From Candidatus Bathyarchaeota archaeon (GTDB lineage Archaea; Thermoproteota; Bathyarchaeia; JAPDIZ01): a stretch of DNA of 64,000 nucleotides. This document shows, one piece after another, positions 1 through 64,000 of the stretch; within the stretch, counting starts at the first letter, position 1, and the number at the start of each line of letters is the position of its first letter. Below the pieces are notes generated by a model. It saw nothing but the letters and a program-made list of their open reading frames with translations. It was not told where the DNA came from and searched no databases. Position numbers and translations under genes: made by a program. The stretch covers positions 310,001 to 374,000 of the forward strand of contig JAPDIZ010000002.1 of assembly GCA_029259355.1 (NCBI GenBank). The letters are read 5' to 3'.

Positions 1-1202
1 CCGCTGGGGTATCTGCTGGGCTGAAGAAGAGGGGGAAAGACTTAGCTCTCATCGTTAACAGCGGAGGAGCTGTTCCAGCCGTGGGCGCGTTCACCTCAAA
101 CCTCGTCAAAGGAGCACCTATCTACGTGACTATGAAGCGCGTGGAGCGTGGGAAGATAGCAGCAATCGTAGCTAACAGCGGCTACTCAAACGTGCTTACG
201 GGTGAGCGAGGAATCAGAGATGCGGAAAGGATGGCTGAGCTAGCTGCGGAGGAGCTGGGCTTAAACAAGGACGAAGTAGCTGTCGCCTCAACCGGGGTCA
301 TAGGAAAGTTCCTCCCAATGGATCGCATAGAGCAAGGCATAAAGGCGGCTGCTAAAACGCTTTCAAGCTCTCGACAAGCTGCTCGAGACGCCGCAGAAGC
401 GATAATGACCACAGACACCTTCCCCAAGGAGTCGGCGGTTAAGCTCGTTCTTAGCAACGGAGCGGAGTGCGTTGTGGCGGGAATGGCTAAGGGAGCTGGC
501 ATGATCGCGCCTAGGCTACGCGTACACCACGCCACAATGCTCTCGTTCATCGTCACAGACGCGTCGGTGGAGCATAGCGCATTACTCTCTCTGTTTAAAA
601 AAGCAGTTGAGCGCTCCTTCAACTGCGTGGTGGTTGACGGGGACCAGAGCACTAGCGACATGGTCTTGCTACTAGCCAACGGCGAAGCGGAGAACCCCAC
701 CATATCTGATCCTCAGCACCCTGATGCCGAATCTCTCTACAGCGCATTGGAGGCCGTTATGCAAGATCTCGCAAAGATGATCGCCAAAGACGGTGAGGGA
801 GCCACCAAGTTCATCGAGATATGCGTTCGCGGAGCAGAGACTTGGGAAGATGCTAGGGCTGTAGCGAGAGCGATCGCGTGCTCTCCACTGGTTAAGACCG
901 CGATCTTTGGAAGAGATCCAAACTGGGGAAGAATAATGGCTGCAGCTGGAAACTCGGGGGTAAACTTCGACCCCAACCGCGTCGAGCTCTACATAGGAAC
1001 TCCTAGCGAACTCGTCCCAGTGCTTGTGGGAGGCGTTCCGTTGGTGCAGCCTAAGAGGGGCTACGGCAGGCTTGGACAGCTCCTAGAGGGGGATCACGTA
1101 AAAGTTGTTTTGGACTTGGGCCTAGGCGGCTCCGAAGCGGTTGTCTGGACTTGTGACATGTCTTACGATTACGTAAGGATCAACGCGGAGTATACCACTT
1201 AG
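1..1202 (+). CDS. argJ: Glutamate N-acetyltransferase / ornithine acetyltransferase (5' partial)
   Basis: ArgJ transfers the acetyl group of N-acetylornithine to glutamate, recycling acetyl in arginine synthesis; some members also use acetyl-CoA. The frame is open from base 3 with coding-like residues ahead of the first GTG at 81, so the true start lies outside the window. The family signature KGAGMIAP and the motif HATMLSFIVTDA are present. The Ala-Thr pair in the second motif is the self-cleavage point that frees the catalytic Thr. Between the Pro of MIAP and that Ala-Thr there are six residues (RLRVHH), where most members have two. argB begins 5 bp downstream and argD follows, so this is an operon. 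Identity is secure; the spacing at the cleavage site is odd. Confidence 0.96.
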   Translation, partial: AGVSAGLKKRGKDLALIVNSGGAVPAVGAFTSNLVKGAPIYVTMKRVERGKIAAIVANSGYSNVLTGERGIRDAERMAELAAEELGLNKDEVAVASTGVIGKFLPMDRIEQGIKAAAKTLSSSRQAARDAAEAIMTTDTFPKESAVKLVLSNGAECVVAGMAKGAGMIAPRLRVHHATMLSFIVTDASVEHSALLSLFKKAVERSFNCVVVDGDQSTSDMVLLLANGEAENPTISDPQHPDAESLYSALEAVMQDLAKMIAKDGEGATKFIEICVRGAETWEDARAVARAIACSPLVKTAIFGRDPNWGRIMAAAGNSGVNFDPNRVELYIGTPSELVPVLVGGVPLVQPKRGYGRLGQLLEGDHVKVVLDLGLGGSEAVVWTCDMSYDYVRINAEYTT

Positions 1203-1207
1203 GGGGT

Positions 1208-2122
1208 TTGGGCTTGGTTGAGCCGAGTGAGAAGCTGAAGGCCGAGACCATAGTTGAGGCCCTCCCCTACATGAGGAGGTTTTACGACAAAGTATTCGTA
1301 GTGAAGGTTGGGGGAAGCGCGCTAACCAATCCCTCGCTTAGAGACGCCATAGCCCAAGACCTCGTCTTGCTTAGGATAATAGGCATAAAGCCCGTCGTAG
1401 TGCACGGCGGGGGTCCCGAGATCTCCGAGCTTGTTAGGAAGTACCTGAAGAGAGAGCCTGTATTTGTTAAGGGGCTGAGAGTGACCGATGAGGAAACTAT
1501 GGAGATTGTAGAAATGGTTCTACTAGGCAAGATAAACCGCGAAATCGTTACCGCGATTCAGAGGCATGGGGGAAAAGCCGTCGGGATTTCAGGAAAAGAT
1601 GACAACTTCATATTGGCTAGGAAATCCCCGCCAGCGCGGGTGATTGATGAGGAAACGGGCGAGGAAAAGCTGGTGGATCTTGGGCTTGTAGGCGAGGTAG
1701 AGTTAGTGAACCCAGAACTGGTTAACGTCCTATGCGATAGGGGGTTCATCCCCGTGGTGTCGCCTATAGGCGTTGACAACGAAGGGCGTAGTCTAAACAT
1801 AAACGCAGACATCGCTGCAGGACACATAGCCGTAGCAACCAACGCGGAAAAGCTAATCATGCTCACCAACGTACCGGGCATTCTCCTACGCCCAGAAGAC
1901 TCCTCAACACTCATAACTCAAGCAACTGTTGCAGAGGCAAAGGAGCTTATCCGAAGGGGCGTGGTAGCGGGGGGCATGATCCCAAAGGTTAATGCGTGCC
2001 TCTTCGCCATTGAGCGAGGTGTTAGGCGAGCTCATATAGTCGATGGGCGAATACCCCATTCACTCCTTCTCGAAGTGTTCACGGACAAGGGAATAGGAAC
2101 CATGATCATTCCGGGTGAGTAG
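1208..2122 (+). CDS. argB: Acetylglutamate kinase
   Basis: Amino-acid kinase family enzyme that phosphorylates the side-chain carboxylate of N-acetylglutamate with ATP, the second arginine step. The N-terminal KVGGSAL loop and VVHGGGPEI motif bind phosphates. SLNINADIAAGHIA and the C-terminal GGMIPKV segment are typical of ArgB. About 304 residues is normal length. The start is TTG 1208 or TTG 1214, just after a GGGGG ribosome-site-like run. A second family member at 14248 (lysZ) lies in the LysW cluster. Position next to argJ and argD argues that this copy acts on the acetylated substrate. ArgB enzymes are often feedback-inhibited by arginine, which cannot be judged here. Confidence 0.95.
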   Translation: MGLVEPSEKLKAETIVEALPYMRRFYDKVFVVKVGGSALTNPSLRDAIAQDLVLLRIIGIKPVVVHGGGPEISELVRKYLKREPVFVKGLRVTDEETMEIVEMVLLGKINREIVTAIQRHGGKAVGISGKDDNFILARKSPPARVIDEETGEEKLVDLGLVGEVELVNPELVNVLCDRGFIPVVSPIGVDNEGRSLNINADIAAGHIAVATNAEKLIMLTNVPGILLRPEDSSTLITQATVAEAKELIRRGVVAGGMIPKVNACLFAIERGVRRAHIVDGRIPHSLLLEVFTDKGIGTMIIPGE

Positions 2123-2124
2123 CT

Positions 2125-3342
2125 ATGGGGCTCTCGTCTAGAGACGTGGTCGAGATCGAGTCTAAGTACTACGCGCCTGTGTACAGCAGGCTTCCCATAG
2201 TCATCGCTAGGGGAAGCGGTTCGCGCGTCTGGGATCTGGAGGGAAAGTGCTACATAGACATGGTTGCTGGCATCGCAGTGAACTCGGTGGGGCATTGCCA
2301 CCCAAAAGTCGTCGAGGCTATTAGGAAGCAGGCTGGAGAGCTCATCCACTGCTCAAACCTCTACTACAACGTTCCACAGGTAGAGCTTGCGCAACTATTG
2401 GTGGAGAAAGTTTTGCCCAAAGGGCTCGATAATGTTTTCTTCGGCAACTCAGGAGCAGAAGCTATTGAGGGAGCGCTTAAGCTAGCTAGAAAGCACACGG
2501 GGAGAAAAGAGTTCGTCGCTGCCTACGGCTCGTTTCACGGCAGAACGTATGGAGCTCTGAGCATAACAGGGCAGGAGAAGTACCAGAAGGGATACGAGCC
2601 ACTTCTCCCAGGCGTGAAGTTCGTCAGATACGGCGATGCAGGAGAACTTAGGAAAGCTGTATCCGAGGAAACCGCTGCTGTCATCTTGGAGCCTATACAG
2701 GGAGAGGGTGGTGTCAGAGTTCCGCCCACTGGTTACCTCAAGGAAGTTCGCGAGATATGCGACGAAAAGGGCGCTTTGCTGATCCTAGACGAGATACAGA
2801 CTGGCTTTGGAAGAACTGGAGCGATGTTTGCTTGCCAACACGAAGGCATCGTCCCCGACATACTGTGTATGGCTAAGGCGATGGGAGGGGGTTTTCCCAT
2901 AGGAGCGTTCGCCGCCTCAACTGAGCTGATGTCCTCTTTCGGAAGAGCTGGTCATGCTTCAACCTTTGGCGGAAACGCCTTAGCCTGCGCAGCTGCAAAA
3001 GCCGCTATAGAGGTGATAATCGAAGAGAAGCTAGTAGATAGAGCGAGAGAAGTTGGAGACTACCTAATTTCGAGCTTGCGTAAGGTAGCTGTCGAGTTCG
3101 AAGGAATGATTGAAGAAGTTAGGGGTCGTGGGCTCATGATCGGCGTTGAGCTGCGAGAAGGGCAAGTCGCTAACAAGGTGTTGCGAGAAGCTTTGGAGAG
3201 AGGGGTTATAGTGAACGTGACCTCCGACAAAGTCGTTCGCTTGGTTCCGCCGCTAGTCATTCCGAAGGAGGACGTTGACCGCTTCCTCGAAGTCTTTGCC
3301 GAGTGCTTAAGGGCCTGCTTTAGCCCCTCCAGTACTCCCTAA
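2125..3342 (+). CDS. argD: Acetylornithine aminotransferase
   Basis: Class-III PLP aminotransferase converting N-acetylglutamate semialdehyde to N-acetylornithine with glutamate as amino donor. [14 protein letters not shown] carries the PLP-binding Asp, and [14 protein letters not shown] holds the Schiff-base Lys. Length (405 residues) is normal. It begins 2 bp after argB, so the two are co-transcribed. The last ~23 bp overlap the 3' end of the convergent AbrB-ACT gene. It is paralogous to lysJ at 15059. The assignment to arginine rather than lysine rests on the argJ-argB context. The preceding step needs an acetylglutamyl-phosphate reductase (argC), which is not seen beside it. Confidence 0.94.
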
Positions 3343-3748
3343 TCTCAACAGCTTGTGCCTTCCCTTCGTTCAATATCCTCTCCTTAAGCACGTCCATATC
3401 AACACTGCACTTTGAGACATCAGCAACGGCTATCCACTCTGCATATTCTCCACGCCTTATGGTCCTAGACTCTGTGTGGAGAAGGTCTACGTTGGCGTCT
3501 GCCAGCACATTGGCCACCCTCGCCAAAGCCCCGGGGACATCTGTTAGCTTTATCCGAAACTCCATCAGCCTTGCTTCAGGGTCTGCGAACGGTGTCAGCA
3601 AAACCTCTCCCCTATCCAAGTCTGCGATGAGCATGAGGTACATGCCCTCTCTGAAGCCAAGCGCTTCTCTAACAGACTGTGGTATTAGCACCCTTCCCTT
3701 GGAGTCTAGCCTAATTAGCTCGCTCATCCTCAACGCAGACACCATCAA
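3320..3748 (-). CDS. AbrB-type DNA-binding protein with C-terminal ACT domain
   Basis: Residues ~8-52 form a SpoVT/AbrB swapped-hairpin domain (IRLDSKGRVLIPQSVREAL), normally a dimeric DNA binder. Residues ~63-138 form an ACT domain (KLTDVPGALARVANVLADANVD), which usually binds an amino acid. Together they suggest an amino-acid-responsive regulator. The gene lies convergent to argD and divergent from the histidine operon, so the shared upstream region 3749-3835 is a likely target and ligand histidine or arginine is plausible (inference). The start may instead be ATG 3727, which begins exactly at the AbrB domain. A palindromic TTAA-centred TATA-like box at ~3772 could serve both directions. 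Confidence 0.85.
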   Translation of the reverse strand: MMVSALRMSELIRLDSKGRVLIPQSVREALGFREGMYLMLIADLDRGEVLLTPFADPEARLMEFRIKLTDVPGALARVANVLADANVDLLHTESRTIRRGEYAEWIAVADVSKCSVDMDVLKERILNEGKAQAVEIREYWRG

Positions 3749-3771
3749 TTCTTTTCAACTTCAAGGCAACG

Positions 3772-3801
3772 CTTAAATAGTTTGTGGGAAATTTGTGGGA
3801 A
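3772..3801 (+). promoter_or_regulatory. TATA-like box and phased repeat operator ahead of hisC
   Basis: CTTAAATA at 3772-3779 resembles an archaeal TATA box. Immediately after it the 10-mer TTTGTGGGAA occurs twice, at 3781-3790 and 3792-3801, so the copies are spaced 11 bp apart, one helical turn. They fall between the box and the expected initiation point (~3803). A protein bound there would block initiation. The divergent AbrB-ACT gene is the obvious candidate binder (inference). Confidence 0.55.
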
Positions 3802-3835
3802 CAAGCCCATTGCAGTCCCACAGAGGAATCAGGGC

Positions 3836-4891
3836 ATGTTCCCCAAGCCAAGGCAAGAAGTGCTCAACGCTCCTCCGCTGACCGTTCCAGCTAAGCTTGA
3901 AGGAGTTGTGAGGCTTAACCTAAACGAAAACCCCTATGGACCCTCGCCGAAGGTGGTGGAGAGACTAAGATCTCTCGCTGGAAAAGTAAGCAGGTACCCC
4001 TCCCCAGATCCAAGCGATCTCTGTCAGAGAATAGCTGAATACGTAGGCGTAGACCCCGAGAACGTGGTAGTAACTGCAGGTGGAGACGAAGCCATAGACC
4101 TTCTCTTCAAAGTGTTTATCAACCCAGGAGATGAGGTTGTCATCACAACCCCAACCTTCGACGTGTATGAGGCAAGAGCTTCTCTTTACGGAGGAGTCCC
4201 CAAGTTTGCCCTGCGAGGAACAGGTTTCGATATCCTAGTCGAAGAGGTCGCTAAACAGATATCGCCGAGGACAAAAGCCGTGTTCGTCTGCAGCCCAAAC
4301 AACCCTACGGGAAACGCTACACCGCTTGGCGTTTTGAAGAAACTGGCTGAGCTCTCTCCAATCCTTGTAGTGGATGAGGCGTATGTTGAATTCTCTAACG
4401 GCTCGTGCGTAGGCCTAGTGAATGATTTCGACAACGTTGTAGTACTCAGAACGTTCTCCAAGGCTTTTGGGCTAGCGGGGCTGAGAATCGGCTACGCGAT
4501 AGCCTGTGAGCAGTTGGTTGAGCTGATGAAGAAAGCCAAGCTCCCCTTTAACACCAGCACCCTAGCTCAGCAAGCAGCTCTTGCCGCATTAGACGACTTG
4601 GGCTACGTCAAGTGGGTGGTTGAAGAGGTGAAAAAGGGGAGAGACCTTCTCTATAGGGGTATGGAAGCCTTAAGTGGAGTTAAGCCCTACCAGTCTCAAG
4701 CCAACTTTTTGCTTGTAGAGGTGAGCAGCTCAGCAAGCGAGCTACACAATCGCCTTCTCGAGAAAGGGATAGCGGTTAGGCTCCTTAGAAATAGAGGGCT
4801 TGTTCCCGATCGATTCCTCCGGGTCACGGTGGGGCTACGAGAGGAAAACGAGTTGTTTCTAGAAGCTCTTGAGGAGGTTTTGAGCAGTTGA
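3836..4891 (+). CDS. hisC: Histidinol-phosphate aminotransferase
   Basis: Class-I/II PLP aminotransferase that converts imidazole-acetol phosphate to histidinol phosphate using glutamate. LNLNENPYGPSP near the N-terminus, CSPNNPTGN, VDEAYVEF and RTFSKAFGLAGLRIGY (Schiff-base Lys) are characteristic of HisC. The frame is open back to TTG 3782, but a TATA-like box at 3772-3779 would place initiation near 3803. ATG 3836 is therefore the more likely start (351 residues). This is the first gene of the nine-gene histidine operon; hisG overlaps its stop codon. Confidence 0.94.
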   Translation: MFPKPRQEVLNAPPLTVPAKLEGVVRLNLNENPYGPSPKVVERLRSLAGKVSRYPSPDPSDLCQRIAEYVGVDPENVVVTAGGDEAIDLLFKVFINPGDEVVITTPTFDVYEARASLYGGVPKFALRGTGFDILVEEVAKQISPRTKAVFVCSPNNPTGNATPLGVLKKLAELSPILVVDEAYVEFSNGSCVGLVNDFDNVVVLRTFSKAFGLAGLRIGYAIACEQLVELMKKAKLPFNTSTLAQQAALAALDDLGYVKWVVEEVKKGRDLLYRGMEALSGVKPYQSQANFLLVEVSSSASELHNRLLEKGIAVRLLRNRGLVPDRFLRVTVGLREENELFLEALEEVLSS

Positions 4892-5754
4892 CGGAAATAG
4901 AGCTCGCCGTGCCAAACAAGGGTAGGTTGAGAGAGCCCACCATGGATATGCTTAGGAAAGCGGGGATCATCCCCATCGACTTAGATGAGCAAGCGCTCTA
5001 CGCAAGGACAGTCGACCCAGAGATCAGACTCGTTTTTGTGAGGGCTGCAGACGTGCCTAAGTTCGTCGAGGAGGGAGTCGCTGATCTCGGAGTGACTGGC
5101 TACGACTTCGTCGTGGATAGCGGAGCTGACGTTGAGGAGCTGCTCGACCTTAGATATGGGAGCGCTAAAATTGTTGTAGCTGTTCCCGAGTCTTCGGGTA
5201 TAGCTTCCATTGACGACATCCCTGAGGGGGCTAAGGTAGCAACAAAGCTCGTCAACATCGCTAGGAAGTTCTTCGATGAACGAGGCAAGTGGGTGGAAGT
5301 CATCAGGATAAGCGGCGCTGCTGAGATAATGCCCCACCTAGGAGTGTCGCAGGTAGTGGTGGATGTGATGAGCACAGGAGCTACGCTGAAAACCCATGGG
5401 CTACGCGTAATCCATGTGATAATGGAGACTTCTGCTAGGCTCATAGGAAACAGGGAGAGTATTAGCCGAAAAAGAGCCAAGGTTCGCGAGATAGTTATGG
5501 CGATAGAGAGCGTGATGCGTGCGCAAGGTAAGAAGCTCATCATGATGAACGTCCCCCAAGAAGTCCTCTCGATAGTCACCATGATCCTGCCAGCGATGGC
5601 TGGCCCAACCGTTGCGAAGGTCGAAGCTCCTGAGCCTATGTGGGAGGTGTACAGCGTTGTGGACGAAGACGAAGTGTATAGAGTAGTTTCAGCAGTTAAA
5701 AAAGCGGGGGCAAGAGACATCCTCGTAATACCCATCGAGAGGATTATTCCGTAG
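4888..5754 (+). CDS. hisG: ATP phosphoribosyltransferase, long form
   Basis: First committed step of histidine synthesis: ATP plus PRPP gives phosphoribosyl-ATP. LAVPNKGRLREPTMDML begins the catalytic lobe, and the PRPP-loop-like segment DVMSTGATLKTHGL lies near residue 155. The 288-residue length and the C-terminal ~75 residues (PEPMWEVYSVVDEDEVY onward) match the HisG-long form. That tail is an ACT-like regulatory domain allowing histidine feedback inhibition without HisZ. It starts with TTG inside the hisC stop (TTGA overlap), implying coupled translation. Confidence 0.95.
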   Translation: MTEIELAVPNKGRLREPTMDMLRKAGIIPIDLDEQALYARTVDPEIRLVFVRAADVPKFVEEGVADLGVTGYDFVVDSGADVEELLDLRYGSAKIVVAVPESSGIASIDDIPEGAKVATKLVNIARKFFDERGKWVEVIRISGAAEIMPHLGVSQVVVDVMSTGATLKTHGLRVIHVIMETSARLIGNRESISRKRAKVREIVMAIESVMRAQGKKLIMMNVPQEVLSIVTMILPAMAGPTVAKVEAPEPMWEVYSVVDEDEVYRVVSAVKKAGARDILVIPIERIIP

Positions 5755-5764
5755 GGTGCTCCTT

Positions 5765-6484
5765 ATGCTCGTCATACCAAGCATAGACATAATGGGTGGC
5801 AAGTGCGTCAAGCTGGTAGGCGGAAGACCCGGCACGGGAATAGAGGTATCTCCCAACCCCGTTGAGGTGGCTAGGTACTGGGTTGAGCAGGGAGCTGAGC
5901 TACTGCACGTCGTAGACTTAGACGCAGCTATCTATGGAAGATCTAACAACCTTGATGTGATTGCTGAAGTGCTTAGAAGCGTGGAAATTCCCGTACAAGT
6001 AGGAGGGGGGATTCGCAGCAAAAGCAGAGCCAGAAAGCTGGTGGAGCTCGGCGCTGAAAGGGTGGTCGTTGGAACAGCGGTTGCCGAAAACCCGAGGATG
6101 TTGCCTGAGTATGCGGATGCGATTGGCGCTGAGAAGCTGGTGGTAGCCCTAGACTCTATCAAGGGGTGCGTAGTCAAGCGTGGCTGGAGGGAGGGTGTGG
6201 GAAAAAGTGCTGTAGACTTCGTCAAAGGCATTGACCACAACCCCTTCGCCGCATACCTCTACACTGAGGTGAGCGTTGAGGGTAGGTTGGCCGGAATTCT
6301 AGAGGAGGTTGTGAAGCAGCTAATCTCCTCCACCAAAAAGCCCATCATATACTCGGGCGGTGTTTCATCGCTTAGTGATTTGGAGAAGCTTAGAGATGTT
6401 GGGGTTTGGGGAGTAATCGTCGGAATGGCTCTGTACAAGGGATTGTTTTCACTCGCGGAGGCTGTGGAGGTAGCCAGAGGATGA
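5765..6484 (+). CDS. hisA: Phosphoribosylformimino-AICAR-phosphate isomerase
   Basis: TIM-barrel isomerase opening the ribose ring of ProFAR to PRFAR. VIPSIDIMGGKCVKLVGG contains the first catalytic Asp, and LHVVDLDAAIYG and VQVGGGIRSK match the half-barrel repeats shared with HisF. ATG 5765 gives the usual N-terminus; a GTG at 5756 would add three residues. The length (~240) is normal. Its stop overlaps the hisB start as ATGA. The sequence is HisA-type rather than the bifunctional PriA type, since trp genes are absent nearby, though bifunctionality cannot be excluded. Confidence 0.94.
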   Translation: MLVIPSIDIMGGKCVKLVGGRPGTGIEVSPNPVEVARYWVEQGAELLHVVDLDAAIYGRSNNLDVIAEVLRSVEIPVQVGGGIRSKSRARKLVELGAERVVVGTAVAENPRMLPEYADAIGAEKLVVALDSIKGCVVKRGWREGVGKSAVDFVKGIDHNPFAAYLYTEVSVEGRLAGILEEVVKQLISSTKKPIIYSGGVSSLSDLEKLRDVGVWGVIVGMALYKGLFSLAEAVEVARG

Positions 6485-7068
6485 GGTCTGCTAACGTAGT
6501 CAGGGAGACAGCTGAAACGCGAGTTCAGGTGGAGCTTCTTTTAGACGGCGTAGGCGAAGCTAGGGTTTCTACCCCCTGTAGCTTCCTCAATCATCTCCTA
6601 GGAGCGTTCGCAAAGCACGGGCTCTTCGACCTACGAGTAGAAGCAGAGGCGAGAATTGATCCCGACTTACACCACACAATAGAGGACGTAGCCATCGCAC
6701 TTGGGCAAGCATTCGACGAAGCGCTAGGCGATAGAGTGGGGATAAGCAGGTTTGGGTACGCAATCATCCCAATGGATGATTCCCTAATCTTGGTGTCGGT
6801 TGATTGCGGCGGAAGACCCTACGTAAGCGTAAAGGCTACGTTTTCGAAGACGCGGATCGGAGATTTCGATACTGATATGGTAGAGCACTTCATCAGGTCT
6901 TTAGCGAACTCTTCGAGAACAACAATCCACGTCCTTGAGCTGTCGGGCTCAAACGACCACCACAAAGCAGAAGCTATCTTCAAGGCGCTTGGTGTCGCGA
7001 TGAAGAACGCTATAGAGCTTCAGCCTCGCGCAGGTGGTCGCGTACCCAGTCAGAAGGGGGTCATCTAG
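6481..7068 (+). CDS. hisB: Imidazoleglycerol-phosphate dehydratase
   Basis: Manganese enzyme dehydrating imidazole glycerol phosphate to imidazole-acetol phosphate. The metal-binding His clusters are visible: FLNHLLGAFAKHG, DLHHTIEDVAIALGQA, DMVEHFIRSLA and SNDHHKAEAIFKALG. With ATG 6481 it has 195 residues, the normal monofunctional length, so it carries no fused histidinol-phosphatase domain. The start overlaps the hisA stop. hisF begins at the base after its stop. Confidence 0.95.
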   Translation: MRSANVVRETAETRVQVELLLDGVGEARVSTPCSFLNHLLGAFAKHGLFDLRVEAEARIDPDLHHTIEDVAIALGQAFDEALGDRVGISRFGYAIIPMDDSLILVSVDCGGRPYVSVKATFSKTRIGDFDTDMVEHFIRSLANSSRTTIHVLELSGSNDHHKAEAIFKALGVAMKNAIELQPRAGGRVPSQKGVI

Positions 7069-7827
7069 TTGCTCACAAAGAGGATAATCCCCTGCCTAGA
7101 CGTCCTCAACGGAAGGGTGGTCAAAGGGGTTAGATTCGTAAACCTAAGGGATGCGGGGGATCCCGCTGAGCTTGCGCGAGCATACGACGAGCAGGGTGCA
7201 GATGAGGTGGTTTTTCTCGACATAGGAGCTTCTCCAGAGGGCAGAAAAGCAATGATCGAAGTAGTTGAGCGGACAGCTGAGCAGCTCTTCATACCCCTAA
7301 CGGTCGGGGGTGGGATACGGAGCTTGGATGACATAACCAATTTGCTAAACGCTGGAGCGGACAAGGTCTCGATAAACACAGCTGCTGTTGAGAACCCTCT
7401 TCTCGTTAGAGAGGCTTCAAGAAAGTTTGGGAAGCAGTGCATTGTAGTGGCGATAGATGCGAAGCGCGTAGGTCGTGGAAGGTGGGAGGTCTATACCTAT
7501 GGAGCGAGGAAGCCCACTGGCCTAAACGCTGTTGAGTGGGCGAAGAGGGTTGAGGAGCTTGGTGCCGGGGAGATACTCCTCACAAGCATCGACACCGATG
7601 GCACCCAAGACGGCTACGATTTAGAACTCACTAGAGCTGTGTGTGACGCAGTCAACATACCAGTCATCGCCTCCGGAGGGGCTGGGAAGCCAGAGCACTT
7701 CGCTGAGGTCTTCTTGAGGACGGGGGCTGATGCCGCGCTAGCAGCTTCAATCTTCCACTACGGAGCGTACTCTGTGGGAGAAGTAAAGAGGTTCCTTGCT
7801 GAGCACGGCATTCCCGTTAGGCTTTAG
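7069..7827 (+). CDS. hisF: Imidazole glycerol phosphate synthase, cyclase subunit
   Basis: TIM-barrel cyclase that joins PRFAR with ammonia from HisH to form imidazole glycerol phosphate and [23 protein letters not shown] contains the catalytic Asp11-equivalent. [26 protein letters not shown] (second catalytic Asp) and [13 protein letters not shown] are canonical. The start is TTG directly after the hisB stop. Its partner HisH is encoded at 9436, separated by hisD and hisE. Confidence 0.96.
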
Positions 7828-7839
7828 GAGGTTTGTTTC

Positions 7840-9168
7840 TTGGTTGAGGTGTTTTTTGGGAACTTGAGCGAGCTCTCGGGAGAAGATAGGGAGCGCATAC
7901 TCAGCCGAGCAGGGCTAAGCGTAAGAGAGGTAGTTCCCAAGGTCGCGAAAATAGTTGAGGACGTTAGGAGGAGAGGAGATAGAGCGCTAATCAAATATAC
8001 GCGGATGTTCGATGGGGTTAGGCTCTCTAAAAGGAGGATAAAGGTCTCGCAGCGAGAGATAAAGGAAGCTTACAAGAAGATACCCGATGAGGTGGTCCAA
8101 GCTCTTAGAGCAGCTGCTAAGAACATAGAGCGTTTCCATAGAGCTCTCATTCCTCCGAAGATGTGGATGCAGGAAATCTCCACTGGCGTATCAGTTGGGC
8201 AGATATGGGCTCCGATAGAGTCTGTTGGGCTATACGTGCCCGGAGGGCTCGCAGCCTACCCATCCACAGTCCTCATGACGGCCATACCAGCTAGGGTAGC
8301 GGGAGTCGAGAAAGTTATCGCCTGCACACCGCCAGCAAGCGATGGAAGCGCAAACCCAGCAGTGTTAGTGGCGTCGGACATAGCAGGAGTAGACGAGGTG
8401 TATCGCGTAGGCGGTGCGCAAGCAATAGCTGCTATGGCGTATGGAACAGAAACCATCCCAAGGGTTCAGAAGATAGTTGGACCCGGGAACATCTACATAA
8501 CCGCTGCAAAGATCTTGGTGTACGGCGATGTTGATATAGACTTCCCAGCTGGTCCAAGCGAGATAATGATCGTCGCTGACGAATCAGCTAACCCGGAGTG
8601 GGTTGCAGCCGACTTGCTATCGCAAGCGGAACACGACCCAGAGGCAGCTGCGGTTTTGGTGACGACGAGCGAGAAGTTAGCGAGGGAAGTTTTGGGGGCT
8701 ATGGAGAGGAGGCTTCCCAAGCTCAAGAACAGAGAGGTGATTGAGAGGTCACTTAAGTCTCACGGCGCCATACTGGTGGCGAAAAGTGTTGAGGAGGCTA
8801 TGGACTTCGCCAACGAGTACGCTCCCGAACACCTCTGCCTCTTTCTCAAAAACCCGCTCGAGGCTGTAGCACTCGTCAAAAACGCTGGATCGGTGTTCAT
8901 AGGCCAATACTCCACCGTCCCAGCTGGAGACTACTGCACAGGAGCAAACCATGTACTGCCCACTGGCGGTGCAGCGAAGTTTACTGGAGGGTTATCTACC
9001 GAGCACTTTCTAAAGAAGATGACCATTCAGCAAGTCACTGAGAAGGGGCTTCGAGAGCTTAGGAAGACCATAGTCGTACTCTCACACTCTGAGGGCTTAG
9101 ACGCTCACGCCGCCGCTGTCGAAGAGAGGTTTATAGGAAGTGAGCGGTTTGAGCGCCCAGATCCTTGA
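7840..9168 (+). CDS. hisD: Histidinol dehydrogenase
   Basis: Zinc, NAD-dependent four-electron oxidation of histidinol to histidine, the final step. [33 protein letters not shown], the zinc-ligand segment [10 protein letters not shown] and [16 protein letters not shown] are family hallmarks. The length (442) is normal. TTG 7840 follows a GGAGGT ribosome site. The last 29 bp overlap hisE, as is common in compact operons. Confidence 0.96.
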
Positions 9169-9433
9169 AGAGGTTTTCTCCATCATTAAAGATAGGCGGG
9201 ACAATCCGCGAGAAGGCTCTTACGTAAGCAGCCTCATACGCGGGGGAGAGGATGCTATTCTGAAGAAAGTTGGAGAAGAAAGCGCCGAGGTAATACTAGC
9301 TGCAAAAGGAGGTTCTAAAGACGATGTCGTTCACGAAGTAGCTGACTTAATCTTCCACCTCATGATCTTGCTAGCGTACAAATGGGTGGAGATTAGTGAG
9401 GTCTTCGAGGAGTTGGCTAGAAGGAGGAGGTAG
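9140..9433 (+). CDS. hisE: Phosphoribosyl-ATP pyrophosphatase
   Basis: Small all-alpha MazG-like enzyme that removes pyrophosphate from phosphoribosyl-ATP. REGSYVSSLIRGGEDAILKK followed by GEESAEVILAA and VVHEVADLIFHLMILL shows the acidic metal-binding helices. It is encoded separately from hisI, unlike the HisIE fusion of many bacteria. A GTG start lies inside hisD. A strong AAGGAGGAGG run at its 3' end acts as the ribosome site for hisH. Confidence 0.94.
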   Translation: MSGLSAQILEEVFSIIKDRRDNPREGSYVSSLIRGGEDAILKKVGEESAEVILAAKGGSKDDVVHEVADLIFHLMILLAYKWVEISEVFEELARRRR

Positions 9434-9435
9434 CT

Positions 9436-10053
9436 ACGCAGCCTAAAATCGCTGTGATCAACTACGGAGTAGGCAACCTCAAAAGCATAGCAAAGGCCTT
9501 GGAAGCAGCTGGCGCATCCGTGGTAGTGACAAACGACATCGAGCAAGTGGTGGAGATGGATGCGCTAGTTCTTCCCGGAGTAGGAGCATTCGGCAGTGCG
9601 ATGAAGGCCTTGAGACCTCACCTCAAAGCGATAAGAAAGTCTGTGAAGGAGGGGCTGCCTTTGCTAGGCATCTGTCTGGGGCTTCAGCTGCTTTTTTCTG
9701 AAAGCGAAGAGGATGCTGGAGTTAGAGGGATTGAGCTTTTTCCCCAAGGGGTTAAGCGCTTACCAGATGGAGTAAAGGCCCCTCACATGGGCTGGAATGT
9801 TGTTAAGCTCCTCAAGCCCTCCCCCCTCTTGAAGGGGTTGGACAAACTCTTCTACGCGTACTTCGTCCACTCTTTCTGCGTTTATCCTCCCCCAGCTGAC
9901 ATCACCTCAGCTACGACCGAATATGGCGTCGAGTTCCTAAGCGTGCTCAGCTCGGGTCACGTCTTTGGGACGCAGTTTCACCCAGAGAAAAGCGGAAAAG
10001 CTGGGTTGAGGCTGTTGAAAAACTTCGTCGAGTACGTGGGTGAGGTTAGATGA
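9436..10053 (+). CDS. hisH: Imidazole glycerol phosphate synthase, glutamine amidotransferase subunit
   Basis: Class-I glutaminase supplying ammonia to His[18 protein letters not shown] holds the nucleophile Cys, and [10 protein letters not shown] holds the His-Glu of the triad. The first ordinary start codon, GTG 9454, begins within the strand usually preceded by a few residues (family N-termini read M-x-x-IAVI-type). It also lies 23 bp from the AAGGAGGAGG run at 9421-9430. ACG 9436 sits 5 bp from that run and gives an N-terminus reading [14 protein letters not shown]. The start is therefore probably ACG or a miscalled ATG; GTG 9454 is the conservative choice. Confidence 0.9.
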
Positions 10054-10472
10054 GGCTTTCTCAGGAAAAAGCTAGGGAGATAGCATCTCTACTCAACTAC
10101 CGCCACAGTGGCTTGGTGGTAGCTGTAGCCCAAGACTATGAGACGAATGAGATTTTGATGGTTGCGTACATGAACCGCGAAGCGGTTGAGAAAACGCTTA
10201 CAACGGGAGAAGCCCACTACTGGAGTACTTCTAGGAAAAAGCTTTGGAGGAAGGGAGAAGAGAGCGGACACGTGCAGCGAGTAATCGATTTCTACGTAGA
10301 CTGCGACGCCGACGCTGTGCTGCTTAGGGTGGAGCAAGTGGGGGCGGCGTGTCACAGAGGGTATCGAAGCTGTTTTTACCGAAAAGTTGTTGAGGGAGAA
10401 CTGTTGATTTGTGCGCAAAAGGTGCTTGAGCCAGAGGAGGTTTATGGAGGTGTTAGCAGTGGACGAGGTTGA
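10050..10472 (+). CDS. hisI: Phosphoribosyl-AMP cyclohydrolase
   Basis: Zinc- and magnesium-dependent opening of the purine ring of phosphoribosyl-AMP, the third histidine step. [32 protein letters not shown] and [13 protein letters not shown] carry the metal-binding Asp and Cys residues. ATG 10050 overlaps the hisH stop. At ~140 residues it is monofunctional. Its 3' end overlaps the downstream Lrp-family gene. No histidinol-phosphatase gene follows. Confidence 0.95.
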
Positions 10473-10872
10473 CGAAAAAATTTTGGAGATTCTCAAGAGG
10501 GATGCGAGGACACCGTATACGGAGATAGCGAAGCAAGTGGGGCTTTCTGAAGGGGCCGTGCGCAAGCGAGTTAAAGCACTCGTAGACTCTGGCATTATCA
10601 AGAGATTCACGATCGAGCTGAGCAGGCCGAGTCGAGTCGGAGCAGTTGTCTTGATCTCGGTAAGCACATCAACCCCGACATCCGATGTCTCCAAAAAGAT
10701 CCGTGAGCTTCCTGGCGTTCAGGATATTTACGAGGTAACGGGTCAGTACGACGTTGCTGCGATCATACTCGCTGAAAACATCGATAAACTAAATGATTCA
10801 ATAGACGCTATTCGAAGCATTCCAGGTATTCTGAATACGAACACCATGATAATTCTCAAGAAATGGTCCTAA
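10444..10872 (+). CDS. Lrp/AsnC-family regulator, likely LysM-like
   Basis: N-terminal helix-turn-helix ([26 protein letters not shown], shown here only as position ~residues 8-33) precedes a RAM/ACT-like effector domain ([21 protein letters not shown]). Proteins of this size act as oligomeric amino-acid-responsive regulators. In Sulfolobus a related protein, LysM, controls the LysW-dependent lysine operon. Here the gene sits between hisI and that same operon, 93 bp upstream. The start is either ATG 10444 or GTG 10459; the latter has GGAGG at an 8-bp spacing and gives the usual short N-terminus. The LysM role is inferred from position and family. Confidence 0.88.
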
Positions 10873-10965
10873 AATCGTATTCTTATTAACGAAAAAATTA
10901 AATATTTGTGCGATTTTCACATAGGCTCACACTCAAACAGCGCGACCAAGGCGCTGGTGTAGGCT
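10871..10965 (+). promoter_or_regulatory. Control region of the lysine operon
   Basis: This gap separates the Lrp-family gene from the homocitrate-synthase-like gene. AAATTAAATAT at 10895-10905 is a good TATA-like box. The 7-mer AAAATCG at 10871-10877 recurs inverted as CGATTTT at 10911-10917, so the box is bracketed by an inverted repeat. An Lrp-type dimer or octamer could bind both arms. The TATA call is fairly strong; the operator is inference. Confidence 0.5.
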
Positions 10966-12138
10966 ATGAGCATGCCCGACCACTCCCAAAACCCGTACAA
11001 TGCTATGTCCAACAACGCCATCAGCGATGTGAGGATACTCGACACAACGCTCAGAGAAGGAGAACAATGTCCCGGAGTCTCGTTTACTCGAAGCCAAAGG
11101 CTTCAGCTCGCTTGGATGCTAGACCGCTTTGGCGTAAACATGATCGAGATAAGCCCCGTGGTGACGAAGAGTCACGAAGAGACCTGCAAAACACTAGCCG
11201 AAAGCGGTCTGAAGGCGGATGTCATCGCTCACATAAGGGCGTTGGAAAGCGACATAGACGTTGCGCTGCGCTGCGGCGTCCGCTGGGTCGCTATGTACCT
11301 AGCATTTTCCGACATACACCTCGCCAACAAGCTCCACCTCACGAGGGAGCAAGCTCTCGACAGAGCTGTTTCGGCTATAGATTACGCAAAGGCGCATGGG
11401 CTTAGGCTGAGATTTACCATAGAAGATTCTAGCCGAGTAGAGCCTTCGTTTTTGCAAAAGATCTGCCGCACGCTCGAAGAAGCAGGAGCTGACCGAATCG
11501 GGATCACAGACACGGTTGGCGTGATGAGACCCTCTGGTATGTACAACTTGGTGAAGACGGCCAGAGAGGTAGTTAGGGTTCCGCTAGACGTTCACTGCCA
11601 CAATGACTTGGGGTTAGCGCTGGCTAACTCACTCGCGGGGCTCGAGGCTGGCGCCAATCAAGTGCACGTTGCTGTTAACGGAATAGGAGAGCGTGTAGGC
11701 ATCACAACTCTAGCTGAGTTCGTCATGGCGATTACACTGCTCTACGGCGTTAAGCTCAGGGTTAGGTACGAAATGCTTAGGGAGATATCGGAGACGGTAG
11801 CCAGCTACACAGGCATACCAGTCCACGACCTAGCCCCAGTAGTTGGGGCAAACGCTTTTCGGCACAAGTCAGGAACTCACATAGCTGCTATACTGAGGAA
11901 CCCAGAGGCGTACGAGCCATTCCCGCCTGAGTTAGTTGGAGCAACTAGGCGTGTAGTGTTTAGCGATGCCATCGGCAAGCACGGAGCTGCGCTTCTACTG
12001 AACCTCCTAGGGCTTGAGACGAGCGAGGAATCTGTGCTAACAGTTGTTAAGAAGATAAAGGAGCTAAATAAGGGCGAGCTGTTCGAGCTTGAGTTGACGG
12101 AAGAAATGGTTGATCGCATAAAGAGGATGAGGGATTAG
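10966..12138 (+). CDS. Homocitrate synthase-like alpha-isopropylmalate synthase family protein
   Basis: DRE-TIM metallolyase condensing acetyl-CoA with a 2-oxo acid. RILDTTLREGEQCPGVSF is the family signature, and HCHNDLGLALANSLAG and GANQVHVAVNGIGERVG supply metal ligands and catalytic residues. Position directly ahead of lysW-X-Y-Z-J-K argues for homocitrate synthase acting on 2-oxoglutarate, the entry to the 2-aminoadipate lysine pathway. Isopropylmalate or re-citrate synthase activity cannot be excluded from sequence alone. ATG 10966 or the internal ATG 11005 is the start. Homoaconitase and homoisocitrate dehydrogenase genes are not in the window. Confidence 0.85.
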   Translation: MSMPDHSQNPYNAMSNNAISDVRILDTTLREGEQCPGVSFTRSQRLQLAWMLDRFGVNMIEISPVVTKSHEETCKTLAESGLKADVIAHIRALESDIDVALRCGVRWVAMYLAFSDIHLANKLHLTREQALDRAVSAIDYAKAHGLRLRFTIEDSSRVEPSFLQKICRTLEEAGADRIGITDTVGVMRPSGMYNLVKTAREVVRVPLDVHCHNDLGLALANSLAGLEAGANQVHVAVNGIGERVGITTLAEFVMAITLLYGVKLRVRYEMLREISETVASYTGIPVHDLAPVVGANAFRHKSGTHIAAILRNPEAYEPFPPELVGATRRVVFSDAIGKHGAALLLNLLGLETSEESVLTVVKKIKELNKGELFELELTEEMVDRIKRMRD

Positions 12139-12149
12139 GAGGTGTTTAG

Positions 12150-12326
12150 ATGCCTAAAGCTATCTGCCCCGAGTGCGGAGTGGATGTGGAGATTCCGGAA
12201 GACGCTCTTGTAGGTGAAATAGTTTCTTGCCCAGACTGTGGGTTAGAGCTCGAGATAGTCGAGATAGCTGGAGGATCAGTTAAGGTTAGAGTAGCTGCTG
12301 TTGAGGGAGAAGACTGGGGAGAGTAG
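12150..12326 (+). CDS. lysW: Amino-group carrier protein LysW
   Basis: A 58-residue acidic protein whose C-terminal Glu is joined to the amino group of 2-aminoadipate (or glutamate) and carries intermediates through lysine synthesis. The zinc ribbon CPECG...CPDCG is complete (Cys 6, 9, 27 and 30). The protein ends in EDWGE, the invariant carrier tail. GGAGGTG lies 10 bp upstream of the ATG. lysX follows after 2 bp. This tail plus the lysX-K neighbourhood makes the identification certain despite the small size. Confidence 0.95.
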   Translation: MPKAICPECGVDVEIPEDALVGEIVSCPDCGLELEIVEIAGGSVKVRVAAVEGEDWGE

Positions 12327-12328
12327 CT

Positions 12329-13183
12329 GTGGTAGCCATCACCATGGTTTACGACCAGCTTAGGCCAGAGGAGCGGATGCTCCTCCAATCGGCTGAAAAG
12401 CTTGGGGTTGACCTAATCCCACTGAGTGCCTCTGAGCTGACAGTTGAGGTATCGAGCAGAGAGAAACCGTCCGAAATTGGCGACGCTGTCCTCCAGAGGT
12501 GCGTCAGCTACTTCAGAAACCTCCACCTCACTGCTGCGCTGGAGGCTAAAGGGATGCCAGTGGTTAACTCCTTTAGCTCTACGCTGACCTGTGGCAACAA
12601 GCTGTTTGTCACGCTCGCGCTGATGAAGGCGGGGGTTCCCGTTCCAAAGACCTTCGTAGCCTTCACCACGAAGGGGGGGCTGAAGGCTCTCGAGCAGCTC
12701 GGGTACCCAGCAATGCTCAAGCCAGTCGTGGGAAGCTGGGGGAGGATGGTTGCTCCACTAAAGGACGCGGACTCCGCCAAAGCGCTTTTCGAAGACAGGG
12801 AATACATGTACCCTATCTACCAAGTCCTCTATATTCAGGAGATGGTGAAGAGGCCACCTAGAGACATAAGGTGCTTCGTCGTCGGCGACGAAGCCATAGC
12901 CGCCATCTACAGGTACGCACCACCCGGTGAGTGGAGAACAAACACTGCTCGCGGCGGTCGTGCGGAGAACTGCCCCATCACCTCAGAAATCGAAGAGCTT
13001 GCGCTTAAAGCAGCCAAGGCCATAGGCGATGGAGTCTACGGCGTTGACATGATGGAGTCCGAGAATGGGCTTGTGGTGCACGAGGTAAACCACACTGTGG
13101 AGTTTAGGAACAGCGTACCAGTAACGGGAGTGGATATTCCGGAAAAGATACTAGAGTACGTGATTTCGAAGGCGAAGCGGTAA
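12329..13183 (+). CDS. lysX: LysW--2-aminoadipate ligase
   Basis: ATP-grasp enzyme of the RimK family that ligates the LysW C-terminal Glu to the alpha-amino group of 2-aminoadipate. MLKPVVGSWGRMV (ATP-grasp loop), YIQEMVKRPPRDIRCFVVG and the C-terminal EVNHTVEFRNSVP segment are typical. The last motif reads like LysX rather than ArgX (glutamate-specific) sequences as I recall them, so it fits lysine synthesis. GTG 12329 begins 2 bp after lysW; ATG 12344 is an alternative. Confidence 0.92.
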   Translation: MVAITMVYDQLRPEERMLLQSAEKLGVDLIPLSASELTVEVSSREKPSEIGDAVLQRCVSYFRNLHLTAALEAKGMPVVNSFSSTLTCGNKLFVTLALMKAGVPVPKTFVAFTTKGGLKALEQLGYPAMLKPVVGSWGRMVAPLKDADSAKALFEDREYMYPIYQVLYIQEMVKRPPRDIRCFVVGDEAIAAIYRYAPPGEWRTNTARGGRAENCPITSEIEELALKAAKAIGDGVYGVDMMESENGLVVHEVNHTVEFRNSVPVTGVDIPEKILEYVISKAKR

Positions 13184-13195
13184 GGGTGTCGCTAA

Positions 13196-14251
13196 ATGGC
13201 CAAGGTAGGCGTTGTTGGAGCGACGGGGTACATAGGGGGAGAATTACTCCGACTACTCATCACACATCCAAAGGCTGAACTCGCAGTAGCTACTTCTAGG
13301 AAGGAGGTTGGTGAGTACCTATATCGCGTCCACCCAAACCTCAGAGGGTTTACCGACCTCAAGTTCTCCGAGCCCAACATAGATAGAATCTCAGATGCTT
13401 GTGACCTAGTCTTTACGGCAACGCCACACGGCTCCTCCGTCAAGATCGTTCCAAGGCTTCTCGAGGTTGGGTTGAGGGTTGTCGACTTGAGCGCAGACTT
13501 TAGGTTGCGAAAACCTGAGGAATACCCTAAGTGGTATGGGTGGGAACATCCATTTCCCGACTTGCTTGAGAAAGCCGTTTACGGGCTTCCCGAGCTGCAC
13601 CGCGATGAAATAAGGAAAGCTCCGCTTGTCGCAAACCCTGGGTGCATATCTACTAGCGCAATACTTGCTCTAGCGCCTTTGGCAAAAGTCGACTTCATAG
13701 ACCTGGACAGAGTAGTCGTAGACTCTAAGATAGGCTCCTCAGCTGCTGGAGCTCAGCCAAGCCTATCTACCCACCACCCCGAGAGATCAGGAGTGGTAAG
13801 GCCTTACAAGGCGGTGGGTCATAGACACACCGCAGAGGTTGAGCAGGAGATCGGAGCTTTGGCGAACCGCGAAATCCGAATAGCTCTCTCCGCTCACGCA
13901 GTTGATATTGTCAGAGGGATTCTCTCCACAACTCATCTGTTTACCACGAGAGAGGTTGAAGCTCCGGAGATTTGGAGAGCCTATCGCTCGTTCTATGCAA
14001 ACGAGCCGTTCATAAGGTTCGTGAGAGACCGAAGAGGCCTCTACAGGCTGCCTGATCCAAAGGTGGTTGTGGGCACAAACTTCTGCGACATAGGCTTCGA
14101 GATAGACGAGCATGTCAACAGGTTGGTGGTGCTTTCTTCGCTAGACAATTTAGTTAAGGGAGGAGCAGGCGCTGCCATTCAGAACATGAACATCATGCTA
14201 GGAATTGATGAAACAACGGGTTTGCTACAGCCTTCGCTACACCCGGCGTGA
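13196..14251 (+). CDS. lysY: LysW-aminoadipyl phosphate reductase (ArgC-like)
   Basis: NADPH-dependent reductase of the ArgC/LysY family that turns the carrier-bound acyl phosphate into the semialdehyde. GVVGATGYIGGELLRLL is the dinucleotide-binding loop. NPGCISTSAILALAPL carries the catalytic Cys, and SAHAVDIVRGILSTTH is the substrate region. The length (351) is normal. Because no separate argC accompanies argJ-argB-argD in view, this enzyme could also serve acetylglutamyl phosphate; that is speculation. lysZ overlaps its stop. Confidence 0.92.
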   Translation: MAKVGVVGATGYIGGELLRLLITHPKAELAVATSRKEVGEYLYRVHPNLRGFTDLKFSEPNIDRISDACDLVFTATPHGSSVKIVPRLLEVGLRVVDLSADFRLRKPEEYPKWYGWEHPFPDLLEKAVYGLPELHRDEIRKAPLVANPGCISTSAILALAPLAKVDFIDLDRVVVDSKIGSSAAGAQPSLSTHHPERSGVVRPYKAVGHRHTAEVEQEIGALANREIRIALSAHAVDIVRGILSTTHLFTTREVEAPEIWRAYRSFYANEPFIRFVRDRRGLYRLPDPKVVVGTNFCDIGFEIDEHVNRLVVLSSLDNLVKGGAGAAIQNMNIMLGIDETTGLLQPSLHPA

Positions 14252-15066
14252 TGGCGATGGTGGTTGTTGTAAAAATCGGTGGAAACGCTCTGAAAGGTGG
14301 GCTACACCCCACCTTCTTCGAAGACGCGAGAAAGCTGGCAGACGAGCGAGGGTTAGTAGTTATTCACGGAGGAGCAAAGGAGGTTACGGAGGTCGCTACT
14401 AAGCTTGGCAAGCAGCAGGTCTTCGTAACCTCGCCACAGGGCTTTAGAAGCCGTTACACCGACCTAGAGACCATCCAGATATATATGATGGTGATGGCTG
14501 GCCGTGTAAACAAGGAGCTGGTCGCTGCGCTGCAGCAGCATGGCCTCAACGCGGTGGGGCTGTCTGGTCTCGATGGAGCCTTGCTCAAAGCCACTAGGAA
14601 GAAGAGGCTAGTAATCATCGACGAGCGAGGGAGAAAGCGCATAATCGACGGGGGGTATACAGGCACCATCAAGGAGGTCAACACTGAGCTCTTAACGCGC
14701 TTGATCGAGCTCGGCTATACCCCAGTGGTTGCTCCAGTCGCCATCGGCGAGGAGTACGAGTTTCTGAACGTAGATGGGGATAGGGTAGCGGCTAGAGTTG
14801 CAGCAGCGTTAGGCGCTGATAAGCTAGTGATATTAACCGATGTCGAGGGCGTGTACATCGACGACGCCTTGGTGAAGAATCTGACGGCTTCAGAGGCTAG
14901 GAGGCTTCTGAAGAAGTTAGGCGCTGGCATGATCACCAAGGTTTACGCCTCGATAGAGGCTTTAGAGGGGGGCGCCAAGCGGGTGGTGATCTCCTCTGGC
15001 CTTATCGAGCACCCTCTGCTGAGAGCTGTTGATGAAACCGTGGGGACAGTGGTGATAGGTGGATAG
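14248..15066 (+). CDS. lysZ: LysW-aminoadipate kinase
   Basis: Amino-acid kinase paralogous to ArgB that phosphorylates the side-chain carboxylate of LysW-bound 2-aminoadipate. VVVVKIGGNALKGG and VIHGGAKEVTEVA are the phosphate loops. FLNVDGDRVAARVAAAL and GAGMITKVYA match the LysZ subtype. The length (~270) is shorter than ArgB at 1208. The start is ambiguous among GTG 14248, ATG 14251 and ATG 14257, all within or next to the lysY stop. Confidence 0.91.
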   Translation: MMAMVVVVKIGGNALKGGLHPTFFEDARKLADERGLVVIHGGAKEVTEVATKLGKQQVFVTSPQGFRSRYTDLETIQIYMMVMAGRVNKELVAALQQHGLNAVGLSGLDGALLKATRKKRLVIIDERGRKRIIDGGYTGTIKEVNTELLTRLIELGYTPVVAPVAIGEEYEFLNVDGDRVAARVAAALGADKLVILTDVEGVYIDDALVKNLTASEARRLLKKLGAGMITKVYASIEALEGGAKRVVISSGLIEHPLLRAVDETVGTVVIGG

Positions 15067-16267
15067 AGAACAGATATTGCGAGTGGAGGATCAATACCTT
15101 CCAAAGCTATACTTCAAGCGCCCAGTGGTAGCTATTAGGGGCAGGGGAGCGGTCGTCTGGGACGCTGATGGGCGTGAGTACATTGACTGCATGGCAGGGT
15201 TTGGCGTAGCCATCTTAGGCCACTGCCACCCCCGAGTGGTTCAAGCAATCGCTGAACAAGCTAGCAAGCTAATCACCTGCCACGGCTCTCTCTACAACGA
15301 CGCTAGGGCGGAGTTTTTGGAGAAGCTGATGAAAGTGGCGCCTAGTGGTCTGGAAAAAGCGGTTTTCGTGAATACAGGAGCCGAAGCCGTTGAGTGCGCC
15401 ATCAAGATGGCGAGGAAGTATACAGGCAAAAGAGGGGTGATCGCAGCCGTAGGAGGCTTTCATGGAAAAACCATGGGGGCTTTATCAGCGACGTGGAACA
15501 AGAAGTATAGAGAGCCCTTTGAGCCCCTTCTCTCCGGCTTCAGGCACGTGCCCTATGGGAGAGCTGAAGCGGTCGAGCAAGCTATTGATGAGGAAACCGC
15601 AGCGGTCATCGTTGAGCCAATACAGGGAGAAGCAGGCGTCAAGATCCCGCCCAGCGACTACCTCGTAAGACTGCGCGAAGTATGCGATGAAAAGGGTGTT
15701 TTGTTGATTTTGGACGAAATACAGACTGGCTTAGGTAGAACGGGGAAGATGTTCGCTTGTCAACACTGGGGGGTTTCTCCAGACATCATGTGTTTGGCTA
15801 AGGGAATCGCTGGCGGCGTTCCAATGGGCGTAGTGTTAGCTAGAGCTGAGGTAGCAGATTCGCTGAAAACTGGTGAGCACACTAGCACCTTTGCTGGAAA
15901 CGCCTTAGCTTGCGCGGCGGCTTCAGCTACTCTAGACGTGTTGATTAAAGAGAAGCTTCCCGAAAGAGCGTGGAGGCTTGGAGAGAAAGCACTAGCTGAG
16001 TTGAAGGAGATTGCTGAGCAGTATAAGGTAGTTAGAGAGGCTAGAGGCCTTGGGCTGATGATGGCGATCGAACTAAGGTTCGATGCCTACAATGTCTTGA
16101 TGAGCTGCTTGGACAAGGGCTTGTTGGTTGCAGAGTCTGGGCGCACAATCTTGAGGATGCTTCCACCTCTAACCATATCCGAAGACCTCTTGTCTAGGGC
16201 TATCTCGATAATAGAGTCTTCGGTGGCTGCTGAAGAAGATGAGAGGATACGCGGTAAGCCTTCTTAG
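15059..16267 (+). CDS. lysJ: LysW-aminoadipate semialdehyde aminotransferase
   Basis: Class-III PLP aminotransferase yielding LysW-bound lysine from the semialdehyde. [16 protein letters not shown] and LAKGIAGGVPMGVVLA (Schiff-base Lys) are conserved. It resembles argD at 2125, but position between lysZ and lysK fixes its role. GTG 15059 overlaps the lysZ stop by 8 bp. Its own 3' end overlaps lysK by 29 bp, so the module is translated in a tight chain. Confidence 0.92.
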   Translation: MDREQILRVEDQYLPKLYFKRPVVAIRGRGAVVWDADGREYIDCMAGFGVAILGHCHPRVVQAIAEQASKLITCHGSLYNDARAEFLEKLMKVAPSGLEKAVFVNTGAEAVECAIKMARKYTGKRGVIAAVGGFHGKTMGALSATWNKKYREPFEPLLSGFRHVPYGRAEAVEQAIDEETAAVIVEPIQGEAGVKIPPSDYLVRLREVCDEKGVLLILDEIQTGLGRTGKMFACQHWGVSPDIMCLAKGIAGGVPMGVVLARAEVADSLKTGEHTSTFAGNALACAAASATLDVLIKEKLPERAWRLGEKALAELKEIAEQYKVVREARGLGLMMAIELRFDAYNVLMSCLDKGLLVAESGRTILRMLPPLTISEDLLSRAISIIESSVAAEEDERIRGKPS

Positions 16268-17327
16268 GCGCATGCTTGAAACCTACAGCCCAACAGGCAG
16301 GGAAAGCGAGCTAGCCGAGCTCTTGGCTAGGGAAATGGAGGCGCTGGGCTACGATGACATAAAGGTAGATGAAGTGGGAAACGTCGTAGCTCGTGTAGGC
16401 CAAGGAAGGCCGAGGGTGCTCCTCTGCGGGCACATGGACACCGTCCCTGGGAAGATCCGCGTTAGAGAAGTCGATGGCAAGCTGTACGGAAGAGGTGCTG
16501 TAGACGCAAAGTCTGCGCTAGCAACACTCATACTATCGTGCTCAAGAGCAGCTGAACTCGGAATCTCGGGAGAAGCATTGGTGGCGTGTGTCGTGGATGA
16601 AGAGGGAGCGAGCAAGGGGGTTCGACACTTGATGAAGACTCTTCCCGAAATAGACTACGCCATCTTCGGAGAGCCAAGCGGTGCGGACTCTGTTACCATT
16701 GCCTATAAGGGAAGCCTAACCCTTTCCCTCGCTATAAGAGGTAAAGGTGGGCACAGCAGCGCTCCATGGGCGCATCCAAACCCCTTGGAGAAGGCGTTAG
16801 AAATTTGGCTGCGCATAAAGGAGGCTCGTCTAGGCGAAGAGCGTGAAAGCCGTTTCGAATCCGTGAGCAAAGCCCTTCTCAGTTTGAAGAGCTACTCTAG
16901 AGGAAACAGCATACCCCACCTGTGTCGCATGCGTTTAAACATCCGCTTCCCTCCGAGCGAGAAGCCTTCTTCGCTGCTGCAAAGAGTTGAGGCGGTTTTG
17001 GAGGAGGCTGGAAAGGGGCTTGACGACCTCTCGGTTGAGTGGATTGTTGAGGAGTTGGTGGAGGGGTATGTCTGCCCAAGGAACAGCCCCTTGATCAGAG
17101 CGTTCATAAGAGCGATACTTGACATATTCGGAAAGCCCGCTCGCCTAGTTAGGAAGACAGGAACAGCTGACCTGAACATTCTAGCTACACGGTTCAGGAT
17201 CCCCATGGTCGCTTATGGTCCTGGGTCTTCGTCTTTAGACCACACCCCCTTTGAGCACCTCTCTATAGAGGAGTACCTAAAAGCGATCGATGTTTGCACC
17301 AACGCACTCACCACGCTTCTTTCCTAG
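16239..17327 (+). CDS. lysK: LysW-lysine hydrolase
   Basis: M20-family zinc metallopeptidase that cleaves lysine from LysW, the final step. LLCGHMDTVPGK and the acidic segment VVDEEGASKGVRH hold the metal ligands. GRGAVDAKSALATLIL bridges the metals, and YGPGSSSLDHTPFEHL is the C-terminal ligand region. The length is normal at 362. The gene ends the lysine module, and a 56-bp gap with a possible TATA element separates it from the UspA gene. Confidence 0.92.
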   Translation: MRGYAVSLLRRMLETYSPTGRESELAELLAREMEALGYDDIKVDEVGNVVARVGQGRPRVLLCGHMDTVPGKIRVREVDGKLYGRGAVDAKSALATLILSCSRAAELGISGEALVACVVDEEGASKGVRHLMKTLPEIDYAIFGEPSGADSVTIAYKGSLTLSLAIRGKGGHSSAPWAHPNPLEKALEIWLRIKEARLGEERESRFESVSKALLSLKSYSRGNSIPHLCRMRLNIRFPPSEKPSSLLQRVEAVLEEAGKGLDDLSVEWIVEELVEGYVCPRNSPLIRAFIRAILDIFGKPARLVRKTGTADLNILATRFRIPMVAYGPGSSSLDHTPFEHLSIEEYLKAIDVCTNALTTLLS

Positions 17328-17383
17328 AAGCTAATGCAAAGCAATAAAAGGTAGCTAACAGACTGCTTAGGGGGGTTGTCGTT

Positions 17384-17806
17384 GTGTATAACGTGATACT
17401 GGTACCAGTTGACGGCTCTAAGCATGCCGAGAAGGCCGTTGAGCACGCGATAGCTCTTGCTAAAAGCTTTGGATCAAAAATGGTTTTGTTGCACGTCGTC
17501 GATACGCGGCAGTTTCACACCATCGACAGCGAAAGCGCTAGGAGGTTTCACGCAGAGCTTAGGCACATAGGCGATCGAATACTCAGTGACATGGCCAAGA
17601 AGGTCAAGGCAGCGGGGGTTGAAGCAGAGGTCAAGCTAAGGGAGGGTGTTCCCGTTACGGAGATTGTGATGGAGGCTGAGGAGCTGAGGGCTGACTTGAT
17701 CGTGATGGGAACTAGGGGTTTGACGGGAACAGCTTATGCGGTTTTGGGAAGCACTGCCGAGCAAACCATTAGGTGGGCTCCCTGTCCAGTTATGGTGATC
17801 AAGTAA
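17384..17806 (+). CDS. Universal stress protein (UspA family)
   Basis: Single-domain nucleotide-binding protein of 140 residues. VILVPVDGSKHAEKAVEHA begins the fold. GTRGLTGTAYAVLGST supplies the G-x2-G-x9-G-S/T pattern of ATP-binding UspA members. Such proteins act in stress survival; the ligand and partner are unknown. GTG 17384 follows a GGGGGG run. It has its own upstream gap and no functional link to the lysine operon is evident. Confidence 0.9.
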   Translation: MYNVILVPVDGSKHAEKAVEHAIALAKSFGSKMVLLHVVDTRQFHTIDSESARRFHAELRHIGDRILSDMAKKVKAAGVEAEVKLREGVPVTEIVMEAEELRADLIVMGTRGLTGTAYAVLGSTAEQTIRWAPCPVMVIK

Positions 17807-17834
17807 GCTCTCGCCTACGCTTATCTAATTAACA

Positions 17835-18629
17835 TTGACATCATCTAGTTCTGTGAGCTACCCTCGCTGCATCTCCAAGAACTTCTCCTCCTTCGACCCC
17901 GTTGAGCTAGCTAAGAAAACCGAGGACATCGTCTGCAGAGATGAGGGTGGCTCGCAGTCGAGGAAGTACACTGAGTTCTACGTTGCTGGAGTGTATAGGG
18001 GAATAGTCACTGCTTGCTGCGTAGGCTGCAACCTCAGGTGCTTCTTCTGCTGGTCGCCGATCTCCAGAGACTTTCCCGAGAAATACGGCCGCTACTGCTT
18101 ACCCGACGCGGTCTCCGACGCCTACAGAAGGCTGGGCTCGGGGTATGGGGTTGAGAAAGCGAGGATTTCTTGTGGAGAGCCGACCATAGGTAGAAGGCAT
18201 TTGTTGGAGGTTTTGAAAAGGGTTGAGGCGCTCGATCAGGTGAAGCTGTTCATCTTGGAAACCAACGGGATACTGTTTGGCGCTGACAAGAGCTACGTCA
18301 AAGAAGTTGCGAAGTTTGAGAAAGTCTACGTCAGGGTCTCGGTTAAGGCGGGTACTCCTGAGAGGTTTGAGTGGAAGACGGGGGCGCAGAGGAAGTTCTT
18401 CGAGCTGCAGTTTAGGGCTATAGAGCACTTGCTCGACGAGGGAGTACGCTTCCACGTAGCAGCCATGACCGATCCTCGGATAATGACTAGCGACGAGAGG
18501 AGGCAGCTTCTGAGGAGGTTGGCGGAGATCGACCTCTGGCTCGCCAAAAACCTAGAGGAGGAAGACGTAGACCCCTACGAAGCGACGCTGTTTAGGCTGA
18601 AAAAGGCTGGCGTAGAGCTCAAGTGGTAG
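17835..18629 (+). CDS. Radical SAM protein, activase-like
   Basis: CNLRCFFC at residues 65-72 is the CxxxCxxC cluster that binds the 4Fe-4S of radical SAM enzymes. Extra Cys at 61-62 flank it. ARISCGEPTIGRRH resembles the GEP-type SAM-binding strand, and KLFILETNGILFG is typical of pyruvate-formate-lyase-activating-enzyme-like proteins. No glycyl-radical partner is nearby, so the substrate is unknown. It starts with TTG 17835 or GTG 17853. The 3' end overlaps the convergent gene at 18619 by about 11 bp. Confidence 0.85.
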   Translation: MTSSSSVSYPRCISKNFSSFDPVELAKKTEDIVCRDEGGSQSRKYTEFYVAGVYRGIVTACCVGCNLRCFFCWSPISRDFPEKYGRYCLPDAVSDAYRRLGSGYGVEKARISCGEPTIGRRHLLEVLKRVEALDQVKLFILETNGILFGADKSYVKEVAKFEKVYVRVSVKAGTPERFEWKTGAQRKFFELQFRAIEHLLDEGVRFHVAAMTDPRIMTSDERRQLLRRLAEIDLWLAKNLEEEDVDPYEATLFRLKKAGVELKW

Positions 18630-19109
18630 AGAGCTGTTTGAGGAAGGAGGAGATCTCAGAAGCTAGGTCCTCGCCTCTTTTGGGGTCGTTGATGTAGACC
18701 TCGACGGAGTAGCTATGGAAAAACCCTCCGTCTTCACACCTCTCATCGAGGCAACGACATCCACTCTTTCGATCGCAAAGGGCATGCGTTCCTCGAACCT
18801 AGCCGAGACGGCGTTGGCGAGCCTGACGGCTTCGTCAAGCGTCTTTAAGTCGAGGGCGCAGACCCTAAAAGCTCTGCTCTCTCGCTTGACAACTACCTCA
18901 AAGCCCTCAAGGTCTTTGGAGAGCTCTGCGACGGGTACGTATGGCGGAGAGGTCAGCGCATTGAGCTTTTCCCTAAGCTCTTCATCTCCCCCAGCGAGGA
19001 TAGCCACCTTGCCCGCGAAGTATACCCAAAGCTCTTCGAGCTTTGCGCCAATTGCTTTGGCTATTTCGCTTAGCGCTCCTTCAGCGCCTTTGGACAAGGC
19101 TTTCCGCAA
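18619..19109 (-). CDS. Conserved-looking unknown protein, interrupted by a frameshift
   Basis: The frame from TTG 19109 runs through a protein-like sequence and, as read, stops at 18663 after a low-complexity Ser/Thr/Pro tail. If one A is added to the A-run at 18719-18723, the frame continues instead as FFHSYSVEVYINDPKRG and ends in SSFLKQLSTT with a stop at 18619. That tail looks far more natural. The rest is rich in charged helices (GDEELREKLNALTS, TLDEAVRLANAVSARF). I do not recognise the family. It follows asd by 5 bp and is probably the last gene of the threonine operon. The shift is either a sequencing error or a recent mutation. Confidence 0.55.
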
Positions 19110-19114
19110 GCCTC

Positions 19115-20185
19115 TCAGAGGTACTCGTGGGCTACCATAAGCTCGGCGTTGAGCACCGAAGCACCCGCTGCTCCCCTAATCAAGTTGTGGCCAGTTACGA
19201 CGTACTTGATTCCGTTTTCGAGGATTGGGTCTTTCCTTATGCGCCCAACGACAACCGCCATACCGCCTTCAGCGTCTCTGTCAAACCTCGGCTGAGGGCG
19301 ATTTGCCTCAGGCCTCACGTGGATGGGCTTTTTGGGAGCTGTTGGGAGCTCAAGCCTCTGCGGCTCTCCCGTAAAGCGGTCCATAACCTCAGCCACTTCC
19401 TCAGGGGAAGCTTCTTTCTCAAGCTCAACGAACACTGTTTCTGTGTGACCGTGTAGCACGTGGACTCTGTTGCAGCTGGCGCTTACGCCTATGGAGGCTG
19501 GAACCACCGACTCTCCTACCAGCTTGCCCAGTATCTTGAGCGTCTCAGTTTCCACCTTCTCCTCCTCTCTCTCGATGAAGGGTATTACGTTGTCTATCAT
19601 CGCCATCGAGGGAAGCCCCTCATAGCCCGCTCCTGATATGGCTTGCATGGTTGACACAAAGAGCCTTCGGACGCCAAATTCGTCTACGAGAGGCTTGAGC
19701 GAGAGGACGAGGACTATGGTGGTGCAGTTGGGGTTTGTAACTATGGCTCCGCTCCATCCCCGCTTCTTCCTCTGCACCTCAATCAGCTTTAGGTGGTCGG
19801 GGTTGACCTCTGGTATCACCAGCGGGATATCTTCGTGCATTCGGTAAGCAGATGCGTTGCTGCACACCACGTAGCCAGCTTCGGCAAACTTGGGCTCAGC
19901 CTCTTTAGCTATTTCTGAGGGGAGCGCTGAGAAGACCAGCGAAACCTCTGGCTCCTCCTCCTTGAGAGCTTGGGGATCTGTGGGCAGAACAGTCATATCC
20001 CTTAGCTCTTCGGGGATGTCCATCTCTAGGTGCCAGCGAGCTACCTTGTGGTAGGGCTTGCCAGCTGAGGCTGGGGAGGCTGTAAGCGCTCTTATCTCGA
20101 ACCACGGGTGGTTGAGCAGTAGCTTTATGAACTCCTGCCCAACGGTCCCCGTTGCTCCTAAAATTGCGACGCCTATTCTCCCCAT
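19115..20185 (-). CDS. asd: Aspartate-semialdehyde dehydrogenase
   Basis: NADPH-dependent reduction of aspartyl phosphate to the semialdehyde. [19 protein letters not shown] is the nucleotide loop. [16 protein letters not shown] has the catalytic Cys, and [18 protein letters not shown] matches the archaeal/fungal type. The length (356) is normal. It overlaps the aspartokinase 3' end by 13 bp. In this organism lysine appears to come from 2-aminoadipate, so the product likely feeds only threonine, methionine and isoleucine. Confidence 0.95.
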
Positions 20186-21609
20186 TGCTGATCCACCTTG
20201 TCTAAACCGAACTCCCTATGTAGTGCTTCTACTACTTTTAAGCCGTCTGAGGCTTTTACGACAAACGATATGCTGAGCTCTGACGAGCTTTGAGCGATCA
20301 TTCTGATGTTAATTCCCTCCTTAGCAACCGTTGAGAATACTCTAGCAGCGACGCCAGGAGTGCCTCGCATCCCCGCCCCTACCACGCCCACAACGCATAC
20401 GTCATCCTCGGCCTCTATCCTGAGGCTCCCCTCCAAGCCCTCAGTAGCGCGCTTAACGGTAGACAGCGCTTTTTGGAGGGCGCTTTGCGGGATTATGAGC
20501 GATATGCTCACTTGTGAGGCGTTTTGAGAGCTCATGATGACGTTTATCCCCGCTTCGTTCATCGCTTTGTAAACTTCGTAAGCAACTCTCGAAGCGCCTC
20601 CCACTATCCCAGCTCCCTCTATAGTTAGGATCGCAACCCCTCGGATTAGGGCAACAGCCTTCACTATTCTACTTAGCAGCGGAGGCTCGTGGCGAGTAAC
20701 TAGAGTGCCCGCCTTCTCGGGGGCAAACGTGTTCTTTATCCTCACGGGGATGAGGTTTTCAGCAGCTGGCTCAAGCGCTCGTGGGTGGAAGTTTTTCGCC
20801 CCTAGGTAGGCGAGTTCCATAGCTTCCTCATAGGTCAGTATGGGGATGGTCTTCGCTGCTCTCACAAGCCTAGGGTCAGCGGTCATCACGCCATCAACGT
20901 CGGTCCATATCCAGACCTCATCTGCTCCTATGGCTGCGCCGAGCAGCGTAGCGGTGTAGTCCGAGCCTCCTCTGCCCAAGGTGGTGGTAAAGCCCTCGGT
21001 GTTTTTCCCTATGAAGCCAGTGACTACGGGCACCACGCCCCTCTCAAGTAGAGGGAGGAGTCTCTTCTTCGCCTCCTCAAGCGTCATAGGCATGAGGGGA
21101 TTAGCGGACCCGTACCGGGAGTCGGTGATTATCCCCGCCTCTCCCCCAGTCAAGAATTGAGTGTCTAAGCCTCCTGACCTGAGGCACTTCTCGACAACCA
21201 TGGTGGAGAGTATTTCGCCAAAGGAGAGTGCGTAATCCGATGACTTGGGGGTAGTTTCCCCAAGGTAGTAAACGCCCATCAACACCTTCTCCAGCTTACC
21301 GATCTCCTCTCTCAGACGTTTCAACAGCTCCTCCAAAAGCTTCTCATCACTCACAGCATACTTAGCCGCCTCTACGTGGCGGTCGAGCAGGTTGGAGATG
21401 AACCGCTTAATTGCCTCCTCATCTCCTGAGGAAGCCTTGTCGAGAACTTCTAGAATGGCGTCCGTCATGCCAGCCATAGCTGAGCACACAACAACCACTT
21501 GGTACCCGTGGTGGTGGTAGCGCTTGATGAGGTTACATACGTGGGAAATACTGGGGCCATCCTTGAGCGAGGTTCCTCCAAACTTCATGACAATCCTCAT
21601 GGGTAACAC
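20173..21609 (-). CDS. Aspartate kinase
   Basis: Phosphorylates aspartate to start the aspartate-family pathway. [16 protein letters not shown] is the kinase signature. [17 protein letters not shown] and [17 protein letters not shown] form the ATP and aspartate sites. Residues ~310-475 hold tandem ACT domains ([17 protein letters not shown] and [18 protein letters not shown]), predicting allosteric control, most likely by threonine given the operon. The start is ATG 21609 or 21600. It begins at the base after the thrC stop. Confidence 0.94.
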
Positions 21610-22830
21610 CTACTCTATGAGCTTCCTAACCTCCTCAAGGTTGGCTGCGGCTTGCAGAGGCTTCTCGTACCACTCGATTATGGTGTTGGGGTCTTTTAGG
21701 CCGTGCCCAGTCGCTACGCACACCACCTCCTCGTCTCGGTCAATATACCCTTCTTGGACGAGCTTCCTAACCCCCGCTAGCGAAGCCGCGCTCGCTGGCT
21801 CCACGAGCATTCCCTCCATCCTCGCCAGCGACTTCTGCGCCTCGATGATCCCCGAATCTGTTACGTCGATTGCCCAGCCTCCAGACTCCTTTATGGCGCG
21901 AATCGCCTTCTTCCAGTTTACCGGAGCGCCTATCCTGATAGCAGTCGCTACGGTCTCAGGGTTTTCGACGAACCTCACCTCCTCCAGCCCCTCTTTGAAC
22001 GCGTGAGCTATGGGCGCTGCTCCCGATGCTTGAACTCCGTACATCCTCGGCGTCTCGTCGGTTAATCCGATTCTAGCCAGCTCGGAAAATCCCTTCCAAA
22101 TGGCGCTGATGTTGCCCGCATTGCCTACGGGGACCACCACCGCGTCTGGCGCCCTCATCCCAAGCTGTTCAAAAACCTCGTAGGCGAGGGTCTTTTGCCC
22201 CTCAAGCCTAAACGGGTTTACTGAGTTGAGGAGGTAGGCCAGCTCCCCCTTCTTCGACAGCTCTATAGCCAGCTTGAGCGCTTCGTCGAAGTTTCCCTCA
22301 ACCTGAACCACCTTAGCGCCATATGCAATAGCTTGTGCAAGCTTTCCCAAGGCGATCTTACCAGCTGGGACCAACACGATGCACTCGATGCCCGCCTTAG
22401 CTGCGTAAGCGGCTAGTGAAGCAGAGGTGTTTCCAGTAGATGCGCAGATAACCTTCTTCGCCCCAAGCTCCAACGCCTTGGTTACGCCAACGGTCATTCC
22501 CCTATCCTTAAAAGAACCCGTGGGGTTCTCACCCTCATACTTGACGAATAGGTTCTTAGCTCCTGCCCAAGAGATGAGGCGATCGCATCTGCGAAGCTTT
22601 GTACCTCCCTCGCCCAGCGAAACCACTTGCCTAGATCTTATGGGGAGAAGCTCTCTATACCTCCATACTCCGAAAGGCTTCATCCTCCAGCCTTGGATGA
22701 GGGAATCTGGATTGAGTGATTGGTAGTTGTACCAAACGTCTAGGAGGTCTCCGCAGAACTCGCATGTGTAAACTACTTCGTCGGGGGAGAACTCAGCTCC
22801 GCAAGACATGCATCTAAGCCCATATCTCAC
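21610..22830 (-). CDS. thrC: Threonine synthase
   Basis: PLP enzyme converting O-phosphohomoserine to threonine. The N-terminus carries a zinc ribbon (LRCMSCGAEF...YTCEFCGDLL), usual in archaeal-type threonine synthases. ENPTGSFKDRGMTVG holds the Schiff-base Lys, and CASTGNTSASLAAYA binds phosphate. The length of 406 is normal. It is encoded between thrB and aspartokinase with gaps of a few bases. Confidence 0.95.
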   Translation of the reverse strand: MRYGLRCMSCGAEFSPDEVVYTCEFCGDLLDVWYNYQSLNPDSLIQGWRMKPFGVWRYRELLPIRSRQVVSLGEGGTKLRRCDRLISWAGAKNLFVKYEGENPTGSFKDRGMTVGVTKALELGAKKVICASTGNTSASLAAYAAKAGIECIVLVPAGKIALGKLAQAIAYGAKVVQVEGNFDEALKLAIELSKKGELAYLLNSVNPFRLEGQKTLAYEVFEQLGMRAPDAVVVPVGNAGNISAIWKGFSELARIGLTDETPRMYGVQASGAAPIAHAFKEGLEEVRFVENPETVATAIRIGAPVNWKKAIRAIKESGGWAIDVTDSGIIEAQKSLARMEGMLVEPASAASLAGVRKLVQEGYIDRDEEVVCVATGHGLKDPNTIIEWYEKPLQAAANLEEVRKLIE

Positions 22831-22833
22831 CCA

Positions 22834-23784
22834 TCATCCCTCCGCAACGATCTTCGCGCCTCTCGATGGCCTGCAGAAGTGGACGAAAGCGTTCACCCCA
22901 ATCGAGGAATACGCCTCCCTCACAGCCTCAGCTACCTTCCGCCAATCGCATGTGGCAGTGTCTACGAGAACTAGCATAGAGGGACCTGCTCCGCTGATGG
23001 CTACGCCCAATGCTCCGCTACGTAAGGCGCTCTGCCTCACTTCTACATATCCCGGGACGAGTTTCTCTCTTGCTGGCTCAACTATTGCGTCGCTCATGCC
23101 GCGTCCAACGAGCTCTAGGTCACCTATGGCCATCCCCAGCGCTATTGCAGAGGCGTGGCCTACGTTGTGCACAACTTTCTCAAGCTCTACCGACTTAGGC
23201 AAAACAGATCTTGAAACCCCAGTCTTCTTCGGAGGGACCTCCACCTCGGGTATAGCGACTACAACTCCTAGGTTTACTGGGGGCTCTACGTGGGCTACGT
23301 CGAGAGGGCGATACGACCTTATCAACGTAAACCCGCCTAAGAGCGATGCCGACACGTTGTCGGCGTGTGGCTCCCCAGCCGACGCACGCTCTCCCTCAGC
23401 TGCGATTTCAACAAGCTCTCTCTTCCCAAAGGGCTCCCCAAGTAGCTTGTTAAGCGCTAGTGCAGTTGCGGCAGCTGAAGCTCCGCTGCTCCCCAAGCCC
23501 ATGCCTATTGGAACTCCCTTCTCCAATTCAACCTCGACGAACGCGTCTACGCCTAATCTCTTCAGAAACTCGGAGACAACGACTCCAGCGCTGTTTTCAT
23601 TAAACTCATCTGGCACTCTGCTAGCGTGAGGTCCACGCACCTTGATGGACGACGACTTCGCCAGCCTAACGGTGACCGTGTCGTAAAAAAGGTCTAGAGC
23701 GAGGCCGAACACATCAAAGCCTGGCCCCAAGTTAGCTGTTGAACAAGGCGCACACGCCCTAACCCACGTCAGCTTTGCGCTCAA
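22834..23784 (-). CDS. thrB: Homoserine kinase
   Basis: GHMP-family kinase that phosphorylates homoserine. PIGMGLGSSGASAAATALA is the GHMP ATP loop. CSTANLGPGFDVFGLAL at the N-terminus and SGAGPSMLVLVD near the C-terminus complete the family pattern. The length of 316 is normal. TTG 23784 starts the minus-strand operon thrB-thrC-aspartokinase-asd. Homoserine dehydrogenase, which makes its substrate, is not in the window. Confidence 0.95.
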   Translation of the reverse strand: MSAKLTWVRACAPCSTANLGPGFDVFGLALDLFYDTVTVRLAKSSSIKVRGPHASRVPDEFNENSAGVVVSEFLKRLGVDAFVEVELEKGVPIGMGLGSSGASAAATALALNKLLGEPFGKRELVEIAAEGERASAGEPHADNVSASLLGGFTLIRSYRPLDVAHVEPPVNLGVVVAIPEVEVPPKKTGVSRSVLPKSVELEKVVHNVGHASAIALGMAIGDLELVGRGMSDAIVEPAREKLVPGYVEVRQSALRSGALGVAISGAGPSMLVLVDTATCDWRKVAEAVREAYSSIGVNAFVHFCRPSRGAKIVAEG

Positions 23785-23852
23785 CTACCAGCCGCCTCTA
23801 CTTTTGCTATTTTCTTTCGCTTACCACTCCCCTACCTAACTTTCCGCTACAC

Positions 23853-23860
23853 TTTAAATA
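23853..23860 (+). promoter_or_regulatory. TATA-like box upstream of radA
   Basis: TTTAAATA lies 43 bp ahead of the TTG start of radA, in the divergent gap between thrB and radA. Archaeal TATA boxes usually sit about 25 bp before the initiation point, giving a short leader here. Confidence 0.5.
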
Positions 23861-23902
23861 AAACCCCCTCAAAACCTCTATGCAAGTAGGTGTACGCAAG
23901 GG

Positions 23903-24895
23903 TTGGGTACCGTGGAGGAGCGTCCTCAGAAGAAGTATCAGTATCTTGAGGAGATACCGGGTATCGGACCAGCGACGGCTCAGAAACTCAGGGAGCTCGG
24001 CTTTCATACCGTGGAGTCTCTGGCGACAGCCACCGTCATGGAGCTTCTGCCAGCTGGGATAGGCGAGAAGCAAGCAGCTAAGATAATTGAGGAGGCTAGG
24101 TCTGCGGTAGCACTGACTTTCGTTAGAGCCGATGAAGTCTTGAAGATGAGATCTAGCATCGCTAGGCTCACCACGGGCGTAAAGGCTTTAGATGAGCTTC
24201 TTGGCGGTGGGCTTGAGACGCAGACGATAACCGAGTTCTACGGAGAGTATGGAACTGGTAAGTCGCAAATATGCCACCAGCTCTGCGTAACCGTTCAGCT
24301 ACCTCGAGAGAGGGGAGGGCTTGAGGGAGCAGCGCTCTACATAGATACAGAGAACACGTTTAGGCCGGAGCGCATAGAGGCTATTGCTGAGTTCTTCGAC
24401 CTAGACCCCGTCGAAGTTCTCCACAACATCATCTACGCAGAGGCATACAACAGCGACCACCAAATGGTCTTGCTTGAAAAAGCAGATGCGAAGATAAAGG
24501 AGTACAACGCGAGGCTCATAATCGTTGACTCGCTCACCGCTCACTTCAGAAGCGAGTACTTGGGTAGGGAGATGCTAGCTGAGAGGCAGCAGAAGCTCAA
24601 CAGGCACCTACATAAGCTCATGAGGCTTGCTCAAGCCTACAACGCTGTCGCGGTGGTGACCAATCAGGTAATGGCTAGGCCAGATGTCTACTACGGAGAC
24701 GCGGTAACGCCTGTTGGAGGCCACATACTCGCTCACACAAGCCACACCCGCGTGTACATAAGGAAAGCTCCTCGAGGCTCTGTGCGAATAGCTAGGCTGG
24801 TTTCCAGCCCCTACCTCCCAGAAGGCGAGGTTCGCTTCATGATAACTGAGCGGGGTATAGAGGACATCAAGGAGGAGGAAGGCTACGGAAGGTAA
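23903..24895 (+). CDS. radA: DNA repair and recombination protein RadA
   Basis: Archaeal RecA/Rad51 recombinase forming filaments on single-stranded DNA for strand exchange. Residues ~14-70 form a helix-hairpin-helix region ([16 protein letters not shown]). The ATPase core has Walker [10 protein letters not shown] and Walker [33 protein letters not shown] and [11 protein letters not shown] form the DNA-contact loop region. The length of 330 is typical. The start is TTG 23903 or GTG 23912. It stands divergent from the threonine operon and is followed by a small unknown gene. Confidence 0.96.
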
Positions 24896-25004
24896 AGGGC
24901 TCGGCAGCAGCCAGCTAAAGCTTGCGCATAAGTTTTTCGAGAGCATCGCTCTAGAGAGAAACCTCGCTGAGGCAGAGCGCACCCTCCAAACCCTCGAGAA
25001 GAGC

Positions 25005-25253
25005 TTGGGAGATGGCGAGTGGTTTAGAGGCTACTTTAGAGCTCTAGAGGGCATGCTGATCTCAGTGAGGCAGTCGAGTGAGAGGCTTTCGCTAATCCAT
25101 GCTGTTCCCGAGCTCAGCAGAGACAAGCTTAAGCGCTTAGCGCAAGAGTTTAACACAGGCTTTAAGCCGCCTGTGGGTGATGAGTTCGATAGGGGATTTT
25201 TCTCGGCTTGGGCAGACTTCCTCAAGTTTTTGCAAGAAGCAAAAAAGCGCTAA
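25005..25253 (+). CDS. Small helical protein of unknown function downstream of radA
   Basis: From TTG 25005 this encodes 82 residues, highly charged and helical (SSERLSLIHAVPELSRDKLK). The same frame stays open upstream to 24861 and reads like protein (LKLAHKFFESIALERN, AEAERTLQTLEKS), yet it holds no ATG, GTG or TTG in those 48 codons. The real protein may therefore be longer, with a non-standard start or a frame error near the radA stop. I do not recognise the family. Position suggests co-transcription with radA. The end is 4 bp into the convergent membrane-protein gene. Confidence 0.65.
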   Translation: MGDGEWFRGYFRALEGMLISVRQSSERLSLIHAVPELSRDKLKRLAQEFNTGFKPPVGDEFDRGFFSAWADFLKFLQEAKKR

Positions 25254-25549
25254 GCGAGGGGAAAAAGCGTTACCAGAAGCCCCCAGCACAATATCCAAAG
25301 CACGAAGTAAGCGCCAATCCCAATAGTCGTTAACCCGATGCCTACTTCCTCAGGCTCTATCTCGAACCCATATCTGTAGATGTAGTAGGTGACCATGTAG
25401 GTGATGACCGAGACCGACGCTCCGCGTATACCATCTAATCTGAAGAACCAGCAGTACACGCCTATCAGCAAGCCTATGAGAGCTCTCGTCCAGTAGATGA
25501 AGCTAGATTCTCTTATTCCCCTAGACTTCAAAAACTGGGGTAGAGGCAA
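25250..25549 (-). CDS. Small membrane protein, EMC6-like (tentative)
   Basis: 99 residues with three hydrophobic segments: ALIGLLIGVYCWFF, SVSVITYMVTYYIYRYGF and IGAYFVLWILCWGLLVTLF. Size, three-helix layout and the GIGAYFVLWI...W pattern recall small archaeal proteins related to EMC6/Rab5-interacting proteins, which assist membrane protein insertion. That link is from memory and moderate. The start is TTG 25549, divergent from the NFACT gene, with a 60-bp gap containing a possible TATA element (GCTTATAG). Confidence 0.7.
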   Translation of the reverse strand: MPLPQFLKSRGIRESSFIYWTRALIGLLIGVYCWFFRLDGIRGASVSVITYMVTYYIYRYGFEIEPEEVGIGLTTIGIGAYFVLWILCWGLLVTLFPLA

Positions 25550-25609
25550 TCACACCATCTCCTCTGTTAAGAGCTTATAGGGAACAAGGGCTTTTCTCAG
25601 AGTATAAAG

Positions 25610-27628
25610 GTGTTTCCCAAGTTAGCGGTGGTTTCGTTGGCTGTTAGGGAAAAAACCTCGGTGAGCAGCTTTGATGTTTACGTAGTAGTTGAGGAGCTTA
25701 GGCAGAGACTCTTAGGCAGTAAAGTTGACAACATCTACCAAGTTGGAGAGAGGCTATTCCTCCTCAGGTTTAGGAAGCCAGGGCAAGAGCCTCAGGAGCT
25801 AGTTGTGGAAGCGGGCAGAAGCATGCACACGACCAACTACAAGATAAAGCCTCCTAAAAAGCCGCCCACCTTCTGCATGGCGCTTAGGAAGCACTTAGTT
25901 AACAGTGTGCTTAAGGACGTGGTTCAGAGAGGGTTTGAGAGGATAGCTGAGCTGGTGTTTAGCGCGAGAGATGGGGAGTATAGGCTTGTTGCGGAGCTTT
26001 TTGGCAGAGGAAATCTGATTTTGGTTTCTCCCGAGGCGAGGATACTCCACGCCCTAGAGTATAGGAGGATGAGGGACAGGGATGTTGTTAGGGGAGCGGA
26101 GTTCCAGTACCCCCCACCAGCATCCCCCACAAACCCTTTGGAGGCGACGCCTGAAATCCTTGCCAAGCTAAGGGAGTATGGATCCCTAGACCTCGTTAGA
26201 GGGGTTTCTCGGCTTCTAGGGCTTGGAGGCGTCTATGCTGAGGAGCTAGTAGCTAGGTCTAGGCTGTCGAGAGAAAGGAAGTGTGGAGACCTATCTGACG
26301 AAGAGCTTAAGTCGATCTACAAAGCGCTTTCATCCCTTAGGCAGGATCTGAGCGATCCAAAGCCACGCCTCATCTACGATGGGGAGAAGCTTGTAGATGC
26401 TGTTCCGTTTCCGCTAAAAGTCTATGAAGAGATGAGGAGCGAGCCCAAGCCGTCTATGTGCGAAGCGCTCGACGAGTACTTCACCCCCAAGTTTTTGGAG
26501 ACTGTAGCCCACGCGAAAGCTGCGACAGTTGAGAAAAGGGTTGAGGAGCTCGAGCGCGTACTAGCTCAGCAAACAGAGAGCGCCTCAAAGCTTGAGCAGG
26601 AGGTAGCTAGGTACTACTACTTAGGGGAGTTGCTGCAACGGAAGCACCCATTAGTTCACCAAGTCCTAAGCTTAGTCAAGCAGCTTTGGCGAAGTAGGCT
26701 CAGTCTTCAACAAGCGTTTGAGCAAGCGCAAAACTCCGCTCCTGACGGAGTCGAGGTTTTGTCGATAGAGCCTGCTGAGAAGCGGCTGCTTCTCAGGGTC
26801 GATGGAGAAGAGGTTTGGGTGGAGCTGGAGAAATCCGTTTTCGAAAACGCTGGGCAGTACTTCGAAAAGGCTAAGCAGCTCAAGGCTAAGCTGGATAGGC
26901 TGCGGAGAGCTATTGAGGAAACTAAGGAGAGAATCTTGCAAGCAGCTGCCGAGGTAGAGGAGGCTGAGCTACCGAGGGTTGAGAAGAAGAGGAGGAGAGC
27001 TTGGTACGAGAAGTTTAGGTGGTTTTTCTCATCAGATGGCTTCCTAGTAGTGGGGGGAAGAGACGCGGTTTCAAACGAAGTGTTGGTTAAGAAATACGCT
27101 GAAGAAGGAGACGTTGTTTTCCACGCCGACATACCGGGGGCTCCGTTTGTAGTGGTTAAGCTAGGGGGGAAGCCGCTCAGCGAAGACACCGCCAAGGAGG
27201 CTGCCGAATTCGCTGCATCCTACAGCAGAGCGTGGAGGGAGAAGCTTGGAGCGGTAGACGTGTACTGGGTGAAACCAAGCCAGCTCTCGAAGGAAGCCCC
27301 TCCCGGGCAGTACCTGTCTAAGGGTATGTTCATGGTTAGGGGTTTGAGAAACTACTTGAGAGGCGTAGCCCTAAGCGCAGCGGTAGGGATCGAGAGAATC
27401 GAGGATGGCGCTAGGGTGATAGGAGGACCTGTCAGCGCTGTTAAAAAGCGCGCTGAGGCGTATGTCGAGCTTATTCCTGGCAAAACGCCTAGCGGGAGGC
27501 TTGCTAAGGAGATTAGAGCTAAACTTTGCGAAAGAGCCCCTAGAGACTTGAAGGAGCTGGTGAAGAGGCTTGAGATAGAGGAGATACAGCGCTTCATTCC
27601 CCCAGGAGGGGGTGAGCTGAGAAGTTAG
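25610..27628 (+). CDS. NFACT family ribosome quality-control protein (RqcH/Rqc2/NEMF-like)
   Basis: Binds obstructed large ribosomal subunits and, in studied members, recruits alanyl-tRNA to tag stalled chains. The NFACT-N domain includes PTFCMALRKHLVNS and QRGFERIAEL. A coiled coil spans roughly residues 295-345 and 425-460. The NFACT-R domain is clear (WFFSSDGFLVVGGRDA, FHADIPGAPFVVVK). In the first domain the usual Asp of the DR pair needed for tRNA recruitment is Glu (FERI). The frame opens at GTG 25610, but GTG 25661 (SSFDVYVVVEEL) matches family N-termini better. Total length of 672 is normal for archaea. Confidence 0.9.
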   Translation: MFPKLAVVSLAVREKTSVSSFDVYVVVEELRQRLLGSKVDNIYQVGERLFLLRFRKPGQEPQELVVEAGRSMHTTNYKIKPPKKPPTFCMALRKHLVNSVLKDVVQRGFERIAELVFSARDGEYRLVAELFGRGNLILVSPEARILHALEYRRMRDRDVVRGAEFQYPPPASPTNPLEATPEILAKLREYGSLDLVRGVSRLLGLGGVYAEELVARSRLSRERKCGDLSDEELKSIYKALSSLRQDLSDPKPRLIYDGEKLVDAVPFPLKVYEEMRSEPKPSMCEALDEYFTPKFLETVAHAKAATVEKRVEELERVLAQQTESASKLEQEVARYYYLGELLQRKHPLVHQVLSLVKQLWRSRLSLQQAFEQAQNSAPDGVEVLSIEPAEKRLLLRVDGEEVWVELEKSVFENAGQYFEKAKQLKAKLDRLRRAIEETKERILQAAAEVEEAELPRVEKKRRRAWYEKFRWFFSSDGFLVVGGRDAVSNEVLVKKYAEEGDVVFHADIPGAPFVVVKLGGKPLSEDTAKEAAEFAASYSRAWREKLGAVDVYWVKPSQLSKEAPPGQYLSKGMFMVRGLRNYLRGVALSAAVGIERIEDGARVIGGPVSAVKKRAEAYVELIPGKTPSGRLAKEIRAKLCERAPRDLKELVKRLEIEEIQRFIPPGGGELRS

Positions 27629-27673
27629 AGAGGCTCCACCGAACCTTAATTAAGCCACTTAAGTAGCCTATCT

Positions 27674-28285
27674 TTGGTGCTATGGATAGGGGAGCGTGGC
27701 GCGTTGTCCTCTATCGTTGACGCCTCTGTAAAAGTCAGGGATGTCATGTCTTCACCAGTGATCACTGTTAAGGAAAATGCTACCATTGAAGAAGCAGCCA
27801 AGATAATCAGCAGCCACCCTATAGGCGCTCTCGTAGTCGTCGACGATAGCGGTAAGCCCACCGGAATAATTACAGAAAGAGATATTGTAATGAGGGTTGT
27901 GGCCAAAAACCTCCTCCCAAGCAAAGTAAGGGTTAAGGAAGTCATGACCACCCCTCTCGTCACCATCGAGCCGTCGATGGATCTCCGCGAAGTAGCTAGG
28001 AAGATGAGCAGGTTGGGCGTGAGGAGGCTTCCCGTTATGGAGGGGGGAGAGCTCGTAGGCATAGTGTCTAGCAGGGACATAGCTGCCATCACTCCAGAGC
28101 TCATCGACATACTGCTGGAGAGAGCCAAGATCGAGGAGGAAGAGGTCGAGGAAGTTGAGGAGGAGGTTTTGGCGGGAACCTGCGAAAACTGCGGAAGATG
28201 GTCGGATGGGCTAGTAGAGAGAGATGGGAAGTACATATGTGAGGAGTGCCGAGCAGAACTCTACCCTGAGGAGGAAGAGGAGTAG
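27674..28285 (+). CDS. CBS-pair protein with C-terminal zinc ribbon
   Basis: Two CBS motifs (VRDVMSSPVITVKENATI to GIITERDIVMRV, and VKEVMTTPLVTIEPSMDL to GIVSSRDIAA) form a Bateman module that senses adenine nucleotides or SAM. After an acidic linker, the C-terminus has a zinc ribbon (CENCGRW...CEECRAEL). The opening codons upstream of residue ~10 look atypical, and TTG 27701, placed behind GGGGAG, is a likelier start than 27674. The regulated partner is unknown. The gene lies between NFACT and dihydroorotase. Confidence 0.85.
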   Translation: MVLWIGERGALSSIVDASVKVRDVMSSPVITVKENATIEEAAKIISSHPIGALVVVDDSGKPTGIITERDIVMRVVAKNLLPSKVRVKEVMTTPLVTIEPSMDLREVARKMSRLGVRRLPVMEGGELVGIVSSRDIAAITPELIDILLERAKIEEEEVEEVEEEVLAGTCENCGRWSDGLVERDGKYICEECRAELYPEEEEE

Positions 28286-28304
28286 CCTCGTCGAGTGGTT
28301 TTAG

Positions 28305-29657
28305 TTGGGTAGAGACTTTTACTCAAAGAGCTTTTTCGCAGTCGACGACGCTAAGATACCAACTCCTGAAGGTGTCAAGAGCTGCTGCATAGTGGTTCGC
28401 GATGGAAAGATAGATGGATTAGTGTCTTCTCCGCCAGCGAGCGTTGAAGCGGTGTACGATGCAAAGGGAGCGCTTGCGCTACCGGGGCTTATCGACATGC
28501 ATGCTCACCTCAGAGACTGGGAGTACGGGTATAAAGAAGACTTTGCTTCTGGCACGGCTTCAGCGCTTGCGGGAGGCTTCACGACGGTCGTGGACATGCC
28601 AAACACCAAGCCCCCCGTCGATACAGCTCAGCTCCTTCGCAGGAGAATCATAGACGCTTCTCAGCGCATCTACGTGGATGTTGGGTTCTACGCATTCCCC
28701 ACCAAGGGGCTTGAAGAGGTTAGGAGGCTAGCTGCCGCTGGGGCCTTGGGGTTTAAGGTGTTCACATACGAAATGTCTTGGCAAGACGTAGAAGAGGTTA
28801 TGGCGAACGTATCTCGCACCAGCTCGCTTCTCCTGATACACGCAGAGGATGCTGAGGTTTTGGAGAGGAGGAGAGCTGCGGCGAAGAAGCTGGGTAGAGA
28901 AGATGTAGCGTCCCACCCCTGGCTTCGCCCCAAAAAAGCGGAGACCGTGGCTGTGGAGAAGGCCTTGGAGCTAGCGCATAAGACAGGTTGTCGGCTACAC
29001 ATCTGCCACGTAACGACTACAGACTCCGCCCATCTCGTACAGAAATGGAGACAGATAGGGGTTCAGGCGTCCTGTGAGGTAACTCCACACCACCTGATGC
29101 TTGACGCAAGTGCTATACGCAGGCTTGGGGGGATCGCGATCACCAACCCCCCGCTGAGAAGCCTCAGAGAGGTTAGGTCGCTTTGGAGGTGCGTTGGGGA
29201 GGGGCTAGTCGACGCCTTGGTCACAGATCACGCCCCCCACGCGCTGAGCGAGAAGCTAGTTGACAAAATCTGCGACATCCGCCCCGGTATACCGGGATTC
29301 GAAACCGCGCTCCCCCTCATGCTAACCGCGGCTTTTCGCAGAAGAATTTCGCTGAGTAAGCTTGTTGACATGATGTGTAGGAAGCCAGCAGAGATCCTAG
29401 GACTACGCGACAGGGGGTTATTGGCGCGTGGGAGCAGAGCCGATCTAGTGCTTGTAGACGCTAGTGAGAGGTTTCGCGTAAACTCTTCCCGCTTCTTATC
29501 AAAAGCCAAGTACAGCCCCTTTGACGGCATAGAAGTTGTTGGAAGGGTTAAAGCCGTCTTTGTTAGGGGGACTCTGGCTTTCGAAGATGGAGAAGTCTTG
29601 GTGAAGAAGGGGTTTGGTGAGGTGGTTGAGCCAAGAAGACAAGAGCTTCGTCGTTGA
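28305..29657 (+). CDS. Dihydroorotase-type amidohydrolase
   Basis: Zinc amidohydrolase closing carbamoyl-aspartate to dihydroorotate in pyrimidine synthesis. DMHAHLRDWEYGYKED supplies HxH and the substrate Arg. GFKVFTY has the carboxylated Lys, and LIHAEDA, LHICHVTTTDSA and VTDHAPHA complete the metal site. The length of 450 fits class-I PyrC, though allantoinase and hydantoinase are relatives; no purine-breakdown genes are nearby. The start is TTG 28305. The 3' end overlaps the Mut7-C gene by 44 bp. Confidence 0.86.
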   Translation: MGRDFYSKSFFAVDDAKIPTPEGVKSCCIVVRDGKIDGLVSSPPASVEAVYDAKGALALPGLIDMHAHLRDWEYGYKEDFASGTASALAGGFTTVVDMPNTKPPVDTAQLLRRRIIDASQRIYVDVGFYAFPTKGLEEVRRLAAAGALGFKVFTYEMSWQDVEEVMANVSRTSSLLLIHAEDAEVLERRRAAAKKLGREDVASHPWLRPKKAETVAVEKALELAHKTGCRLHICHVTTTDSAHLVQKWRQIGVQASCEVTPHHLMLDASAIRRLGGIAITNPPLRSLREVRSLWRCVGEGLVDALVTDHAPHALSEKLVDKICDIRPGIPGFETALPLMLTAAFRRRISLSKLVDMMCRKPAEILGLRDRGLLARGSRADLVLVDASERFRVNSSRFLSKAKYSPFDGIEVVGRVKAVFVRGTLAFEDGEVLVKKGFGEVVEPRRQELRR

Positions 29658-30111
29658 TGGCATGTTGGGTAGGCTGGCTAGGTGGCTAAGGCTCCTCGGC
29701 TACGATACGCTATATTTAAGAGAGGAGGATGAGGAGGTTCTTAAAATCGCGCTTAAAGAGAAGAGGGTTTTGCTTACACGAGATCAAGGACTATATAGAA
29801 AAGCTGTGGCCTCTGGAGCGGAAGCAGCTTATCTAGTCAGCGAAAACGGAGCTGATCAGCTGGCGCAGCTGGCGAAGAGCGTGGGGATTAGGCTCGAGGT
29901 AGATATATCGCGGTCGAGGTGTCCGTCGTGCAACAGCCCAATAGAATCAGCTGACCCATCCGATTTGAGGGGAATAGTGCCTGCAACCGTGTTGAGCAGA
30001 TACAGCGAGTTTTGGAGATGCACTGGCTGCGGAAAGGTGTACTGGCGGGGGAGTCATTGGAGAAAAATAGGGGAAACTCTAACTAAGGCTAAGTCCCTGC
30101 TCAGCAGGTGA
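29614..30111 (+). CDS. Mut7-C family RNase-like (PIN-fold) protein
   Basis: VDGMLGRLARWLRLLGYDT and VLLTRDQGLYRKA are the acidic motifs of the Mut7-C domain, a PIN-related nuclease fold. A zinc ribbon follows (CPSCNSP...CTGCGKVYWRGSHW). It is often annotated DUF82. The function is probably RNA cleavage or processing; the target is unknown. Several starts are possible (TTG 29614, GTG 29617, TTG 29623), all within the dihydroorotase gene, implying translational coupling. Confidence 0.85.
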   Translation: MVRWLSQEDKSFVVDGMLGRLARWLRLLGYDTLYLREEDEEVLKIALKEKRVLLTRDQGLYRKAVASGAEAAYLVSENGADQLAQLAKSVGIRLEVDISRSRCPSCNSPIESADPSDLRGIVPATVLSRYSEFWRCTGCGKVYWRGSHWRKIGETLTKAKSLLSR

Positions 30112-30312
30112 GTACGACGCCTCGCTGGAAGAGCTTACTATGCAGCGGTTGTTTCGACAACGCGCCTTCCAACCAAGTCTATCCTGATGGTATATGGGGA
30201 AATCCTCCGACCCAAGCGATCCTCAAAGCTTAGCGCATCCTCCAGACACTACACAATACATACGCCACACTTGACGTAGAGACGCATTCTAAGCGAAGAG
30301 TTAAGAGCTGAG

Positions 30313-30624
30313 CTAGAGCTTAGCCATGCTCATCTCGCAAAGCTTTACTCTGTGGCTTACTCTCAACTTCTCTGCGCGTCTGCGAGCCACTGCCAGCATC
30401 GTTGGGTTTACGTCTATCGCACGCACCCAAGCACCTCTTTTAGCGGTCCTTATGGCGAGAAAAACCATCCCACAACCTATGTCAAGGACTTTACCCCCTT
30501 GCTTCACGTACGATGCCACGCAGTCGTAAACTTCCCCAAGCTTGCCCAGAGGTAGCACCCTGATGCCTACATCATACCTGCGGGGGGCTTCTCGAAAATC
30601 TTCATCAAAAACATATGCTGCCAC
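30313..30624 (-). pseudogene. Truncated SAM-dependent methyltransferase
   Basis: GGKVLDIGCGMVFLAIRTA is SAM-binding motif I, and VRAIDVNPTMLAVARRRAEKL carries the acidic motif II. The frame stops about 22 residues later (KLCEMSMAKL), before motifs III-IV and the C-terminal strands needed for a complete Rossmann methyltransferase. Normal members have about 190-250 residues; this has 103. The following ~170 bp show no clear continuation in any frame. It is probably a decaying gene, or a frame error just after 30320. Confidence 0.6.
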
Positions 30625-30721
30625 CAGTTAGCCACTGGGTACGCAGCCCTCACAACTTAAATCCCATGACCTGAATCAATCTTTCTAAGACTTGCTCTGT
30701 GATTGCGGTGGTGCTTAGGAG

Positions 30722-31351
30722 TTGGCGTTTGAGCTCACCGATGAAGAGGGGGTTTTTCTAGTTAAGCTAGCGAGAAGAGCCATCGAAGAGTATCTCAAAA
30801 CTTACGAGACAATCTCCCCACCTGAGGACACGCCTGAAAAGCTTTGGCAGAAGTGCGGTGTCTTCGTAACGCTCAACACCATACAGTATGGTTCGAAGGA
30901 GCTTAGGGGGTGTATCGGCTACCCCTACCCCACCAACCCCTTGGTTGAGGCCGCCATAGACTCGGCGATAAGCTCAGCAGTTAATGACCCAAGGTTTCCT
31001 CCCGTAACGCTCGACGAAATGGATCACATCGTTGTGGAGGTCAGCGTGCTCACGCCGCCAGAGCTCATCAAGGTCTCTGACCCTCGCGAATACCCCCAGC
31101 ACGTTAGAATAGGGATGGATGGGCTAATTGTGGAGAGGAGCTGGCGAAGAGGGCTGCTGCTTCCACAGGTCCCGATCGAGTGGGGATGGGGTCCTGAGGA
31201 GTTTCTCTGCCAGTGCTGCATCAAGGCCGGGCTGCCGCCGGATACGTGGCTCATAGGTGGGACGAAGATATACCGCTTCCAAGCCATAATCTTCGAAGAA
31301 ACCTCTCCAAGAGGTGAAGTGGTCAGAGTTTCGCTTCAGGAGCACAGGTAG
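30722..31351 (+). CDS. AMMECR1 domain protein
   Basis: Conserved small protein found in archaea and eukaryotes with the invariant motif LRGCIGYPYPTNPLVEA. FVTLNTIQYGSKELRGC and DPRFPPVTLDEMD are also typical. The length of 209 is normal for archaea. The biochemical role is not established. TTG 30722 starts it. The glycosyltransferase gene follows 5 bp later, so the two are probably co-transcribed. Confidence 0.9.
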   Translation: MAFELTDEEGVFLVKLARRAIEEYLKTYETISPPEDTPEKLWQKCGVFVTLNTIQYGSKELRGCIGYPYPTNPLVEAAIDSAISSAVNDPRFPPVTLDEMDHIVVEVSVLTPPELIKVSDPREYPQHVRIGMDGLIVERSWRRGLLLPQVPIEWGWGPEEFLCQCCIKAGLPPDTWLIGGTKIYRFQAIIFEETSPRGEVVRVSLQEHR

Positions 31352-31356
31352 GTTTC

Positions 31357-32526
31357 ATGAGGGTACACATAGCTCCCTGTGGCATGGGCTTAGGCCACAT
31401 CGGGCGATGCCTCCCCCTCGCTCACGAGCTGATTGAGAGAGGCTTTGAGGTTCAGATATCGACCTACGGGGAGGCTTTGGAGTACGCCAGAGTATCAGAG
31501 TTTTCAGTGAAGGAAGCTCCTAGGCTCTGGTTCAGCACTAAGCCAGACGGCTCCGCAGATGTCAAGCAATCTCTGGTTAGCCCCGGGCTTCTGGCCATCC
31601 CCATATTCGCAAAACAAGTAGTTAGGGAGATCGAGCTCATACAGTCCTTTGAGCCTGATGTGGTTGTTTCGGATTCCAGAGCATCGACTATCGTCGCAGC
31701 CAAAGCGCTTCGCAAACCAGTTTTGACGATACTAAACCAGTTCTACATTCTCGTACCCATTCGGAGATTTCGAAACCTATACAAGCTGATGAACGGGTCT
31801 TCGCGAACGGTTTTGGGCTGGTTTTGGAGAATGAGTGACGCCATAGCAGTGCCCGACCTCCCCCCACCCTACACCGTTTCATGGTACAACCTACAAGTAC
31901 CCAAGTGGGCGGAGCACAAGACTCGTTTCGTTGGGCCGATGGTGCCGATCAAGCCAGAGGACCTCTTGCAGAGAGGAGACATTCGGAAGCGGTTGGGAGT
32001 AGACCAAGACGAAATCCTTCTTTACGCATCTGTGAGCGGGCAAAGAAGCGAGAGAGTCTTCTTGCTCAGTAAGCTTGAGAGAGCACTAGAAGCTCTTGGA
32101 GAGGAGTTCCGCGCCATTCTCAGCAAAGGAGACCCAGCGTCAGAGGAGGTATCTGAGAGGGGAAGAGTGATGGCGCGGGGGTGGTTGAGCGAGCGAGAGA
32201 GGTTTGAGCTGATGAAGGCGTGTGATGTCGTGGTTTCGAGATCTGGTCACGGCACAATAACCCAGAGCATCCTCTACAGCAGGCCTATGGTGCTCATACC
32301 TACCCCAAACCACACTGAGCAACTCAATAACGCTAAGCGTGCCAGAGAACTCGGCGTAGCCGTAGTCCTTCCCCAGCATAGGTTAAGCGCTGAATCGCTG
32401 AGGAGAAGCGTCTACCAAGCGCTTGAGTTAGCTAGGAGCAGTAGGCTTGAGAAGCTCTCTAAGCTCTGCAGAGACCTTGGGGGAGTAGACAGCGTTGCGG
32501 AGATTGCACACTCACTTGCTTCCTAG
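31357..32526 (+). CDS. MurG-like (GT28-type) glycosyltransferase
   Basis: GT-B fold enzyme. The N-terminal GMGLGHIGRCLPLAHELIERG is the glycine-rich loop. The C-terminal half has YASVSGQRSE, RGWLSERERFELMKACDVVVSRS and SGHGTITQSILY, the nucleotide-sugar-binding region of MurG and MGD-synthase-like proteins. The acceptor is unknown and may be a lipid or surface glycan. Its stop overlaps the stop of the convergent GPN gene (shared CTAG). Confidence 0.86.
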   Translation: MRVHIAPCGMGLGHIGRCLPLAHELIERGFEVQISTYGEALEYARVSEFSVKEAPRLWFSTKPDGSADVKQSLVSPGLLAIPIFAKQVVREIELIQSFEPDVVVSDSRASTIVAAKALRKPVLTILNQFYILVPIRRFRNLYKLMNGSSRTVLGWFWRMSDAIAVPDLPPPYTVSWYNLQVPKWAEHKTRFVGPMVPIKPEDLLQRGDIRKRLGVDQDEILLYASVSGQRSERVFLLSKLERALEALGEEFRAILSKGDPASEEVSERGRVMARGWLSERERFELMKACDVVVSRSGHGTITQSILYSRPMVLIPTPNHTEQLNNAKRARELGVAVVLPQHRLSAESLRRSVYQALELARSSRLEKLSKLCRDLGGVDSVAEIAHSLAS

Positions 32527-33279
32527 GTTAGGTCGCCACAGACGCAGAATGACTCGTGTATGATGTCGTACAGGTCTAGGATACCCTCCATAGTCTTTGC
32601 CGACACCAGTATAGGGCGCGACGCTGAAAAGCCCTCCTCTACAACCTCAGCAAACCTCTGCACCACATCAGCCAAAAAGCCCTCGTCTTCTTCAAGCTTC
32701 TCCGCAAAATAGTCTCTATCTACCACCAGCCTTCTAACCTCCTCAGGGTTTTCAACCAAGTCTATCTTGTTTAGCGCGAGCACCAGCAGAGCACTTAACC
32801 TAAGCTTAGCTGCGGTAGCCATAGACAGCGCAGTAGCTAAGTCGGTTGCGGAGGCTCCCATGCTGAGGTCTACTACGTAGACAACAACCATTCCAGCTCT
32901 TTCGAGGGCTTTCTTTATGATAGCCGGGCCAGCTGGTCGGAAGACGAAGGTTTCCATCTGACCGGGCGTGTCTACGAGGGCTATTTGAGCATAGCTTCTC
33001 TCAACTGCCTCGAGGAAGTCGTCCACAGGCCCTTCGATGAGCTTAGCAGCCTTATCACGGCGCTGTTTGGGCCAAGCCTCTCTTTGAGCATGAGCTTTTC
33101 GAGAGTGAACTTCTCCCTGACATCATACACGGGGGTGTAAGGTGTCGAGACGCAGCCAGGGTCTAGGTTTACGTAAGCGACCTCTTCAGCCATCTGGCTT
33201 CTTGAGCCACGCGCCAAGCGACGTAGCCAACGCTGTTTTTTCCCCGACCCAGCAACCCTATGAAAAACACGTAGAGCAT
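32523..33279 (-). pseudogene. GPN-loop GTPase, broken by three frameshifts
   Basis: Pieces in different frames together spell a normal archaeal GPN-loop GTPase of ~250 residues. ATG 33279 gives LYVFFIGLLGRGK. After removal of one T from the T-run at 33236-33241, this continues as TALATSLGAWLKKPDG. A second shift near 33190-33200 leads into AEEVAYVNLDPGCVSTPYTP and LMLKERLGPNSAVIR. A third near 33050 leads into AAKLIEGPVDDFLEAVERS and IALVDTPGQME, ending in LVLALNKIDLVEN. The P-loop, GPN, DTPG and NKxD motifs are all present. Members assist RNA polymerase assembly in eukaryotes, and archaea normally keep one. Three indels in ~230 bp suggest either poor sequence or a dead copy. Confidence 0.7.
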
Positions 33280-33292
33280 GTCAAAGACCTCG

Positions 33293-33523
33293 CTACAGCT
33301 TTCCGAGTTCGTCCAAGATAACTAACACTTCTCCGAGGGGGATCCCAAGCCTTGCGCTAAGCTCTCGTGGATCGAGGTTTTTCGCATTCGGCAAAACCCT
33401 ATCCCTTATGTAAGCTAGGTGGTGAGCGTAGAGTGGGTTCGCCTTGGCTGTTTCGACGAGCAGCGGCCAGAGAGGGTTTTGCTTGACTTCGGAGTACCCC
33501 CCGCTCAAAGCCCCCACCGACAA
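33293..33523 (-). CDS. Small predicted helix-turn-helix-like protein
   Basis: 76 residues. The C-terminal part (NLDPRELSARLGIPLGEVLVILDELGKL, residues ~49-76) looks like a winged-helix start with a turn at LGIPLGE. The N-terminal part is helical (WPLLVETAKANPLYAHHLAY). I cannot assign a family. It sits 13 bp upstream of the GPN GTPase gene on the same strand, so the two are likely one transcript. Start probably TTG 33523 or a later codon. Confidence 0.6.
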   Translation of the reverse strand: MSVGALSGGYSEVKQNPLWPLLVETAKANPLYAHHLAYIRDRVLPNAKNLDPRELSARLGIPLGEVLVILDELGKL

Positions 33524-33601
33524 AGCTTAAGTAGTGATTGACGTGGCAAACTTATCAGCCTTCAATATATCCATTGCTGGGCATCGTGATGAGGAGGTAG
33601 T

Positions 33602-34288
33602 ATGCAGAGTATTAGGGGAGTAGTTTTCGACTTAGATGGGACTTTGGTGGAGTTTAAGATAGATTACAAGTCGATGAGGGCTGAGATGATACAAGCCCTA
33701 GAAAAGCTAGGGCTTTCGCGTGATGTTTTCTCCATAAAAGACGACTTAAGCAAGCTGCTCGAGAAGTCTGAGTTTCTGCTACAGCACTCCCCCGAACTAG
33801 GGGTTTCCCTAGAAGAGGTTAGGCAAACACTCTTCGACATCGCTGACAAGTACGAGATGGAGGCAGCTAGGCAGGTTGGGCTCATACCGGGGGCCAAGGA
33901 AGCTCTCCAGCGAGTCTTGGATATGGAGCTGAAGACAGGGCTCTTCACCTCCAACGGCTTCCGAGCAACTACGCTCATCCTACAGCGGTTCAACCTAGAG
34001 AGATTCTTCGAAGTAGTTGTTCCTCGAGAAAATGCTCCTGCGATAAAGCCAAATCCATCTCACTTGTTCGCTGTCGTCTACCCGATGAGGCTCGAGCCTG
34101 AGCAAGTAGTCGTTGTCGGTGATACAGTGCTCGACGTAAGCTGTGCAAAGGCTGCTGGAGCCAAAGCGGTTGCAGTAACTACTGGTCCCAACACTAGGGA
34201 GGAGCTCTTAAGAGCAGGAGCAGATATGGTAATCTCCACGGTTTTCGACGTACCAGATGCGCTTAAGGCACTGGCTGAGGAGAGTTAG
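33602..34288 (+). CDS. HAD-superfamily hydrolase
   Basis: GVVFDLDGTLVEF is HAD motif I with the nucleophile Asp. GLFTSNGFRATT is motif II, NAPAIKPNPSH carries the motif III Lys, and VVVVGDTVLDVSCAKAAG is motif IV. A helical cap lies between residues ~20 and 85, the phosphoglycolate-phosphatase layout. The substrate is unknown. With no histidinol-phosphatase in the histidine operon, this protein or its neighbour could fill that step (speculation). ATG 33602 follows GAGGAGGT. A TATA-like CAATATATCC is at 33561-33570. Confidence 0.85.
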   Translation: MQSIRGVVFDLDGTLVEFKIDYKSMRAEMIQALEKLGLSRDVFSIKDDLSKLLEKSEFLLQHSPELGVSLEEVRQTLFDIADKYEMEAARQVGLIPGAKEALQRVLDMELKTGLFTSNGFRATTLILQRFNLERFFEVVVPRENAPAIKPNPSHLFAVVYPMRLEPEQVVVVGDTVLDVSCAKAAGAKAVAVTTGPNTREELLRAGADMVISTVFDVPDALKALAEES

Positions 34289-34989
34289 TGTTGCCTCTTG
34301 GTCAAAGAGTTAGAGCAGTTGTCTCAGACCTAGACATGACGCTGATAGACACGAAGGAGAGGTTTTACAACCTTTTCAACGAGCTTCTGCGGGAGTGGAT
34401 GGGAAGAAGTGTTAGCCGACAGGTCTTTGAGCACTACGCTCGGTGGGATCGCCTAAACGAACTGATAGGGCTATCTGATGAAGATGCTGTACCCTTCTGG
34501 AAGGAGTTCTTGTCGAGGTATAGCAAGAGGTTTGACGCAAAGCCCATCCCCGGAGCTAGGGAGTGCTTGGAGCAGCTTCGCAGCATCGGCGTCAGCGTCA
34601 TCGTGGCTACGGGCAGGATATCGCCTGTTGAGGCTGTCTTGAGAGAGCTTGACAGGTTGGGGATGTCCGATTTGGTCGATGAGGTAGTTACAAAAGCCCA
34701 CACCCTAGACTTTGGCGATGGCGTGTACAGCAAGGAGAAGATGGTTTCAGTAGCTGTTAGCAGAGTGGGTTGCTCGCCTAATCAGTGCATCGTGGTGGGC
34801 GACTACCTAGACGACATAAGAGCTGGCAAAAGGCTGGGTGCCTTTACGGTGGGGGTGCTCACGGGCTTTACCCACAGAAGCTTGTTAGAGCGTGAGGGGG
34901 CTGATGCGGTTATAGACAGCGTAGCAGAGCTTCCTTCAGTTCTCTTTGGAGGATCTAGCGCCTCTCAGCAGCGGCAACGATCTTTATGA
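34288..34989 (+). CDS. Second HAD-superfamily hydrolase
   Basis: VVSDLDMTLIDTKERF is motif I, VIVATGRISPVEAV motif II, and CIVVGDYLDDIRAGKRLG motif IV. A helical cap (LFNELLREWMGRSVSRQVFEHY) follows motif I. GTG 34288 overlaps the stop of the upstream HAD gene, so both are coupled. The two are related but not near-identical. The 3' end overlaps the convergent Obg-like GTPase by 35 bp. The substrate is unknown. Confidence 0.84.
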   Translation: MLPLGQRVRAVVSDLDMTLIDTKERFYNLFNELLREWMGRSVSRQVFEHYARWDRLNELIGLSDEDAVPFWKEFLSRYSKRFDAKPIPGARECLEQLRSIGVSVIVATGRISPVEAVLRELDRLGMSDLVDEVVTKAHTLDFGDGVYSKEKMVSVAVSRVGCSPNQCIVVGDYLDDIRAGKRLGAFTVGVLTGFTHRSLLEREGADAVIDSVAELPSVLFGGSSASQQRQRSL

Positions 34990-36175
34990 CATCTCTATCC
35001 TTGAGCTCATAGTCCTTCGGAAGCCTCAAGCCAGTTCTTGCGTCTATGGCGTGCACCATAGTCTTCGCCAAGTCGCTGTGTATCATCTCGGCTAGGTCCT
35101 TTACGGTGGTGCCTGGTTTGACTAGCAACGCGTCGGGCAGCACGTTGCCCTTTTTGTCGGAGAAGGTGGTTACGTCGTCCACTGGGTAGACCACGTTCAT
35201 GCCCAAGAGCTTGAACACCGCTATGTTCATCGCAAACTGCACGCCTGTCCTAACCCACTTCCTCATCACCCTTTTCTCAACGTACTCGAGAGCCCACTTC
35301 TGCTGATCGGTCAGCTTTTCCGCATCTACTACGCGAAACACCTCTTCCCCCGGTACGTACTTGACGAAGCCCTTCTGCTCCGCTCGCTTAAGCGCTAGCT
35401 CAGCCTCTGCGCTACAGGGCACCACAAACATCCCCTTAAACTCTTCGACTAGGCTTTTGTAGTTCTCCTCTGCGTAGGGTAGGTCCATCTTGTTAGCCAC
35501 GATCACCGTCGGCTTCGAAACCTCTCTAAGCGACCACGCAAACCTCTTGACATCGTCCTCAGTCCAAGCCTTCAACTCCTTACCTTCCAGTTCGCTGTCC
35601 TTTAGCGCATGAGCTACGTGGTGCTGCTCGATCTTCAGCCCAGCTAGTATCGATGTGAGCGCTTTCTCCGCAGACGCCTTTCTAGCCTCCACCATCTTGG
35701 CGGCCTTGGGCAGGTTTTTGTCTATGACTTTGGTGAGCCACATCACCAGCTCCTCCTCTATGTCGTAGACATCGGCTATGGGGTCGCCTACGCCTGGCTT
35801 GGTGATTCTGCCCTCAGCATCTATGCTCCCTGACGCGTCTACGACGTGTAGGAGAGCATCGGCTTGTGCAGCCACCGACAGAAACTGGTTTCCAAGCCCC
35901 TTGCCCTTCCAAGCGTCCTTGATTAGCCCAGGCAAGTCTATCAGCTCGATGGGCAAAAACCTCCAGCCGTCGATGCAGAGCGAGTTCTGTGGGTTGTCCT
36001 CTACCCCAAGCTCTTTGCAGACGCAAATGGTCTGTACGTGAGCTACTCCGACGTTGGGCTGCTTAGTGGTGAAGGGGTAGGTGGAGACCTCGGCTGCGAG
36101 GAGCGTTGCTGCGTTGAAGAAGGTGGTTTTTCCCGTGTTGGTCTTGCCTATGAGCCCCAGCTTTATCAAATACAA
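34955..36175 (-). CDS. Obg/YchF-like GTPase with C-terminal TGS domain
   Basis: LGLIGKTNTGKTTFFNAATL is G1, STYPFTTKQPNVGVAHV contains G2, IELIDLPGLIKDAWKGKG is G3, and VIVANKMDLP is G4. The tail (NVLPDALLVKPGTTVKDLAE to KDRDVIKIV) is a TGS domain. Archaeal members are ~400 residues and bind ribosomes or tRNA. The frame stays open to 36358, but that extension lies over the TrmO gene and is not family-like. TTG 36175, behind GGGGGT, gives the correct N-terminus. Confidence 0.93.
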   Translation of the reverse strand: MYLIKLGLIGKTNTGKTTFFNAATLLAAEVSTYPFTTKQPNVGVAHVQTICVCKELGVEDNPQNSLCIDGWRFLPIELIDLPGLIKDAWKGKGLGNQFLSVAAQADALLHVVDASGSIDAEGRITKPGVGDPIADVYDIEEELVMWLTKVIDKNLPKAAKMVEARKASAEKALTSILAGLKIEQHHVAHALKDSELEGKELKAWTEDDVKRFAWSLREVSKPTVIVANKMDLPYAEENYKSLVEEFKGMFVVPCSAEAELALKRAEQKGFVKYVPGEEVFRVVDAEKLTDQQKWALEYVEKRVMRKWVRTGVQFAMNIAVFKLLGMNVVYPVDDVTTFSDKKGNVLPDALLVKPGTTVKDLAEMIHSDLAKTMVHAIDARTGLRLPKDYELKDRDVIKIVAAAERR

Positions 36176-36218
36176 ACCCCCAACACTACATTTGTATACC
36201 AACGTATTTGTCCTTTGC

Positions 36219-36650
36219 TTGGTGAAGCAGTTGTCAACGGGAACCGTAGTCTTTGTGGGAAGAGTTGCTAAGGTTTTCGAAGACGGACGCTCGCTTATCG
36301 AGGTCTTTGAAGAGTATTGCGAGGGCTTGAGTGGGTTGGAGGGCTTTTCCCACGCCATAATCCTTTACTGGTTTCACCAAAGAGACTCGGAGGAGCACAG
36401 AAAGACTCTCTGGGTTAGGCCGCGGGGCTGCCCAGAAAACCCATTGGTCGGTGTTTTCTCGTCGAGGAGTCCAAGCCGCCCAAACCCCATCGGCTTATGC
36501 GTAGTCGAGCTCGTTGAGGTTGAAAGGTGTAGGCTAGTCGTCAAGGGCTTGGACGCATACGAAGGCTCTCCAGTAGTAGACATCAAGCCCTACATACCGC
36601 GCTCAGACGCATTCCCCCACGCAAAAACGCCAGGTTGGTTGAGTAGCTAG
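36219..36650 (+). CDS. TrmO/TsaA-like (UPF0066) protein, probable tRNA m6t6A methyltransferase
   Basis: Beta-barrel SAM enzyme family that methylates t6A37 of tRNA in characterised bacteria. LEGFSHAIILYWFHQRD, VGVFSSRSPSRPNPIGL and GSPVVDIKPYIPRSDAFP are the hallmark segments. The start is TTG 36219 or GTG 36222, divergent from the Obg-like gene across ~43 bp. An upstream open stretch to 36081 is antisense to that gene and is not counted. The stop overlaps the convergent oxidoreductase gene. Confidence 0.88.
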   Translation: MVKQLSTGTVVFVGRVAKVFEDGRSLIEVFEEYCEGLSGLEGFSHAIILYWFHQRDSEEHRKTLWVRPRGCPENPLVGVFSSRSPSRPNPIGLCVVELVEVERCRLVVKGLDAYEGSPVVDIKPYIPRSDAFPHAKTPGWLSS

Positions 36651-38611
36651 CCTCTGCTTACGCGCTTCAGCCAAACAGTTGTCGAGTTGAAGGTTGGTCC
36701 GCCGCCGATTTCCTGCCTACGGTCTGGGATGATCGCGTTTTGCGGAACTCCATCGAGATCCGTACACTGCCTAGGAGACCACAAAACTCCCTTGGGTACT
36801 CTATCCGAGACAACCGCTTTGAGCTTGATGCATCCGAGCTCGTTGCAGAGCATCACTTCGTCGCCGCCTTCTACACCCTCTTCTTCGGCATCCGCTGGGT
36901 TGATGTAGACCAGCGGCGGTATAGGCCCGTATACGTCTTGGAATTGGGTGTGGGTGTAGGTGCTTGTGGCGGTGTTTAGCAAAACGTATCGCTTGTTGAT
37001 CAAAGGCACGTGTTGCTTTGGCAAAGGAGGTATCCCACGCGCTTCGGCGATCACCGAGCAAAACTCAATCTTCCCGGTAGGCGTCTGGTACTCATTTCTT
37101 GGCTTAGGCCTTAGCCTAAGAGCTTCTCCACTCATCAGCTTGTTGAAGAAATCTTCTTCCCCAAACGCGTTCGACAAAGCTTTTTCCACAGCAGCCCAAG
37201 GCTCTTCATAAACCCACTTTTCCTCGACGCCAAGCCTCTTAGCCAACTGCTTCATAACCCAAAGCTCGTCTCTAGACTCTCCAAGCGGCTCCACAGCTTT
37301 CTCAGACCTCAGCACCAGCGAGTGGCTGTAAGGAATTACCAAATCCTCTTTCTCCAAAAAAGTCGGCGCGGGCAAAACAACGTCAGCTAGCTTAGCCGTC
37401 TCACTCCAGTGGGTGTCGTGAACCACAACGAAGACATCGTCTCTCAGCAACCCCCTCCTAAAAGCTAGCTGGTTTGGAAGAGTTTGAGCTGGGTTAGAGT
37501 TGTAGACGTAGATGAACTTGAAGACACCTTCCTCGACAAGCTTCCCTAGCGCGACTTGGCTAACGGTCCAACACTCCTTCTCGGTTAAGCTCTCACCAGT
37601 TAAGTAGGCTGTATCCACTTGCCAACCCCTGCTATTGCTGTAGAAAAACCCCCTGTGGATTCCGACGAGTGTGGGAATGAGCGAAGCTGCTCTCGCTGCC
37701 TCAGCTCCACAAACCCCTTTTTGAAGACCAATCCCGATCATTGTAGCGCTAGGCTTGCGCTCAGCGTATAAGTTACCCAGCTCCTCGATTTGGCTCCAGC
37801 CAACGCCCGTCAAATCCTCTATGCGCTTCACATCCCACCTAGAAACCTCTTCTCTTAGGCGGTCAAACCCGTGAGTGTGCTTCTCGATAAACTCCCTATC
37901 TACGAGGTTGTTTTCGATTAGGTGCTTCATCACTCCATAGGCCAAAGCCACATCGCTTCCGGGCTTAGGGCTTATCCAGAGGTCGGAGGCTTCAGCTGTT
38001 TCGCTTTTCCTAGGGTCGATAGCGACCAAGCACCCGCCAGCTTTCCTCGCTTCTTGGGATAGAGCCCATAGGTGGGGAGCACCTACCCTTGCGTTAAACC
38101 CCCAGAAGACTATGAGCTTCATCGAGAGAAGCTCTTCGGGCAACACTCCATAGCTTAGTCCGTAGTGGAGGGATATGGCTTCGTGCCCAGATTTGCTGCA
38201 GATGCTGTAGTCGGTTCTGGAAGCCCCCAGCGCATACCAAAGCCTTTGAGGAAGGTACCAAGTCAGCAACCCCATATTGCCAGCATACTCTACGTGGAGA
38301 ATCGATCTTGGGCCAAACTCCTCGATAACACTCCTCAGCCTATCCACAACGACGTCGAGCGCGTGTTCCCAAGAAACTCTCCTAAATGAACCCTTGGGCT
38401 TTTTCCCAACCCTTACATGGGGATAGAGCACTCTATCGGAGCTGTACAACCTGTCAACGTCTCTTACGCCCCTTGGGCATAGGAAGCCTCGGGTAACTGG
38501 GTGCGTAGCATCTCCCTTAGCCCCAACAACTTCGCCATCAACAATATCTACAATCATCGAGCAGGTGTCGTAGCAGTCGCGTGGGCAAACCACCCTAACT
38601 TCTTTCTTCAA
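36647..38611 (-). CDS. Molybdopterin oxidoreductase, catalytic subunit
   Basis: DMSO-reductase-family protein of 654 residues. The N-terminal CPRDCYDTC plus the later CPRG bind a 4Fe-4S cluster. IDPRKSETAEASDLWI and the C-terminal YINPADAEEEGVEGGDEV bind the bis-MGD cofactor. At the metal site, YSICSKSGHEA offers Cys or Ser as ligand. No Tat signal is present and no electron-transfer or membrane subunits are adjacent, so it is likely cytoplasmic; the substrate is unknown. The neighbouring tatD gene is just upstream on the same strand. Confidence 0.9.
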   Translation of the reverse strand: MKKEVRVVCPRDCYDTCSMIVDIVDGEVVGAKGDATHPVTRGFLCPRGVRDVDRLYSSDRVLYPHVRVGKKPKGSFRRVSWEHALDVVVDRLRSVIEEFGPRSILHVEYAGNMGLLTWYLPQRLWYALGASRTDYSICSKSGHEAISLHYGLSYGVLPEELLSMKLIVFWGFNARVGAPHLWALSQEARKAGGCLVAIDPRKSETAEASDLWISPKPGSDVALAYGVMKHLIENNLVDREFIEKHTHGFDRLREEVSRWDVKRIEDLTGVGWSQIEELGNLYAERKPSATMIGIGLQKGVCGAEAARAASLIPTLVGIHRGFFYSNSRGWQVDTAYLTGESLTEKECWTVSQVALGKLVEEGVFKFIYVYNSNPAQTLPNQLAFRRGLLRDDVFVVVHDTHWSETAKLADVVLPAPTFLEKEDLVIPYSHSLVLRSEKAVEPLGESRDELWVMKQLAKRLGVEEKWVYEEPWAAVEKALSNAFGEEDFFNKLMSGEALRLRPKPRNEYQTPTGKIEFCSVIAEARGIPPLPKQHVPLINKRYVLLNTATSTYTHTQFQDVYGPIPPLVYINPADAEEEGVEGGDEVMLCNELGCIKLKAVVSDRVPKGVLWSPRQCTDLDGVPQNAIIPDRRQEIGGGPTFNSTTVWLKRVSRG

Positions 38612-38615
38612 AGGC

Positions 38616-39389
38616 TCAGCCCGCCAAAAGCCCTCTAAGCTCGTAAAACTCTATGGCGTTTCTGAAGGTTGCCTCAGCAGCTTCCTCCACCGAAACCCCC
38701 TTGACTTTAGCGAGCTCAGACACCGTGATCGCTACATCAGCGGGTTGAGAAACCCTTCCTTGGTACACTACTGGAGAATCGGTTTCCGCTAAAACCCTAT
38801 CTAGGGGGGTGTTGGTGATGGCTCGAATGTGCTCCTTGCTGTAAGCAAGGGCGGGGGTTGCGGAAACAAAGTATCCTGCGTCCAAGATCTTCTTCAGCAC
38901 TTCATAGGGACCGGAGAACCAGTGGAAAACCGCTTTCTTGATACCCACTTGCTGAAGAGCATCGAAGCAATCCTCCCAAGCTCCTCTGCTGTGGACGACA
39001 ACGGGCTTGTCGAAGCGCTTAGCAAGCTCCAAACACCCCAGAAAAGCCTTCATTTGAATCCTCCTACCCTCCTCAGACTTCCTAGTGGCTTTGAGCCAGT
39101 AGTCTAAGCCGACTTCGCCCACAGCCACAGCGTGTTGGCAAAGCGCCTCAACACGCTTCAGCTCTTGCCGAAGGTCTAGGCCAAAGACCTCCCAAGGGTG
39201 TACGCCGACAGCCGCAAAAACCCTCGGCTTGTCAGCGTATCGCTTAGATAGCTCGATAGCTTGCTGGCTCGACTCAGCGTCGGAGCCCATAGTGACCACA
39301 GCCACAACACCCACCGAAGAAGCTCTTTCAAGCGCTTTATCGAGCTCCTCCACCTCCTCAAGATGTGCGTGAGAATCTATCAGCCTCAG
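38616..39389 (-). CDS. TatD-family metal-dependent hydrolase
   Basis: TIM-barrel nuclease/hydrolase family. VVHSRGAWEDCFDAL, AVFHWFSGPYEV and VLAETDSPVV are conserved. The essential metal motif DSHAHLEE lies upstream of the first usual start (GTG 39353), so the protein must begin earlier. Between the nearest in-frame stop and DSHAH there is no ATG, GTG or TTG. CTG 39389, 8 bp after GGAGG, gives LRLIDSHAHLEE, exactly the family N-terminus. A CTG start, or a miscalled ATG, is the best reading. It lies 4 bp upstream of the molybdopterin gene. Confidence 0.87.
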   Translation of the reverse strand: MRLIDSHAHLEEVEELDKALERASSVGVVAVVTMGSDAESSQQAIELSKRYADKPRVFAAVGVHPWEVFGLDLRQELKRVEALCQHAVAVGEVGLDYWLKATRKSEEGRRIQMKAFLGCLELAKRFDKPVVVHSRGAWEDCFDALQQVGIKKAVFHWFSGPYEVLKKILDAGYFVSATPALAYSKEHIRAITNTPLDRVLAETDSPVVYQGRVSQPADVAITVSELAKVKGVSVEEAAEATFRNAIEFYELRGLLAG

Positions 39390-39570
39390 ATATACCGCCT
39401 CCCACGCTCACAGCCTAAGAGGAACTCTCGAGCATACTCCACCCAGCTTTGCTCAAGGCAAAACCCACCAAAGCTTCGTAAGGTTGCGTGTATAGGCGTT
39501 TCCCTCGCGTATTACTAAAAGCAAATATGCGGAGCAATGTGCCCAATAGCAGGGCTGCGGAGAGGTTGCG

Positions 39571-40677
39571 ATGGAGCTGGAGAAGGTACTGAGGGGCTAC
39601 AGAAGCGCAGAGCTGGCTAAGAAGGTGGTTGAGCACATCAACGCGCTGGCTAAGGAGGTTGAGGAAGCCAACATAGTGCACGTATGCGGAACCCACGAAT
39701 ACACCATAGTCAAATCTGGAATAAGGTCTCTTCTGCCACCAAATGTAGAGGTTAGGTCAGGCCCTGGTTGCCCCGTGTGCGTGTGCCCACCAAGCGACAT
39801 CGACGCAGCTATCGAGCTAGCCTTCAGGCCCAACGTCGTCGTAACCACTTTCGGCGACATGTATCGAGTCCCAAGCACCAAGTACTCGCTAGCAGAGGCA
39901 GCAGCTAAGGGAGCAAGCGTGCGCGTAGTCTACGGAATAGGGGATGCTGTGGAGCTGGCTAAGAAGATGCCGGATAAAGAAGTGGTTCACTTCGCAATAG
40001 GCTTCGAAACCACAGCTCCATCAACCGCCTACGTGCTGAGCGCAGACCCGCCCCCAAACTTCAGCATAGTCCCAAGCCACCGTTTGATACCGCCAGCCAT
40101 AGAACACCTCCTAAACCTTGGAGAAGCCAGAATAGACGGCTTCATACTGCCGGGACACGTATCGACCATAATCGGCGCAAAGCCATACCGACCAATATCC
40201 CAAAAGTACAGAGTACCGCAGGTGATCGCAGGCTTCGAACCGCTAGACGTGTTGATAGGGGTAGCGATGCTACTACAGCAAGTGGTGGAAGGCAGAAGCG
40301 AGGTCGAGATAGAGTACACGAGGTCGGTGAGGGAAGAGGGAAACGTAAGAGCTCAGCAATTCATGGAGAAGATCTTCGAACCCGTTGAGGCTGGATGGAG
40401 GGGAATAGGAAAAATTCCCAAATCCGGCTACCGCCTAAGAAGCGGGTACGAGCAGTACAACGCCATCTCTAGGTTCGAAGTTGAGGTAGACGAGTCAGCG
40501 CCAGACACCAAGCCAGGGTGTAGATGCGGCGAAATACTACGCGGACTCTGCTACCCACAAGACTGCCCACTGTTTGGAAAAATATGCACACCACGCTCAC
40601 CATGGGGGCCTTGTATGGTCTCATCTGAAGGAGCGTGTTTTATTGCATATCGATATGGAAAAAGCGTTAAATTGTGA
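39571..40677 (+). CDS. hypD: Hydrogenase maturation factor HypD
   Basis: Iron-sulfur scaffold on which the Fe(CN)2CO group of NiFe hydrogenases is built together with HypC. VCGTHEYTIVKSG (Cys 39), GPGCPVCVCPPSD (Cys 67, 70, 72), FAIGFETTAPSTA and GFILPGHVSTIIG are diagnostic. The Cys-rich tail (GCRCGEILRGLCYPQDCPLF) holds the cluster ligands. The length of 368 is normal. No hypC, E, F or hydrogenase gene is adjacent, which is unusual; the other maturation genes must lie elsewhere if the system works. Confidence 0.95.
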   Translation: MELEKVLRGYRSAELAKKVVEHINALAKEVEEANIVHVCGTHEYTIVKSGIRSLLPPNVEVRSGPGCPVCVCPPSDIDAAIELAFRPNVVVTTFGDMYRVPSTKYSLAEAAAKGASVRVVYGIGDAVELAKKMPDKEVVHFAIGFETTAPSTAYVLSADPPPNFSIVPSHRLIPPAIEHLLNLGEARIDGFILPGHVSTIIGAKPYRPISQKYRVPQVIAGFEPLDVLIGVAMLLQQVVEGRSEVEIEYTRSVREEGNVRAQQFMEKIFEPVEAGWRGIGKIPKSGYRLRSGYEQYNAISRFEVEVDESAPDTKPGCRCGEILRGLCYPQDCPLFGKICTPRSPWGPCMVSSEGACFIAYRYGKSVKL

Positions 40678-40804
40678 TGAATTTTCACTTGAGACAAGGC
40701 AGTTCTTTCTCTCTTTCATGAAACAGCCCCGCATTCCTTGGCATCAAGTAGCTTCTGCTTTGAGACGACTAAGCTGTTGTGTAGGCTCTGTTCGCAATGC
40801 TTTT

Positions 40805-40828
40805 TACCATGGTATACTTGGTATACTT
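40805..40828 (+). promoter_or_regulatory. Palindrome and tandem repeat ahead of vapB
   Basis: The 9-mer GGTATACTT is repeated in perfect tandem at 40811-40819 and 40820-40828, each containing the palindrome GTATAC. It overlaps a 10-bp palindrome TACCATGGTA at 40805-40814. The block ends 8 bp before the antitoxin ATG. Toxin-antitoxin pairs commonly repress themselves through such sites. Confidence 0.5.
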
Positions 40829-40836
40829 TGCGTACT

Positions 40837-41088
40837 ATGTCGGTGACTGTTTCGATCAAGGTTAAGAAAGAGGTTGTTGAGTTAGCGGAGAAAATGGTTT
40901 TGTATGGCTTAGCTAAGAGTAGGTCGCATGCGCTTAACCTCATGATCGAAAAGGGGCTTGGTGAGGTGAGGGAAGAAGTTGCTTTTTGGGATAGAGTTTA
41001 CCGCAAAGTCGAAGAGTTGAGGAAACGTGGTTTTACGCTTAGCCACGGTGGTTTGAACAAGCTGTTGGAAGAGGTTAGGGGCAGGTGA
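40837..41088 (+). CDS. VapB-like antitoxin
   Basis: From ATG 40837 the protein has 83 residues. The N-terminus (VTVSIKVKKEVVELAEKMV, SRSHALNLMIEKGL) resembles a ribbon-helix-helix DNA-binding domain. The C-terminal half (RVYRKVEELRKRGF) would wrap the toxin. The frame is open further upstream, but that part crosses the operator-like repeat. It overlaps the PIN toxin start by 4 bp, the standard arrangement. Confidence 0.8.
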   Translation: MSVTVSIKVKKEVVELAEKMVLYGLAKSRSHALNLMIEKGLGEVREEVAFWDRVYRKVEELRKRGFTLSHGGLNKLLEEVRGR

Positions 41089-41501
41089 TCTACCTAGACA
41101 CCAACGTGATCATATCGTTTGTAGACGAAGTAGATCCAAACCATCTGCTTGCTGCCGACTTTTTAAGGAAAGTCGGGGAGGAGAGGGTTGTTGTAAGCAG
41201 GCTAACGCTGGTGGAGCTAGCATCTGTCTACTCAAGAGCTGAGTTAGAAGAGCCTCTGTCGCTGGCTATCTACTCTGTTGAGAAGGTAGGCGCAGAAGTA
41301 GTCGAAGCCGGCTTAGACGAGGTGCTGATGCAGAGCTTTAGGCTTGCTCCCCGCCTTAGGCTCAGAACCCTTGATCTGCTTCACGTAGCTGCTTGCAAGT
41401 CTATTGGAGCTAAGCGCTTCGCCACCTTCGACAAGGAGATTCGAGCAAAAGCCAAGGAGATAGCAGAGCTAGGTATTGAGGTAGTGCCTAAGCACCTGTG
41501 A
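41085..41501 (+). CDS. VapC-like PIN-domain toxin
   Basis: PIN ribonuclease of 138 residues. MIYLDTNVIISFVDE contains the first acidic residue, VSRLTLVELASVYSRAE the second, and RTLDLLHVAACKSIG plus FATFDKEIRAKA the last two. All catalytic acids appear present. It overlaps the antitoxin gene. The likely action is cleavage of a tRNA or rRNA, held in check by the upstream protein. Confidence 0.88.
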   Translation: MIYLDTNVIISFVDEVDPNHLLAADFLRKVGEERVVVSRLTLVELASVYSRAELEEPLSLAIYSVEKVGAEVVEAGLDEVLMQSFRLAPRLRLRTLDLLHVAACKSIGAKRFATFDKEIRAKAKEIAELGIEVVPKHL

Positions 41502-41578
41502 CACCCCACCTGTTTCAAACGCACTACTAGGTAGCCGCGTTTACGCCAACAGGCACCGCTTCTCCGAGAAGTAGCTTC

Positions 41579-43228
41579 TTACAAGATAGCTGGTGTGGGC
41601 TGCTCTCTTTCTCTGATAACGAGTTGTGTAATCTCTGACCACTTGCCGACGAGCCCTCCTTGGTCGATGAACCTTATCCTCCAGTAGTAGGTCTTGTTGA
41701 GGCATAGGCTAGTTCCTCTATAGATGATGTCTTGGCAGTACATCCCTGCGAGAGAGGGATCGACTCTTACGCGCTGATCCCACATGTCTGGTCCAGATAG
41801 ATCTCTACCTCTTCCGAGCGTAGTCACCACTATTTGTCCAGCGTCTCTCTTTTCCTCGATGTAGTCGAGTAGCGAGGCGAAGTCGCTCACCAACCACTCG
41901 TACTCCTCGGGATCGCGCTCGACGATTCCGTGGAAAACTAGCACTAACCACTTTCGCTCAGCTATCGCTTTATCCACCCAACTCTTGACCGTGGATAGGG
42001 AGGTGGTGTTTTTGATAACAGTCGCTTCCATTACTACGTCGTTGTATGGAGCTGACTGCGCGGTATACTCCTCATTCAACGCCCCCCTCTGTACTATGGC
42101 GTACCTAGCGATGATTCTCTTGGAGAGGTTGTTGTAGGAGCCGTATGGGTAAGCAAAGGATATGGGGTATTCGCCCACATGAACAGCTATCTCTTTAGCA
42201 GCTTTGCTCACTTCCTCAACTATCTGCTTCTCCGACAGAACCGCGAAGTCTGGGTGTGAGACGCTGTGGTTTCCTATCTCCCACCCGTAGAGGTCGTGTA
42301 CTTCCTTGATCTGGTCCCAAGTCGCATACCAGTTGACTCCGCTGTTGTCGCAGACGAGGCTTGAGCATATGAACCAAGTTATCGGAATGCCTCTACTAGC
42401 CATCACGTCTCGATAGCGATAGGTGTCAGCTCTTCCATCGTCGAAGCATATCGTTATCTTCGCTCCAGAGTTGTCGCTTATTTTCTCGAAGAACTCCACT
42501 TCATCGATGTAGGCTGTGTACCTAGAGTTGCTTGAGCTGTAGAAGTATATCTTGATCTTGTCAACATCAGCGCTGGTAGGGGTGTAGGCGTAGGCAACTC
42601 GCTGCACGCTCTCTCCCTGAATAGACTCTACGAAGCAGGTGGAGATCCAGTCGTTGTCAACGCTAAACTCGTCGATGCCTATGTCTAGCTCGCCTGAAAC
42701 CCACTTTCGCATCTGAACGTAGGCTTGGAAAAAGTACGTTTTGCCGTACTCGACATCGATGAAGTATGCGGTGTAGCAGTAAGCCTCGGCTCCTCCTGCT
42801 GGAGCAGCTTTCAAGCTGTTTCGGCTACTGGGGTAGATCCCGTTATCACCCATGTCTATGGAGAAGGTGTTCGGACCCTCCGCTACCCACCCGTTCATCC
42901 CCTCCTCAAATGAGGAGTTCTTTACCAAGTTAGTCTTGTAGAAGCTGTCTCTCGAAGAAGCTACTTGGACATCAGCTTCTACAGCAAAATCTCCGAAAGT
43001 GTCATTGTAGATGGCTTTTAGCCTTAGAGATTTGCCAGCAGTGCCCCAAGGATTTGCTTGGTAATACGCCCTCAAGCCTGTTGGAGCAAGAGGAGGCTTG
43101 TTTCCACCCGTAACAGCATAAAAAACCAGTGAGTAGGCGTTTAGGTGGAAAGCGGATAGGAGAGTGAAGCTGATGAAAGCGATGGAGACAACCGTAACGA
43201 GTTTTCTCTTCGAGCCCTCTCCTTCCAA
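41579..43228 (-). CDS. Exported polysaccharide deacetylase with carbohydrate-binding-like domain
   Basis: An N-terminal basic stretch and hydrophobic helix (VTVVSIAFISFTLLSAFHL) form a signal or anchor. Residues ~98-250 (VKNSSFEEGMNGWVAEG) resemble a CBM4/9-type sugar-binding beta-sandwich. A NodB deacetylase domain follows: TICFDDGRADTY (catalytic Asp and metal Asp), GNHSVSHPDF (metal His pair) and FAYPYGSYNN. Both ends carry fibronectin-like pieces (PPLAPTGLRAYY and YYWRIRFIDQGGLVGKWSE). It probably trims acetyl groups from an extracellular glycan. The long A/T-rich gap upstream holds its promoter. Confidence 0.87.
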   Translation of the reverse strand: MEGEGSKRKLVTVVSIAFISFTLLSAFHLNAYSLVFYAVTGGNKPPLAPTGLRAYYQANPWGTAGKSLRLKAIYNDTFGDFAVEADVQVASSRDSFYKTNLVKNSSFEEGMNGWVAEGPNTFSIDMGDNGIYPSSRNSLKAAPAGGAEAYCYTAYFIDVEYGKTYFFQAYVQMRKWVSGELDIGIDEFSVDNDWISTCFVESIQGESVQRVAYAYTPTSADVDKIKIYFYSSSNSRYTAYIDEVEFFEKISDNSGAKITICFDDGRADTYRYRDVMASRGIPITWFICSSLVCDNSGVNWYATWDQIKEVHDLYGWEIGNHSVSHPDFAVLSEKQIVEEVSKAAKEIAVHVGEYPISFAYPYGSYNNLSKRIIARYAIVQRGALNEEYTAQSAPYNDVVMEATVIKNTTSLSTVKSWVDKAIAERKWLVLVFHGIVERDPEEYEWLVSDFASLLDYIEEKRDAGQIVVTTLGRGRDLSGPDMWDQRVRVDPSLAGMYCQDIIYRGTSLCLNKTYYWRIRFIDQGGLVGKWSEITQLVIREREQPTPAIL

Positions 43229-43472
43229 TCCCCTTCTCCAGGAATTGGTAGATAAGTGAGTTAAAGCTATTTCGGATGCTTAAGAAAACTCTGTGACAAC
43301 ATTTGCCTATGTTTTCGTGAATTTTTGCAAAGACTATACCTCTACTTTCTACAACTAATGCAAATCAGTCTTTCCCCCCCTCTTTTTGTAAATAAGAGTG
43401 ATTCTCTCCTTATTTTTTTAAGAAAAAATAGGCTTATTTAACAAATTTTTCCACATCCTTCTCCAAACAACA

Positions 43473-43480
43473 TTTATATT
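43473..43480 (+). promoter_or_regulatory. TATA-like box for the V4R gene
   Basis: TTTATATT lies 30 bp before GTG 43510, the distance expected for an archaeal promoter with a very short leader. The 281-bp gap it sits in (43229-43509) separates two divergent genes, is strongly A/T-rich and shows no reading frame of its own. Confidence 0.55.
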
Positions 43481-43509
43481 ACACTGACAACCGGGGAAAC
43501 CTGAAAGGG

Positions 43510-44322
43510 GTGTATCGTGTGCAAAAGCTAAGACCTAGGAGAATACCAGTACTTTTCTTTGAGCAAGGAAGAAAATTCGCTGAGTTCTACATCGAAATGG
43601 AGCCCTCCCCATCTGCGATGGAGCGAGTCTTAAGCGTTTTTGAACAGTATGGCGTAGATGTCAAAGAAGGAGCTATATACACCTCTACTAATCCAAGAAG
43701 CGCTCGCGTCTTTGGAGGGTTTTTAGATATAACCGATTCTAGAGCAGGCGTAGAAGAGCTTAAGGAAGTGTTAGAGAGCTTAGAAGGAGTCTACGAAGTA
43801 GACATCTTAGCAAGCCCTTTTCCTAGCTTAGCAGTATGTGCTATGCACTATCCGCTTATGGTGCTCAATGAAGAATGTGTGGTTTTTAGAAGGTCTACGT
43901 GGGAAGGGCTTTTGCGAAGGCTACACGAAAAGTTTTCTTCCGCTGCAAACATCATCATGTACCAAGCGGGGATAGGGACAGCTCTACGCAAAGACATAGC
44001 TCCCTCAACGAGATATGCACTAGGTCTAGGAATAGATCAACACCTAAACATCTTTAGGGGACTTGCTCAAGCCCTCGGCTGGGGGCGATACGAGATAGTC
44101 GAAGTCGATCACAAAAAACCCTCCATGCGCTTAAGGATGTATCAACACTTCGAATGCGAACCCTTCAGAGGAACTACTAACGAGCCCAGAGCCCACTTCA
44201 TGAGAGGACACTTAGAAGCATCCTTCAAACGACTCTTTGGCAAGGAATTTAGGGCTAAAGAAGTTCTCTGCGTAGCTAAGGGAGACCCATACTGTGAGAT
44301 AGTAGTTGAGCCACTGCAATAG
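43510..44322 (+). CDS. V4R-domain protein with N-terminal ACT-like region
   Basis: Residues ~25-100 look like an ACT-type ligand domain (FAEFYIEMEPSPSAMERVLSV; ARVFGGFLDITDS). Residues ~155-268 form a V4R (4-vinyl-reductase) domain ending in VLCVAKGDPYCEIVVE. V4R domains bind small molecules and often carry Cys residues. Members in archaea are thought to be sensors or regulators. No DNA-binding domain is obvious. It has its own TATA-like box and a hairpin terminator, so it is a single-gene transcript. Confidence 0.8.
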   Translation: MYRVQKLRPRRIPVLFFEQGRKFAEFYIEMEPSPSAMERVLSVFEQYGVDVKEGAIYTSTNPRSARVFGGFLDITDSRAGVEELKEVLESLEGVYEVDILASPFPSLAVCAMHYPLMVLNEECVVFRRSTWEGLLRRLHEKFSSAANIIMYQAGIGTALRKDIAPSTRYALGLGIDQHLNIFRGLAQALGWGRYEIVEVDHKKPSMRLRMYQHFECEPFRGTTNEPRAHFMRGHLEASFKRLFGKEFRAKEVLCVAKGDPYCEIVVEPLQ

Positions 44323-44342
44323 GGGCTACGGCCCCTTTTTTT
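44322..44342 (+). terminator. Hairpin and T-run terminator after the V4R gene
   Basis: GGGGC at 44322-44326 pairs with GCCCC at 44331-44335 around a TACG loop, followed by seven T. It starts at the last base of the V4R stop codon. Form and position match an intrinsic-type terminator; in archaea the T-run itself may suffice. Confidence 0.7.
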
Positions 44343-44395
44343 CTCCAACGCCTCTACCATTGGGTACGTGGCTGGGCTTTTCAGCATACGGCGTT

Positions 44396-44647
44396 GTGAA
44401 AGTTAATGAGGTTATTAGCGAACGCGATGACTTCGATCGCTGCTACGGACAAACACCAACTCTCAAAGTTCTCTCCAACGAGTTTGCGGGTAAAACCGAT
44501 GACGACAAACTCGCTTTAGTAGACTACGTAGCGATGCTTTCGCTGTTTTTCCAAGAGGATTTGGTGAACTACGTCTCAGACCTAGAGGCAATTGAGACCG
44601 TAGACATTTATCGAGAAAATACCGCTTTAACAGCTTTATGCGCTTAG
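44396..44647 (+). CDS. Small acidic protein of unknown function
   Basis: From GTG 44396 the frame encodes about 83 residues with coding-like composition (LKVLSNEFAGKTDDDKLALV, YVAMLSLFFQEDLVNYVSD). No motif is recognised, and no ribosome site is seen. It lies between the V4R terminator and the YkgJ-type gene on the same strand. It could be a remnant of a larger gene. Support is limited to composition and position. Confidence 0.4.
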   Translation: MKVNEVISERDDFDRCYGQTPTLKVLSNEFAGKTDDDKLALVDYVAMLSLFFQEDLVNYVSDLEAIETVDIYRENTALTALCA

Positions 44648-44707
44648 AGAGCACCTCAAGGAACAAAGGTTTATTGGAAGCGTTTTAGGAACAACCTACT
44701 TTGGAGA

Positions 44708-45256
44708 ATGATTTTTGGAGCCTTTTGGGCTCAGATACTTAAAGCACTCGTGTCTTCGGGAAAGCCCGTTCCATGGAGCTTTGTCCACAGTTGGCGCTGC
44801 GTAAACTGCGGAAGATGTTGCAGAAGATACGTGGTCGAGCTAACAGCTGACGAGTGGGTGCAGATAACGCGCCTATACGGCTTCGAAGTCACCATACCCA
44901 GCTTGGGAGCACACTACCTCAAGAAAAGAGCTGATGGCTCGTGCATCTTCCTATACAGAGTTGGAGATAGGTGGCTCTGCGGGCTACAGCACCTAAAGCC
45001 AAAGTCCTGCAAGCTCTGGCCATTCTACCTACGAGAAAAACCCGTCTATGGCTTTCCAGAACTAGCCAAATATAGCTACCTAGGCAGAGAGTTCTACGTA
45101 TACGCAGACCCATACTGCAGAGGACTGATCTGGGGACAACCCTCTGAGGAGTTGGTTAAGTATTTACTCCCCGAGCTTGTAGAGATCAAGCTGGGTAGAA
45201 GAGATAGGCAAGTGTTTTCAACAGCGCCCATCGCACGACAAATTCGCTGGAGATAG
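44708..45256 (+). CDS. YkgJ-family Cys-rich metal-binding protein
   Basis: WRCVNCGRCCRRYVVELT begins the CxxCxxCC cluster. The later CGLQHLKPKSCKLWPFYLR completes the zinc- or iron-chelating pattern of the YkgJ/CxxCxxCC family. The length of 182 is usual. The function is not established; some members are linked to metal insertion or protein modification. No clear operon partner is visible. Confidence 0.82.
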   Translation: MIFGAFWAQILKALVSSGKPVPWSFVHSWRCVNCGRCCRRYVVELTADEWVQITRLYGFEVTIPSLGAHYLKKRADGSCIFLYRVGDRWLCGLQHLKPKSCKLWPFYLREKPVYGFPELAKYSYLGREFYVYADPYCRGLIWGQPSEELVKYLLPELVEIKLGRRDRQVFSTAPIARQIRWR

Positions 45257-45346
45257 CTGTCGGCAGACGTAGAGCAGTCTACGCTAAGATGAGAACGAAA
45301 AAGAGGTTTTTAGGAGCTGTCGTTTTTCTTAGGCGCGTTCTCGCGC

Positions 45347-45914
45347 TCACATCCAGATGCGCCTTACTACGTATTCAGCACCAGCTTCTTCCAAAAACTT
45401 AGTCACCTTTCTCAGGTGTTTGAAGGGAACGAGGATTACGCCTCTACCCACTTTAACACCCTCTACCTCGTCCAAAAGACCGGGGTATCTGTACCTTCCC
45501 TCGCGCCGCCCCTCAAGCCTCTGCACAAAAACCACCCCCTCCATAGGGCTCAGCTTTGGAGTGCTGTAGGTTATCAGAGCATAGGGCTTGTGTAGCTCAA
45601 ACAGCTCCCTAAGCCAAGGCTTTGCGTATAGCGTCCTTCCCTCCCACAAAGCGGGCTTGAAGAGAGGGGATTTCTTGAACTCCTCTAGGGTGAGGGCTAC
45701 TACTTGGAAGAAGAAGGGGGTTTTCTGCGGTGATTTGGTAGGCTTTACCTTGGTTTTTCCTAAGAGCTTCTTTGTTTTCGAAGATTACGAGGAGGTCAAT
45801 GTCGCTTCCCTCATCTTGCTCCCCCCTAGAGTAGCTACCAAAGAGAACAACGCCCACTACACCATCAAGCGCGCTGATGCGCTGAGCAACTTCCTCGATC
45901 TCTTCATGGATCAT
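45347..45914 (-). pseudogene. MNT-type nucleotidyltransferase, interrupted by a frameshift
   Basis: Starting at ATG 45914 (overlapping the HEPN gene stop) the protein has VVLFGSYSRGEQDEGSDIDL, the GS-x-R-G and D-x-D signature of minimal nucleotidyltransferases. At the run of five C (minus strand; 45716-45720) the frame shifts. Dropping one C gives FFFQVVALTLEEFKKSPLF and joins smoothly to LWEGRTLYAKPWLREL, ending at 45347. The restored length is ~188 residues. It pairs with the HEPN-like gene upstream, a common toxin-antitoxin layout. The shift is likely an error or a recent loss. Confidence 0.65.
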
Positions 45915-46284
45915 CCAACGAAACACCTTCTCTTTTGCTTAAAACACGCATACATTGCTCGAGCGCTGACAAAGCTCGCTCAGCTCTTTCACCATCTACT
46001 CCGCCATAGCCTAGGGCACCATAGATACCCCATAGCTCATCCCAGTAGAGCAGTAGGTCTGGGTGATGTGTTCTGAGCCAGCTACGGCGGTTTTTGTAAG
46101 CAGTTCTAGGATGCTCATGGAAATGCAAGCCCTCCTTTGAAGCACATGCCTCAACCAGTTGTTCCAAAGACTTTATGCAAAGAAGCCCTACATTGGAAAA
46201 TCTTCCCTGCCTAAACTCATCCAAAGCCCCTAAGTAATTCTCCTTCATAATCCTTGCGTGGTGTTTTGCGTCTCCATTAGCCAC
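45904..46284 (-). CDS. HEPN-like protein paired with a nucleotidyltransferase
   Basis: A 126-residue all-helical protein (ALDEFRQGRFSNVGLLCIKS, LEQLVEACASKEGLHFHEH) with an Arg/His-rich stretch (RRSWLRTHHPD) that could be the R-x4-6-H RNase motif of HEPN domains. It lies directly upstream of the MNT gene with an 11-bp overlap. HEPN/MNT pairs act as toxin and antitoxin, the transferase adding AMP to the HEPN protein in studied cases. The family assignment is moderate. Confidence 0.65.
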   Translation of the reverse strand: MANGDAKHHARIMKENYLGALDEFRQGRFSNVGLLCIKSLEQLVEACASKEGLHFHEHPRTAYKNRRSWLRTHHPDLLLYWDELWGIYGALGYGGVDGERAERALSALEQCMRVLSKREGVSLDDP

Positions 46285-46858
46285 CGCTTGTTAATTATTA
46301 ACAAAAGCTTATAGGCTTTGCTAAAACTCAATCCAAGCAATTCCCGATTCCTCCAAGGAAGCTAATCAAAAGATACACGCTATGCCATAGGAGAAATACC
46401 ACGGCTATGTCGAAAGTTGTTGAAAAGTTTTCAAGAACTACTTCTGAAGAAGCTAGAAGAGAGTAGAGCATAAGGCAGGGGAAAAGGGTTTAGTGGCAGC
46501 TTTAAAAGATCGTGATTAAGAGATTACCGAGGATAACAGATTCGCTGAAGGTGTTGATCGTTCAAAAATCCATTTTTCAGATACATCATCAAAGTAGGGA
46601 ATTTGAGGAAAAACTGAGGAGCTTTAAGCAAGCAAATCTATAGAAATAGCAGCGCATTCTTTTGCGCCTATAGCGTAGAAGAAAATTACCAGTTAGTTCG
46701 TCAAAATTGAGATGAAGCCTTCTCTCACGTCAAGATAAAGTGTTTTCTTAAGCAGACTCAACATATTTTCTATGAATGTGACGAAGCGGAATGCTGTGTT
46801 AAAAACTGTGGATAGAGTAACACTTAAAGGCAAAGCGATGTTCTTTTAGGAGAAAGCC
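46285..46858 (+). other. 574-bp gap without an intact gene
   Basis: The gap is A/T-rich and full of stops in all frames. It contains upstream signals for the chelatase gene and, at 46504-46668, a degraded copy of a sequence also found at 52698-52864. Nothing else is recognised. Confidence 0.6.
46504..46668 (+). repeat. Diverged repeat, copy A (upstream of the chelatase pair)
   Basis: Reads collinearly with 52698-52864: shared blocks include GTGATTAA/ATGATTAA, GTTCAAAAA/GTCAAAAAC, TTTGAGGAAAAA, CTGAGGAGC, TTAAGCAA and a GCGCC/ACGCC end. Translated, both give a similar peptide (REFEEKLRSFKQA here). In this copy the frame is broken by stops. It looks like a remnant of a small gene or of a mobile element. 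Confidence 0.55.
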
Positions 46859-48820
46859 TTGACGCGCCTAAGGAGACTGGTCTTTCCCTTCTCAGCCATA
46901 GTGGGCCAAGACAAGATGAAAAAAGCCCTGCTACTCAACGCCATCAACCCCAAGATAGGCGGGGTTTTGATAAGAGGGCAGAAGGGGACTGGCAAGTCAA
47001 CAGCCGTCAGAGCCTTGGCAGAACTGCTTCCTGAAATAGAGGTTGTCGCAGACTGCTCCTTCAACTGCAACCCCAAAAATCCCGCCGAGATGTGCGACAT
47101 CTGCTATGAGAGATACGCAAATGGTGAGAGCCTCCCCGTTGTTAAAAGAAAGGTGAGGATAGTAGACCTTCCCCTAAACGCCACGGTAGATAGGGTGGTG
47201 GGCACCCTAGACATCAAGAGAGCGCTGAAGGAGGGAATCAAGGCACTCGAGCCAGGTCTATTGGCTGAAGCCAACCGCGGAATACTCTACATAGACGAGG
47301 TAAACCTGCTTGACGACTACGTAGCCGATGTATTGCTGGATGCCGCAGCCAGCGGAGTAAACATAATCGAGCGCGAAGGTGTCTCCGTTTCTCACCCATC
47401 CAAATTCATTTTGGTAGGCACCATGAATCCTGAAGAGGGGGAGCTTAGACCCCAGCTCCTAGACAGATTTGGGCTACAGGTCGATGTCGAGCCCATAACT
47501 GATCCGGATCTCCAAATCGAGATAATTAAGCGGGTTGAGGAATTTAGCGAAGACCAAGAAGGATTCATCAAGAAGTATGAGGGGGAACAAGAGGAGCTTA
47601 GGAAGAAGATAGCCCTCGCACAGGAGCTTTTGCCCAAGGTTTCAATCTCAGACGACCTGCTGCATCTGATAGCGCAAGCATGCTCCGAGCTAGCTGTTAG
47701 CAATAGAGCCGGAATAGTTGTAGCTAGAACCGCCAAGACAATCGCCGCTTTCAACGGAAGGTTAGAAGTCGCTGAAGAGGATGTTAGGGAAGCGATGGAG
47801 CTAGCTCTGCCACACCGCATGAGAAAAAAGCCCTTTGAACCTCCTAAGCTACCATCTGAGCAGATTCGTAAAGTTGTGGAACAGCACCGATCGATCAATC
47901 AACAACTCCAAAGCGAGCCGCAAAACAACTCCTCCAAGCTAGAGACTCCCAGCAAAGAACAGGTTTTCCCGATTGGGCAGCCACCTCCTCTATCGCACAA
48001 CTCTAACAGGAGGCGCGTGTTAAGCAACAGCAACCATCGCTCTGGGCGCTCGCTGAGGATAAGAACCAACGATGGAAGAGGTGCCTACGTGTACGCAACC
48101 ATACCGAGAGAATCACCTAGAGACGTAGCCATCGACGCAACCATCAGAGCAGCAGCTCTAAGGGCTTTGATGGAGAAAAAGTCGACTATAGAGATTGAGG
48201 GCTGCGACCTGCGGGAAAAGGTTAGGCACAGAAGAGCCAGCAACCTAGTAGTATTCGTCGTAGACGCGAGTGGCTCCATGGCTGCTATGCGCAGAATGGA
48301 GGCCGCCAAAGGAGCGGTCTTAGAGCTTTTGAACAAAGCCTATGTCGACCGCGATCGAGTCGCCTTCATAGCTTTTAGGGGCTATGACGCAAAGCTGCTT
48401 CTACCACCAACCAACAGCGTAGAGCTTGCGGCAAAAGAGCTTGAAAACCTCCCCACTGGAGGGAGAACACCTCTCTCAGACGGCCTCTTCAAGGCGTTGG
48501 AGGTTGTGAAGAGGGAGAGAAGGGCGAAGAAATACGCTAGACCAATAGTGGTCTTGGTCACAGATGGCAAGGCAAACGTGCCGCTGGGTTATGGAACCAG
48601 CATCAAGGAGGAGGTTTCTTCTCTTTCGAGAGCTTTGCATGAGGAGGGGGCAGAGGTCGTCGTCATAGATACGCTGCCGCTAAGCCACAGAGCATTACCC
48701 TATGCACCCACCTACACATGGGATATTGTGAAAGCCAGCGACGCACGCTACCTTAGGCTTCCCGAGGTTACGGCTGAGGAGCTCTACAAAGTAGTCACCG
48801 ATTTGCACGGATGGCGGTAA
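46859..48820 (+). CDS. Fused ChlI-ChlD-type chelatase motor subunit
   Basis: Residues ~10-330 form the AAA+ part of magnesium/cobalt chelatases: Walker [10 protein letters not shown] (40-48), [13 protein letters not shown], and [19 protein letters not shown] polar linker (~335-400) follows. The C-terminal von Willebrand A domain has the MIDAS motif [11 protein letters not shown] and [13 protein letters not shown]. This merges the I and D subunits of class-I chelatases. It drives metal insertion by the CobN/ChlH-type partner encoded next, overlapping by 10 bp. The start is TTG 46859. Confidence 0.92.
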
Positions 48821-51800
48821 CCATGTCGGGTTCGGCTAAAGCGTTTGCTGAGCTATGCGCGGTATCGACCAAGACAACGCTTGAGCCACTACTTGAGGCC
48901 ATTAGGGAATTGAACAAAGAGCTAGGCGTCAAGCTAAACCCCAAGATATTCTACACGCATCAGCTGGACGAAGCCGACGAAGCCTTGAAGCGCAGCTTCA
49001 GCAAAGCCCTATCAAACGCTGACATAGTGATCATAGACCTCAGGACGCCTACAAGCTGGTTCGTCAAGGAACTTCCCAACATCATAAACGCTGGTAAAGC
49101 CAAGGTGGTTTTGCCTCTTGTCGCGGGCAGCCCCCGCATCCTCAAGCTGCTTAAGCTAGGCAACTTCTCGGGCGAGTTCTTCGAGTCGAGGATGAAAGAG
49201 GTGGACATGGATGTCGAGTACCTCGACATGTCTAAGGTATGGAAGATGATGGAGCTCACCGAAAAAGCTGGGAAGATCCTCCCATTAGGCCCCCTCAAAC
49301 ACCTGAGAAACTGGTCTAGGTGCATCGAGTACTGGACTCTTCACGGAAAGAAAAACCTCAAGAACATGCTTCTGCTCATACTCAAGGAGTATTTTGGCGT
49401 AGAGGCTAGCCCCGAAGACCCTGTGCTCGAGGTAGTTCCCGGCTCTGTATGGGACCCCGTTGACGGAGCTTGCAAAACCCTGGAGAAGTACATCAGCGAT
49501 CGGGGGCTGGATTTCAACAACCCGACCATAGCTCTCTTCCTATACTCCGGGATGCACTTCGACCAGTGTAGGCCCGTAGCCGAACGCTTGTTTAGGGAAC
49601 TCGAGCGAGAGGGAGTAAACGTAATCCCCATCGTCGGCGCAACATCCAAGGAACTACAGAGCAACGTGGATATGCTTAGGCAAAACACGACGTTCCTCGG
49701 CAAGCCCCTCGTTGACGCAGTCGTAAACCTCCAGTGGTTTAGGCTTATGGGAGGGCCCTATGGAGGGCCTCCAGAGCCAACCTATAGCCTTTTCAACAAA
49801 CTGAACTGCTTGCTTTTCAACGGCTTGATAATGTACATGAGAGAAGTGTCGAAGTGGGAGAGAGATCAGCGAGGCATAGCTCCCGTGGAGGTGGTCACCG
49901 CCATAGCCCTCCCTGAGGCAGATGGCGCAATAGAGCCGATACCCCTTGCCGGGCTAAGCGACGACTTGGGCAAGAGAGTTGTTGTGATCGAGGATAGGCT
50001 AGCCAAGAGGGTTAGGAGAGTCTCTAGGTGGCTTAGGCTAAGGCGAAAACCCCCGAGGGAGAAAAGGGTGGCTATAGTGATCTACAACTACCCTCCGGGG
50101 GAGCACAACGTAGGCAGCGCAGACTACTTGGACGTTTTCGCCAGCTTAGAAGCCCTGCTAAAGAGGCTAGGGGAAGCTGGATACGAGGTAGAGGCCCTGT
50201 CCAAGGAGGAGCTTAAGGAACTTTTGCTGTCGCGTGGCCTCGTAAACTCGCCTCAGTGGAAGCCTCCCAAAGACCCCATCAAGCTGGGAACAAGCGAATA
50301 CGAGGACTACTTAGCAAAGCTTCCCCCTGAAATCGGGTCGCGGATCGCTGAAGCGTGGGGTCCTCTTCCAGGAAGCATAAACGTGGTTGACGACGCCTTA
50401 GTGGTTCCGGGCGTGGTTTTGGGAAACGTGTTCATCGGCATCCAACCCAGCAGAGGAGTACACGAGGAAGTGGATAAGCTATACCACAGCAAAGACCTAC
50501 CTCCCCACCACCAGTACATGGCCTTCTACCACTGGATCCAAGAGGTGTTTGGGGCCGACGCCGTCATCCATGTGGGAACCCACGGAACCCTAGAGTTTAT
50601 GCCTGGAAAGGAAGTGGGGCTCTCCTCCAGATGCTTCCCCGATCTATTGATCGGAGACCTACCCCACATCTACATCTACCACGTGACAAACCCGTCGGAG
50701 ATGACCATCGCTAAACGCAGAAGCTACGCCTACACCATAACCCACTGCTCAACTCCCTTTACAAAGGCTGACCTATACGAGGACTACGTAGAGCTCGAGG
50801 AACTCCTCCACGAGCTAAGAGAGGCTGAGGTCCAAGACCCCGAGAGGGTTGAGGTCGTCAAGAAGCTGATCGAGGAAAAGTGCGCAGAGCTCAACCTAGA
50901 GTGCTCAAGCCTCGATGAGCTAAGCGATAGGCTGTTTGAGATGAAGAGGGCTGTCGTGCCCAAGGGACTACACGTCCTCGGCCAGCGATGGAGCGACGAA
51001 GAACTCATCGACTACCTCGTCTTTGTGCTGAGATACGACAGAGAGGTGGGGTCGCTTCATAGACTCCTCGCCGAAGCACGTGGCCTAAGCTACGACGAGC
51101 TGCTCGAAAAACCCCACGCGGTGGTAGACGGCAAAAGGGCCTCCGAAGTAATCGATGAGCTGGAGGAGGAAGCCAGAACCTTTGTGTCTCTAGTCTTAAG
51201 CGGCAGAGTAAACGAGGCAATCGCAAAGCTCCCCAGAGGACTCAGGAGCGAGGCAAGGCAAATCGCCGACTTTGTGAAGGATCTAGCGACCAAGGTTTGG
51301 ATGTGCGACGAGCTAGGCTCGGTTATCAAGGCGCTAAACGGCGAATACCTGCAGCCCAGAGTAGCCGGCGACCCCCTCAGAACGCCCGAAGCCCTCCCAA
51401 CGGGAAGCCATGGATACGGCTTCGACCCCAGGCTAACACCCAGCAAAGCAGCCTACCTTAGAGGAGTCAAGATAGCTGAGGAAACGCTGAAGAGGTTTAG
51501 AGAGAAGCACGGCCGATACCCCGAAACCGTGGGCGTAGTCCTCTGGGGCTTCGAAACCATGGGAACACGAGGCGAAACCATAGGCCAAATACTCCACTAC
51601 CTAGGCGTAAGGGTTGTGAGAAAACACGGGCCCTGGACCACTGACCTAGAGGTAATACCGCTCGAGGAGCTGGGCCGCCCCAGAATCGACGTGGTGGTTA
51701 CTATTTGCGGAATCTTCAGAGACACCTTCCCCAACCTAATCACCCTATTAGATAGGGCCGTTAGGCTTGTGGCAAACCTAGAGGAACCCACCGAGATGAA

Positions 51801-52569
51801 CTACGTGAGAAAACACCTCCTTGAGGCCGAAGGCTCCTACGGCGCCGACTCAGCGATAAGGATCTTCGGCCCCAAAGACGGAGCCTACAACACGAGGCTA
51901 ACCGACATGATAGAGTCATCGGCTTGGAACAGCGAAGAAGAGCTAGCTAAGACATACGTCGAAGACATGATGTATGGCTATGGGGAAAACGTGGAGGCCA
52001 AGCCGCTAAACGAGCTGTTCAAAGCCCTACTATCGAAGATAGACCTCGTCAGCCAAGTGAGATACGCCCACGAATACGAGGTAACCGACCTCGACCACTA
52101 CTACGAGTTCCTAGGAGGGCTGAAGAAGGCTGTTGAAAGCCTCAGAGGCCAAAAGGTAGACGCGACGTGGATAGACACCACGCTCGAGAAAGAGAGGCTC
52201 AGAGACCTATCCGAAGCCATAGACCACGCAGTCCGCACAAGAATCCTCAACCCAAAGTGGATAGACACCATGCTAGAACACGGCTACGACGGAGTACGCG
52301 AAATCGCCAAAAGAGTAGAGTACGTGCTGGGGCTGGCAGCAACCACCAACGAAGTGCCAAACTGGGTGTGGGACAAAATCGCTGAAAAATACCTCTTCAA
52401 CCAAGAAACCAGAGAGAAGATGGCGAAAGAAAACCCTTGGGGCGTACACGAAATAGCCAAAAGACTATACGAAGCCCACGCAAGAAGCTACTGGAAAACC
52501 ACCGAACAAACAATCGAAAAACTAAGAGAAATATTCGGAGAAATCGAAGAACTCCTAGAAGAAACCTAA
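48811..52569 (+). CDS. CobN/ChlH-family metal chelatase catalytic subunit
   Basis: 1252-residue tetrapyrrole-binding subunit that inserts a metal using the ATPase encoded upstream. [20 protein letters not shown] (about residue 587) is the family hallmark. [40 protein letters not shown] and the end [20 protein letters not shown] are also conserved. The substrate is either a corrin precursor (cobalt, for B12) or another tetrapyrrole; no cobalamin, chlorophyll or F430 genes are nearby to decide. The last ~350 bp shift toward A- and C-rich codons. Confidence 0.92.
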
Positions 52570-52697
52570 GACAAACAACCCACCACAACCATTCAGTGAC
52601 AGCCAACTCAAGAAAGCTTTTGCCACAACCCACTATATCAACCAAGCTTAGCTCAAGAGCTATGAAAAAACTAAGTACCAGTAGAGACCCTCAGTAA

Positions 52698-52864
52698 TTC
52701 AAAGGCCATGATTAAAGAGGTTTCCAAGGTGGTAAATCCGCTAAGAGCATTAATTAGTCAAAAACCCGTCTTCAATAGGCACATCGAAGTAGAGGAGTTT
52801 GAGGAAAAAGCTGAGGAGCCTTAAGCAACAGCTCTACATAAACAGCAACGATACTCTCTACGCC
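52698..52864 (+). repeat. Diverged repeat, copy B (downstream of the chelatase pair)
   Basis: Companion of 46504-46668 in the same orientation. From ATG 52708 it reads KEVSKVVNPLRALISQ, then VEEFEEKAEEP and a stop. A one-base change after GAGGAAAA would extend it as LRSLKQQLYINSNDTLYANV. So it may be the better-kept copy of a small gene. It ends 5 bp before the convergent PIN gene. Confidence 0.55.
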
Positions 52865-52868
52865 AACG

Positions 52869-53231
52869 TTAGCAGATTAGGCTCGAAGAAGCCAACACCC
52901 TAAGAAAAATGAACTGATTTCGGTCAATCTCACTAAGCAGCGTGGCAATCACACCAATTTCGGCTTCGTCAAGCCCAAGAACTTGATTCTTAATATCTTC
53001 TACCCTCTGCTGCGAAGAAGCATGTTCCAAAGCATTTTCCAGTATACGCCTCAACGCGCTTCGAGTCTCTGGCCTACCCCTTTCAAAGAGCTCATTTGCT
53101 ACGGCTCTAGGTATTACAAGAGAAAAACAGGCCTTCTCAAGCTCCAAAACCTTGTCGTACAAACCGAGTTGCGCAAAAACAATGATAGCTGAGGAATCAA
53201 ATACCAAAAACGCCTTTTTTCGGCTATGCAA
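52869..53231 (-). CDS. PIN-like toxin, COG2405 type (possibly C-terminally truncated)
   Basis: LVFDSSAIIVFAQLGLYDKV starts like PIN proteins that pair with UPF0175 antitoxins. VIPRAVANELFERG and VLGLDEAEIGVIATLL give the next acidic positions. The family usually continues with a DD-x-x-A-R segment, but here the protein ends in LRVLASSSLIC, so the last catalytic strand may be missing. It overlaps the upstream UPF0175-like gene by 8 bp. It may be inactive or frame-damaged near 52920. Confidence 0.65.
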   Translation of the reverse strand: MHSRKKAFLVFDSSAIIVFAQLGLYDKVLELEKACFSLVIPRAVANELFERGRPETRSALRRILENALEHASSQQRVEDIKNQVLGLDEAEIGVIATLLSEIDRNQFIFLRVLASSSLIC

Positions 53232-53829
53232 GGCCGAAGTCCTCTAATGAAGCCTCAAAAGGCTTAATTCCTCGCTTCTTCGCCTCCTCCAACATCTCCT
53301 CAACACTCACACCAGCAAGCTTAGCAGCCATGCCCAAGCTCACAACTCCTCTTGAAAGTATTCTCAAAGCAATCTGTCGCCGGCGAGACATTATTCTATC
53401 AAACACATCTGACTTCTCAACATACTCAGGATAATTAACGTAGATATATAGTAAGAGCTCCTCCTGATTAAGCTCCTCTAAAAATCCTTTAACTCGCGAC
53501 AAAAGATCTCTGAAATCGGGTGGCAGAGCTTCCCACTCAGAGCTTACCTTAGCCAAGCCTTCACTAGTAAGACTAATCCTACCTCCATGAACAACTTCAA
53601 CCAACCTATAGTCTCGCAAAGCGCTCAACGCATCATCAACCAGCTCGCTGTACGGACCCTTTTTATATCCCTTAAGCTCTGCTTTTTCCCTCAGCTTCTC
53701 CAAACCCCTAGACAAGACAAAAAGCTCCTTCTGCAGATGGAGCTGGCTAGCCACTCCCTGCCTAGGAGGTGCATACAACAAGAACATAATGTATTCTTCT
53801 ATCCTAAACTCCTCAGACACCATAAACAC
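53224..53829 (-). CDS. UPF0175-type antitoxin fused to an N-terminal winged-helix-like domain
   Basis: The C-terminal ~55 residues (ALRILSRGVVSLGMAAKLAG, VSVEEMLEEAKKRGIKP) match the UPF0175 helix-turn-helix antitoxin pattern. The N-terminal ~95 residues (LLYAPPRQGVASQLHLQKEL, KGPYSELVDDALSALRDYRL, GGRISLTSEG) resemble a winged-helix sensor-like domain seen on archaeal antitoxins. Ordinary UPF0175 proteins have ~90 residues; this has 201. It overlaps the PIN gene, supporting a toxin-antitoxin pair. Confidence 0.7.
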   Translation of the reverse strand: MFMVSEEFRIEEYIMFLLYAPPRQGVASQLHLQKELFVLSRGLEKLREKAELKGYKKGPYSELVDDALSALRDYRLVEVVHGGRISLTSEGLAKVSSEWEALPPDFRDLLSRVKGFLEELNQEELLLYIYVNYPEYVEKSDVFDRIMSRRRQIALRILSRGVVSLGMAAKLAGVSVEEMLEEAKKRGIKPFEASLEDFGLA

Positions 53830-54183
53830 CCTACCAAAACTACTACGCTTATACAGACCTTAATAAGCAGATAAACCTGAAGTAGATGGAGAATTGACTA
53901 CAGCACCCGATCTCTTAGCAAGAGCAGTAGAGATCAGAATAAGGGGGAAGAAAAACTCTTACCTTAAAGCGAGTATTAACAAGCAGCCACAGCCTTTTGT
54001 TCTTCACAGAACACCTATCAAAAAACTCATACATCAAATCTCGTCAACAATGGTCATCACCATCCTTTCCACATTTAATAAGCAGCCTACTTTACATAAC
54101 TCCTTAAAATTCCTAAGTCGGACAATTATTGCAATCCAGCTCTAATTCTTGTAACAGTCATATAGGCTAGCTAGTTGGGGATT
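53830..54183 (+). other. 354-bp gap without a supported gene
   Basis: A/T-rich sequence between two minus-strand units. A plus-strand stretch from 53894 reads DLLARAVEIRIRGKKNS before losing protein character, possibly a gene remnant. The start-proximal part holds promoter signals for the gene at 53829. No RNA gene, repeat array or terminator stands out. Confidence 0.5.
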
Positions 54184-54549
54184 TCATTCCAGTATTGACT
54201 TACTGATGTCCTCATAGCTCTTAACGACATAAACACGAGACTTCATCAGAGCTTTTTGCGCATAGCCATCGATTCTCCCCCTAGAGCAGTGAACAAAAAC
54301 TTTAACGATTTTATGCGGTTGGTGTTGAGACACAAGGACTGAATAGGAGTCCTGCAGCTGCTTGATTGCTTTGTTTGCATCACTTAGTGTGATACGCCCA
54401 TCTTTAGCTTCAACGAGTATCAGAAGATCTTTTACGGAATCCCTTATAACCAGATCACAGCCCCACCCATATGCCCTATCAAACCTCCAAGCATGGGAGC
54501 CAGAGCTACAGTAGACCCTGCAGCGGTTAACACGAATGTTTATTGGCAC
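54184..54549 (-). CDS. Small PD-(D/E)xK-like nuclease partner of the ATPase gene
   Basis: 121 residues. GWGCDLVIRDS followed by LLILVEAKDGRI gives Asp32 and the Glu47-x-Lys49 pair, spaced as in a PD-(D/E)xK core. A helix (LSDANKAIKQLQDS) follows, as in Holliday-resolvase- or restriction-like folds. The C-terminus (SRVYVVKSYEDISKSI) resembles the strand-helix end. GTG 54549 overlaps the ATPase stop by 10 bp, so the two proteins are made together. A nuclease role is inferred from these motifs; no close family is recognised. Confidence 0.65.
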   Translation of the reverse strand: MPINIRVNRCRVYCSSGSHAWRFDRAYGWGCDLVIRDSVKDLLILVEAKDGRITLSDANKAIKQLQDSYSVLVSQHQPHKIVKVFVHCSRGRIDGYAQKALMKSRVYVVKSYEDISKSILE

Positions 54550-55940
54550 ATGCGAACCCTTTCCTCAACGCGAACATATCGATTAGCAAGTTCACGAAGC
54601 ACCGCGTCTATACAAGTTTCAGAGAGCCCTTCATTAGAGACTTCTAGTGGGGTTACTTCTCCACTTCTCCTCTCAACGACGTAGACAGCGACATCCTCAG
54701 GGTTTAGCCCCTCCTCTCTCCGATAACCAAGCTTTTCCTTTTCTTCGGGAGATAGCTTACTCAGCCTAACTAGATTGTTGACTTCGTCGATAATGTGAAC
54801 ACTATGGGTGGTCGCCACAACATCAACATCATACCTAGAGAGCAGAGCAAGAGCTCTAGCAACAGCGCTTTGAGCATCAGGATGTAAGTGGGCTTCTGGC
54901 TCCTCAACCATAAACATGTAGCCCGGAGCCAGTACATGTCTCATAGCGCCTACTAGGGGAGCGATTTCCCTAGCTCCCGAAGGAGCTCTTTCCAACGGAA
55001 TCTTGAGGTTATGCGTTCTATCGACGACCAAAACCTTAGGTGTTTCTTGCCTAGCGAAGTGAAACTCCATCTCAAGCAAATTCTCGAGAAAATCAGCTAT
55101 CGAAGCGATTTTCTCATCTTTGATCTCTGGCGCCATCGAAACCAACTGCTTAAAAAACTCTCGATCAATCGCACTAACCGTTAAAACCTGCTCACGCATC
55201 GAAATCAGTACGTGAGATACAGGAGCAAGAAACCTTAGCATACCAGCCCTGCCATCAGGAGATATAAAGACATCTGGTACAAGCGGACAGTAGCCGAAAG
55301 CGCAGAAAACTAAACTCGGGATACCCAGCGTTAGCTGGTCGCCGAACCGTATCACGTCACTTAAGGGCAGTAACAAGGATTCGACAACCTCTTTATCGGG
55401 GCCTAAAACCTCGAGCGTAATAGTATTCCATACAGGAGGCTCTACGTTGTAGTCAAAAAACTTTTCGAAAAAATCAATTGCTTCAGGGAAATTCTCAACC
55501 CTAAAGCTACCATCTTTGTTAATCTTAGCGCTAAGAATGGGTATGTCGTTGTCCGAGATTACCGTGATCTCCGCATAATCTCCACTACCACCGACAAGCT
55601 CTGAAACAGAAGATACCATGAAAACGTCTTCAATAAGCCTCTTTAGAGATTTCTCAATTAACCTATCCATGTTTTCAACAAACCATCGGTAAAACGACGA
55701 GATCTGCTCCCTAACTTCCTCACTACTTCCCTTCTTAGAAAGCTCTAGAATCTTTGGAAAAATCCTGCCGATGTGCTCAGAGATTTCCCTAAAATCAGGT
55801 TCTGCATTAATCAAGGTCCATAGGAGGTAGAGGAGGTAGGACTTACCAGATGCGTTAGCACCAACAAATAGCGTTAAGGGCTTTACCTCAACATCTGCTT
55901 TAGCAATAGGTCCAAAGTTCTTTACAGCAAGTTTCAACAC
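54540..55940 (-). CDS. AAA/ABC-type ATPase, DUF3696/OLD-like
   Basis: LKLAVKNFGPIAKADVEVKP then FVGANASGKS (Walker A, 27-34) begin an ABC/SMC-like ATPase. APSGAREIAPLVGAMRH is a signature-like segment. MFMVEEPEAHLHPDAQSA is Walker B with the D-loop region, and VVATTHSVHIIDEVN is the H-loop. About 300 residues of helical insert lie between. GTG 55940, 5 bp after GGAGG, gives this start; the open stretch to 56012 is not family-like. OLD-family ATPases pair with nucleases in phage defence. Here the nuclease is a separate overlapping gene. Confidence 0.82.
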   Translation of the reverse strand: MLKLAVKNFGPIAKADVEVKPLTLFVGANASGKSYLLYLLWTLINAEPDFREISEHIGRIFPKILELSKKGSSEEVREQISSFYRWFVENMDRLIEKSLKRLIEDVFMVSSVSELVGGSGDYAEITVISDNDIPILSAKINKDGSFRVENFPEAIDFFEKFFDYNVEPPVWNTITLEVLGPDKEVVESLLLPLSDVIRFGDQLTLGIPSLVFCAFGYCPLVPDVFISPDGRAGMLRFLAPVSHVLISMREQVLTVSAIDREFFKQLVSMAPEIKDEKIASIADFLENLLEMEFHFARQETPKVLVVDRTHNLKIPLERAPSGAREIAPLVGAMRHVLAPGYMFMVEEPEAHLHPDAQSAVARALALLSRYDVDVVATTHSVHIIDEVNNLVRLSKLSPEEKEKLGYRREEGLNPEDVAVYVVERRSGEVTPLEVSNEGLSETCIDAVLRELANRYVRVEERVRMCQ

Positions 55941-56067
55941 ACAATCCTCCAGCTTCGCATACCACAACGACAACTTATATCCTTTCCCTAGACAGCCCCA
56001 AAGTATTGCCAAAGAAAAAGAGACTAAGAGGTATTCAGACTACACTCTCTCCAAAGCAACACAGGCA

Positions 56068-56562
56068 ATGCCAATTATCTCCGAATACAATCCTAGCTAA
56101 ACCACTCCCACCTATCGACGCAGCCCACTCCCAAGATTCGCATTCGCTGCAACAACATGCAAAGATTCAGTAGTTTCCGCAGGAAACCTCATCCCACTTT
56201 ACGGGAGTAGATATCTTCGGAACAAACCACTAAAAATAGATCGAGAATACCCCCAACAAAAAATACTCAACACAGGAGACTACAGCTACTACGACCCAGC
56301 ACTAGTCAAAAGAGGCGACATATCAATAGAGAAAACCCCCAAGAATACGTAACTTTGCCTAAAGCACTCACAGACGAATTAAAACTAAAGCTATACAACG
56401 CCGAAAAACAAGCCACAGAACTAAACAAAATAAGCCAAAATAATAACACAACAACAAAACCTAAGAAAATACCTAGAAACAAAGAAACAACTCGACGAAA
56501 AAACACAAAAAATAACACAAAAAATCTACGAAGAAATAGCCAAACAAGCCATACTCTCATAA
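56068..56562 (+). pseudogene. Decayed gene with one stop and two frame shifts
   Basis: Protein-like sequence runs continuously through three frames: MPIISEYNPS, stop at 56098, then SPLPRFAFAATTCKDSVVSA, LIPLYGSRYLRNKPLKI and NTGDYSYYDPALVKRGDISI. After one missing base at the C-run near 56335 it reads EYVTLPKALTDELKLKLYNA. After another shift near 56445 it reads LRKYLETKKQLDEKTQKIT, ending at 56562. The 3' half is extremely A-rich. I do not recognise the family. It is convergent with the winged-helix gene. Confidence 0.5.
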
Positions 56563-56569
56563 GGGAGAT

Positions 56570-57100
56570 TTAGTCCTTAACCCATTCCTCACGCAGCAAA
56601 TTATGGGAAACTTCAGAGTTGCTAATCAATATATCCAAGACTCTTTGAAGAGAGTTTGATAAAGCTCTGATATAGCCCTGAAACCTCTCCTGAACCCTAC
56701 CACGAAACTCCTCGGCATCAGATGAAGATATGGCTGCCAACTCAACTTCCGTAACGAAAGCGGCGCACAAAACCCTAAAAACATCCCAAACAGCATCAAC
56801 AAAAGCATCCTTATCCATTCGCCGAACAGCGTCCGCAATCACCTTATAGTCTATGAAATCACCAAAAATATCCAAAGAATCGAGAGCACACAGCGTAACC
56901 TCTGCCCTATAAACAACTTGATCATCATCCCTAATTGCCTTAGAAATAAAGCCTAACCCTCTCAGCTTGTTAAGAGCCCTATGCAGCGTAGACCTACTAA
57001 AACCAGACTTCTCAAGCAACTCACTCCAAGTAAGACCCCTACGATACCGATTTAACAAACCAAGAACCCTAAGTTCGCTTTTAACGAGATAAGATTTCAT
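56570..57100 (-). CDS. Winged-helix transcriptional regulator
   Basis: The N-terminal ~65 residues (VLGLLNRYRRGLTWSELLEK, SGFSRSTLHRALNKLRGLG) form a MarR/MTH-like winged helix. The C-terminal ~100 residues are helical (IADAVRRMDKDAFVDAVWDV) and probably dimerise or sense a ligand. AGGTGG sits 7 bp before the ATG. The palindrome at 57116-57133 lies between a shared TATA box and its start, so it probably represses itself and the divergent membrane gene. The effector is unknown. Confidence 0.75.
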   Translation of the reverse strand: MKSYLVKSELRVLGLLNRYRRGLTWSELLEKSGFSRSTLHRALNKLRGLGFISKAIRDDDQVVYRAEVTLCALDSLDIFGDFIDYKVIADAVRRMDKDAFVDAVWDVFRVLCAAFVTEVELAAISSSDAEEFRGRVQERFQGYIRALSNSLQRVLDILISNSEVSHNLLREEWVKD

Positions 57101-57115
57101 ATTTTAACCACCTAA

Positions 57116-57154
57116 TTCGAACTTTAGTTCGAAAAAGATTTAAATTTTTCGAAC
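57116..57154 (+). promoter_or_regulatory. Divergent promoter with TTCGAAC operator sites
   Basis: TTCGAAC at 57116-57122 and GTTCGAA at 57127-57133 form a perfect palindrome with a 4-bp centre. A further TTCGAAC is at 57148-57154. Between them ATTTAAAT (57138-57145), itself palindromic, can act as TATA box in both directions. Operators would thus lie just downstream of the box for each gene. Confidence 0.65.
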
Positions 57155-57178
57155 CCATATAATATAAGGGAGGCGAAT

Positions 57179-57445
57179 TTGGTGGATTATGAGGAAGCCC
57201 TTCTATTAATCGCCATATTATTCGTCATAGTGCTACCATTCGTTCTATGCCTTGAAGTAATTGAAGATCTTTTCATAAATACTTTTCAGCAAGTTATCAA
57301 AGGAACTGTAACTCCTTTTAGAGACTATACTCCGCCCGAATATCGAGACGAGTTTGATGCCAAAATCGGATTGTTGCTCACAATGATCCCAATTGTAATT
57401 ACAATTTTTGGAATAGCTCAATTATATGTCAAATTCAGATGGTAA
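57179..57445 (+). CDS. Small membrane protein divergent from the regulator
   Basis: 88 residues with two membrane helices: ALLLIAILFVIVLPFVLCL near the N-terminus and IGLLLTMIPIVITIFGIAQL near the C-terminus. A polar loop of ~35 residues (VTPFRDYTPPEYRDEFDAK) joins them. GGGAGG lies just ahead of TTG 57179/GTG 57182. No family is recognised. Tight control by the palindromic operator and location beside defence genes would fit a membrane-acting effector or a transport accessory; neither is shown. Confidence 0.65.
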   Translation: MVDYEEALLLIAILFVIVLPFVLCLEVIEDLFINTFQQVIKGTVTPFRDYTPPEYRDEFDAKIGLLLTMIPIVITIFGIAQLYVKFRW

Positions 57446-57502
57446 CAACAAACACTTTTTATAGCAAATATTTTTGAAAAGCCCCAGCACCACTCACAAC
57501 TG

Positions 57503-58444
57503 CTATACTAAGCCCAGCTCATTTTCAAGCTCCTTAACCCGCTTCTTTTCCTCATAGAACTCGCGAAGCCTTTCAACGGTTATCACCCTAAAGACGCTTT
57601 CAACCTCGTGGAAGGTGCCTGAGATCCACTTCATAGCTTCCTCCATTCTCTCACGAGTCGTAACCAAAACTGGAATCGAGTTCCAAACATCGTAGGCATG
57701 CTTAAGTTTAACCAAATCAGCGTAGAGATTGCCTGCCAAACTAACCTCAAAGACCATATAGGGCACGCTTTTAGGAGTCCTACGCCACACAACATCAACA
57801 AACTTGTTCTCCAAAGGATATTCCTTAACCGGGTTCTTGCCCTGAATAAGCCCAATCTCATAGATCAAATCCCTTACTTCGTCATGACTAGGTGTAGGCG
57901 AAGGCCTCCTAACTATGTTTCTTGCCCTAAGTTCATTCAAAATAGCCTCAAAAGACGAATACGAATAAGTAACGACACCACCTCTCTGATCGCCAAAGAT
58001 AAAAAGCGACCATCTATCCGCAAACGCCTTTAGAGCACGTACACCAAAAGCCGAAGCCAATTCCTCCCTTCTCACAGGCCTAAAACCATCAAACCACTCG
58101 AGCCTAAACGGCGAAGACCTAGAAGGCTCATGCAACCGAGGCAAAACAAACCTCAACCTAATCTGAAGAGGATAGCTTCGAGGACCCCTAACCCAGTAAT
58201 CCACAGGCTCCGAAGACTCCCACTTATCCACCACCTCACAAAAAGCCCAAACACCCCGAACACCACCATGCTCAAAATAAAGCAACACAGGCATACCACG
58301 CTCCAAAAGCTCCCACTTCCTTCGATTAGTGCCTAATTTATCAATCCTAAAACCCCACAAACCCTCCTCCAAAATCGACCTAAAATGAGGATGCGAAGAA
58401 CCCACAACATTAACCAAAGCACCAATTTGTGGCATAAGCCTCAC
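57503..58444 (-). CDS. EVE-like (PUA-fold) domain fused to a nuclease-like C-terminus
   Basis: Residues ~8-105 (HPHFRSILEEGLWGFRIDKL, LERGMPVLLYFEHGGVRGVW) follow the pattern of EVE domains, which bind modified bases in DNA or RNA. After a linker, residues ~190-285 (HDEVRDLIYEIGLIQGKNP, FVDVVWRR, YMVFEVSLAGN) look like a PD-(D/E)xK fold: conserved Asp, then Glu, but the usual Lys is Ser (EVS). EVE domains occur fused to restriction nucleases that attack modified DNA. It is divergent from the DUF499 gene across 252 bp. The fusion reading is moderate in confidence. Confidence 0.68.
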   Translation of the reverse strand: MRLMPQIGALVNVVGSSHPHFRSILEEGLWGFRIDKLGTNRRKWELLERGMPVLLYFEHGGVRGVWAFCEVVDKWESSEPVDYWVRGPRSYPLQIRLRFVLPRLHEPSRSSPFRLEWFDGFRPVRREELASAFGVRALKAFADRWSLFIFGDQRGGVVTYSYSSFEAILNELRARNIVRRPSPTPSHDEVRDLIYEIGLIQGKNPVKEYPLENKFVDVVWRRTPKSVPYMVFEVSLAGNLYADLVKLKHAYDVWNSIPVLVTTRERMEEAMKWISGTFHEVESVFRVITVERLREFYEEKKRVKELENELGLV

Positions 58445-58696
58445 CCTAAAGCAAGTTATTTGTGATACTATCGCATAACATTAGCTAACATAGGCACTAT
58501 ATATTAACTTCCTATCAATAACCTCTCACTTCACCGATCTTTTTATTCAAAATTGGCTAGCTCTAAACATATGCTTCTTAAATATGGCCATCTCTATAAA
58601 AAATACGACGAAATTGTGAGTGAGCGATAAGAATTAAAAACTCATATATCCATAATAAATCTTCGCGAATACTTTTACCGAGGGGTAGGTAAGCAA

Positions 58697-61600
58697 ATGG
58701 CTCAAGGATGGAAAGCATTTGACGAGATAGAGAAAGGAGAAATTACTGACGCTTCGTTTGTCGCAAACCTCTGGAGAGTATGTATTGGTGATCCCTATGT
58801 AGATGATCGATATAAGGATCCTAGAAAGTTCTTTGAGAGAACGTACATCTCTGAAGGACTCTATTACGTGCTACGAAATGCTCTTCAGAGAGTCGCAAGC
58901 GGAGAAGGCGAGCCCGTAATCCTTCTCAGAACCACGTTTGGAGGAGGAAAAACCCACACCCTCATAGCTATCTATCACGCTCTGACTCATCCAGAAGTAT
59001 TGAAAGAGCTTACCGCTCTGAAAGGTCTTGCATCTATTGATGACATTCGTCCTGTAGTGATAGCTTTTGATGGAGCCGAACTTGACCCTCTTCGACTGCT
59101 TGATAAGTATGGAGCTCGAAATATGTGGCAATTTTTGGCGCTACAACTTTCTCAAAAAATCTCCTCTGAGATTACAAAGGAGTTTGTTTCAAAATATGCA
59201 GATCCCCACCAAGTACCTGGTGCCGAAGCCATTGGGGAAGTTCTAAGGGATATCGAACAGCTGGGGTATGCCCCAGTTTTTCTTTTGGACGAGGTTCCTG
59301 AATACGTAAGGCGGCTTCAGATATCTGATGAGAAACAGGCCCAAGCAACTCTTCGCTTCATAGACTCGCTCGCTAGAGCCGTTGCATCCTCCGGAAAATC
59401 GCTCCTAGTAATCGCGATCCCTGACGTAGAGCAATACATGGATATTAACCGCCTTATGCTAAGTGCCCTCGAGAGTTTAGAGCGCGTTGCACGTCCGAAA
59501 AACATCGTCGGTAGAGGAGAAGCGGCTCAGGTACTTCGTCAGGCCTTGCTAAAAGATGTGGATATGAACTTAGGTATGAAAAAGGTCGATGAGTATTATC
59601 GGATATACGAAGAACATTCACAGCAATTTCCGCCTTATGTCTCTACAAAAGATTTTTTGGAAAAAATGCGTAGCCACTACCCTTTCCATCCACAGTATGT
59701 TGACCTTCTTTACGACAAAATATCAACGCTGTCCTCATTCCAGAGCACAAGAGATGTCCTAAGACTAACTGCTAGGGTACTACACGGCATGCATCTTCGT
59801 GGAGATGACGGAGAACTAGTGATGGTTTCAGATATTGATGCGGCTAATCCTTCAATTTTAGATGAATTACTAGATAGACACGGATATCGTAGCCTAAGGG
59901 TAGCTGTGGAAAGCGACCTCGAGATCGCTAAACCAATAGATGAACAGTGGATTATGAGGGGTTTGCCCAGACTCGCCCTTCCAGTTTACTCCACAGTGTT
60001 AGTCTATAGCCTAGCTGGGGAAGCAGCTTCTCTAAAGGACATAACTCTTGCGACAATACGGCCAAGAATGCTACCTCATCCAGTAGCTAGCATCCTTGAA
60101 CAATTCCATGAACAAGCCCCTCACCTGCGCCAAACTAAGATCGATGGCGAAAATAGGTACGTGATCACAGAGCGGGTTAAGTGGCGCAGGCTTGTGGAAA
60201 ACCTAGCTAGAGAAGTAGAGGACGAAGATGCTCGAGAACTGTTTAAAGATCAGTTAATAAGCGCGACAAAAAATTGGGGTCGAAGAATATTTCGCAACAT
60301 CATTGTTTGGCCGACCTCTCCAGCGGATATAAGTGACGACCCATCTCTGAAAGCCATCTTTCTCGATCCATCTCTGGTGATGAAGTGCGTTGCCCAAAAT
60401 ACCTTAAATTCGCTTCTAGATTTCTATGCCTTTTACGCCGATCCCGCTAAACAACAATATAGAGAGTATCGGAATTCATTGATCTTCTTTATACCAGATC
60501 TTCGCATATATGATGAGGCATTAAAAACAGCTAAGCGTATTATAGCAGCTAACAGAATTAAGCAAGCTAAAGAAACCTATGCGCTAACAAATGAAGATCT
60601 CGAAGAAATAAATGATGCCATAGCTGAATGGCTGAACAAGAAGCTTAGAGATGAAATTCCAGCAGTAATGTATGGAGAAGTCTACTTCCCCATAGGTGGA
60701 AAAGAAGGGGGGCTTAAATACGGAAGCAGCAAGTTCAGAGAAGCAAATCCAATCGAGGCTGCTCAAAAAGTGCTGTATGAAAACAGTAAAGTAGTTAGAG
60801 AAATTTCGGATGAATATACGTTTGAAGTGATAAGGGGAGTTTTTGAAACAGGTATTGAAGAGATATCGATGGGGGAGTTAGCCGAAATCTTTGCCAAAGA
60901 TCCAGAAAAACCGTACGTTCTAGGTGCAAGAGAGAAAATCCTTGAAAACATACGTAAGCTAGTGAGAGAGGGTCTTTTGGTTCTACGGAAAGGTGATAAG
61001 GTATACTGTAGCGTAGATGTATGGCCGATCACAAGCGGAGATTCTCTGATATCTGGTGAGATAGCTGTCAAAAAAGGCCTTTGTGTCAAAGTCAACGGAA
61101 GATATAGGCCTCCCATACCTGAGGGATGCATAAACCCGAGATGGAGTGAAGAAGAAGCTAGATGGATTTGTGAAGAGGAGATAGAAGAGGAATCACCAAT
61201 TGAAAGCGAGGAAGAAGAGCAAAAACCTATTGAAGAAATCCAGCCAATAATCTTAGAGAATGCCACACTTGATCAGCTGGTACAAGAACTCCAGCAAAAA
61301 GGAGAATGCGTGCTAGAGAATCTCAGTATATATCTAACTCAGCCCACAGATAGGACGAGCGAGGAAATCAAATTCCTAAAATCGATTTCGCAAAGCTTTA
61401 CCTACTTAGAACAGAGAGGATATAAAGAGACTCTGTCGCTATTTGCTGAAATCCAAGATCCCGAAGGTCTTAAAAAACTCAAACTAACTGGAGACATCAG
61501 CACTTCCAGAGCAATAAGGGAAGTATTGGATCTCTTAGATAGATTGGGGTCAAAGACTATGCGATATGAGCTAACTTTAACTTACGGAGGTGGAGAACAG

Positions 61601-61714
61601 CGACTTGTTTCAGCTGATGAAGTGGTTAAGCAAGCAATAGGAATTAGGCTGCTACTAGACAAATATAAGACTCATAGGTTTAGTGCTAGGGCAAGGCTTA
61701 GGGCAGCAGCCTAG
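58697..61714 (+). CDS. DUF499 (COG1483) large ATPase
   Basis: 1005 residues. TTFGGGKTHTLIAIYHAL contains Walker A (79-86), and YAPVFLLDEVPEYVRRL contains Walker B (195-200). VVIAFDGAELDPLRL and the ~600 following residues match large DUF499 ATPases. Residues ~830-860 are an acidic linker, and the last ~150 residues are a separate helical and sheet domain. DUF499 and DUF1156 proteins recur together in predicted archaeal and bacterial defence loci; here DUF1156 is next door but convergent. ATG 58697 has AGGTAAG ahead. The gene's codons are more A/T-rich than the housekeeping region. Confidence 0.88.
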   Translation: MAQGWKAFDEIEKGEITDASFVANLWRVCIGDPYVDDRYKDPRKFFERTYISEGLYYVLRNALQRVASGEGEPVILLRTTFGGGKTHTLIAIYHALTHPEVLKELTALKGLASIDDIRPVVIAFDGAELDPLRLLDKYGARNMWQFLALQLSQKISSEITKEFVSKYADPHQVPGAEAIGEVLRDIEQLGYAPVFLLDEVPEYVRRLQISDEKQAQATLRFIDSLARAVASSGKSLLVIAIPDVEQYMDINRLMLSALESLERVARPKNIVGRGEAAQVLRQALLKDVDMNLGMKKVDEYYRIYEEHSQQFPPYVSTKDFLEKMRSHYPFHPQYVDLLYDKISTLSSFQSTRDVLRLTARVLHGMHLRGDDGELVMVSDIDAANPSILDELLDRHGYRSLRVAVESDLEIAKPIDEQWIMRGLPRLALPVYSTVLVYSLAGEAASLKDITLATIRPRMLPHPVASILEQFHEQAPHLRQTKIDGENRYVITERVKWRRLVENLAREVEDEDARELFKDQLISATKNWGRRIFRNIIVWPTSPADISDDPSLKAIFLDPSLVMKCVAQNTLNSLLDFYAFYADPAKQQYREYRNSLIFFIPDLRIYDEALKTAKRIIAANRIKQAKETYALTNEDLEEINDAIAEWLNKKLRDEIPAVMYGEVYFPIGGKEGGLKYGSSKFREANPIEAAQKVLYENSKVVREISDEYTFEVIRGVFETGIEEISMGELAEIFAKDPEKPYVLGAREKILENIRKLVREGLLVLRKGDKVYCSVDVWPITSGDSLISGEIAVKKGLCVKVNGRYRPPIPEGCINPRWSEEEARWICEEEIEEESPIESEEEEQKPIEEIQPIILENATLDQLVQELQQKGECVLENLSIYLTQPTDRTSEEIKFLKSISQSFTYLEQRGYKETLSLFAEIQDPEGLKKLKLTGDISTSRAIREVLDLLDRLGSKTMRYELTLTYGGGEQRLVSADEVVKQAIGIRLLLDKYKTHRFSARARLRAAA

Positions 61715-64000
61715 CCTAAGAACTTATCCAATGTGGTTGGGGTTTTTCGCTTATTTTCATCAATTGTCATGTGGGACAAGCCCTGTCGATTTCCTCCCTC
61801 CATGACAAGTAGCCCATGCAGTGCCGTCTTCTCCAAGTCGTTGGGTTCACCTTCAGCAAGAAGGATTTCGATAAATCGGCGTACGATGTTATTCATTCTA
61901 TAACCTGTTTTTTCAAAAACCTCCTGAGCTCCTATCTGGCCCACATCCAAGTATCGAGTAACAGCAGCTGCAAGCGCGTCTACAAGTGGAGTAGTAGTCG
62001 ATAGATGTGTGGGCGCAATTTCAGTTAATGGCTTAATTGAATAGAATTTAACCCCCTCTCGAGACATACTTTTGCCACAATACCTCTTGATAAAAGCCTC
62101 GTGATCAACCCCAAATCCGTAGCCTAAGAACCTCAAGTTGTCATACTCAGGCTCCCCGTAGACTACCCTAGCCAATAGGTACATGCCACTCCATGGATCT
62201 AGACCAGCAGACACCATACGATCCAAGACAATGTGTGAAACAACGTCAGATGCGTACCTAAGAACATCTTCTATATCAACAGGCTTTCCCTCGATGGTAA
62301 ATAGAGGCCACCACTTTCCTACTACGCCAAAGGCCGTTCCCATACCCATTAGAAGAGCATCAGCGTAGTTTAAACCATAACTAAGTACAGTATCTACGCT
62401 TTCTTCAATAGCTTTCTTAACCTCAGCCATAAGTGCAGCATCCCAAACTCCTTTAGAAGCTTCTTCCCTAGGCTCTAGCGCAATCACTAAGAGAGTCTTT
62501 ACAGCAGCCTTTCCAACAATGTGTATGGACCTAGGTTGTTCAGAGGCAAACCCCCAAACCGCGATTGGCTTAAAACCAGCCTCCAGAGCAGCATTCAGCA
62601 TCACTCTTAAGCCACGGGTACTCCTATGAGCATACATAAACACCGCAAGACCATTTGGCTTCAAACAGCTTCGAACAAGCTCCAAAACCTCCTTAAGCTT
62701 CTGCTCAAACCACTTTTCGTTTCGACCACGCGTTCTATTAACAACAATTTCTTCCTCTTTAGGCGTAAGCTCCGTCGAAAAAGCCTCAGGATATAGCTTA
62801 CCAACGCTTCGTTTAAACCAAACGTAGAAGAAATCGCTCAATTCGCAGTACTGCACATTAGCATAGTACGGGGGATCCGTTATTACGTAGTCGAACTCAC
62901 CGAGTTCTACATAAAGGCTGGGATCTGCTGCATCACCTAATACTACGCGAATACTTCCTTTAACATCCCTTAGTAACTCCACAATGCGTTCAAGAGCTTT
63001 AACGATTCCAGTATTACTAAAAAGCACCCAATCCAGCAATCCCGTTCCTTTGGTTAAAAGATCACCTTCTCCAAAATCTTGGCCAAATTCAAAAGCATGC
63101 CTACTGAAGGTATGATTTATCGAGCCCTTACCATAAGGATCCCAAGTAGTTATCGCTGAGTTGTAGTCCAGCAGCCTTCCATGTGCAAGAGCAAGGTATG
63201 TAACCACCGCTTTAGCATATTCATCATCATAACCTTCCCCAATCATTTTATCATATGCTTCTCGGATCAACGAAATTAAGGTTATATGTACCAGAAGCTG
63301 CCTTGCATTAAAGAGTTTGTAGAAGGAACCCATTTCACGTGATAGAATTTCTCTAGTTTTATCACCATGAGGTATTTTTTCTGTAGGCACTAAATCCTCC
63401 ATGAGTAGTAGATGCCATCGTTCTCGTAAATCTTTTTCAGCAGTTTCTATTGCTTTGAACATCTCTTCCGTTGGCTCTACAAACTTCCCTCCTTCCAGTT
63501 TGACAGCTGCTAGAATAGCTGGATGATAGCCATAGAGCTGTTGTTCTTCCCACAGAGCCATTGCTTTAGCATATTGTGCGTGCATAGCTTCAGAGCCTAT
63601 TACGTGTCCTTTGGGACAGGTTAGCTTGGCCTTGCTGTAGTTGCTAAGGGTTTCTTTATCAGTGATGTTTGTTTTCACTACCCTAATCTTGGGTTTGTCT
63701 CCCTCATATTCTAGCTTCATCACATAACCCTGTTTTTTGGAAAGAAAGGGGTTGGCTAATGCGGGTACTAATAGGCCGCAGCGGCATCGATAGGTTTTAA
63801 CCCAGATGTAGTTAGTAGGTCTACCCTCTGGGTGGGGTGGGTAGTACTTGGCTAGCCTCTCTTTGGCTTCTTGAAGAAGCCATGTAGCCCATTTCTTTAC
63901 GTCTTTCACTAGTTTTTCGCCGTATCGAAGCGGGTATTCCAGCGTAGCCTTTAACATTACATAGGCTATTGGGTTATACTCGACTGCTACTACCTCTTTA
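61711..64000 (-). CDS. DUF1156 (COG1743) adenine-specific DNA methyltransferase (5' partial)
   Basis: The frame stays open to the window end and beyond ATG 63957 (VVAVEYNPIAYVMLKATLEY), which is the SAM-binding domain's acidic strand region, so the N-terminus is cut off. A zinc-binding segment follows (YRCRCGLLVPALANPFLS...LTCPKGHVI). DYVITDPPYYANVQYCELSD is the catalytic DPPY motif of N6-adenine or N4-cytosine methylases. ~760 residues are visible. It would mark host DNA so that the DUF499/EVE-nuclease set spares it, by analogy with restriction systems. Its stop overlaps that of DUF499. Confidence 0.88.
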   Translation of the reverse strand, partial: KEVVAVEYNPIAYVMLKATLEYPLRYGEKLVKDVKKWATWLLQEAKERLAKYYPPHPEGRPTNYIWVKTYRCRCGLLVPALANPFLSKKQGYVMKLEYEGDKPKIRVVKTNITDKETLSNYSKAKLTCPKGHVIGSEAMHAQYAKAMALWEEQQLYGYHPAILAAVKLEGGKFVEPTEEMFKAIETAEKDLRERWHLLLMEDLVPTEKIPHGDKTREILSREMGSFYKLFNARQLLVHITLISLIREAYDKMIGEGYDDEYAKAVVTYLALAHGRLLDYNSAITTWDPYGKGSINHTFSRHAFEFGQDFGEGDLLTKGTGLLDWVLFSNTGIVKALERIVELLRDVKGSIRVVLGDAADPSLYVELGEFDYVITDPPYYANVQYCELSDFFYVWFKRSVGKLYPEAFSTELTPKEEEIVVNRTRGRNEKWFEQKLKEVLELVRSCLKPNGLAVFMYAHRSTRGLRVMLNAALEAGFKPIAVWGFASEQPRSIHIVGKAAVKTLLVIALEPREEASKGVWDAALMAEVKKAIEESVDTVLSYGLNYADALLMGMGTAFGVVGKWWPLFTIEGKPVDIEDVLRYASDVVSHIVLDRMVSAGLDPWSGMYLLARVVYGEPEYDNLRFLGYGFGVDHEAFIKRYCGKSMSREGVKFYSIKPLTEIAPTHLSTTTPLVDALAAAVTRYLDVGQIGAQEVFEKTGYRMNNIVRRFIEILLAEGEPNDLEKTALHGLLVMEGGNRQGLSHMTIDENKRKTPTTLDKFLG

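Follow-up and report, generated by a model that had tools for sequence, protein, structure and literature searches.

A compact PD-(D/E)xK protein encoded with an OLD-type ATPase in a Bathyarchaeota genome: a probable archaeal relative of the WonAB and PD-T4-4 defence pairs

The 64,000-nucleotide stretch of Candidatus Bathyarchaeota DNA analysed here (the window) carries two overlapping genes on its (-) strand, which a first-pass annotation had described as an ATPase and a 121-residue companion. The ATPase gene (54540..55940) is an ORF of 466 aa with a GTG start, and the gene of the small partner, a putative effector with a PD-(D/E)xK fold (54184..54549), is an ORF of 121 aa that likewise opens with GTG. 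The two genes share 10 bases (54540..54549): the start codon of the partner falls within the ATPase ORF, which ends in ...RMCQ-TAA, and a GAGGAAAGG stretch lies upstream of the start of the 121-aa ORF. Genes that overlap or are spaced near zero are also seen in relatives of the pair, and the overlap is likely to bring about translational coupling. Read from an alternative in-frame TTG at 56012, the ATPase would be 24 aa longer; the starts of its relatives match 55940, and the shorter frame fits better in this comparison.

The motifs reported earlier for both proteins were all confirmed on re-reading, and in the ATPase they are strongly conserved. Across the 18 relatives compared, invariant residues are found in the Walker A motif GANASGKS, part of FVGANASGKS (K33; 55839..55862; G27, N29, G32 and K33), in a D-G-R-A-G motif of putative role (55242..55256; R231 and G233), in the ABC-signature-like APSGARE (54966..54986; S321 and E325), in Walker B and its next loop, EEPEAHLHP (54879..54905; E346, E347, P348, E349, H351, H353 and P354), and in the H-loop TTHS (H379; 54801..54812; T378, H379 and S380). 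Pfam searches returned AAA_15 (2e-24) and AAA_21 (1e-19). The PADLOC models matched were PD-T4-4_A (6.4e-36, with a model that is not specific and also matches in 10/14 control genomes), PDC-M47A (2e-29), AriA (1e-25), GajA (1e-12) and PDC-M29A (2e-11). Relatives in the PDB are OLD (6p74), GajA, PtuA and AriA, and there is distant similarity to RecF/Rad50. The earlier label, OLD/DUF3696-like, thus holds in its first half, given the AAA_15/AAA_21 and PD-T4-4_A matches, and fails in its second, as DUF3696 gave no match at E<=1 in the Pfam search. No Toprim model of Pfam or NCBIfam matched the 466-aa protein, and the ORF stops shortly past the C-terminal part. By motif and profile, the protein is an OLD-type ABC ATPase with Walker A, signature, Walker B and H-loop, and without a nuclease domain of its own.

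The small partner carries the spaced triad D32 (putative metal ligand; 54454..54456), E47 (54409..54411) and K49 (54403..54405), the latter two forming an ExK motif. All three are invariant among ten archaeal partners; among 113 relatives the first position is D in 109 and E in 3, the second is E in 112, and the third is K in 82 and T in 18. The AlphaFold2 model of the protein (core pLDDT about 90) has the element order b-b(D)-b(ExK)-a-b-a-b-a, in which D32 opens one strand and E47/K49 close the following strand, an order as in PD-(D/E)xK cores. A fold lacking a nuclease core, named at the outset as grounds for rejection, was not observed. Foldseek searches with this model returned mostly PD-(D/E)xK enzymes as best matches (EcoO109I, EndoMS, Cdn1, Card1, Can2 and AF1548), each of them weak and none at E<0.001, and the family profile of the partners run against PDB sequences had EndoMS as its best match, at 0.033; profile and models also resemble Hef/XPF folds.

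Profiles alone were informative for this protein: used as a single sequence it gave no significant match in Pfam, NCBIfam, PADLOC or the PDB, and its family members are covered by no Pfam family. A profile built from 77 bacterial/viral partners alone picked out the 121-aa ORF at E 3.7e-5 as the one significant frame among the 340 in the window (next frame 3.4). Family members match the defence nuclease models PDC-M47B (1e-7), PDC-M29B (4e-6) and PD-T4-4_B (6e-5), and Cas4 was also matched; for the window partner itself the best PADLOC model is PDC-M29B at 0.025, with PD-T4-4_B and PDC-M47B reached through relatives only. There is no HNH match in the window partner, which has D-E-x-K instead, and a plasmid search with it gave no match. 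Because the shared triad, the predicted element order and the bacterial/viral profile match agree, the 121-aa protein is read as a PD-(D/E)xK protein with a complete D-E-x-K active site, as had been proposed, and not as a Toprim protein. The description "unusually small" needs qualifying, in that it is true relative to bacterial/viral partners (median 184 aa, range 133-237) and less so among archaeal ones (131 aa, 118-187), several of which are Cys-rich at the N-terminus.

ATPase relatives occur in 24/398 genomes of the phylum, taken to be Thermoproteota, where the next ORF nearly always encodes a small protein. The 125 ATPase loci examined for the association come from archaea, bacteria and viral contigs and hold 3484 ORFs in all, which were searched with a profile of the ten archaeal partners. 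This gave 25 independent matches below 1e-3, every one of them in the slot directly behind the ATPase, a slot that makes up 3.9% of the ORFs (binomial P 5e-36). With an iterated profile, a member lies directly behind the ATPase in 113/125 loci, which were chosen by one ATPase motif, so that such proportions are not population frequencies. The earlier reading had staked itself on a conserved association of the two genes, and this it withstood. Bacterial members have the same gene order and motif as the archaeal pair, and the ATPase scan of viral contigs gave 39 loci, several with ELK/EMK partners. These loci show the compact D-E-x-K partner to be a constant companion of the ATPase across archaea and bacteria.

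For several of the 12 exceptions there is an apparent explanation: the partner seems to be split or frame-shifted at L025, L031 and L043, its frame seems to open further upstream at L075, and at L082 the ATPase frame looks broken. At L042, L119 and L124 the neighbour is another gene, with pentapeptide/ion-channel genes at the last two. At L042 (G116:C1:754070-758149) a related OLD-type ATPase is followed by a 117-aa protein without a Pfam match that looks HEPN-like by eye; here a HEPN-like protein may have taken the place of the small nuclease as effector. In a Thaumarchaeota MAG (L083:2213-5473) a peptidase M3 domain precedes a related ATPase within a single frame of 1087 aa, which could be a genuine fusion or an assembly/frame artefact.

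The first-pass annotation had supposed that this might be an unnamed two-component system. That supposition falls, since the kind has been published, as WonAB, PD-T4-4 and "OLD-ABC ATPase + novel REase" modules, and the corresponding PADLOC models match the ATPase. WonAB, characterised in Vibrio with mutants and phage assays, pairs an OLD-ABC ATPase with a PD-(D/E)xK protein in two genes; defence is lost in WonA ATPase mutants and in WonB K71A, which lacks the active-site lysine (PMC12137116). The window pair has this two-gene layout as well, a small PD-(D/E)xK protein being encoded after the OLD-ABC ATPase; it likewise lacks Toprim and has the same ATPase catalytic motifs. It differs in being archaeal and in the 121-aa length of its partner, and the likeness is drawn from the published description and by way of PADLOC models rather than from the WonB sequence. 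With PD-T4-4, an E. coli system (PMC9519451), it shares a PD-T4-4_A match of the ATPase (6e-36) and a PD-T4-4_B match of the partner's relatives (6e-5), although its own partner has no PD-T4-4_B match and native host and element differ. The bacterial "OLD-ABC ATPase + novel REase" modules (PMC12137116), together with PDC-M47 and PDC-M29, have the same order and motif (PDC-M47A 2e-29, PDC-M47B 1e-7), whereas the archaeal partners are shorter and several have the Cys-rich N-terminus. PARIS (AriAB), Gabija and the OLD nucleases use a related OLD-type ATPase but a Toprim effector, and no Toprim nuclease is found in or beside the window ATPase. Septu and retron PtuAB likewise combine ATPase and small nuclease genes, but with an HNH partner and an ATPase only remotely similar to that of the window.

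What the locus offers is an OLD-type ATPase without Toprim, a D...ExK partner directly behind it and a predicted PD-(D/E)xK fold with individually weak E-values, as in the WonAB kind. We read the pair, with a probability of about 0.75, as an archaeal member of the family of OLD-ABC ATPases with PD-(D/E)xK nucleases, in which the ATPase would gate the nuclease in antiviral defence. Family membership and active site, judged from sequence, are very probable. On this reading, a kind of defence characterised in Vibrio and E. coli would now extend to Thermoproteota archaea, whose non-CRISPR defences have been reported as sparse (PMC12988326).

By analogy with the characterised systems we infer complex formation, gating, a target and an antiviral role for the pair. 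The ATPase would dimerise around ATP and keep the small partner bound at its own C-terminal part; sensing of a viral product would, through ATP turnover or a change of the dimer, free the nuclease to act on nucleic acid, and the infected cell would stop before virus release, in an aborted infection. An antiviral role seems probable on these grounds, and activation of the nuclease under ATPase control is put forward a little less firmly. In WonAB, the toxicity of WonB depends on WonA, and translation halts while genomic DNA stays intact (PMC12137116); RNA is the suggested target. By the same analogy, cellular RNA, with translation shut-off, would be a more probable substrate here than viral DNA, and we give RNA as the target about even odds. 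DNA cleavage, proposed earlier as the assay for the partner, may thus be the wrong one, because activation of WonB stopped translation and left genomic DNA intact.

The same dependence bears on the idea that the two genes form a toxin-antitoxin system, the ATPase simply sequestering a toxic nuclease until it is degraded. A small, toxic-looking nuclease whose gene overlaps that of its partner would suit such a pair, and a PIN/UPF0175 gene pair adjoins; WonB, however, is non-toxic without WonA, which excludes plain sequestration in WonAB, and the window ATPase is a large, highly conserved partner with every catalytic motif kept. We consider this account quite unlikely. In the adjoining pair itself (52869-53829, (-) strand), the gene of a PIN-like protein (PDC-S70-like, 5e-5) overlaps that of a 201-aa protein whose C-terminal domain is UPF0175; this looks like a toxin-antitoxin pair.

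The ATPase, its partner and the PIN-like/UPF0175 pair lie in a region where GC content drops from about 53-55% to 41-46%, from about 52 kb of the window onwards, in a run of defence-type genes. Nearby are a DUF499/HmaC-type AAA+ ATPase of a BREX-related system (58697..61714, (+) strand; Pfam DUF499 2e-33, PADLOC HmaC 2e-65) and a DUF1156/HmaB-type DNA methylase that runs past the window end (61711..63957, (-) strand; NCBIfam DUF1156_antiphage 2e-27, PADLOC HmaB 1e-38). With the DUF499 gene 2.8 kb away, and OLD-ABC/PD-(D/E)XK modules reported as add-ons to BREX-related systems (PMC12839542), the two proteins could be auxiliary subunits of this DUF499/DUF1156 system and not an independent module. 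Relatives of the pair, however, occur in differing neighbourhoods, those of G410 and G130 in the company of transporter genes or unrelated ones and without an evident DUF499-like gene, and across 83 loci the main recurring neighbours are the ATPase and partner families, with no recurring third gene family. Dependence on the BREX-related system is therefore unlikely, though we leave it some weight; given the changing neighbourhoods and the lack of a third family, the pair is best read as a self-contained module within a low-GC defence island.

The setting also bears on a role in DNA repair or recombination, as a RecF/OLD-like clamp with a structure-specific nuclease. The distant RecF/Rad50 similarity of the ATPase and the EndoMS- and Hef/XPF-like profile and models of the partner point that way, while the patchy occurrence in the phylum, the changing neighbours, the matches to defence models and an island setting among other defence genes all argue against it and make it very unlikely.

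A 313-aa protein encoded between this pair and DUF499 (57503-58444, (-) strand) has no Pfam, PADLOC or NCBIfam match; a D...E-x-S stretch in its C-terminal half (FVDVVW...MVFEVS) may be nuclease-like. Past the window end there are genes for a PD-(D/E)xK protein and a helicase, for a further methylase, and for a second OLD-type ATPase with a DUF3226/Toprim protein. The first two, a PDDEXK_1 protein adjoining an AAA_11-type helicase (L129:446-3777), probably serve the DUF499 BREX-related system as its nuclease/helicase part, split in two genes. The second OLD-type ATPase, about 18 kb past the pair on the same contig (L129:9592-11386), has a DUF3226/OLD-like Toprim protein (PDC-M38/AbiL/PARIS-like) as its direct partner; one island thus has both the PD-(D/E)xK and the Toprim version of an ATPase with its effector.

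The full triad D32/E47/K49 is retained in the window copy; at the lysine position of ExK, 29 of the 111 readable partners carry another residue (T, V, L, A, S, C or R). The archaeal clade next to that of the window (its sister, also Thermoproteota; 14 ATPases, support 100) has EET, EEV, EEA or EHT, and further lysine-less partners have ECT (at L046), EDT/EHT/EIT (a second archaeal group), ELC (one more archaeon) and ELT/ELS/EIL/ELR (bacteria). On the ATPase tree, in which 19 nodes are open and weak, the position has changed at least 8 times, and we take the changes to be losses, not gains, since lysine is the majority and catalytic state. Lysine-less partners have dN/dS values of 0.09-0.20, about equal to or below those of their ATPases, which indicates maintained genes under purifying selection. 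Because the sister archaeal partners lack the lysine, the nuclease step is not guaranteed family-wide.

Two candidate replacements were rejected. Many lysine-less partners have a lysine three positions ahead of the Asp, but it is common in ELK partners too, and is thus not compensatory. A His closing the fourth core strand is enriched in lysine-less partners (a basic residue stands there in 19/29, against 3/80), but a comparison of independent pairs on the tree showed no signal. With D and E kept and the genes under purifying selection, the family may tentatively be viewed as a natural series leading from a nuclease either to a nuclease chemistry that works without lysine or to an effector that no longer cuts, a view to which we give somewhat less than even odds. 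Since K71A in WonB abolishes defence, the lysine-less relatives are a ready test of whether ATPase-gated effectors must cut. Lysine-containing and lysine-less versions occur together in single genomes, namely G410 (L017 and L040), G292 (L020 and L043) and G372 (L019 and L044).
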